Source of the DNA: Bacillota bacterium
GTDB taxonomy: Bacteria > Bacillota > Clostridia > Acetivibrionales > DUMC01
DNA: 32,806 nt
Assembly (NCBI GenBank): GCA_013314855.1
Contig: JABUEW010000040.1
Span: forward strand, 1-32,806
Direction of reading: 5' to 3'
Positions 1 to 32,806 of the stretch are shown here, piece after piece. Made by a program: the position numbers and the translations under genes. Under the pieces are notes generated by a model, which searched no databases, was not told the origin of the DNA, and saw nothing but the letters and a program-made list of their open reading frames with translations. The first letter of the stretch is position 1. Each line of letters starts with the position of its first letter.

Positions 1-67
1 ATTTTATCATTTCTATATCTTCAGGACTAAATGTCCTACCTGAAAATGTTCTATTAGTATTGTTCAT
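1..67 (-). CDS. N-terminus of a truncated ORF, possibly DUF4338/DruA-like
   Basis: The minus strand opens with an ATG at 67 and stays open for 22 codons to the window edge; the visible peptide contains RTFSGRTFSPEDIEMIK. A GGGGGAGG ribosome binding site lies about 14 bases upstream, longer than usual spacing. The 'GR-F-EDI--IK' start resembles what I remember of DUF4338 (DruA/IS-associated) proteins, but 22 residues are too few to be sure of a family. Coding status is reasonably likely; function is a guess. Confidence 0.45.
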   Translation of the reverse strand, partial: MNNTNRTFSGRTFSPEDIEMIK

Positions 68-356
68 GACTTGATTACCTACCTCCCCCAAGTCTACTAT
101 ACAATACTAATCTTGTACGTGTCCAACTCGGTTTTGCGAAAATATTTTTTTGCTACTCTCTATAACTCTTGTTTTCTCTTTCTTTTAAATTCGTGCTTCA
201 TCTCTGAAAAGAAAAGTGTTTCTAACTTGTTAACCTGTAAGTTATATAGTTAATTATGGTATTTCCATGAAAAAATAAAGCTTTAAATAGCACAACAACA
301 TCTTTCATACTAATAGATAGGATAAAGAAAGAGGATAAAGTATTTCACAATAGAAT
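68..356. other. Intergenic stretch without a convincing gene
   Basis: This 289-bp AT-rich gap separates murQ from the edge gene. It could hold a weak minus-strand promoter for the edge gene (TTGGAC and TATAGT about 19 bp apart, just before its ribosome binding site). A small plus-strand ORF of 60 codons (71-253) has low-complexity hydrophobic content and no ribosome binding site, so I do not call it. I found no strong terminator after murQ, only short AT-rich palindromes such as TAACTT/AAGTTA near 223-244. Confidence 0.4.
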
Positions 357-1256
357 CTAAATTGATTTATCTATCGCTTTAGCAACAACCCCATCTGCCT
401 TTTTTAAAAGCTCCTCCGCTTCAGCAATATCTACTTCTGCCTCTATCATGACTATTGCTGCTTTTACAGAATTTCCAGCCATCGCCAGATATCTTTCGGC
501 CTGTTCAAAACTAATTCCTGTTGCATGCATAATTAGCCTTACAGCTCTATCAATTAATTTTTTATTAGTAGGTATCATATCGACCATTAGGTTAGAATAT
601 ACCTTACCAAGCTTTATCATTGCCGTAGTTGTTATCATATTTAATATCATTTTCTGAGAGGTACCGGCCTTCATTCTTGTAGAGCCCATAATTACTTCCG
701 GTCCGGTAACAACTTCTATTTTATGATCAGCAATCTTACCTATTGCAGAATCCGGATTGTTTGAAAGGGATATGGTTTTTGCTCCTATCTCCCGAGCCTC
801 TTTTAGGGCCCCAATTACATAAGGAGTTCTCCCACTTGCAGTAATTCCCATCACAACATCTTTTTCACAGCAGCCTTTAGCCCTTATGTCTATACCACCT
901 TGTTCTTCGTTATCTTCAGTATCTTCAACAGGAGTGCGCATTGCCGTATCTCCACCGGCAATTATACCCTGTACCATATCCGGAGGAACGCCAAATGTAG
1001 GGGGACATTCTGCAGCATCGGCAATAGCTATTCTACCACTAGTACCGGTACCAACATAAAACAATCTTCCGCCTTTCTTGAAAGACTCCACTACTATTTC
1101 TATAGCTTTTGAAATATCCGGTATAACCTTCTCAACACAAAATGCCACTGTTTTATCTTCTTCATTTATAAGTTTTAAAATTTCCAAGGTATCCAACCTG
1201 TCTATATTCTTTGTATTTTGATTTCGTTGTTCTGTAATAAGTTGTCCAAGATTCAT
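357..1256 (-). CDS. murQ: N-acetylmuramic acid 6-phosphate etherase (MurQ)
   Basis: Cleaves the D-lactyl ether of MurNAc-6-phosphate to GlcNAc-6-phosphate and D-lactate in the cytoplasm. The 299-residue protein has the full family length and a SIS sugar-phosphate fold: GTGTSGR near residue 70, DAAECPPTF with Glu83, a second acidic cluster with Glu114, and GSTRMKAGTSQK further on. Glu83 and Glu114 fall at the numbers I recall for the catalytic pair of E. coli MurQ. The ATG is preceded by GGAGGG. It is the last gene of a minus-strand series, 71 bp after a BadF-family hexosamine kinase that could supply its phosphorylated substrate, as in the clostridial MurK-MurQ pair. NagA/NagB, which would finish the pathway, are not in this window. 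Confidence 0.95.
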   Translation of the reverse strand: MNLGQLITEQRNQNTKNIDRLDTLEILKLINEEDKTVAFCVEKVIPDISKAIEIVVESFKKGGRLFYVGTGTSGRIAIADAAECPPTFGVPPDMVQGIIAGGDTAMRTPVEDTEDNEEQGGIDIRAKGCCEKDVVMGITASGRTPYVIGALKEAREIGAKTISLSNNPDSAIGKIADHKIEVVTGPEVIMGSTRMKAGTSQKMILNMITTTAMIKLGKVYSNLMVDMIPTNKKLIDRAVRLIMHATGISFEQAERYLAMAGNSVKAAIVMIEAEVDIAEAEELLKKADGVVAKAIDKSI

Positions 1257-1327
1257 TTAATCCTTTTCCCTCCTGTATTATAAAAGCATCAATAATGTTT
1301 CTTTCAAGCTCACAGTTTATTATTCTA

Positions 1328-2401
1328 TCACATATCAATTTGATTTAGTATGTCTATTTGCTTTAGTGAATTTTTGAAATTTTCATAAAAGCAATCATGG
1401 ATTTCTCCTTCAGCATATTTGCCAAGTTCACCTTCAGAAAAACCATCATATTCCCTTTTTGCTCTCATAACTGCTTCAACAACAGCGCCGTATACAGGAG
1501 GAAGTTCCGGTTGTATAAGAAGAAAGTCATTATTTAGATAAGATTTGAATCTCTCCTTCAATACAGCACCAGAATTCCATAAGCCTCCTGTTAAAACAAC
1601 CGGATACGGTAATATGGCAGGATGATGAGAATGGTGAGGCTGATGAGGATGGTGCGATTCTTTTAGATACTTGGCGCCCGCTTTGACTAATAATGCAAGT
1701 TCTTCTGCGCAGGTATCCAGAATCTGTCCGGCTACGACATCACCTTTGGCTTCCGCTTCAAATATTAAAGGTGCAAAAGATGCTATAAATTGCTTTCCTT
1801 TTTGATAAATCTCAGGAATAAATTTATAAACCGGTCCTCCCAGACGTTTACTATATAGCTCAGATAAAATTGTGTTAGCTCCCCTTCCATCATAATCCCT
1901 AAGTACCGCACAAAAGCCTCTACGACCTAAATCATAACCACTGCCCGCATCATCCAGAAGATAACCCCAACCACCTATCTGTGTAATTTTTTCATTATTG
2001 CGCACAAATACTACAGAACCGGTTCCTGCTATTAAAACCATACCATTTTTGTAACCAATACCACTGTTTAAAGCATTTATTGCATCACTGCCACTATAAA
2101 TAAAAGTTGCATTAGGTAACATATTTCTAAAAAAAGAAAAATACCTTTCCTTGTTATTCCCTACACTTCCACCGGAAAGACCAGCATAAAAAGAATAAAG
2201 GGGTATTTCAAATCCGCCATAGTTTTCAAGCAGCCTCAAAAGCATTCTCCTTAAATATTCTACGGATTTTTCAAATCCTATATCATTAGGGTTTGTGGAA
2301 CCACCTACTATACGCTTTAATACCCTTCCGTCAAGGGTGCACAAGACCATGTCGGTCTTGGTCGCACCACCATCAACAGCTACTATGTATTCATTCAACA
2401 T
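1328..2401 (-). CDS. BadF/BadG-family N-acetylhexosamine kinase (MurK-like)
   Basis: Predicted ATP-dependent cytoplasmic kinase for GlcNAc and/or MurNAc. The start shows the phosphate-1 motif VDGGATKTDMVL; a GTGSVVFV segment and GGWGYLLDDAGSGYDLG follow, then VLTGGLW near the C-terminus, all typical of the BcrAD/BadF ATPase fold. I prefer the ATG at 2401 over the in-frame ATG at 2416, because GGAGAG lies 9 bases before it; the protein is then 357 residues. It begins 25 bp after the DUF4838 gene and is followed by murQ, so it probably makes the MurQ substrate; a MurNAc/GlcNAc kinase of this family is known in Clostridium acetobutylicum. An odd feature is a His/Pro-rich insertion (7 His in 12 residues, near residue 250) just before the last core strand. 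Confidence 0.85.
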   Translation of the reverse strand: MLNEYIVAVDGGATKTDMVLCTLDGRVLKRIVGGSTNPNDIGFEKSVEYLRRMLLRLLENYGGFEIPLYSFYAGLSGGSVGNNKERYFSFFRNMLPNATFIYSGSDAINALNSGIGYKNGMVLIAGTGSVVFVRNNEKITQIGGWGYLLDDAGSGYDLGRRGFCAVLRDYDGRGANTILSELYSKRLGGPVYKFIPEIYQKGKQFIASFAPLIFEAEAKGDVVAGQILDTCAEELALLVKAGAKYLKESHHPHQPHHSHHPAILPYPVVLTGGLWNSGAVLKERFKSYLNNDFLLIQPELPPVYGAVVEAVMRAKREYDGFSEGELGKYAEGEIHDCFYENFKNSLKQIDILNQIDM

Positions 2402-2426
2402 TATCACACTCTCCATGATATTTTAT

Positions 2427-4190
2427 TTACATGCGATAATCTACCCTGTATAGACCTTCTCTATCATGACTGTATCGACTTGCCTTCATTTTGTCAATAG
2501 ACATTTGAAGATTCTTTCTCTCAAATATTTCAGTAATTCCATGTCTTTTAAGTTCCTGGGCAAATCTATCTACCATTTTGCTGCGAAATGGACTATCTAA
2601 AGGCATACGGCTTAAAATAGTGTAAGTGACCTGCAACCTGAGACTTCTAACTCTTTCCAATACAGCATCATCATCAGCCATGTATTCCGCTTGATCAAAT
2701 AAAGCTTCCGCTTTATTTAACAATTCATCGGTAAAATATGGAGCATCAGGCATGTCATAGATACTCATGTGATAAGGCTTTACAGCATTCTCCATCATAT
2801 CCAAATATTGACTTATAGGTATTGAAGCCTGACCGAAATATCCCACCAGAAACTCATTAATAATAGCCTTCACATCTATATAGGGATTCCAAAGTAATTT
2901 TGCCTGCACATATGCCTCAAGTTCTGCCATAGTCCCTCCGCCGCCATGAGAAAAGTTGCCTTGTTCAAGAACTCCTTTGACACCATACTTGTGGAATAAC
3001 TGCAAATTTGGTTGTAGTACATGCAGGTTTGGGAATGGCATCATATAATTGGCAAAATTAGTAACATAATCCCATATATAGAGATTTTCACAAATTTGCG
3101 ACCAAGCCTTAAGATCACTCAAAAACGTTGTTCTCTCTTGTTTGTCCCTTCTTATAGCCTCAACATCACAAGTTTCCAACGGATGAGAAAAACAGCATTC
3201 AATAGTGCATAACCGTACTATGACGTTTTTTGCAGGTCGTACAAATTTTGGTGTTTTTCGTGTGTATTGATATGCAAAGGTGTGTATGAACTTATCCGGA
3301 TACTCTTCTTCTATGGCTTCAGCAATCTTATTTACAAAAGTGATCATAGTTCCAGCATGACTTTCTTCCCGCTCATCAACAGCTCTACACTTTTCGCAGG
3401 TACAAAAATTATACCAATCATTTTGTGCAACCGAATATACATTACAGGAAGGATCTTGTTTAATCCATTCTTTTACTCTTTCTATGCACAGCTTAAGTAC
3501 ATCAGGGTTAGTTAAGCAAAGTTGAGTACGTTCACTTATTCTCTTACCATTAATTTCGGAAAAATATTCCGGATGAGAAGAAAAGTATTTCTCTACAGGT
3601 ACTAAATCATTAAAAGAATGGTGAAAATTAAAAAACTTGAATTTACCACCCTGTCGCTCTGTAATATCAGCTTTATTCGAATTCAGCTTGTTCCGTACAG
3701 CAAAATTACCGTCAAAAGCATCACGCCAATATGCCTCTCTATAATCAAAAGCCGGCACTTGCATATCATCTATTTCAGGCAGTGCTACTTTAGAACGTTG
3801 CGGAATCCTGCTTACTTTTGATGAAAACCATCGGCAGCCAAGGTAATCCTCTAGGAAAGTATATACACCATAAATTGTCCCACGTGGCTTTGCACCAGTG
3901 ATAACCAGGTTATCACCTATTGTTTTAATAATAAAGCCTTCACTGCCAAGTTTTGAAAGATTAATATTTATTCCTAATTCTTTGTAGCGATTGCTTGGAC
4001 CTACTAAGATTTCCGGCCCTCGTTTTACCACCTTATCAGTAATAACCGGAACAACTGAACGGGTTACTTTATATATAAAATGATGTAATTCATCTGCAGC
4101 ATATTTTTCTGTTTCAGAAGCATCCCAGGATACTACAATATGCCAGGAAGTCAAACCATTTTCAGCTAGTATATATTTGTTAGCGTTCAT
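2427..4190 (-). CDS. DUF4838 glycoside hydrolase-like protein
   Basis: A 587-residue protein with no signal peptide, so probably cytoplasmic. The first ~130 residues resemble the non-catalytic alpha/beta domain that precedes catalytic barrels in GH67/GH20-type enzymes, ending in the hallmark GAKPRGTIYGVYTFLEDY. The rest matches DUF4838 as I know it: HPEYFSEINGKR, LCLTNPDVLKLC, then SVAQNDWYNFCTCEKC with a CxCxxC cluster, and a long helical tail. The substrate is unknown. ATG 4190 is chosen over ATG 4229 because AAGGAG lies 9 bases before it. It sits between the solute-binding protein and the hexosamine kinase, consistent with releasing an amino sugar from an imported saccharide; that role is inference. 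Confidence 0.8.
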   Translation of the reverse strand: MNANKYILAENGLTSWHIVVSWDASETEKYAADELHHFIYKVTRSVVPVITDKVVKRGPEILVGPSNRYKELGININLSKLGSEGFIIKTIGDNLVITGAKPRGTIYGVYTFLEDYLGCRWFSSKVSRIPQRSKVALPEIDDMQVPAFDYREAYWRDAFDGNFAVRNKLNSNKADITERQGGKFKFFNFHHSFNDLVPVEKYFSSHPEYFSEINGKRISERTQLCLTNPDVLKLCIERVKEWIKQDPSCNVYSVAQNDWYNFCTCEKCRAVDEREESHAGTMITFVNKIAEAIEEEYPDKFIHTFAYQYTRKTPKFVRPAKNVIVRLCTIECCFSHPLETCDVEAIRRDKQERTTFLSDLKAWSQICENLYIWDYVTNFANYMMPFPNLHVLQPNLQLFHKYGVKGVLEQGNFSHGGGGTMAELEAYVQAKLLWNPYIDVKAIINEFLVGYFGQASIPISQYLDMMENAVKPYHMSIYDMPDAPYFTDELLNKAEALFDQAEYMADDDAVLERVRSLRLQVTYTILSRMPLDSPFRSKMVDRFAQELKRHGITEIFERKNLQMSIDKMKASRYSHDREGLYRVDYRM

Positions 4191-4212
4191 TTTTATTTCT
4201 CCTTCCTTTATG

Positions 4213-4374
4213 TTAAAGTATGATACCAAATACTTTCATTTCATCAGGTTTAAATGTAAGCTTAACGCAACCATTCTCTATAGGATATTCTTCCTTTGTA
4301 TAAAGCTCTACCAATTTTCCAGTAAAGGGAAGTTTCAGTATTCTTTCGCCACCTGTATGGGTGCAGTCCCTTTT
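4213..4374 (-). pseudogene. 3' relic of a lost gene, ~53 codons
   Basis: On the minus strand an open stretch between in-frame stops (TAA at 4375-4377 and at 4213-4215) encodes a protein-like C-terminus: GGERILKLPFTG, KLVELYTKEEYPIENG, CVKLTFKPDEMKVFGIIL. It looks like the terminal beta-sandwich strands of a glycosidase or related enzyme, but it has no start codon, no ribosome binding site and no upstream domain. It ends 22 bp before the DUF4838 start, in the same direction. I read it as the tail of a gene deleted from the operon; the family is not identifiable. Confidence 0.6.
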
Positions 4375-4397
4375 TTAATGTTTATCAATCTAATCAT

Positions 4398-4434
4398 CTA
4401 CCATCGGAAGCTAACAAATAGTTTCCGATGGTAG
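4398..4434 (-). other. 12-bp perfect hairpin after the solute-binding protein gene
   Basis: CTACCATCGGAA (4398-4409) is repeated inverted as TTCCGATGGTAG (4423-4434) around a 13-base loop. No U-run follows on the minus strand, so it is not a classical intrinsic terminator. It stands 120 bp downstream of the lipoprotein stop, where ABC operons often carry mRNA-stabilising or attenuating hairpins. Together with the relic it fills the 363-bp gap 4191-4553. Confidence 0.55.
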
Positions 4435-4481
4435 TAAATAACTAATTAAATAAGATAGCTAGATTATTTATTAGTTTATTC

Positions 4482-4515
4482 ATTTTATTTTTATTTTTAT
4501 TTTTATTATTTTTAT
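4482..4515. repeat. (ATTTTT)n low-complexity tract
   Basis: About five imperfect copies of a 6-bp ATTTTT unit lie in the 3' untranslated region of the solute-binding protein gene (A-rich on the transcribed strand). This is simple sequence, and I see no coding or structured element in it. Confidence 0.7.
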
Positions 4516-4553
4516 GTTTGCTTGCGTTTTTTGTTTATTTACTCGTTTGTAAG

Positions 4554-6086
4554 TTAGTCAGGATTTTCCTTTTTATAGATTTCAGTTGCTTGTTGTTCCC
4601 ATATTTTGCCACCCTCAGCCATCCATCTCGAAATATATTTTTTATATTCTGCTTCTACATCACCAGTTGTAACAATAAGATTTGCTAAAGCTTCTTTTTC
4701 AATATCACTTAATGTAGTCCCTAGTTCCTTTGCTATTGCCGGCACTCCAAAAATAAAAGCATCTTTTAAAAAGTTTTTACTGCAAAGGTCAAATGCCTTT
4801 CGTGTAGTCGAATTTAGGGTCATTATCTCAGTATTGTCATTATAACGGTAAAACAATGGCCAGAAAATAAATCCTCCGTCAGACCTGTGAGTTGCGGGAA
4901 CATCATAAGGTGGTAGATATTCAAATTTGCCGTTAGCCTTATCAATCCATTTAAAATGCACACCTTCAATTCCTAAATACAGCAATTCATCTCCTTCTTT
5001 TGTGGTCAAATAATTCATAAGCTTCATAGCTTCTTCAGGATTTTTGCAGGATTTTGCAATACCCTTATAACTAGTGCTGAAAGGTTGAACCATGCCTCCA
5101 ATTCCATCTTCGCCTTTAATAATTGCAAAGTCAAAGGTAGGTTTCACTTCTTCAGTATATCTGCCAAGCCAGTTGTTAGTAGTGCCTGTAGCTGGAAAGT
5201 CTATAGCGCCATATGTTCCATTCCAAAGTTTCTCAAGGCAAGCCATATTTGGAATGGTTGCAAAATCAGGCTCCATTAATCCTTCATTGTAAAGTTTTCT
5301 CCAGTATTCGATAGCTTTTAGATAATTTGGATGCTTCATATATGTGGTAACTACACCATCCACCATAATAGGTCTCCCATACGGTATACCAAAAGCGCCA
5401 AATATATTTGTATACATGCTATCATATTTAATACAACTAGCTAGACCTATTGTGTCATTTTTACCGTTTTTATTTGGATCATTGTAAGTAAAGGCTTTCA
5501 TTACATTGTAAAAGCTGTCCAAATCATTAGGCATATCCATATTAAGATTTTTGAGCCAATCCGTACGGATAGCCAAACTGGTAGGATAACCGGGAGGACT
5601 CGGAATACCCCAGGTAATTCCACCTGCGTTTAGTCCTCTACCAAAGTAATCCTTACGATTTTCAAGTATATCCTTACCATATGTCTTTAATAGTTCATCT
5701 AATTCGAGCAATATTCCGTTTTGAACGTACAATTCTCCATTACTCTGACTAAAGCTAAAAATGTCAGGTAGGCTATTTGATGCAATCATTGCATTGAGTT
5801 TAGTCATACTTTCTCCTGGTCCTACAAGTATCGGGCTCCAGTTAATACCGGTTCTTTTACGGACTTCAGCAATAATAGAAGCATTTTCAGCCGGCACGGT
5901 GCCTTCTTCATGTAAAGATACAATGGTTACAGGGTCTTTCTTTTGCTCAGTTGCACTCCTATCTGTGGCATCGTCACCCTTATCCCCTGTTTGTATGCCT
6001 GTTGTAGTCATTTTGCACGAAGTAACAGCAAATAACATACAGAAAGCAAAAACTAATACTAATACTTTAATAACTTTACTTTTCAT
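4554..6086 (-). CDS. Carbohydrate ABC transporter solute-binding lipoprotein
   Basis: Captures a saccharide outside the membrane and delivers it to the LplB/LplC permease pair encoded upstream. The 510-residue precursor starts with a basic, hydrophobic signal peptide and a lipobox VTSC with Cys24 as the lipidated residue. A Thr/Asp/Lys-rich linker follows, then a family 1 extracellular binding fold with typical stretches: NAMIASNSLPDIFSF, GITWGIPSPPGYPTSL, LMNYLTTKEGDELLYLG. Length and organisation fit the large LplA-like CUT1 binding proteins of Clostridia and Paenibacillus. GGGAGG lies 9 bases before the ATG. It is 83 bp after lplC and followed by a hairpin. The ligand cannot be read from sequence; the downstream genes suggest an amino-sugar glycan. 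Confidence 0.92.
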   Translation of the reverse strand: MKSKVIKVLVLVFAFCMLFAVTSCKMTTTGIQTGDKGDDATDRSATEQKKDPVTIVSLHEEGTVPAENASIIAEVRKRTGINWSPILVGPGESMTKLNAMIASNSLPDIFSFSQSNGELYVQNGILLELDELLKTYGKDILENRKDYFGRGLNAGGITWGIPSPPGYPTSLAIRTDWLKNLNMDMPNDLDSFYNVMKAFTYNDPNKNGKNDTIGLASCIKYDSMYTNIFGAFGIPYGRPIMVDGVVTTYMKHPNYLKAIEYWRKLYNEGLMEPDFATIPNMACLEKLWNGTYGAIDFPATGTTNNWLGRYTEEVKPTFDFAIIKGEDGIGGMVQPFSTSYKGIAKSCKNPEEAMKLMNYLTTKEGDELLYLGIEGVHFKWIDKANGKFEYLPPYDVPATHRSDGGFIFWPLFYRYNDNTEIMTLNSTTRKAFDLCSKNFLKDAFIFGVPAIAKELGTTLSDIEKEALANLIVTTGDVEAEYKKYISRWMAEGGKIWEQQATEIYKKENPD

Positions 6087-6169
6087 TATAAAATACCTCC
6101 CTCGTGTTTTTTATTTTGAATTATTTATTCAAAAGACTACTGTCGAGTCTTTGAACCAAGCTAATTGAG

Positions 6170-7054
6170 CTAACCTTTTATTGAACCGATTAGAACCCCC
6201 TTAACATAGTATTTTTGTAGCCATGGATAGACTATTAATACAGGTATAACAGACGCAGAAATTGCCGCCATTTTCATTGTCTCCTCGGACATTCCCGAAC
6301 CGGCTATTGCCCTGTCTTCAGCCTGTCCTAATTGACCAAAAGCAGAAAAATTAATCATAGAACGTAAATATACTTGAAGTACTTGTTTTGCCGGATCATC
6401 AATATAGATTACACAATCAATATAAGCATTCCAATGTGCAATTCCGTAGAACATTGCCATGGCAGCAAAAACAGGCTTAGAAAGAGGAACAATTATACTT
6501 ACGAGGGTACGAAACGGCGTGGCTCCGTCAATATTTGCAGATTCTTCTAAACTCGGAGGTAGTGCTTGAAAGAAATTTCTCATTATAAACATATTATAGG
6601 CACTTATAGCACCCGGTAAGATTAAGGACCACATGGAGTTTAGAAGTCTCAACTCCTTTACAAGTAGAAAAGTTGGAATCATTCCACCCGAAAAAAGCAT
6701 GGTAAAGAAAATTACCATTGTCCAGAAGTTTCTTCCAACAAAACGTTTTATTGATAAAGGATATGCAATTGAAGCCGTCATAATTAGGTTAACCATAGTT
6801 CCAACAAAAGTACGTATAATAGAATTTTTATATGTAGTAAAAATAAGTTTGTTTTTAGCCAACAAAATATATGCTGACAATGTAGGCTGCCGCGGGTAAA
6901 AAAATAGTCCACCCTCCATTGCAGCCCTTGAGTTGCTTATAGAATACATTATTACATGCCAAAAGGGATAAAGAGTAATAAAAGCTAAAAACCCGAGTAT
7001 AAAATATATTATTATACGACCTATAACTTCACCTTTTGTCGATTTTGTATTCAT
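6170..7054 (-). CDS. Carbohydrate ABC transporter permease, LplC type (CUT1)
   Basis: Inner-membrane permease subunit of 294 residues with six hydrophobic segments, beginning IIIYFILGFLAFITLYPFWH. The cytoplasmic EAA loop that contacts the ATPase is clear: LEESANIDGATPFRTLV, followed by SIIVPLSKPVFAAM. The C-terminus ends YYVKGVLIGSIKG, the usual LplC/YtcP ending. GGGGGG lies 13 bases before the ATG. It is flanked by the DUF6259-like gene (79 bp) and the binding protein gene (83 bp), all in one direction. No ATPase gene accompanies the two permeases, so a shared MsmK/UgpC-like ATPase elsewhere is presumably used. Confidence 0.93.
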   Translation of the reverse strand: MNTKSTKGEVIGRIIIYFILGFLAFITLYPFWHVIMYSISNSRAAMEGGLFFYPRQPTLSAYILLAKNKLIFTTYKNSIIRTFVGTMVNLIMTASIAYPLSIKRFVGRNFWTMVIFFTMLFSGGMIPTFLLVKELRLLNSMWSLILPGAISAYNMFIMRNFFQALPPSLEESANIDGATPFRTLVSIIVPLSKPVFAAMAMFYGIAHWNAYIDCVIYIDDPAKQVLQVYLRSMINFSAFGQLGQAEDRAIAGSGMSEETMKMAAISASVIPVLIVYPWLQKYYVKGVLIGSIKG

Positions 7055-7133
7055 ATTGCTATATTTCCCCCCAAATTATTTCAATTATGATTGGTATGAG
7101 AAAACTTTTTATATTATGAAATATGAAAATAAC

Positions 7134-10100
7134 TTACCACTCTATAGCTAAATAGTCACTTTTATCTACAAGGCATTTTAGACGTACCAAGCTACCACTA
7201 TCTTGATAGCGTTCCAGAATATGCCCGTTACCTGATACTATATGCATACTCTCTATATTAGTTACTGAGTATTCAGCAGCATTAAATTCACAGGTCCATG
7301 TAATAGCTTGCTCACTTGTATTAAATAGGAACAACACCGTTCGGGTACCATCCCACAATTTCCAGGCTCCCGCTGATACAACAGGAGCATCAAAAACTCC
7401 AGGATATCTCATTCCAGCTATTGTTATAATACGAGGAACATCACCAATTATCTTTGGTGGCCGTAACATGGAGCCTTTATAGAAAAATTCACGATAATCC
7501 CAACGTAGTTTTACCATTTTCTTTAGATAATCCAACTTTTCTTTATGGTAGACTATGTCGGAATTTAACCAACCTATCTGTTGACCATAAAGTATTTGTT
7601 GAGATATGTGGAATTTAAAATAAGGTATATCTTTTTTCTTATAGCCATTAATGTTACGACCAAACATAACAATATAACTGCCATATATGCTTGAAAACGC
7701 CGGAACCTGGTTTGGATGTATCCATACCCAGGTCAAGTAACCATCAAAACTTTTAGCATATACTTCAGCATTGCACTCAGTTGTATATGCACAATCCTTT
7801 GGTTTTTCAATATTTAACCTGTTCATAAAGTTCCAATAGGCATCAATCCACCAACTCCCACCACCCGGTAGATGATTATGATTCTTATCCATACATAGAT
7901 TAGCTCCGGCAGCTGCAACCTGGTCTATGTAAATTGCATTAACATTGTATTTCTGGAAAAGCTGTTTTGCAGTGTTACCCATTACTTTTTTCCATAAGTA
8001 ACTGCTTGGACACATTGCAGCTAATTGGACTAACGAGCCGTCCGATTCATGTGCTGCATAAGTTTCAAGGTATAGCTCTCCGTCTGCTTTTTTTGTTGCC
8101 CATGGCAAAGCAATATTGCTAAATTGATAATCCTGATCCCGCCGATCCAATATGTCCCATAACCTGCCGTTTATGTAAGGCATTATATATATACCTTCTG
8201 CTTGCATAGCTTTTATACCTGTTTCAAAACCTTCTTTTGTAGGAAAATAATGAGGATAATCATTGTTAAATGGAATCCAGTGCCAGTTGTAAACATGATA
8301 GCCGACAGGTACACCTAACTCTTTCTTAAGTAAAATAGGAGTTTTATACCAACTTTCTCTGTCACTTTCTTCTTTTTCAGGTCGGACACTTATAGGGATA
8401 GGGTCAGCATCAGGGTTATCGTTAGGCATCCAATCCATAATCCAAAACGACATTTCTCTCATCCACAATGGGGTATCTTCCCGCCCTTCTTTACTTACCT
8501 TAGGCATCCATTTAGCTTGAGTATGCACAAACCTTTTGTATATTTGTGTTGCATCAAACCAGTCACCGGAAAATATCTGCCAAACCATACATCCTGGAAG
8601 TGAAAACGCATTTGCAGGTTCTCCACGATTAACAGCAGGGTAATTATATGAAAGCATACCTTGTTTGCTGCTTCTAAAGGTGTTAAATGTGATGTCTTTC
8701 CGACTGCCGACATCGTCATGCACAGCAACATATATTCCATTATTTTGGTTATTTTTATTATTATAAATAGCGAAATACGGCATAACATAATAAAATCCTG
8801 AGGGGTAGCTGCCATATAAATGTCTTGAGTATGAACAGGCATCGTTTATCACTTCACCAGGATTTGCTGGAATAAAAGCATCTAAATTCTCCCCTTCAAA
8901 AGATACATTTGGATACGTAACTGACATTACTGAAATATTGGGATTGTCATTGAGTACATCCATTGTCCATTCAATACGATGTTCTTTAGCAATTGCCCGT
9001 GCTTTCAAAACAACTGCAAAATCTTTTAATTTCCCATCTCCTGGATTAATAAATTTAAGAGATATACCTTCACTTTCTTTTTCAACTATGGTATTTTCCC
9101 ATCCATTATCAGAGTCTATCCAATATCTTTGCTTGGTATCCAGTTCTAGAATATCAACTTCAAACAATGGTAATACTTTTTTACTTAGAAATAGATTTGC
9201 CGTATTATTATTTGTATCACAATTTGTTGAATCATAATTATTACCATAATTATTTATTCTGCTTAAAAAAATGCCGGTTCTTCCTTTTTCCAGAACTACT
9301 TCCATAAAGCCTGCCTTCAATGAATACATCTCTTTAGATTCAATTGTCGAAGATGATTTTTTCGCTTCCGGAATAATCTCAGGCAAGCTATTACAAAGCG
9401 CCTGATAATTTTTGTGAGAATAACTGTCATTTGGACAAATACTTCCGAAAAGTAGCCATACACTTAATGGCCGCTCTGCATTTAAAATCCGCAAATCACT
9501 GTTAAAATTTCTCAATTCATAATCAGGTATCAGTGAGCATGTATTTGGATCCAGCATTACCTGTCCACTTTCTCTTAATCCAAACCAGCAATCATCGCCT
9601 ACCAGATTAATACCTTCCCTAAAAGCTATAGGATGCTCCAGTTCACTTATGCTGCCATGCATATATGGTCCAACACCATAAAACTCTTCATATCTCGTTT
9701 CTTCCGGAATTAAATTCATCCATTGTAAATTGCCACAGAAAACATGATCATTGCTTAAAAAACTCGTTGTAATATAGATTGCTGGCAAATTTCTCATTAA
9801 GTATAATTTATAGCATACTATAAGTCCTGGAATTGGTTCCCCTGTATTAGTGTCAATCGGACACGAATTAATCCGGATTATTGAAGAACAACTCTCGGAA
9901 TATTTATTAACATAGTCATTTATTAACAATTGAGTCTTATCATGGAAGATCCAGTAGGTACCTTGTTTCTGGATATTTTCTTGTCTTGCAGATGGTAGAT
10001 TTATAATTTTATCTTCACTCGAAAAGCTTATCCTATTTCCTGAAGATTCATGGGTTATTTCCAGTTTAAGAACATGGTTATTAGAGTCAATAGTACAATT

Positions 10101-10145
10101 CGTTTTGTATTCACCATTACAAAATGTATTTATTAATGTCTTCAT
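7134..10145 (-). CDS. Large cytoplasmic glycosidase-like protein (DUF6259-like)
   Basis: A 1003-residue protein with no signal peptide or membrane segment. The N-terminal ~550 residues are beta-rich (sandwich-like); the middle looks like a TIM barrel: VPVGYHVYNWHWIPFNN near 610-625, IYIMPYINGRLWD near 655, AIYIDQVAAAGA near 737, a TTECNAEVYAKSF strand near 795. A C-terminal beta domain closes it. The layout resembles DUF6259 and related retaining glycosidase clans; the Asp of YIDQV and the Glu of TTECNAE are plausible catalytic residues, but this is inference. AAGGAGGA precedes the ATG. Its position between the two permease genes means it should act on the transported saccharide inside the cell. 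Family call moderately sure, function unknown. Confidence 0.65.
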   Translation of the reverse strand: MKTLINTFCNGEYKTNCTIDSNNHVLKLEITHESSGNRISFSSEDKIINLPSARQENIQKQGTYWIFHDKTQLLINDYVNKYSESCSSIIRINSCPIDTNTGEPIPGLIVCYKLYLMRNLPAIYITTSFLSNDHVFCGNLQWMNLIPEETRYEEFYGVGPYMHGSISELEHPIAFREGINLVGDDCWFGLRESGQVMLDPNTCSLIPDYELRNFNSDLRILNAERPLSVWLLFGSICPNDSYSHKNYQALCNSLPEIIPEAKKSSSTIESKEMYSLKAGFMEVVLEKGRTGIFLSRINNYGNNYDSTNCDTNNNTANLFLSKKVLPLFEVDILELDTKQRYWIDSDNGWENTIVEKESEGISLKFINPGDGKLKDFAVVLKARAIAKEHRIEWTMDVLNDNPNISVMSVTYPNVSFEGENLDAFIPANPGEVINDACSYSRHLYGSYPSGFYYVMPYFAIYNNKNNQNNGIYVAVHDDVGSRKDITFNTFRSSKQGMLSYNYPAVNRGEPANAFSLPGCMVWQIFSGDWFDATQIYKRFVHTQAKWMPKVSKEGREDTPLWMREMSFWIMDWMPNDNPDADPIPISVRPEKEESDRESWYKTPILLKKELGVPVGYHVYNWHWIPFNNDYPHYFPTKEGFETGIKAMQAEGIYIMPYINGRLWDILDRRDQDYQFSNIALPWATKKADGELYLETYAAHESDGSLVQLAAMCPSSYLWKKVMGNTAKQLFQKYNVNAIYIDQVAAAGANLCMDKNHNHLPGGGSWWIDAYWNFMNRLNIEKPKDCAYTTECNAEVYAKSFDGYLTWVWIHPNQVPAFSSIYGSYIVMFGRNINGYKKKDIPYFKFHISQQILYGQQIGWLNSDIVYHKEKLDYLKKMVKLRWDYREFFYKGSMLRPPKIIGDVPRIITIAGMRYPGVFDAPVVSAGAWKLWDGTRTVLFLFNTSEQAITWTCEFNAAEYSVTNIESMHIVSGNGHILERYQDSGSLVRLKCLVDKSDYLAIEW

Positions 10146-10207
10146 TGTTTGTCCTCCTTCAAATAAATTCGCATTAAAATCACCCGAGTATTTAAATTAT
10201 CTTGTTA

Positions 10208-11155
10208 TTAAATTATTCCGCTATACGGGTCTATTTTTTTAGCAATTGCATTTGTTAAAAGCACCATAATTAATCCAACAAATGATTTAAATACACCTGC
10301 TGCAGTAGCTAAAGAAAAATCATGCTGCACTACACCAACTTTATATACGTAAGTATCAATAATTTCACTCACTTCATATACAAGTGGATTGTATATCGCG
10401 AAAATTTGTTCAAACCCTGCCTCGAGTAAAGCACCAACCCTTAAAATTAAAAGGACAACAATAGTAGGACGGATTGAAGCCAAAGTAATATGCCACATTT
10501 GTTTCCATTTACCTGCCCCATCAATTATAGCTGCTTCATATAATTCTTGTTCAATTCCACTTATTGCTGCAAGGTATACTATTGTTCCCATACCCATACC
10601 CTTCCAGATATCCGATAGAACAATTACATATCTGAAATGGTTTTTACTGCCCATGATATCGGTAACCTTCCCAACATATCCAAATGCAGAAGCAACACCT
10701 TTAATAATTCCTGAATTTGGTGAAAATAGTATAAACATTATCCCACCGATTACCACCCAGGATATAAAGCTGGGAAGCAATAATGATGTCTGCACAAACT
10801 TTTTGTATTTAGAGTTTATAACTTCATTTATCATTAATGATAATACTATAGGTGCAGGAAAGCCAAAAATGATTTTAGCAAAACTAATAATTATTGTATT
10901 TCTAAGAGCCCGGTTAAAACCAGGAAGACTGAAAAGCTTTATAAATACATTAAAACCAACAAAAGGGGACTCAGCAAAGCCCTTAAATATATTATAATCT
11001 CTAAAAGCTATAGTGATACCATACATTGGTACATATTTGAATAGTATAAAGTAGAATATTCCCGGTACAGCTAATAAATAAAGAAGGTAATCCTTCCTCA
11101 TTAGTCTTAACTTTTTGTGAATAGTATTAATGGTTAGTTTTTCCCCTGATATCAT
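10208..11155 (-). CDS. Carbohydrate ABC transporter permease, LplB type (CUT1)
   Basis: The partner permease of 315 residues. It begins with a cytoplasmic tail and the typical LplB first helix YLLYLLAVPGIFYFILFKY, then VPMYGITIAFRDYN. The EAA loop is EAAIIDGAGKWKQMWHI followed by TLASIRPTIVV. The end is AIAKKIDPYSGII, characteristic of the subfamily. AAGGAG lies 10 bases before the ATG. It is the first structural gene after the regulator, separated from it by a 300-bp gap that holds a candidate promoter and a catabolite-control site, so the transport/catabolism genes probably have their own start. Confidence 0.93.
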   Translation of the reverse strand: MISGEKLTINTIHKKLRLMRKDYLLYLLAVPGIFYFILFKYVPMYGITIAFRDYNIFKGFAESPFVGFNVFIKLFSLPGFNRALRNTIIISFAKIIFGFPAPIVLSLMINEVINSKYKKFVQTSLLLPSFISWVVIGGIMFILFSPNSGIIKGVASAFGYVGKVTDIMGSKNHFRYVIVLSDIWKGMGMGTIVYLAAISGIEQELYEAAIIDGAGKWKQMWHITLASIRPTIVVLLILRVGALLEAGFEQIFAIYNPLVYEVSEIIDTYVYKVGVVQHDFSLATAAGVFKSFVGLIMVLLTNAIAKKIDPYSGII

Positions 11156-11225
11156 CTTATGAACACTCCTTGATGTTTCATATAGTCAATTTATATCAGC
11201 CATTTTGTATCTTCGGGCAGGCTCT

Positions 11226-11241
11226 TAGTTTTCGCTATCAA
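11226..11241 (-). promoter_or_regulatory. Candidate CcpA catabolite-responsive element (cre)
   Basis: On the minus strand TTGATAGCGAAAACTA fits the cre consensus WTGNNARCGNWWWCAW at all but one position (CT for CA). It lies about 70 bp before the lplB start and just downstream of the candidate promoter, where CcpA would block transcription. Seen by eye only; glucose repression is inferred. Confidence 0.45.
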
Positions 11242-11273
11242 GCAACTATCCTAAAAAATCAGTTCACATTTTA

Positions 11274-11302
11274 ATATTAGCAATTTTTATAGGTCATTAC
11301 AA
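11274..11302 (-). promoter_or_regulatory. Candidate promoter for the lplB operon
   Basis: Minus-strand TTGTAA (11297-11302), a 17-bp spacer, and TAATAT (11274-11279). Each box matches consensus at 4 of 6 positions, so the call is weak, but it is well placed for lplB and for the cre site. The rest of the 300-bp gap 11156-11455 holds only AT-rich sequence and a loose inverted repeat around GTACT/AGTAC (11313-11351); I see no RNA gene. Confidence 0.3.
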
Positions 11303-11455
11303 GTTATGAATAGTGTACTAAGGTAATAAAAACTACAAACTTATCAGTACTAAAACGGGTCACATTTTATATACAAAGTCATAAATCCTCTACAATATCT
11401 CCCCTTACATTACTTTTATTCAATGGTCCTACGAAGCAGGTTACAACAAAATCAA

Positions 11456-13756
11456 TTAATTTTGTCTAAGTTGGTAACGTTCCCTATACTGGGATGGTGT
11501 GCATAAAAATCTCTTTTTAAACTGACGGTAAAACGCTTGTTTTGTCTCGAAACCACATTCTAAAGCTATGTCCATTATTGACTTTGACGATAGCTGTAGT
11601 TCATTGGCCGCATACTTGATTCGTAGCTGATTAATATATTCTGCAGGTGATATACCCATCTCATCTCTTAATAATCTATGCAGGTAGGATACACTAATAA
11701 AAAATTTTGAAGCAATATCATTAACCGTTAAAGGTTCTTTATAATGAATTTCTATATACTGCTTTATCTTCAGTGTGATCTCCTGTTTTTTCCTGACATT
11801 AGCCTGGTAATAACATTCCATTACGAAAATAGAGAATTCACGAATTATTATGAGCTGTTCATTTAAGCTCTGTGATTTTATAAGCATGGACAAATATTTC
11901 GAAGTTGTTTCATCGGTTTTAGCAGGATAATCATCCATCTCATAAAGTAATTTATGAATATTATTATACATATTGGTAAATATTAGTTTTAACGCTATTA
12001 CATTAGTAGGAGTATTTACTTTTATAAATTTCTCAATTTCATTAATACTGCGGTCAATACCCTCCTTGTCGCAGGTCCTGATAGCATATTGAAGTGATTC
12101 ATCTTGTACAAATGGATAATTAAGCTGCCCAACTATATTTGTGTTCAAATATTCATAGCATCCTACAGGTTTGTTACCCATCATAAGCTGGTATTCATAA
12201 GCCTGAATTGCTTCCATAAAAGCTTGATGAAGCGATCTGATTTCTTTCTTTTCGGCACTGATACCAACATAGATACCTATATGGAATTCATGCTTAAATC
12301 CATCTATTATGGTTTCCATTTTTTCAACGAAGTTTTGTAATAGATAATCCTGGTAATTTATAACAATAAAAAATTTAAATGGTTCAAACTGTACTATATA
12401 AAATGAATCCATATCTCTCATGTTTTCCGTTAAATATTCTTTATACATTTCGATTTTTAAATAATCCATAGTACCTAACATATCAATATAGTCATTAATG
12501 TAAATAACCATTACACGAAATAATTTTCCATTAAATTTTATCCCCAGTGAGTATAGTTGCTCCATCAAATTTTTTTCATCATTGCTTTGTTGTAAAACAA
12601 TCTGCAGCAGGTACTTCTCCCTTAGCAACGGAATGTTCCGTTTTGCTATATTACGTAATTGATCATTATCATTTACTAGTCTTTCGAACATACTTGTAAG
12701 GTATTGAATCCTATCAACTTGTTCCGGATGTACAAAACGCTCTCTTACCATTTTATATAAACGCCTTAGTGGCTCATATATTCTCATAGCTACGGGTATA
12801 CTTAATAGTATTCCTATTAATATTACAATATATAGTAAAGTAATAACTGTAGTTTTCAAAGGTTTACTCATTTTAACAACATCATTATACGGAACTATTT
12901 GAATAAAAGTCCATCCGCTTAAATTTGACTCGTCATATACAGCTATATATTTTTTGCCGTAGATATCAACTTGTGTATTCTTATCCCTGTTAGATTGCAA
13001 TAACACATTAATATATTCATTGTATTCATTATTTGAGTCCTCAAAGTTATTGTGTTCTATGGCATATAATAATTCTTCATTATTATTAAAGATATATATT
13101 TTTTCATTATTAAAAATTTTAATTTGTTCCAGAAGATTTTCAATAACCTTGTGATTTATTTGTGCTGCAAGGTATCCTTCTTCCTTACCCGAAATCAATT
13201 CCCGGGTTATATAAATACCAGGACAGTTCCCGTCTTTCTTGTTAATCATGCTAAAACCTAAGAACTGTATTTTATCCCGTTCGGATTTTCCAAGTGTGTT
13301 ATATTTTTCTTCCGGATATAAACCATTAGCAATGACCAGACGTTGTTTCGGGTAGTGAATATACATATTGTTAATTATTGTATTCGCATGCAATGTTTCA
13401 CTGATCATCTTCTCAATTTTCATAGCAATATTTACTTGTTGTTGCTTGTTAAAATCAGAATATCTTGCCATCATTAATACCTCGGAATTTGTCGATAATT
13501 CATAAAGAGCAGTTTGTAGACTGCTAATCTGGTTGTTCAACTGGTTCTTTGTCTCTTCCACCTTCATCCGGATAAGCTGAGTATATATATTCACAATCTG
13601 ATTGCGAGCAGTGAAATATATCAAAGTTAAAATAATACTACATACTAGAAGTATTATGATTGTTATATACATTGCTGCTCGTACTATATTGGGATCCATA
13701 AGCAAAAGTATTCTATTAATATTGACTTTAAACTTATGACTTCTATTGTTTTTCAT
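11456..13756 (-). CDS. Membrane-anchored AraC-family regulator with extracytoplasmic sensor
   Basis: A 766-residue one-protein signalling device. TM1 spans about residues 27-48; an extracytoplasmic Cache-like sensor of roughly 240 residues follows; TM2 is near 300-322, then a cytoplasmic linker. The C-terminal ~100 residues are a two-helix-turn-helix AraC domain: LTVNDIASKFFISVSYLHRL, then SIMDIALECGFETKQAFYRQ and FKKRFLCTPSQYRERY. Such proteins are typical neighbours of LplB/LplC operons and probably activate them on sensing the glycan or a product outside the cell. AAGGAGG precedes the ATG. It is 300 bp upstream of lplB in the same direction and divergent from the HAD-ROK pair. Confidence 0.9.
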   Translation of the reverse strand: MKNNRSHKFKVNINRILLLMDPNIVRAAMYITIIILLVCSIILTLIYFTARNQIVNIYTQLIRMKVEETKNQLNNQISSLQTALYELSTNSEVLMMARYSDFNKQQQVNIAMKIEKMISETLHANTIINNMYIHYPKQRLVIANGLYPEEKYNTLGKSERDKIQFLGFSMINKKDGNCPGIYITRELISGKEEGYLAAQINHKVIENLLEQIKIFNNEKIYIFNNNEELLYAIEHNNFEDSNNEYNEYINVLLQSNRDKNTQVDIYGKKYIAVYDESNLSGWTFIQIVPYNDVVKMSKPLKTTVITLLYIVILIGILLSIPVAMRIYEPLRRLYKMVRERFVHPEQVDRIQYLTSMFERLVNDNDQLRNIAKRNIPLLREKYLLQIVLQQSNDEKNLMEQLYSLGIKFNGKLFRVMVIYINDYIDMLGTMDYLKIEMYKEYLTENMRDMDSFYIVQFEPFKFFIVINYQDYLLQNFVEKMETIIDGFKHEFHIGIYVGISAEKKEIRSLHQAFMEAIQAYEYQLMMGNKPVGCYEYLNTNIVGQLNYPFVQDESLQYAIRTCDKEGIDRSINEIEKFIKVNTPTNVIALKLIFTNMYNNIHKLLYEMDDYPAKTDETTSKYLSMLIKSQSLNEQLIIIREFSIFVMECYYQANVRKKQEITLKIKQYIEIHYKEPLTVNDIASKFFISVSYLHRLLRDEMGISPAEYINQLRIKYAANELQLSSKSIMDIALECGFETKQAFYRQFKKRFLCTPSQYRERYQLRQN

Positions 13757-14024
13757 AAAAGTTTTCCTCCTTCCTCATCAGACTTGTAGATTGATTTATG
13801 CTAAGCAATACCTGTATGCGGCATATAATAATTATTTTATAATAATTTAAGAAATTTGTAATTGTATTGCTCATTTTATAACACCCCTCATTTTAACCAA
13901 ACGTCAAGAAGCCTCTCGTCTCTCCTTTTCTAAAGGATTTTAAATGGCATTTTTTACATACTAAGCAATAATACTTAATAATTATATTTTAACATAATAA
14001 TATTTAAACTGTATAACAATATTA
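13757..14024. other. AT-rich divergent intergenic region, regulator side
   Basis: This is the left part of the 385-bp gap between the AraC/Cache gene and the HAD gene. A minus-strand TTGACG near 13902-13907 with a TATAAA near 13876 is a poor promoter (21-bp spacing). The 10-mer CTAAGCAATA occurs twice in direct orientation (13801-13810 and 13961-13970), possibly a regulator site. No ORF or RNA gene is evident. Confidence 0.35.
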
Positions 14025-14047
14025 ATTTGTTAAACCAATTGACAAAT
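14025..14047. promoter_or_regulatory. Probable ROK repressor operator overlapping the -35 box
   Basis: Half-site ATTTGT (14025-14030) pairs with ACAAAT (14042-14047) as a 23-bp imperfect palindrome; flanking bases extend the match. It covers the -35 of the HAD-ROK promoter. The arms resemble XylR-type ROK operators (TTTGTT...AACAAA). A third copy, GTTAACAAAT, lies at 14075-14084 at the expected start of transcription. Binding by the ROK protein encoded downstream is inferred. Confidence 0.5.
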
Positions 14048-14067
14048 GATTATGCAACACATATAAT
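14039..14067 (+). promoter_or_regulatory. Consensus sigma-A promoter for the HAD-ROK operon
   Basis: TTGACA (14039-14044), a 17-bp spacer, and TATAAT (14062-14067): both boxes perfect. Transcription should begin near 14074, about 68 bases before the preferred HAD start. Because the boxes are perfect, expression must be held down by a repressor, for which the overlapping palindrome is the obvious site. Confidence 0.8.
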
Positions 14068-14141
14068 TAAATCAGTTAACAAATACCTAAAGTAAATATA
14101 TATTTTAAATAGAAGCGCAAAAATTTGTGAGGTATATAAAA

Positions 14142-14957
14142 GTGGAGATATTAGAAACATTACCAGAAAATAGGCCTAAACTGAAAGCTGTACTCTTTGA
14201 TTTTGATGGTACAATATCCACCTTAAGGCATGGATGGGAAAACGTTATGGGGCCTCTTATGATTGAAATGATTACCGGAGACACACCGGAGGATGACAAT
14301 ATAAAAAATCTTGTAAAAGAATACATTGACCAATCTACAGGAATACAGACAATTTATCAGATGCAGTGGCTGGTTGAGACAATAAAAAAGCATGGAAGAA
14401 ATCCTAGCGTACCTGAAGACCCCTGGTGGTACAAAGATGAGTATAACAAGCGGCTGATGAAATATGTAGATGAAAGGAAAGAAAGCATAATAAAGGGTAA
14501 AGTTTCTCCGGACAAGTATATTATAAAAGGTAGCAGGGAACTTCTGGAAAAGTTTAAACACAAAGGAATTGAAATGTATGTGGCAAGCGGTACCGACCAT
14601 CCCGATGTTATAAAGGAAGTTGAAGTACTCGGTCTGGCAAAATATTTTAAAGAAATTCAAGGTGCACCGCTGGGTAAAGTCCAGTGCTCAAAAGAGTGGG
14701 TACTGAGAAAGCTTATGGAAAAAAGCTCGATTAAAGGATATGAACTGGCTGTTATAGGGGATGGACGGGTAGAGATAGCACTTGGGAGGGAATTTGGAGC
14801 AATTACTCTTGGTGTAGCAAGTGATGAAGAAAAGCTTGAGGGGATTAATCCAATAAAAAGAAAACGGCTGGTAAAAGCTGGTGCCCATGCTATAGTGGGA
14901 GATTTCAAGGACAGCGACGGTATACTAGGCTGGCTCGGGGGGATAATATCAAAATAG
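14142..14957 (+). CDS. HAD-superfamily hydrolase (phosphatase)
   Basis: Predicted cytoplasmic phosphatase of about 271 residues. Motif I is LFDFDGT with the two catalytic Asp near residues 20 and 22; motif II is the VASGTD segment; the acidic end motif is AVIGDGRVEIALGREFG. A helical cap lies between motifs I and II. The GTG at 14142 is preferred over the GTG at 14127 because GAGG lies 9 bases before it. It is co-directional with a ROK regulator 93 bp downstream, so its substrate is probably a sugar phosphate controlled by that regulator. The specific substrate is not readable; a phosphoglycolate phosphatase-like role is the default alternative. Confidence 0.8.
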   Translation: MEILETLPENRPKLKAVLFDFDGTISTLRHGWENVMGPLMIEMITGDTPEDDNIKNLVKEYIDQSTGIQTIYQMQWLVETIKKHGRNPSVPEDPWWYKDEYNKRLMKYVDERKESIIKGKVSPDKYIIKGSRELLEKFKHKGIEMYVASGTDHPDVIKEVEVLGLAKYFKEIQGAPLGKVQCSKEWVLRKLMEKSSIKGYELAVIGDGRVEIALGREFGAITLGVASDEEKLEGINPIKRKRLVKAGAHAIVGDFKDSDGILGWLGGIISK

Positions 14958-15050
14958 TAGAAATACTTGAAAAACAGATGGCAGGCTTTATACAGGTACA
15001 AATAATATGGCAGGAGAAGTGGCACACATAAGGGAGGATGATAACTGCTG

Positions 15051-16283
15051 ATGAGAAATAAAGCCAGAAACTCTACAGACATGAAATTTTATAACAGAAA
15101 TACCATTTTGAAAATAATTCAAAGAAGTCCGGTATCCAGAGCTGAATTAGCGCGTAAAACAGGACTTACACGGGCAGCTGTTTCGTTAATAATAGACGAA
15201 TTAATCAAGGAGGGTATCGTTGTTGAAACAGGTACCGGTGAGGCTGAATACGGCAGGAAACCGGTGCTCCTTGAAATAAACCCTGACTGTTATTATGTAG
15301 TAGGTTTGAATATCTCCAGAAGCGGTTATTCTACAGGCATTGTAGATATAAAGGGTAATTTGAAAAGCAGGTATGATTTCAGCAATAATGTGAAAGCTTC
15401 TTTGGAAAATGAACTAAATCATATTAAGTATGCTTTAAATAAATTAATAAAAAATTCGGGAATTGAGGAGGAAAAAATCCTGGGGCTTGGAATAAGTGCC
15501 CCCGGCCCATTAGATGTTTATAATGGCATCATATTAAATCCCCCGAATTTTAGTTTATGGCATGGGGTTAACATAATAGATGAACTTAAGAAAGATATCC
15601 CTTTAAAAATGTTTCTTGAAAACAATTCTACTGCCCTTACATTAGCCGAGAAGAATATTGGCAAAGGACCCAAGTTTAGTAATTTTATACTCATTGTTGT
15701 AGATACAGGAATAGGTGCGGGTATTGTAATTGATGATAAACTGTATCGGGGAGAAGGGGGGTTTGGTTGTGAAATAGGCCATACAACAATAGATGTTAAT
15801 GGAAAAGCGTGTAGTTGTGGAAATACAGGATGTCTGGAGGTATATGCATCTATTCCGGCAGTTTTACAAAAGGCTGCCCAATATGATAATGGGATAAAAT
15901 CGTGGAAAGATATTGTAGATAAAGCTGAGCAGGGTAATAATTACTGTCTAAAAATAATAAAGGAGGAGGCCCGCTTATTAGCTGCAGCTATTGTTAATAT
16001 AATAAATATTTTGGAGCTTGAAGCAGTTGTATTAACAGGATACATTAATTACAAGCCCAATATGCTTATGGACTTGATTCGTGAGTATGTGGGAAAAACT
16101 GCAATTACGAGAAACATCCGCTCTACAAAAATATACAGTTCTTCGCTGGATGAAAACTCTGATATTATAGCCGCTGCAGCAGTAGTTATCGATAAGTTTT
16201 TCAGCTACCCTCATTTCTTATTTTCTCCTACTTCCCATATCCATGAGGGTGAGCTTTATGCCAATTCCATGCAGTTTCAATAA
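15051..16283 (+). CDS. ROK-family transcriptional repressor (NagC/XylR type)
   Basis: A 410-residue sugar-responsive repressor. Residues ~15-60 form a winged helix (ILKIIQRSPVSRAELARKTG, then LTRAAVSLIIDELIKEGIVV); the rest is a ROK sugar-kinase fold with LGLGISAPGPLD, VVDTGIGAGIVID, the sugar-site EIGHTTID, and the structural zinc motif CSCGNTGCLE. GGGAGG lies 13 bases before the ATG, somewhat far. It is the second gene after the HAD hydrolase and likely represses its own promoter. Homology seems to end near VIDKFFS; the last ~20 residues read into the 3' end of the convergent galE and overlap it by 56 bp, suggesting loss of an original stop codon. The inducer is unknown. Confidence 0.9.
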   Translation: MRNKARNSTDMKFYNRNTILKIIQRSPVSRAELARKTGLTRAAVSLIIDELIKEGIVVETGTGEAEYGRKPVLLEINPDCYYVVGLNISRSGYSTGIVDIKGNLKSRYDFSNNVKASLENELNHIKYALNKLIKNSGIEEEKILGLGISAPGPLDVYNGIILNPPNFSLWHGVNIIDELKKDIPLKMFLENNSTALTLAEKNIGKGPKFSNFILIVVDTGIGAGIVIDDKLYRGEGGFGCEIGHTTIDVNGKACSCGNTGCLEVYASIPAVLQKAAQYDNGIKSWKDIVDKAEQGNNYCLKIIKEEARLLAAAIVNIINILELEAVVLTGYINYKPNMLMDLIREYVGKTAITRNIRSTKIYSSSLDENSDIIAAAAVVIDKFFSYPHFLFSPTSHIHEGELYANSMQFQ

Positions 16284-17214
16284 TTGTGTGCAGGTCATTA
16301 TATTGGGGTTGCCATTTTAATTCCCTTTTTATCTTTTCCGAAGAAGCTACCAGAACTGCAGGGTCCCCCGGTCTCCTATCCGATATTACAGTTTTGATAT
16401 CAATACCCGTAACTTCTTTGGCTATATTTATAACTTCCTTAACTGAAAACCCCTGCCCGTTGCCCAAATTATAAATAGTACTCTCTCCTCCATCCCTTAA
16501 ATGCTTTAATGCTAGGACATGGGCCTTAGCTAAATCGGTTACATGAATATAATCCCTGATACATGTACCGTCCGGAGTATTGTAGTCATTTCCGAAGATA
16601 CGGATATTTTCCCTTTTTCCCAATGCAACTTGCAAAACCAAGGGTATTAAATGAGTTTCAGGGTTGTGGTCTTCTCCAATTTTACCTGAAGGGTGCGCTC
16701 CCGCTGCATTGAAATATCTAAGGGATACATATTTTATTCCATAGGCTTTATCGGCCCATTTTAGCGCTTTTTCAACTGCAAGCTTAGTTTCTCCATATGG
16801 ATTTGTAGGCAGAGTATTATCAGTTTCCTGTATGGGAATATTTTCAGGTTCTCCATAAGTAGCCGCTGTTGATGAGAAAACAATGTTTTTGACGTTATAC
16901 TTTTCCATTTTACTAATAAGCCTTAATGTACCTATAACGTTATTGTTATAGTATTTTAAAGGGTCTACCGTACTTTCCCCCACGAGGGAGTAAGCAGCGA
17001 AATGTACTACTGCTTCAATCTCATTTTCATTAAATACTTTATCCAAAAACTCTTCATCACACAAGTTGCCGCAGTATAATTTACCTCCCAACACTGCCTT
17101 CTTATGTCCTTTTTCAAGGGTATCAACAATAACAACCTCTTCAGAAGCCTCTAAAAATTCCAATACAGTGTGGCTTCCTATATAACCTGCTCCCCCTGTA
17201 ACTAAAATTGCCAT
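16228..17214 (-). CDS. galE: UDP-glucose 4-epimerase (GalE)
   Basis: Interconverts UDP-galactose and UDP-glucose with bound NAD in the Leloir pathway. The 328-residue protein has the Rossmann motif GGAGYIGSH at residues 7-15, the catalytic Tyr140-xxx-Lys144 in PYGETK, and the upstream Ser/Thr motif FSSTAATYG, all of short-chain dehydrogenase type. Length is normal for bacterial GalE. It begins 13 bp after galK and closes the galT-galK-galE operon. Its 3' end overlaps the convergent ROK gene. Confidence 0.96.
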   Translation of the reverse strand: MAILVTGGAGYIGSHTVLEFLEASEEVVIVDTLEKGHKKAVLGGKLYCGNLCDEEFLDKVFNENEIEAVVHFAAYSLVGESTVDPLKYYNNNVIGTLRLISKMEKYNVKNIVFSSTAATYGEPENIPIQETDNTLPTNPYGETKLAVEKALKWADKAYGIKYVSLRYFNAAGAHPSGKIGEDHNPETHLIPLVLQVALGKRENIRIFGNDYNTPDGTCIRDYIHVTDLAKAHVLALKHLRDGGESTIYNLGNGQGFSVKEVINIAKEVTGIDIKTVISDRRPGDPAVLVASSEKIKRELKWQPQYNDLHTIIETAWNWHKAHPHGYGK

Positions 17215-17227
17215 ATATCTTTACCTC

Positions 17228-18412
17228 CTATATAATTTCCCGGGCTCCATCTCCTGTTTCGGACACATAAAATGTTGCTTCCAGCCCAACCCTCTCCTTA
17301 TATCTTCTGCCTACTTCCTCAATAAACCTACCAATTGCATCCTCTCTTACAATACTTACCGTGCATCCTCCAAAGCCGGCTCCTGTCATCCTCGAACCTA
17401 AAACCCCGTCAATTTTCAATGCCTCTTCTACCAGGGTATCCAGTTCAATTCCCGTAACTTCATACAAATCTCTTAAAGAGTTATGAGACTCTACCATCAG
17501 TTTCCCAAAACCACTTAAATTTCCTTCATTTAATGCATTTACGGATTTGAGTACTCTGTCATTCTCCGATATTACATGATCAACTCTTTTCCTAATAACC
17601 TCATCCTTTATTAAATGCTTGTATTCATTAAACTGCACATAAGATATTTCCCCTAGATAACTTGCGTTTGGAAAAGCTGATTTTAGCATTTCAAGGCCTG
17701 CTTCACATTCCCTTCTTCTCTCATTGTACTTGGAATCTGCAAGACTCCTTTTCTTATTTGTGTTGGCTATAACTATTTTACTGTCTTTTAAGTTTAATGG
17801 CACCAGCTTATAGCTTAAATCTTTAGCATCAAGGAATATTGCATGGTTTGCCTTTCCCATAGCTGACGCAAACTGGTCCATAATACCGCAGTTTACACCT
17901 ACATATAAGTTTTCTGCTTTTTGCCCAATCTTAGCCAGTTCAACAAGGTCAATTTCTTTATCTAAACCAAAAGTCTCCTTTCCAATGGTTGCCAATGCCA
18001 ATGCAGTGGATACCTCAATAGAAGCAGATGAGGAAAGACCTGCTCCATAAGGTATTGTACCATGGTATAGCATATCACATCCTGTAATTTTATACCCGTG
18101 CTTTTGCAATTGGTCGGCCACTCCCAATTGGTAGTTGCCCCATTTTAAATCCCTATACTCGTTAAGCCTGTCAAGAGAGGCTTCTACCCTGTCTTCCAGG
18201 TCTGTAGCAGCCAGCCTTATTATTGTGTCATTCCTTGGCCTTACAATTACGGTTGTGTCCATTGTAAGGGCTGCAGGGAACACATAGCCGCCGTTATAGT
18301 CGGTATGCTCTCCAATTAAGTTCACACGGCCGGGAGATGCAAATACCCGAATTCCCTCCTCCAAGCCACCATATATTTCAATAAACCTTTTCTTAAGCTC
18401 ATCAATTGTCAT
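17228..18412 (-). CDS. galK: Galactokinase (GalK)
   Basis: Phosphorylates galactose at C1 using ATP. The 394-residue protein carries the galactokinase signature GRVNLIGEHTDYNGG near residue 30, the GHMP-kinase ATP loop GAGLSSSASIEV near 120, the CGIMDQFASAMG motif with the catalytic Asp, and the C-terminal TGAGFGGCTVSIV. GGAGG lies 9 bases before the ATG. It sits 21 bp after galT and 13 bp before galE, so the three are surely one transcript. It feeds on galactose released by the GH4 enzyme encoded 2 kb upstream. Confidence 0.97.
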   Translation of the reverse strand: MTIDELKKRFIEIYGGLEEGIRVFASPGRVNLIGEHTDYNGGYVFPAALTMDTTVIVRPRNDTIIRLAATDLEDRVEASLDRLNEYRDLKWGNYQLGVADQLQKHGYKITGCDMLYHGTIPYGAGLSSSASIEVSTALALATIGKETFGLDKEIDLVELAKIGQKAENLYVGVNCGIMDQFASAMGKANHAIFLDAKDLSYKLVPLNLKDSKIVIANTNKKRSLADSKYNERRRECEAGLEMLKSAFPNASYLGEISYVQFNEYKHLIKDEVIRKRVDHVISENDRVLKSVNALNEGNLSGFGKLMVESHNSLRDLYEVTGIELDTLVEEALKIDGVLGSRMTGAGFGGCTVSIVREDAIGRFIEEVGRRYKERVGLEATFYVSETGDGAREII

Positions 18413-18433
18413 ATGATAAAACCTCCTACCTTC

Positions 18434-19402
18434 TCACTTGTTTGTAAACCTTTTATAAGCCTCTCTCAATTCCCCTGCCTTCTCTTCAGGTTTTGTAGGA
18501 TTTGCGTGGGCCCATGCCCCCGTTTCACTGGAAGCATTAAATTTCTGCTTGTTGGCAGCCCTGAGAGGCGGGAAAAACTCTATGTGAAAATGATAGTAAT
18601 CACTAAAATCCCCACTGTTTACAGGGTCCTGGTGCATACACATCATGTAGGGAAACTGAAATCCAAAAAGAGAATCCAGAGTTCCTGCAGCGTCCCTGAC
18701 TGTTTGTGCTAAACTTAGTTTCTCACTCTCTGTAAACTGGCTCAGGTTTTGAATATGCCTTTTGGATGCTATATAAATACCATAAGGATACTCGGTAAAG
18801 AAAGGTAAGAATACCACAAAATGCTCGTCTTCAAAGATTACCCTTTCTTTAAACTCCATTTCATCCTTTATCATATCACAGATAAGGCATGCGCTGTTCT
18901 CATTATGATATTCTTTGCATGCATCAAGTTCCAATTCAAGTTTTTTAGGGATATATGAATACCCATAAATCTGCCCATGAGGATGAGGCATGGTTACACC
19001 TACCAGTTCTCCCCTGTTTTCAAAAATGAAGATGTATTTGATTTTTTCATCTTTCCTAAGCTCAATAAACCTTTCAGTCCATAAATCTACCAATTTTTTT
19101 ACATGCTCTACCGAAAGCTCGGGTAAAGTAACTGTATGCTGTGGTGAATAAAGTATAACTTCACATTTCCCGTAAGCTTCTTTTATTTTATAAAACTTTG
19201 TAGGTACATCATCAGGAACAGGAGGATTCTGTGATAACGACGGAAAATCATTGTCGTATTTTAATACTTCATAGTTGTCCGGCACCTTGCCCGACCCTGG
19301 GCAAAAAGGGCACCAATCTTTGGGCATCTGGGGCCTGTTCTGCCGGTGAGAAGCTATAATAACCCAATCTTTAATTAAAGGGTGCCACCTTAATTCAGCC
19401 AT
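18434..19402 (-). CDS. galT: Galactose-1-phosphate uridylyltransferase (GalT)
   Basis: Exchanges UMP between UDP-glucose and galactose-1-phosphate. The 322-residue protein of the HIT-like type I family has zinc-ligand cysteines CPFCPG near residue 32, the nucleophile motif HPHGQIYGY near residue 140, and FPPLRAANKQKFNAS with the C-terminal ligand region. A second CLICDM pair precedes the C-terminal half. AGGTG lies about 10 bases before the ATG. It is the first gene of galTKE and is divergent from an AraC regulator. Confidence 0.96.
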   Translation of the reverse strand: MAELRWHPLIKDWVIIASHRQNRPQMPKDWCPFCPGSGKVPDNYEVLKYDNDFPSLSQNPPVPDDVPTKFYKIKEAYGKCEVILYSPQHTVTLPELSVEHVKKLVDLWTERFIELRKDEKIKYIFIFENRGELVGVTMPHPHGQIYGYSYIPKKLELELDACKEYHNENSACLICDMIKDEMEFKERVIFEDEHFVVFLPFFTEYPYGIYIASKRHIQNLSQFTESEKLSLAQTVRDAAGTLDSLFGFQFPYMMCMHQDPVNSGDFSDYYHFHIEFFPPLRAANKQKFNASSETGAWAHANPTKPEEKAGELREAYKRFTNK

Positions 19403-19440
19403 GGACCATACACCTTTCTTAATAAATTACTTACTGTTAT

Positions 19441-19468
19441 ATTTTACCCTATATTACCTAAAAGTAAA
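19441..19468 (-). promoter_or_regulatory. Candidate galTKE promoter
   Basis: Minus-strand TTTACT (19463-19468), a 16-bp spacer, and TAAAAT (19441-19446, five of six consensus bases), about 40 bp before the galT start. The -35 is weak, as expected for an activator-dependent promoter, and the regulator palindrome at 19477-19512 lies immediately upstream. Confidence 0.45.
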
Positions 19469-19476
19469 TAGCAATA

Positions 19477-19512
19477 TGTTATCTAAATATGGTATAATGT
19501 TGTATAGTAACA
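19477..19512. promoter_or_regulatory. Operator/promoter of the first AraC gene
   Basis: An interrupted palindrome (TGTTA ... TAACA, with CTA/TATAG matches inside) surrounds an extended -10, TGGTATAAT (19490-19498), for the plus-strand AraC gene. TGTTATC and TGTTGTA also recur in direct orientation 21 bp apart (19477, 19498). The region aligns closely with that of the second AraC gene at 21940-21974. It also lies upstream of the galTKE -35. Autoregulation and gal activation are inferred. Confidence 0.5.
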
Positions 19513-19612
19513 GTATATGATTACCTTTGCGGAATAAATAAAAGAATGATAGTTATACATGCTTGGTAGCATAAAAAATACCTTAGAAATAAAATGTTTT
19601 AAAGGTGTACCT

Positions 19613-20434
19613 ATGCTTGAAAAATTTTATATAGCCCAATACAATAACACAGATTTAAATATGTACCGGTGTGGTATAGAGGACTGCTTACCCGGTCACT
19701 CCTGGGGTCCTGCCATAAGGGACCATTATATTATTCATTATATTATAGGTGGGAAAGGCATTTTCCAGGCTAGAGGATTAACTTATCATCTGGAAAAAGG
19801 CTACGGCTTTTTAATATGCCCAAATACAATAGTATATTATGCTGCAGACACCAAAGAACCATGGAGTTACACATGGGTAGGTTTCCATGGGCTTAAAGCG
19901 GAAACTTATCTGAACCTGGCCAATCTTTCTATTGGCAACCCAATTTTTAGATATGATAAAGATGATTTCCTCCTAAATTGTTTCAAGCAGATGATTAACA
20001 GCATGAATCTGACAAAAGGCAGGGAAGCAAGGTTGATTGGCCTCTTATATACTCTACTGTCGCAACTTATTGAATGCGCCGATGATAATAAAAGCCATAA
20101 AAAAAAGAAAAACATAAAAGAAGAACATCTTAAAAAAGCAGTAGAATATATTGCCATGAATTACTCAAGAGAAATTAGCATCGGGAATATTGCCACCCAT
20201 GTCGGCCTGGACAGAAGTTATCTATATTCCATCTTTAAGCAATATCTTTCTACTTCACCCCAGGGCTTTCTTATTAATTTCCGTATGGATAAAGCGTGTG
20301 AACTTATGCTGGATCCTTCTCTTTCAATAGGAGATATTGCCCGTTCGGTAGGATATGAAGATCCGCTGCTTTTTTCAAAAGTATTTAAAAAAATAAAAGG
20401 AGCCTCTCCACGGGAATACAGGAGAGGCCGGTAG
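19613..20434 (+). CDS. AraC-family regulator of galactose genes (paralogue 1)
   Basis: A 273-residue cytoplasmic regulator: an N-terminal cupin-like sugar-binding domain (HYIIGGKGIFQARGLTYHL, then GYGFLICPNTIVYYAAD) and a C-terminal AraC double HTH (ISIGNIATHVGLDRSYLYSI, then SIGDIARSVGYEDPLLFSKV). The ATG at 19613 is chosen over an ATG at 19559, because AAAGGTG lies just before it and the start then aligns residue for residue with its paralogue encoded at 22004. It is divergent from galTKE and converges with the GH4 gene, with 5 bp between stop codons. The likely effector is galactose or an alpha-galactoside; that is inferred from neighbours. Confidence 0.9.
   Translation: MLEKFYIAQYNNTDLNMYRCGIEDCLPGHSWGPAIRDHYIIHYIIGGKGIFQARGLTYHLEKGYGFLICPNTIVYYAADTKEPWSYTWVGFHGLKAETYLNLANLSIGNPIFRYDKDDFLLNCFKQMINSMNLTKGREARLIGLLYTLLSQLIECADDNKSHKKKKNIKEEHLKKAVEYIAMNYSREISIGNIATHVGLDRSYLYSIFKQYLSTSPQGFLINFRMDKACELMLDPSLSIGDIARSVGYEDPLLFSKVFKKIKGASPREYRRGR
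20402..20428 (+). terminator. Possible terminator hairpin inside the 3' end of AraC paralogue 1
   Basis: GCCTCTCC (20402-20409) and GGAGAGGC (20421-20428) form an 8-bp GC-rich perfect stem with an 11-base loop, overlapping the last codons. It is followed within 9 bases only by a short TATTTT. The tight convergence with the GH4 gene leaves no other room for a terminator, but the U-run is poor. Confidence 0.35.
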
Positions 20435-20439
20435 TATTT

Positions 20440-21762
20440 TCATGTCCTGTGCTTAAACTGGGGCAACCAATCCTTGTTTGCCTCGAACATCTCGTCCACC
20501 ATCGCTTTTATTTCCGACAGGCTCAATACTGCAGAAGTTAATGGATCAAAGCATATGGCATGGAATACTTTTCTCGGATCACCGGTTATTGCTGCTTCTA
20601 CGGCTAATTCTTCACACCTTGCGCTAATATTGTTTAAAATTGCCAGGTGGTCCGGTAATGGTCCTACATGAATCGGGTCAAGCCCTCGTTTCGAAGCCAG
20701 AATGGGTACTTCTACGCAACAGCCTTCCGGCAGGTTGTCAATAAGGCCGAAGTTCCTGACATTCCCGTTAAATTCAAACATAGTACCGTCGCCTATGGTT
20801 GCATTAAAAATACTGGCTGCATACTCATGTCCTCTTTTTAAGTCGATCGTATCCCTATTTAACCATTCTTCTATATCCTTCTTCCATGTATCTTCTCTCT
20901 CAAGGTAATGCTTCAATATATAGGCATACTCTCCAGGATTCCAGCCTGTACCATGTGTACAATATTTCTCAATAAGATCGGGCCTTTTCCTAAACCAGGC
21001 ATTATATTCCGAATTGTGCCCGCTAGACTCGGTAACATAGTAATCCAGGTGCAGGAACATTTCGTTTCTAACCTGTTCTTCATTATAAATTTCAGGTCTT
21101 TTAATAGCTTCTCTTATTAAAGGATAAGCGTCTTTTCCATTCCATTTAAATTCAAGATACCATGCCTGGTGGTTGATACCGGCACAAAGATATGTAATTT
21201 CCTCCATGGGTGCCCCAATCCATCTTGCCAGCATTTGAGCTGTTCCCTGGACACTGTGGCAAAGCCCCGTCAACTTAACCTTTGTTTCACCCTGCATAGC
21301 CCTGCACAGCATAGCCATTGGGTTTGTATAGTTTAAAAATATTGCATCCGGACAATAACGCTCTATATCCCTGCATATATCAAGCATTACCGGTATTGTC
21401 CTCAGTGCTCTGAATATTCCCGAAGGTCCCCTGGTATCTCCCACATTAATGTCAACCCCATATTTTTTTGGTATCTCAATGTCGTAGCGCCACACATGAA
21501 CTCCTCCGGCAAGGATCGTACATACAACACCATCCGCATCTTTTAAAGCTTCAGCCCTGTCTTTGGTAGCAATTACTTTAGCCGGGTAGTTTCCTGCCGC
21601 AACAATTTTGTCTACAGCTTTCTTTATATAGGCAAGCCTTTCGTCATCAATGTCCATAAGTGCTATGGTACAATCATTAAACGCAGGGAAAGAAAGAATA
21701 TCCCGGACAAGGGATCTGGTAAATCCAAAACTTCCCGCCCCTATAAACGCTATTTTCTTCAT
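20440..21762 (-). CDS. melA: Alpha-galactosidase, glycoside hydrolase family 4 (MelA type)
   Basis: Cytoplasmic NAD+- and Mn2+-dependent glycosidase releasing galactose from melibiose, raffinose-type or other alpha-galactosides by a redox mechanism. The 440-residue protein has the N-terminal Rossmann motif FIGAGSFGF, the NYTNPMAM motif (Asn147), the metal motif LCHSVQ (Cys168-His169) and GINHQAW (His198). CHSV rather than CHEV is the form seen in alpha-galactosidases. No ribosome binding site stronger than GAGGGG is seen before the ATG. It is divergent from AraC paralogue 2 and should feed galTKE. Other GH4 specificities (for example alpha-glucuronidase) are possible but less likely here. Confidence 0.88.
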
Positions 21763-21826
21763 AAATTATACGCACCCCTCTGTTTTATATTTTGTTGTTT
21801 TCTTGTCTTACAAACTATGGTATTTT

Positions 21827-21855
21827 TATTTACAAAAATAAAACTTTACACTCAA
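21827..21855 (-). promoter_or_regulatory. Candidate promoter of the GH4 gene
   Basis: Minus-strand TTGAGT (21850-21855), a 17-bp spacer, and TAAATA (21827-21832). It is followed by a leader of about 60 bases. An alternative TTGTAA-18-TATAAA lies closer to the gene. The first is favoured because two phased direct repeats stand 5 bp upstream of its -35. Confidence 0.45.
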
Positions 21856-21860
21856 CCATA

Positions 21861-21891
21861 AACATGCTTTACTTTTTACTAACATGCTTTA
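21861..21891. promoter_or_regulatory. Phased direct repeats, probable AraC activator site
   Basis: AACATGCTTTA occurs at 21861-21871 and again at 21881-21891, a 20-bp period that puts both on one face of the helix. AraC-family activators bind such direct repeats next to the -35. The TGCT-TA core recurs at 21940 and 21961 in the second AraC gene's own promoter. Confidence 0.55.
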
Positions 21892-21939
21892 TTCCATAAC
21901 TTAATTTTAACAACTTCTACTGACAAGTAAATGGAAATG

Positions 21940-21974
21940 TGCTATACTAATATGGCATAATGCTAGTATAAGCA
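21940..21974. promoter_or_regulatory. Operator/promoter of the second AraC gene
   Basis: TGCTATACTA (21940-21949) and TAGTATAAGCA (21964-21974) form an interrupted palindrome around TGGCATAAT (21953-21961), an extended -10 for the plus-strand AraC gene. TGCTA also recurs directly at 21940 and 21961 (21-bp period). It matches the first AraC promoter region over roughly 50 bp, including AAGTAAAT on its left. Confidence 0.5.
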
Positions 21975-22003
21975 ATAATCGAAATAGGAGTGAATTGCCT
22001 TAT

Positions 22004-22834
22004 ATGATGGAAATTGTGCCTATTGAAAGGCTAAATACGACGGATTTAAATATGTATCAATGCGGTACAGAGAGATGCAAACCGGGACACTATTACGGGC
22101 CGGCAGTAAGAGACTATTTTCTCATTCATTATATTTCCGAGGGTAAGGGTATTTTCCAGGTAGGAGATACTATATATAATTTGAGCGGCGGGCAGGGTTT
22201 TTTAATATGTCCGGGGATAGTTACTTATTATCAGGCAGACTTTGAAGACCCCTGGAATTACTCCTGGGTCGGCTTTCATGGACTAAAAGCAGAATTTTAT
22301 CTCAAGAAAGCAAACCTTTCTGCTGAAAACCCTATTTTTACATATAGAAAAGATAAATTTATAGAAAACTGTTTCAAACAAATGCTTGAATCCAAACAAA
22401 TGCCAAAATCTAAAGAAATCAGGCTTTTAGGATTCCTATACCTTTTTCTTTCCCAATTGATAGAGGAAAACAATCAGCCACTTTTCCTGGAAGAAGATAT
22501 TAACAGAAAGGAGCAATATGTAAAAAAGATAGTAGAGTTTATTGAAATAAACTATTCCAGGAAGGTAAGCATAAGGGAAATAGCACGCTATGTGGGCTTG
22601 GACAGAAGTTACATGGGTGCAATATTCAAAGAATACTTTAACACTTCACCTCAGAACTATTTAATAAATTTTAGAATAAACAAAGCCTGTACCTTGATGA
22701 AAAACCCAAGTTTATCCATAGGCGATATTTCCCGCTCGGTAGGCTATGATGACCCACTGTTATTCTCAAAAATGTTTAAAAAAATAAAGGGTATGTCTCC
22801 AAGGGTATACAGGAAAAAGAACATAATAACATAA
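22004..22834 (+). CDS. AraC-family regulator of the GH4 gene (paralogue 2)
   Basis: A 276-residue paralogue of the regulator at 19613-20434, with the same cupin domain (HYISEGKGIFQVGDTIYNL) and double HTH (VSIREIARYVGLDRSYMGAI, SIGDISRSVGYDDPLLFSKM); by eye well over half of the residues are identical. ATG 22004 aligns with the paralogue start; AGGAG is 13 bases before it, and an in-frame TTG at 21995 sits 4 bases after that AGGAG, so the true start is uncertain. It is divergent from the GH4 gene. Its stop codon ends 1 bp from the 3' end of the convergent tRNA gene. Confidence 0.88.
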   Translation: MMEIVPIERLNTTDLNMYQCGTERCKPGHYYGPAVRDYFLIHYISEGKGIFQVGDTIYNLSGGQGFLICPGIVTYYQADFEDPWNYSWVGFHGLKAEFYLKKANLSAENPIFTYRKDKFIENCFKQMLESKQMPKSKEIRLLGFLYLFLSQLIEENNQPLFLEEDINRKEQYVKKIVEFIEINYSRKVSIREIARYVGLDRSYMGAIFKEYFNTSPQNYLINFRINKACTLMKNPSLSIGDISRSVGYDDPLLFSKMFKKIKGMSPRVYRKKNIIT

Positions 22835-22835
22835 A

Positions 22836-22911
22836 TGGTGGGCGATGAGGGGCTCGAACCCCCGACTTTCACCACGTCAAGATGACACTCTACCAGCTGA
22901 GTTAATCGCCC
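22836..22911 (-). tRNA. tRNA-Val (anticodon GAC)
   Basis: A complete 76-base cloverleaf: acceptor GGGCGAT/ATCGCCC, D-arm ACTC/GAGT, anticodon arm TCATC/GGTGA with loop TTGACGT (anticodon GAC, valine), T-arm GGGGG/CCCTC with loop TTCGAGC, and an encoded CCA end. One U-G pair each in the anticodon and T stems. It has its own consensus promoter. Confidence 0.96.
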
Positions 22912-22936
22912 TTGCATATAATCCTTGCATATAATA
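22911..22936. repeat. 13-bp tandem duplication in the tRNA leader
   Basis: CTTGCATATAAT occurs at 22911-22922 and 22924-22935, two adjacent 13-bp units that begin at the first base of the tRNA. It falls between the predicted transcription start and the mature 5' end, so it lengthens the RNase P leader. Confidence 0.8.
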
Positions 22937-22964
22937 TTATAAATGGATTTAATTTGTGTGTCAA
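22936..22964 (-). promoter_or_regulatory. Consensus promoter of the tRNA-Val gene
   Basis: Minus-strand TTGACA (22959-22964), a 17-bp spacer and TATAAT (22936-22941): both boxes perfect, with a start expected about 18 bases upstream of the mature tRNA. Typical for a stable RNA gene. Confidence 0.85.
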
Positions 22965-23076
22965 CTAATAATTTTCGTTAGGGTGTTACTATTATTGCAA
23001 CTTTTTCTTGTACATGTTAAAATACATCTGTAGCATATTTAGCTGTTTCTGTATTTTATTTTCTGTACTCTGTATA

Positions 23077-23105
23077 TTGATTTTCTATGGCAAAAATAGT
23101 AATAT
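23077..23105 (+). promoter_or_regulatory. Weak candidate promoter for the DUF4153 gene
   Basis: TTGATT (23077-23082), a 17-bp spacer, TAATAT (23100-23105). TAATATTAT is directly repeated 13 bp apart here (23100, 23113). The match is modest in an AT-rich setting. Confidence 0.3.
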
Positions 23106-23148
23106 TATGCTGTAATATTATTCCGACTCAATTTCAAAGGATGAAGAT

Positions 23149-24981
23149 ATGAAGCTGATAAATTCAATTAAGAGCCTGATTGCCGGTCTTTATACCAGTA
23201 TCAAACGTTTCCCTATTACAATAGGGTTAACAACGGCAGTAACAATAATGCTTATAATTATCAACCATAACCAGCGAAATTTTACAAATGAGTTAATTGA
23301 TAGACTAACACGTATTACAATGCTCCTGGCTCTCGGAGTGCCACTTTCCCTTTGCATCAAACTTGCTTTTAGAAAACACGTAAACTTAAGCCTATTATAT
23401 AAAGCTTCCATATATTTTGCCGGAATTATAGTACTTGTTTTATACTATTTCTTTTTACTACCGGACATTAAAATGGTTTCAGTCTCCAGATATATTGCCT
23501 TCAGTATTGCATTGTATCTTTGCTTTATTTTTATACCCTACATTTACAGAAGTAAAACAAACGGCTTAAATGCCACATGCTTTGAATTATACGTAATAAA
23601 TCTTCTTTCCCGTTTCTTTGTCACGGTGATATATTCGGCTGTATTATTTGCCGGACTTGCAGCTATAATATTTACACTTGATAAACTCTTCTCCGTGCCA
23701 ATACAGGAAAGATATTATTATTACACATGGCTTATTATAGCAGGCGTCTTTGCCCCCGCTTATTTCCTGGCCGGACTGCCATCGGAAAATCATGAAGTCC
23801 ATCCCTCATACGCTCCGGGTGCTTCGGAGAAAAATGCCAGCAATTATCCCAAGCCTCTTAAAATTCTGCTGCTGTACATTGTAATGCCTATCATTGCGGT
23901 GTATACGGCTATTTTATACGTGTATTTTGCCAAAATAATAATTATCCTTCAATGGCCGGTAGGTTTGATTGCCCATTTGGTGCTTTGGTATTCTTTAATA
24001 AGTACAGGTGTAATATTCCTTGTTTCTCCTTTGAAGGACGAAAACAAGTGGGTGAAAAGCTTTATTTCCTGGTTTACCAAAATTATTATACCTGTCATAG
24101 CCGTTATGTTTGTTTCAATAGGTATAAGAGTAACGGCTTACGGTATAACTGAAAACAGATATTTTGTAATACTTCTTGGGCTCTGGGTGTTGGGAATGAT
24201 GATCTATACAAGTTTCACAGGAGCAAGGAAAAATATTGTAATACCTGTTACTTTGGCCTTGGTTGCCGTATTATCCGTATCAGGACCGTGGAGCAGTTAT
24301 TCTTTATCCAAATTTAGCCAGAATAAAAGGTTTGAAGGTATTTTGGAAAAATATGGAATGTTGAAAGACAATATAATTGTGAAACCGGAGGTTGAAGTGG
24401 CTGAAAGGGACAGGATTGAGTTAAGCCAGATTTTGATCTACTTTGAGCGATCCCACAAATTAAGCGACATAAAATATCTTCCAAAAGATTTTAAAATAGA
24501 GAATATGGAAGATATTTTTGGGTTTCCATATCAATACAATACTTATGATATCCAGAGACGAAAATACTTTTTTTATAACGTATCCGAATGGTCAGAGCCT
24601 ACCGATATAAGAGGTTACGATTATATGATTGACTCTAGGGGCCTGTATTCGGAAACCGGGCAGTTCATTGACAAAATGCGTATTAAATATGACGTGAATT
24701 CTACTATTTTCCAAATATTCCATGAAGATGAAAGTATATACAGTAAAGCCTTATCGGATTTTGGCATACAGCTATATCATAGGTTTGGAATAGTTGAGAA
24801 ACAGATGGCTGAAAAACAGAAAATAAGCCAGGAAGACATGTGCTTTATTGAAGAAACAGACGAGGTAAAATTGAAATTTATATTTCTTAATGTATATGGG
24901 GAGAAAGATTTATCTGCAGATAAAGTTACCATAAACTCGTTAGAATTCTACCTTTTAGTTAAAATTAAAGAGGGTGAATAG
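23149..24981 (+). CDS. DUF4153 multi-pass membrane protein
   Basis: A 610-residue protein with about ten or more hydrophobic segments in the first ~390 residues and a soluble C-terminal part of ~210 residues. The segments ISWFTKIIIPVIAVMFVSIG and RVTAYGITENRYFVILLGLW are the strongest DUF4153 hallmarks. Function of the family is unknown; members are integral membrane proteins with no assigned substrate. AAAGGATG precedes the ATG by about 5 bases. It stands alone, after a divergent tRNA and before the convergent antiporter. Nothing in the sequence ties it to sugar metabolism. Confidence 0.8.
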   Translation: MKLINSIKSLIAGLYTSIKRFPITIGLTTAVTIMLIIINHNQRNFTNELIDRLTRITMLLALGVPLSLCIKLAFRKHVNLSLLYKASIYFAGIIVLVLYYFFLLPDIKMVSVSRYIAFSIALYLCFIFIPYIYRSKTNGLNATCFELYVINLLSRFFVTVIYSAVLFAGLAAIIFTLDKLFSVPIQERYYYYTWLIIAGVFAPAYFLAGLPSENHEVHPSYAPGASEKNASNYPKPLKILLLYIVMPIIAVYTAILYVYFAKIIIILQWPVGLIAHLVLWYSLISTGVIFLVSPLKDENKWVKSFISWFTKIIIPVIAVMFVSIGIRVTAYGITENRYFVILLGLWVLGMMIYTSFTGARKNIVIPVTLALVAVLSVSGPWSSYSLSKFSQNKRFEGILEKYGMLKDNIIVKPEVEVAERDRIELSQILIYFERSHKLSDIKYLPKDFKIENMEDIFGFPYQYNTYDIQRRKYFFYNVSEWSEPTDIRGYDYMIDSRGLYSETGQFIDKMRIKYDVNSTIFQIFHEDESIYSKALSDFGIQLYHRFGIVEKQMAEKQKISQEDMCFIEETDEVKLKFIFLNVYGEKDLSADKVTINSLEFYLLVKIKEGE

Positions 24982-25051
24982 AGTGGTCTGAATTCTTTGC
25001 CTTTAAACCAGTTATACATTGCTTCCGTCCATAGAATCTCCGCCTTCAGAA

Positions 25052-25073
25052 CTCCCGCCTACAGGGGCGGGAG
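25052..25073. terminator. GC-rich hairpin between convergent genes
   Basis: CTCCCGCC (25052-25059) and GGCGGGAG (25066-25073) make an 8-bp perfect stem with a 6-base loop; pairing of TTCT with AGAA across a 2-base bulge can lengthen it on one strand. It lies between the DUF4153 and antiporter stops and may terminate both, but neither side has a clear U-run. The surrounding 24985-25090 sequence (TTCTTGACACTTAAG beside the hairpin) also resembles an IS200/IS605 right end. Confidence 0.45.
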
Positions 25074-25099
25074 AATTCTTGACACTTAAGAAGGTTGAA

Positions 25100-26278
25100 T
25101 TATGACCTTGTTTGAATTTCGCCGGCTCCTATAAGGGCGAGTTTAGTAAGCACAGGTCCCACAAGCTCGTATATAAGCGTTGCAAATAATACAACAGTTC
25201 TAATAGAGGCACCAAATTCAGGTAAAGCACTCTGGGCTACAAGGGATAAACCTATGGCAACACCTGCCTGAGGTAAAAGGGTTATCCCGAGATATTTCTG
25301 TACTGCAGGAGGTGAATTAATAATTCTAGCTCCAATATAAGCCCCAAAAATTTTACCTATTGACCTGGAAATTATATAGCCTATACCTATCAAACCTACG
25401 CTTTTTAGGATACTTAGATCCAAATCTGCTCCTGATAAGGTAAAGAAGGCTACATATATTGGAGGTGTAAATTTATCAATCAAACCAAATACCTTCGGTG
25501 AATTAGTTGTGAGGTTAGTCAGTACTCCACCCATAGTCATGCATAAAAGCAGTGATGATATGTTAAATTTAGTTGCCAGAGCAACTCCTAAGAATACCAT
25601 TGCAAGTGTTATACCAAGTAATTCTTCATCCCCTCTTACTCTAGGGGCAATATAAGATAATACAAGCCCAAGGATAAGCCCAATAATAACCGCAAATACT
25701 ATCTCCCATACAGGTTTAATGATGGATGCCGCCAGTGAAAAATTCCCTTGAGGCATATGTACTGCCTTTACAGCAGCTATGCACAGGCCGAATACTATAA
25801 TACCAACAGCATCATCAATGGCCACTACCGGTAATAATGTATCTACAACCGGGCCTTTAGCTTTATATTGCCTTACAACAAGCAGGGTTGCCGCTGGTGC
25901 AGTAGCTACTCCAATGCCTCCTAAAACTAGTCCCACTGCTATACCCTGTCCAAAAATTAAGACTATTACAGCTGCAACAGCAGCAAAAGCCGATAGGGCC
26001 TGTATCACTGTAAGAGTAATAATCCCTGAGCCAAGTTGTTTTAAATGCTTAAAACTGAACTCACTTCCAATACCGAATGCTATCATTCCTAATGCCGCTT
26101 CAGATACAATTCCCATATGTGTTACAGTGGCTTTCGGTATAATCTTTAAAATACTGGGTCCAATAATTAACCCCCCTACCAAATAACCCGTTACATTCGG
26201 TAATTTGGCTAATGAAGCAAGCTTAGCCGTCAAAAGTCCCACTAACAAAACTATTGATATATAAAATAATGTGCCCAT
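25100..26278 (-). CDS. Cation:proton antiporter (CPA2/KefB-like, membrane domain only)
   Basis: A 392-residue integral membrane protein with about 12 hydrophobic segments of the Na+/H+ exchanger fold. Conserved parts include LPNVTGYLVGGLIIGPSIL, GIGSEFSFKHLK, and the double-Asp ion site VVAIDDAVGIIVFG. It has no cytoplasmic TrkA-N/RCK domain, unlike KefB/KefC. AAGGAGG precedes the ATG. It is 24 bp downstream of a PII-like gene in the same operon, which probably supplies the missing regulation. The ion (Na+ or K+) cannot be told. Confidence 0.92.
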   Translation of the reverse strand: MGTLFYISIVLLVGLLTAKLASLAKLPNVTGYLVGGLIIGPSILKIIPKATVTHMGIVSEAALGMIAFGIGSEFSFKHLKQLGSGIITLTVIQALSAFAAVAAVIVLIFGQGIAVGLVLGGIGVATAPAATLLVVRQYKAKGPVVDTLLPVVAIDDAVGIIVFGLCIAAVKAVHMPQGNFSLAASIIKPVWEIVFAVIIGLILGLVLSYIAPRVRGDEELLGITLAMVFLGVALATKFNISSLLLCMTMGGVLTNLTTNSPKVFGLIDKFTPPIYVAFFTLSGADLDLSILKSVGLIGIGYIISRSIGKIFGAYIGARIINSPPAVQKYLGITLLPQAGVAIGLSLVAQSALPEFGASIRTVVLFATLIYELVGPVLTKLALIGAGEIQTRS

Positions 26279-26302
26279 AGATGTCCTCCTTAAACTACCC
26301 TC

Positions 26303-26650
26303 CTAAATATTTTTATTAATACCTTCAATATAATTTACAGGTACTGTAAATAAAATCCCAATATCCGGTTGATTAAGGTCTCCAACAACTTTTCGTATAC
26401 ACCTGATACAAGCATTAACCTGATCATCTTCAAGCACGACAAATAAAGTCTTATTAGAAGAATGACCTTCATTTAAAATCATCCTTAATGAACCGAAAAT
26501 CGGTATGTTCTCATTTCCATTTGAAATTAGCGCTCTTGCCATACCCATGCTGTCCAGTATGGTTGCTCCCTTGATACCGGCCTTCACAAAATTCTTCAGT
26601 AACTCATCAAGCAACTCCACTTTATTTAGCACAAATACCAGAAGCTGCAT
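26303..26650 (-). CDS. PII-like regulatory protein
   Basis: A 115-residue soluble protein with a ferredoxin-like beta-alpha-beta pattern typical of the PII superfamily: LLVFVLNKVELLDELLKNF, AGIKGATILDSMGMARAL, then TLFVVLEDDQVNACIRCIRK and a C-terminal GILFTVPVNYIEG. It lacks the canonical GlnB T-loop uridylylation context, so it is PII-like rather than GlnB. AGGA lies about 9 bases before the ATG. It is the first gene of the antiporter operon; a role as nucleotide-sensing switch of the antiporter is inference from the pairing. Confidence 0.7.
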   Translation of the reverse strand: MQLLVFVLNKVELLDELLKNFVKAGIKGATILDSMGMARALISNGNENIPIFGSLRMILNEGHSSNKTLFVVLEDDQVNACIRCIRKVVGDLNQPDIGILFTVPVNYIEGINKNI

Positions 26651-26675
26651 AATAGCACATCCTTTCTAAAATTAA

Positions 26676-26715
26676 ATTCTTTTCGATTCTTTTTGATTCT
26701 TTTTGATTCTTTTCG
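26676..26715. repeat. Four 10-bp tandem repeats with phased A-tracts
   Basis: ATTCTTTTYG occurs four times without gap (units at 26676, 26686, 26696, 26706; the ninth base is C, T, T, C). On the transcribed minus strand each unit has a run of four to five A. The array lies in the 5' leader of the PII-like gene, between its promoter and ribosome binding site. A 10-bp period is the helical repeat, so the DNA should be bent. Confidence 0.9.
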
Positions 26716-26739
26716 CTTATGCAAAATTCATACTTTTTA

Positions 26740-26767
26740 AGTATATCACTTATACGCTATTTATCAA
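26740..26767 (-). promoter_or_regulatory. Promoter of the PII-like/antiporter operon
   Basis: Minus-strand TTGATA (26762-26767), a 16-bp spacer and TATACT (26740-26745): four and five of six consensus bases. Transcription would begin near 26733 and give a leader of about 83 bases that contains the four repeats. Confidence 0.6.
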
Positions 26768-26803
26768 GTAGGAAGGACTTAGAACATAACATGCTATTTG
26801 CAT

Positions 26804-29566
26804 TTACCACACAAATCTGTATTCCCCCGAACCTAATTCCAGTTTAATATCACCATCAATTTCCTCGCAGCTTAAAATCCCTTCTATCTCCTCACTCTTA
26901 ACATGTTTACCATTTTCATAAAGATTATTTATATTTGCCCCGGGTAATATGACTTCTGCAGTTGTATTATGAGGTATACATACATTTATTTCCATAGTGC
27001 CTTCATTTCTTACCCATTCTGAAGTAACCTCCCCATAACATGTCTTAATTCCGGATTTTACGTAATCAAATTCTTTATTTGGCCTTGGTTTTATAATTAT
27101 GTGCTTATATCCCGGCCTATCTTCATCTATATTAATTCCTGCAGCAACTCTATATAGCCAATCCCCAATAGAACCATATGCATAATGGTTGAATGAGTTC
27201 ATATTTGGACTCCAGAATGAACCATCCTCCTTTATTCCGTCCCAATGCTCCCAAATAGTGGTAGCCCCCTTTGTTACCTGATAAAGCCAGGAAGGATAAT
27301 CAGTCTGTGTCACCAGTTTATAAGCAATGTCATTACAGCCATTCTGGCTTAAAACATGACACAAATATGGAGTACCTACAAATCCTGTCGTAAGGTGGAA
27401 TTTATTTTCCTCCAGGTATTTCACAAGGGTATCTATCGTCCGTTTTCTATCCTTTTCTTCAACAAGGTTGAACATCAGCGCCAAAACATGAGCTGTTTGT
27501 GTAGGTGCCGAAATACGCCCGTTCGGTGTAATAAATTCCTTTCTGAAAGCCTCAATTACATTCCTATGTAATTCACTGTACTCACAAACATCATCCTCTT
27601 TGCCCAGAACTTTTGCAGCTTTTACTAAAAGGCTTATGGAATAAGCATAGAAAGCAGTTGCAATGTAATCTTTTGAAGTGGCACCTGTATAACTTCCCTC
27701 TTTCGCATCAAGCCCAAGCCAGTCTCCGAAATGAAAACCGGTATTCCAAAGGTACTCATCATCACCCTGGGCTCTGATATACTCAACCCAGGACTTCATG
27801 CTTTCATACTGTTCTTCAAGGATTCTTTTATCACCAAAACACAAGTAAACTGTCCATGGACATATAGTGGCCGCATCTCCCCATGCCGAAGATGAATGAT
27901 CATTTGGTCCAAGAACATGAGGGATTACATGTGGCACTCCTCCATTTTCCAGTTGATCTGCCTTTAAATCTCTCAACCACTTTTTAAAAAATAGCGCGGT
28001 ATTCATGTTAAAACATGCTGTACGGATAAACACCTCCGCATCCCCAGTCCAACCCAAACGTTCATCTCTTTGAGGACAATCGGTAGGTACATCCAGGAAA
28101 TTCCCTTTCTGTCCCCAAAGTATATTATGCTGAAGCTGATTTACAAGCTCGTTTGAACACTCAAATTCACCGGTCTGTTCCATATCCGAATGAATGACAA
28201 TGCCTTTAAAATCTTCTATCGAAGGTTTCCCCGGATATTCAACCAATTTTACGTACCTAAAACCTTGAAAAGTAAAATGAGGCTCATAAGTTTCTACAGT
28301 ATTTCCCTTTAAAACATATTCTATTCTTTGTTTTGCACTTCTTAAGTTTTCTATGTAAAAATTACCGTTTTTATCCAGGACTTCCCCATGCTGAAGTACC
28401 ACCTTATCTCCTGCTTTACCTTTCACTTTGAATCTAACCCAACCAACCATGTTTTGCCCCATGTCAATAACTGTTTCACCTGATGGAGTTTCTATTATAT
28501 TAACAGGTTTAATTTCCTCAATTTTTTTTACATACGGACCTTCCTGGGCAATAAGCACCTGTTTAGGTTTATCAAGAATCACAACCTCTTTCCAGTCTCC
28601 ATCATAATAGTCCGGAGTGTCCCATCCTTCTTTTTCCAACCTTGCGTCATAAATTTCCCCATGGTAAATTTCGGACATTAATATAGGGCCTGTAGAATAT
28701 TTCCAGCTTTCATCTGAAATAATAACATCTTCTCTTCCATCTTCATATGTAATATGCATTTGTACAAGGGCAGCCAATCTGTCACCGTATATATTTTTTT
28801 GCTTAGTCCATGCAAGATTTCCTTTGTACCAACCATTTCCCAATATAATTCCAATAGCGTTCTGTCCTTCATTCAGTAAAGATGTTACATCATAAGTCTG
28901 GTACTGTATACGTTTATTATAACTGGTCCAACCTGGAGTAAACAAATAATCTCCAACTTTTAAACCATTTATTCTAAGCTCATATAAGCCAAGAGCAGTT
29001 GCATAAACTCTGACTTTCTTTATCTTCCCGTCCAGTTTGAAACGTTTTCTCATATATGGACAGGGGTCTAATTTGCTATAGCCTGCAGTTGGCTCTGAGC
29101 CATCACTTTCATGTCCATGTGTTCCAGCACCGGTATTATAAACAGTGTCGGCAATGTCAGCTGTGTTTATGGAAATCCATTTTGCAATCCATTCCTCCGG
29201 GCATAAGAGCCCCATTTCCCAATAAGCCGTTTCACTCCATGCTGATTCATTCCCTTTATTATCCCATATTTTTACCCTATAATAATACCTTGTGCACGAT
29301 TCTAAAAGTTTCCCACTATACTCTACATGGACTGATTGATCAGAACCAACTCTGCCACTATCCCAAACAAGATTTGTAAAGGACATATCCTCTTTTGATA
29401 CTTGTATGCGGTAAGCTTCTTGCATTACACTTCTTGCCATATTGTCAAAAGTTCCTGCTTCAATAACCCAACTAAGTCTTGGCTTTAATATATCCAATCC
29501 TATGGGGTTCTTCATGTATTCACACCTAAGGTTGCACACTTTTAATTTATTCGCATCATTAGTCAT
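26804..29566 (-). CDS. Alpha-L-rhamnosidase, glycoside hydrolase family 78
   Basis: Hydrolyses terminal alpha-L-rhamnose from plant glycosides or pectic side chains. The 920-residue protein has the full Bac_rhamnosid order: an N-terminal fibronectin-like domain, beta-sandwich domains (YATALGLYELRINGLKVG), an (alpha/alpha)6 barrel with the acid motif DCPQRDERLGWTGDAEVF near residue 500, and WEHWDGIKEDGSFWSPNMN near 775, then a C-terminal sandwich. There is no signal peptide, so it acts inside the cell on imported rhamnosides. CAGGAGGG precedes the ATG. It stands alone with its own promoter; no rhamnose transporter or isomerase genes are nearby. Confidence 0.95.
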   Translation of the reverse strand: MTNDANKLKVCNLRCEYMKNPIGLDILKPRLSWVIEAGTFDNMARSVMQEAYRIQVSKEDMSFTNLVWDSGRVGSDQSVHVEYSGKLLESCTRYYYRVKIWDNKGNESAWSETAYWEMGLLCPEEWIAKWISINTADIADTVYNTGAGTHGHESDGSEPTAGYSKLDPCPYMRKRFKLDGKIKKVRVYATALGLYELRINGLKVGDYLFTPGWTSYNKRIQYQTYDVTSLLNEGQNAIGIILGNGWYKGNLAWTKQKNIYGDRLAALVQMHITYEDGREDVIISDESWKYSTGPILMSEIYHGEIYDARLEKEGWDTPDYYDGDWKEVVILDKPKQVLIAQEGPYVKKIEEIKPVNIIETPSGETVIDMGQNMVGWVRFKVKGKAGDKVVLQHGEVLDKNGNFYIENLRSAKQRIEYVLKGNTVETYEPHFTFQGFRYVKLVEYPGKPSIEDFKGIVIHSDMEQTGEFECSNELVNQLQHNILWGQKGNFLDVPTDCPQRDERLGWTGDAEVFIRTACFNMNTALFFKKWLRDLKADQLENGGVPHVIPHVLGPNDHSSSAWGDAATICPWTVYLCFGDKRILEEQYESMKSWVEYIRAQGDDEYLWNTGFHFGDWLGLDAKEGSYTGATSKDYIATAFYAYSISLLVKAAKVLGKEDDVCEYSELHRNVIEAFRKEFITPNGRISAPTQTAHVLALMFNLVEEKDRKRTIDTLVKYLEENKFHLTTGFVGTPYLCHVLSQNGCNDIAYKLVTQTDYPSWLYQVTKGATTIWEHWDGIKEDGSFWSPNMNSFNHYAYGSIGDWLYRVAAGINIDEDRPGYKHIIIKPRPNKEFDYVKSGIKTCYGEVTSEWVRNEGTMEINVCIPHNTTAEVILPGANINNLYENGKHVKSEEIEGILSCEEIDGDIKLELGSGEYRFVW

Positions 29567-29641
29567 TATATCCCTCCTGTTCCATTAATTTAATCATAAT
29601 ATGAAATATGTCTTGAATAGCTTTCTGACATTTTCACATTA

Positions 29642-29670
29642 ATTATATAGCTTAGGATATTAAGACTCAA
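29642..29670 (-). promoter_or_regulatory. Promoter of the GH78 gene
   Basis: Minus-strand TTGAGT (29665-29670), a 17-bp spacer and a perfect TATAAT (29642-29647), about 75 bp before the start codon. The 9-mer CATTGAGTC covers its -35 and recurs in inverted orientation at 29755-29763. Confidence 0.65.
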
Positions 29671-29774
29671 TGGCTTAGCTAAAGTTATGACGGATTAAAT
29701 CAAATCAATAGTTTTGGAGACAATTGACAATAAGTTAGGAAGTCATGGAAGAGTCATTGAGTCACTACAAAAAA

Positions 29775-31946
29775 TTATACACCCCTCATACTAAGGCTGA
29801 TTCTTTTCCTTTCAACGTCTACGTTCAGCACCCTTACCTTTACTATATCGCCTACTGATACAATTTCCATAGGATTACGGACAAAACAGTCACTCATCTC
29901 AGATATATGCACAAGCCCATCCTGATGAACACCAATATCTACAAAAGCTCCAAAATCCGATACATTTCTTACTGTACCTGTTAATACCATCCCGCTCTTA
30001 AGATCCTCTATTTTCATTACATCATTACGAAAAACAGGTTTTGGCATTTCATCCCTAGGGTCACGCCCCGGTTTTAAAAGTTCTTCTACTATATCTCTTA
30101 AGGTAGGTACTCCAATATTTAGAGTATCGGCAATATTCAGGGTTTTGGCAATATTCTCAATACCTTTTTCCTCAATTTTCTTTCTCATATCACCCAGTTT
30201 TCTGTTTTTGACATCCTCAATACTATATCCCATAAATTTAAGAAGCTTTAACGCCGCCTGGTATGATTCAGGGTGAACAGCAGTATTGTCCAAGACATTT
30301 TCTCCTTCAGGTATACGTAAAAATCCGGCACACTGTTCAAAAGTTTTATCCCCCATTCTTTTTACTTTTTTAAGTTCATCCCGGCTTTTAAACTTTCCTT
30401 TCTCCTCCCTGTACTCTACAATATTTTTTGCCAAACCTGCATTAATCCCCGATACATAGGAAAGCAAAGATGGAGAAGCGGTATTTAAGTCCACGCCAAC
30501 CCTGTTAACACAGTCTTCTACTACACCCCTCAACGATTCATCAAGCCTTTTTTGGTTCATGTCATGCTGATACTGCCCAACACCAATTGATTTAGGATCA
30601 ATTTTCACCAATTCTGCAAGCGGGTCCTGTAATCTTCTGGCAATAGATACGGCACTTCGTTGAGCTACATCAAAATCCGGGAACTCTTCAGCACCAATCT
30701 TTGAAGCCGAATAAACCGATGCTCCGGCTTCACTAACTATAATATAGTGTACTTTTCTATCAATTTCTTTTAAAAGCTCTGCAATAAACAGTTCACTTTC
30801 CCGGGAAGCCGTTCCATTTCCAATAGATATTATATCAACTTTATATTTGTCTATCAGATATTTAACAATCTCTTTAGCCTCTTCCACTTTATTCTGCGGT
30901 GGAGTAGGATAAACCACAGCAGTATCAAGCACCTTTCCTGTTTCATCAACTACGGCAAGTTTACATCCTGTCCTGTATGCGGGGTCTAATCCCAATACAG
31001 TTTTACCTTTTACAGGCGGCTGCATCAACAGATTTCTAAGATTCTCCCTGAATACTTTCATGGCCTGTTCTTCCGCTTTTTCAGTTATTGCATTACGTAC
31101 TTCATTCTCAATTGAAGGATATATTAATCGCTTATATGCGTCCTCTACTGCTTTTTCAACGTATACCGACGTTACTGAAGGCGGCTTCTTAACCGTTTTT
31201 TGTTTTATGGCCTTAATAATCTGCTCATCGGGTACTTCAATTTTAACCTGCAAATACCCTTCCTTTTCTCCCCTGTTGATTGCTAATACCCTGTGTCCGG
31301 CAATTTTGCCAACCGGTTCCCTGAAATCGTAGTACATCCTGTATACTGAATCCTCATCCTTTTTTGATTTGGTTACAATTACACCCTGACTGAAAAACGT
31401 TTCTCTGATAATTTTTCTGTATTCCGCATTGTCGGATATTTCTTCAGCAATGATATCCATTGCCCCGTTAAGGGCATCGTCGATATTATTCACATCTTTT
31501 TCCGGATTAATAAAAGGTTTAACTGTCTCTTCCAGTGAACTTTTAAGTTTTCCCTGCAGTAATATAATTCCTGCAAGAGGCTCAAGCCCTTTTTCTCTGG
31601 CAATAGTAGCCCTTGTACGTCTCTTGGGTTTGTATGGCAGGTATATGTCCTCTACCTCCTGGAGAGTTTCAGCCTTTATCAGAGCATCGGCAATTTCATC
31701 GGTAAGCTTCCCTGCTTCGGCTATAAGCCTTTTTACATCTTCCTTCCTGGATTCCAAATTCCTCAAATAGACTAACCTCTCATACAGTTCCCTTAGGGTC
31801 TGATCGTTAAGTTCCCCGGTCATTTCCTTTCTGTACCGTGCAATAAAAGGTATGGTACAACCTTCATCTATAAGTCTAACTGCATTCTGTACCTGAAAAG
31901 GTTTCAGCTTAAATTCCTGAATAAGCCTGGTAATTATATCTACCAT
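29775..31946 (-). CDS. tex: Tex-family RNA-binding transcription accessory protein
   Basis: A 723-residue cytoplasmic nucleic-acid-binding protein of the Tex/YhgF family. In order: Tex N-terminal helical domain (VQNAVRLIDEGCTIPFIARYRKE, residues 19-41, split here as VQNAVRLIDEG and CTIPFIARYRKE), a YqgF-type RNase H-like domain (VLGLDPAYRTGCKLAVVDE), helix-hairpin-helix repeats (LNTASPSLLSYVSGIN), and a C-terminal S1 domain (GMVLTGTVRNVSDFGAFVDI). Length is slightly shorter than the ~770 of many homologues. GGGGG precedes the ATG by 6-7 bases. It appears to be a single-gene housekeeping unit between the rhamnosidase and a dead ABC exporter gene. Confidence 0.95.
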   Translation of the reverse strand: MVDIITRLIQEFKLKPFQVQNAVRLIDEGCTIPFIARYRKEMTGELNDQTLRELYERLVYLRNLESRKEDVKRLIAEAGKLTDEIADALIKAETLQEVEDIYLPYKPKRRTRATIAREKGLEPLAGIILLQGKLKSSLEETVKPFINPEKDVNNIDDALNGAMDIIAEEISDNAEYRKIIRETFFSQGVIVTKSKKDEDSVYRMYYDFREPVGKIAGHRVLAINRGEKEGYLQVKIEVPDEQIIKAIKQKTVKKPPSVTSVYVEKAVEDAYKRLIYPSIENEVRNAITEKAEEQAMKVFRENLRNLLMQPPVKGKTVLGLDPAYRTGCKLAVVDETGKVLDTAVVYPTPPQNKVEEAKEIVKYLIDKYKVDIISIGNGTASRESELFIAELLKEIDRKVHYIIVSEAGASVYSASKIGAEEFPDFDVAQRSAVSIARRLQDPLAELVKIDPKSIGVGQYQHDMNQKRLDESLRGVVEDCVNRVGVDLNTASPSLLSYVSGINAGLAKNIVEYREEKGKFKSRDELKKVKRMGDKTFEQCAGFLRIPEGENVLDNTAVHPESYQAALKLLKFMGYSIEDVKNRKLGDMRKKIEEKGIENIAKTLNIADTLNIGVPTLRDIVEELLKPGRDPRDEMPKPVFRNDVMKIEDLKSGMVLTGTVRNVSDFGAFVDIGVHQDGLVHISEMSDCFVRNPMEIVSVGDIVKVRVLNVDVERKRISLSMRGV

Positions 31947-32034
31947 AGTTTTCCCCCTTGCAGCTGTCTTTTAAATGGTTTAAGTATAAGTATGAAAATA
32001 TCAGTAGTGGCCTAATAGTTACATAGTCATTACT

Positions 32035-32704
32035 TCACACAGCACTATTAAATTGAGTATTATACAGCCTCGCATATACCCCATTGAATTGTATAAGATT
32101 CTTATGAATCCCTGATTCCCTTACTCCATCCTTATCAATAACAATAATTTCATCAGCTCCTCTTATTGTAGACAACCTGTGAGCTATAACAAGGGTTGTC
32201 CTTCCTTTAGATAATTCCTCCAGAGACTCCTGAATTATCATTTCTGTTTCATTAAAGCATAATAACCGAAAGAAATATATCCTCCGGCCCATGGTGATCA
32301 AGTTCGGTTATTTCATTCAGATCATTCATCATCCTGGACATTAGTTTACCTGTTCTAACATTATCATAGAACCTAAAGGATAAAGTTTGGAGATGGGAAA
32401 ACAAATCTTTTCTCATATCATACTCCATCCTTATCCCCACAATATGTCCATTATGTCCATAATAATTGATAAAGTAATTTAGCAACATTTGTAATACGTA
32501 CATCCCGATTAAAGAACCTATAATAGTAAACATCAAAGTAACATTGCCTTCCGGAATTACTTTCTGCAATAAAAAACGGGTAATTACCGGAAATATCAAA
32601 TCTATTGATGCCATCGAAAAGGCACAAACCATGTCGGCAATAAATAATTTATGGGGTTTATAGTACGAAACAAATCTCTTTAATATCTTTTTTTTATATG
32701 CCAT
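32035..32704 (-). pseudogene. ABC exporter pseudogene with internal deletion
   Basis: Two pieces of one multidrug-type half-transporter lie head to tail in different frames. The first (32704-32252, 150 codons, with intact AAGGAG) encodes TM1, TM2 and the first coupling region (FRFYDNVRTGKLMSRM), ending at DIFLSVIML. The second (to 32035) begins near NETEMIIQESLEE and has the H-loop VIAHRLSTI and the C-terminal end. TM3-6, Walker A, Q-loop, the LSGGQ signature and Walker B are missing, about 370 residues by comparison with the usual ~580. The junction is near 32252-32258 and shifts the frame, so the product cannot work. Confidence 0.88.
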
Positions 32705-32747
32705 AAAAAAATTAATCTCCTTAAAATCAACTCAAGATTAATCCTGT

Positions 32748-32806
32748 ATTATAATTACTCTACATTATAATTACTCTACATTATAATTACTCTACATTAT
32801 AATTAC
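32748..32806. repeat. 16-bp tandem repeats running off the window edge
   Basis: ATTATAATTACTCTAC is present in three full perfect copies (32748, 32764, 32780) and an 11-base partial copy at the edge. On the minus strand each unit contains TATAAT, a perfect -10 box, pointing towards the ABC pseudogene 45 bp downstream. Confidence 0.95.

Follow-up and report, generated by a model that had tools for sequence, protein, structure and literature searches.

MupG, the 6-phospho-N-acetylmuramidase of S. aureus, belongs to family DUF871 and is an intracellular glycosidase that acts after PTS phosphorylation. Its gene shares an operon with murQ and with the gene of a murein-sugar transporter, as far as the available part of its account goes (PMC6262408). 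The accessible parts of the accounts of the MurK-MurQ pathway of Tannerella forsythia, with its murTKQ operon, and of MurK from Clostridium acetobutylicum describe a MurNAc-type kinase whose gene adjoins MurQ, and mention neither DUF6259 nor GH163.

Two GH129 structures are relevant to the protein described here. NagBb, an intracellular alpha-N-acetylgalactosaminidase of Bifidobacterium bifidum, acts on GalNAc alpha-linked to Ser/Thr, and its Asp435 has been named as catalytic (PMC5698469). ZgGH129 (DagB) is an alpha-1,3-(3,6-anhydro)-D-galactosidase whose substrate is carrageenan. Both enzymes are hydrolases of alpha bonds. Asp486 of ZgGH129 is the counterpart of NagBb Asp435, but its discoverers proposed that it falls outside true GH129, as only this aspartate is kept and identity is 16%.

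The window, which is the whole stretch of 32,806 nucleotides analysed here, carries an operon that recalls these murein-salvage systems. Like MupG, its DUF6259 protein (P0001) is a predicted intracellular glycosidase encoded with MurQ and a transporter, but the transporter is of the ABC type and the kinase is a protein of its own. With a probability of roughly one half, P0001 is a cytosolic, GH129-like retaining alpha-glycosidase in a murein-sugar salvage operon that imports a MurNAc-containing oligosaccharide.

Gene and operon organization

The minus-strand gene run and its likely regulator comprise the following genes.

357-1256, minus strand: MurQ, N-acetylmuramic acid 6-phosphate etherase (TIGR00274, PDB match)
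1328-2416, minus strand: BadF-type sugar kinase, nearest solved structure the MurNAc/GlcNAc kinase 8zo3
2427-4229, minus strand: DUF4838/GH163-type protein, relative of beta-GlcNAc-ases, without a hydrophobic signal (Pfam)
4554-6086, minus strand: ABC solute-binding protein with a hydrophobic N-terminus; AlgQ2 is among the nearest solved structures
6170-7054, minus strand: ABC sugar permease B, BPD_transp_1 (Pfam)
7134-10145, minus strand: P0001, DUF6259 protein of 1003 aa, predicted cytosolic GH129-like glycosidase (ORF, Pfam, fold comparison)
10208-11155, minus strand: ABC sugar permease A, BPD_transp_1 (Pfam)
11456-13756, minus strand: AraC regulator with a dCache-like sensor (under the Pfam cut-off), likely operon regulator

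The earlier note had placed a 1003-residue reading frame between two permease genes. An ATG-started frame of 1003 codons indeed fills this interval exactly, and its minus-strand orientation can be added. The core of P0001 matches Pfam DUF6259 (PF19773) over residues 514-830 (E=1.1e-77), and its score of 261.6 bits against a gathering score of 28.7 makes it a member of that family. A relative is 63% identical to it, and its clade within DUF6259, clade A, has 13 rows and full support in the tree. By this match, this relative and this clade, P0001 is encoded by a conserved coding gene. A literature search on DUF6259 returned no paper and no published function, and sequence searches also found no characterised activity, as the note had said of this family.

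Signal peptides were judged by a simple Kyte-Doolittle hydrophobicity test alone, in which the 11-residue maximum over the first 45 residues of P0001 is 0.25, whereas the operon's solute-binding protein reaches 3.25. P0001 thus has no hydrophobic N-terminal stretch, in line with the lack of a signal peptide proposed before. The solute-binding protein is similar to AlgQ2 and AlgQ1 as well as to a binder of arabino-oligosaccharides, and so appears to be of the oligosaccharide type. With two glycosidase-like proteins that lack a hydrophobic signal and an oligosaccharide-like binding protein, it is a fair inference, already drawn in the earlier note, that the substrate enters the cell intact.

That note also placed the gene correctly in a transporter operon, but missed the context of murein amino-sugar salvage given by the kinase, MurQ and the GH163 relative. 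MurQ passes the TIGR00274 equivalog cut-off (404.5 bits versus 302), which we took as the mark of MurNAc salvage in the operon, and matches 4lzj at 9.9e-92. The kinase matches 8zo3, its best solved relative, at 1.3e-29, and scores 86.8 bits against the NCBIfam NagK equivalog, below the cut-off of 370. At the lactyl-pocket site of T. forsythia MurK, located through human NagK Gly145 from the available part of the MurK account, the kinase has Gly-Gly, as does human NagK. The GH163 relative matches DUF4838 at 4.4e-103, and PMC9870897 assigns a DUF4838 protein to GH163. Unlike the operon's protein with its lack of a hydrophobic signal, the characterised GH163 sits at the cell surface, acts on N-glycans and cuts GlcNAc-beta-1,2-Man.

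Galactose catabolism through the window's GalETK was set aside because these genes come after the AraC gene and two genes on the plus strand, outside the minus-strand gene run.

Fold and family relationships

The AlphaFold model of P0001 is confident (pLDDT 89). In it, two mutarotase-like beta-sandwiches precede a TIM barrel, which is followed by a C-terminal beta domain.

9351-10145, minus strand: residues 1-265, additional N-terminal mutarotase-like beta-sandwich
8571-9332, minus strand: residues 272-525, second beta-sandwich, located where GH129/GH36 have their N-terminal domain
7461-8468, minus strand: residues 560-895, TIM barrel (AlphaFold model, structural match)
7137-7454, minus strand: residues 898-1003, C-terminal beta domain (AlphaFold model)

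This layout bears out the barrel core flanked by beta domains that had been read from the sequence. Of the 11 clade-A rows with a complete N-terminus, five have the additional sandwich. The fold comparison with GH101 and GH129 suggested earlier was apt, as GH129 structures are the best matches: NagBb ranks first (Z 26.2, rmsd 3.5, 555 residues) and ZgGH129 second (Z 23.2, rmsd 4.6, 572 residues), with GH13 and GH36 structures below them at Z 20-21. Foldseek pairs the model with ZgGH129 at 8.8e-23. The model has the sandwich, barrel and C-terminal beta domain of NagBb in the same order, at about 10% identity across the structural alignment, and differs from it in the additional N-terminal sandwich and in its operon.

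In sequence, the relation to GH129 shows through profiles only and does not extend to family-level similarity. A profile of 51 aligned sequences finds ZgGH129 as its best match at 8e-10 and NagBb at 7.9e-5. Searched with P0001 alone, the PDB set yields no chain at E<=5, even though it contains both structures, and single-sequence searches place it in no characterised GH family. Pfam scans of P0001 and the 51 aligned sequences give no GH129 match, though Pfam may hold no GH129 model. All 51 sequences match DUF6259 at E<=1. Weak side matches to Glyco_hydro_66 (15/51, best 2.4e-4), GHL6 (4), DUF5696 (3) and others fit an alpha-type barrel but are indecisive.

Candidate active-site residues

Two acidic residues and four invariant Cys and His residues stand out in the barrel.

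7923-7925, minus strand: D741, predicted nucleophile, final residue of barrel strand 4 (alignment, model)
7776-7778, minus strand: E790, predicted acid/base, final residue of barrel strand 5 (alignment, model)
8010-8012, minus strand: C712, conjectural metal ligand, invariant in 51/51 (alignment)
7893-7895, minus strand: C751, conjectural metal ligand, invariant in 51/51 (alignment)
7872-7880, minus strand: codons 756-758, of which H756 and H758 are conjectural metal ligands, each invariant in 51/51

The Asp of AIYIDQVAAA and the Glu of TTECNAE, singled out earlier as candidate acids, are D741, identical in 51/51 aligned sequences, and E790, conserved in 50/51. These counts and the tree cover P0001 and 50 of the 62 DUF6259 ORFs collected. 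The other 12, for the most part frames that are truncated, score weakly or overlap, were excluded from the alignment and hence from the counts. In the model both acids end successive barrel strands. Neither outcome that the earlier note had named as refuting it, a fold without a catalytic barrel or acids that are not conserved, was found, and the predicted fold together with the conserved acids argues for its glycosidase-like reading. Its GH-A option is rejected: by the strand count made here, the conserved acids end strand 4 (Asp) and strand 5 (Glu), whereas GH-A enzymes have a catalytic pair of Glu residues, one ending strand 4 and the other strand 7.

A weak barrel-only profile alignment to NagBb (E=0.029), with NagBb residues numbered by counting along the alignment rows, pairs D741 with Asp435, C712 with C407, C751 with C445 and H756 with H450. 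Unrelated proteins score near NagBb in this search, and the alignment is used because it agrees with the structural match, its only support. It ends before E790, whose place at the end of the next strand would fit a counterpart of Glu478, the second catalytic acid of NagBb. That the invariant Cys2-His2 set binds a metal is a guess.

Proposed pathway

P0001 is probably a glycoside hydrolase of the GH129/GH36/GH101 superfamily. With D741 as nucleophile and E790 as acid/base in this superfamily, cleavage of an alpha (axial) bond with retention is predicted. For the substrate and the order of steps we infer the following. The ABC transporter would import a short MurNAc-containing oligosaccharide, from which the GH163-type enzyme would take off beta-linked GlcNAc inside the cell. 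The DUF6259 enzyme would cut a further bond, most likely one to an alpha-linked group (N-acetylhexosaminyl or another alpha decoration) that sits on MurNAc or beside it. The kinase would yield MurNAc-6-phosphate, and MurQ would take off the lactyl ether to give GlcNAc-6-phosphate. A puzzle that counts against this reading is that MurNAc in peptidoglycan is beta-linked, whereas the closest structural relatives of P0001 act on alpha bonds.

If the anomer had switched, P0001 could be an exo-beta-N-acetylmuramidase on unphosphorylated MurNAc-GlcNAc or the like, a cytosolic counterpart of the MupG that acts on the 6-phosphate. Its neighbours resemble those described for mupG in the part of that account cited above, and MurQ with an adjoining BadF-type kinase is present in all nine clade-A genomes tested. 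NamZ, another exo-muramidase family, was searched for in these clade-A genomes only, with no match in eight and a stop-interrupted piece in the ninth, which also favours a muramidase. The close folds GH129, GH36, GH101, GH31, GH13 and GH66 are known as alpha-specific, and a beta-acting enzyme is unlikely.

Association of clade A with MurQ

DUF6259 is present in 62 of 391 genomes sampled from the class (51 above the curated cut-off). MurQ over its cut-off occurs in 8/8 genomes with clade A, in 7/54 with other DUF6259 only and in 37/329 (about 11%) without DUF6259; the three scans scored the best 2, 5 and 5 candidates per genome, respectively, and these counts could be slightly low. No tie of DUF6259 as a whole to MurQ was found, and members outside clade A show no association (7/54 versus 37/329, p=0.65); clade A alone is associated. 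Within family f34 only, the contrast is weak (4/4 versus 3/12 among the genomes listed, p=0.02), and the list used for it is probably incomplete. MurQ is not rare in itself, being over the cut-off in 5 of 14 named control genomes. DUF4838 is present in 9/9 clade-A genomes, but only these were counted and the figure is given no weight.

Neighbourhoods were read in 83 loci (L042-L064, L120-L179), mostly those of stronger matches, with weaker ones excluded; L056 and L057 overlap and share their contig with L042. Searches with phmmer and the window proteins find 64 DUF6259 ORFs in these loci. MurQ lies within 10 kb of clade-A DUF6259 in five of the eight loci that are flanked by 7 kb or more on each side, in varied arrangements, and is found nearby in four lineages. 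The other three well-flanked loci (L045, L050, L051) have neither MurQ nor the kinase nearby, and two of the eight clade-A MurQ proteins barely pass the cut-off of 302 bits (G404, 303.8; G322, 306.6). Both observations count against murein-sugar salvage by P0001.

These three loci would also fit an enzyme that cuts an unrelated alpha-glycoside, with MurQ and the kinase as merely co-clustered scavenging genes, and other DUF6259 clades do partner GH78 rhamnosidases. The contrast of clade A with both the background and the other clades makes such an enzyme improbable, as does L052, where 13 bp separate DUF6259 from MurQ, both encoded on one strand. A distant DUF6259 of the same genome, in L055, points the same way, with MurQ the fourth gene to follow. 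Since the other clades adjoin different genes, GH78 and a different SIS protein among them, and lack the MurQ association, the DUF6259 family probably has several substrates.

That P0001 is a glycoside phosphorylase or transglycosidase, as transferases among the related folds (cycloisomaltooligosaccharide glucanotransferase, GlgE) and the Glyco_hydro_66 matches might suggest, is very improbable, because its nearest relatives, NagBb and ZgGH129, are hydrolases and the operon kinase would presumably be superfluous if a sugar phosphate were formed directly.

Implications

A bolder and tentative proposal is that clade A founds a glycosidase family of its own, dedicated to the salvage of murein sugars in the cytosol. 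A fold hitherto known for alpha-glycosides alone would there release MurNAc, and the Cys2-His2 set would be a family-wide metal site by the active centre. If this is true, either bacteria would feed on an abundant alpha-linked MurNAc glycan not known as a nutrient, or beta-linked murein sugars would have become substrates of the superfamily through a switch. DUF6259 is present in 62 of the 391 sampled genomes yet lacks a published function in the literature searched, and the tie of clade A to MurQ and the kinase suggests a concrete, cheap assay. Murein-sugar salvage by P0001, if confirmed, would imply one of the same two alternatives, and would mean that imported murein-related oligosaccharides can also be cut along a cytosolic, phosphate-free route.

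Probable operon layout and putative MurNAc pathway genes

The earlier note placed a 1003-residue open reading frame between two permease genes, and this arrangement is borne out. The frame begins with ATG and encodes the DUF6259 protein P0001 (Pfam PF19773), with a permease gene on either side on the same strand. Their common strand and spacing argue that P0001 and its neighbors, eight genes from an AraC regulator to MurQ, form one operon.

Genes of the inferred operon
11456-13756, minus strand, AraC regulator with dCache-like sensor
10208-11155, minus strand, permease A
7134-10145, minus strand, DUF6259 protein P0001
6170-7054, minus strand, permease B
4554-6086, minus strand, solute-binding protein
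2427-4229, minus strand, DUF4838 protein
1328-2416, minus strand, BadF-type sugar kinase
357-1256, minus strand, MurQ

MurQ exceeds the TIGR00274 cut-off (404.5 versus 302 bits) and matches solved MurNAc-6-phosphate etherases with E=9.9e-92. The closest solved relative of the kinase is 8zo3 (1.3e-29), annotated as a MurNAc/GlcNAc kinase. A study of T. forsythia MurK attributes MurNAc use to the small size of the side chains that adjoin the lactyl group. In the window kinase, the loop position aligned with human NagK is Gly-Gly, which allows MurNAc use but does not prove it. MurNAc/GlcNAc-type kinases beside MurQ often carry an N-terminal helix-turn-helix (L043:12877-14040, L048:5424-6617, L052:6906-8030, L181-L184). 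Those of L048 and L052 match an RstR-like repressor domain and the starts of those in L043, L182 and L184 resemble its sequence, as if kinase and repressor had been fused.

Among solved structures, the binding protein is closest to AlgQ2, AlgQ1 and other family-1 binding proteins, including one for arabino-oligosaccharides. A DUF4838 protein has been labeled GH163 (PMC9870897), and one characterized GH163 cuts GlcNAc-beta-1,2-Man and can also remove GlcNAc alone. No hydrophobic N-terminus is found on P0001 (Kyte-Doolittle maximum 0.25) or the window DUF4838 protein (0.82); the binding protein scores 3.25. Elsewhere in the window, a GH4 glycosidase gene (20440-21762) lies between convergent (19559-20434) and divergent (21995-22834) AraC regulator genes, probably as a separate sugar regulon.

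Fold and active site

DUF6259 covers residues 514-830 of P0001 (E=1.1e-77). An NCBIfam search returned nothing at E<=0.1, and a PDB sequence search with P0001 alone nothing at E<=5. The AlphaFold2 model, built on a 51-sequence alignment (pLDDT 89.0, pTM 0.92), is structurally closest to NagBb, the GH129 alpha-N-acetylgalactosaminidase of Bifidobacterium bifidum (Z 26.2, rmsd 3.5, 555 residues). Next are the alpha-1,3-(3,6-anhydro)-D-galactosidase ZgGH129 (Z 23.2) and a Flavonifractor galactosaminidase (Z 22.1), followed at Z 20-21 by numerous alpha-amylase-type, GH36 and other enzymes. Searching the PDB with a profile built from the 51 sequences also recovers ZgGH129 (8e-10) and NagBb (7.9e-5).

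The two acids singled out in the earlier note, D741 in AIYIDQVAAA and E790 in TTECNAE, are the predicted nucleophile and acid-base. D741 is invariant in all 51 aligned sequences, as are C712, C751, H756, H758, W621 and G854; E790 is kept in 50, the sole exception (L142) having Asp. In the predicted model these acids end strands 737-741 and 786-790, barrel strands 4 and 5 by our own count. Catalytic acids on these two strands are the arrangement of GH13, GH66, GH101 and GH129 enzymes. A barrel-only profile aligns D741 weakly (E=0.029) with NagBb residue 435, and C712, C751 and H756 with C407, C445 and H450, NagBb numbers being counted from the printed alignment. Residue 435 is catalytic (PMC5698469), and a calcium ion is present at the NagBb sugar site. 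The invariant Cys and His residues of DUF6259 might, at a guess, be metal ligands. It is close to certain that P0001 is a glycoside hydrolase of the GH129-like superfamily.

Residues 1-265 (window 9351-10145) are shared by only five of the 13 sequences in clade A, the DUF6259 clade that holds P0001; of the eight lacking them, two lose their N-terminus to a contig end. Modeled on its own, with five sequences (pLDDT 79.4, pTM 0.82), this region resembles the mutarotase-like sandwich of GH129, GH36, GH97 and other proteins (Z about 14-16.5), so P0001 has two such sandwiches in tandem. ZgGH129 activity requires, among other residues, an Asp contributed by the partner monomer (PMC5698469), so in P0001 the additional sandwich might take the place of such a partner.

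Association with MurQ

In a quick tree of 51 barrel sequences, whose deep joins are unsure, clade A has full support. The remainder comprises clade B (19 sequences), a clade of nine with several GH78-adjacent members, and others. Of the 13 clade A loci, contig ends truncate five (L044, L046, L047, L049 and L053), and the other eight are flanked by 7 kb or more on each side. Five of these eight (window, L042, L043, L048, L052) have MurQ within 10 kb, each time with the kinase. In L052 the DUF6259 gene and MurQ share a strand and are 13 bp apart; in L043 they are convergent with 50 bp between them, and in L048 and L042 the distances are 1.2 and 4.5 kb. A DUF4838 gene occurs at L048, L042 and the window. 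No MurQ is found within 10 kb in L045, L050 or L051; the genomes of the last two have a kinase-MurQ pair elsewhere (L180, L183). Counting the window and L042 as one event, the chance of four in eight is about 7e-7, assuming 1% per locus, a rate picked for one MurQ per 2 Mb.

Among 391 genomes of the class, 52 have MurQ above the curated cut-off, 62 have DUF6259 (E<=0.001) and eight have clade A DUF6259 (E below 1e-130; next match 5e-30). MurQ is present in 8/8 clade A genomes, two only just above cut-off, versus 7/54 with other DUF6259 only and 37/329 without DUF6259. Fisher tests support an association for clade A (p=6e-8) but not for the other clades (p=0.65 against genomes without DUF6259). 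The eight genomes span five families and seven genera and are therefore not fully independent. A ninth clade A genome, G002, also has MurQ; its contig C103 carries a second kinase-MurQ pair (L185:3084-5007) with a short MurQ frame (193 aa). NamZ has no match in eight of these nine genomes, some of them incomplete, and is an interrupted piece in the ninth.

In the window's genome, both above-cut-off MurQ genes are close to a DUF6259 gene. The second, on contig C68 (L055:7052-14869), follows a distant DUF6259 paralogue, two permeases and a binding protein, and precedes an RpiR/SIS-type regulator.

Predicted activity

A role for P0001 in murein amino-sugar salvage is likely (probability about 0.75). 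Superfamily stereochemistry predicts an alpha bond as its target, while the MurNAc of peptidoglycan is beta-linked. The favored reading, for this reason, is that P0001 would take an alpha-linked amino sugar or decoration off an imported MurNAc-containing oligosaccharide. The main rival is a muramidase with switched anomer. Searches of a library with few subscription journals found no paper on DUF6259 or PF19773, nor on GH129 in connection with peptidoglycan and MurNAc.

P0001 and GH129 share a fold and one catalytic residue. However, their sequences are less alike than members of one family would be, and the activity of P0001 is only predicted, so it should not be filed as a GH129 member. ZgGH129 itself has been argued, on similar grounds, to lie outside GH129 (PMC5698469).

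Other DUF6259 clades

Clade B includes a conserved cassette of DUF6259, a PRK02947-type SIS protein, a BadF kinase and an ABC transporter (L127:6856-12277, L163, L166, L170, L176 and others), some examples adding a metallo-beta-lactamase-fold protein and a UTRA-GntR regulator. A separate clade adjoins GH78-like genes 0-800 bp away (L058, L060, L061, L121, L122).

By phmmer (>30 bits; three SIS proteins verified as PRK02947 type), 17 of 19 clade B loci have a SIS-domain protein within 5 kb, and 14 a BadF kinase as well; of the two loci lacking a SIS protein, L161 is truncated at a contig end. A kinase and a SIS-fold sugar-phosphate protein are thus found beside two separate DUF6259 clades, the SIS-fold partner being MurQ in clade A and a relative in clade B. 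This suggests that DUF6259 enzymes often free a sugar that would then be phosphorylated and taken by a SIS-fold enzyme.
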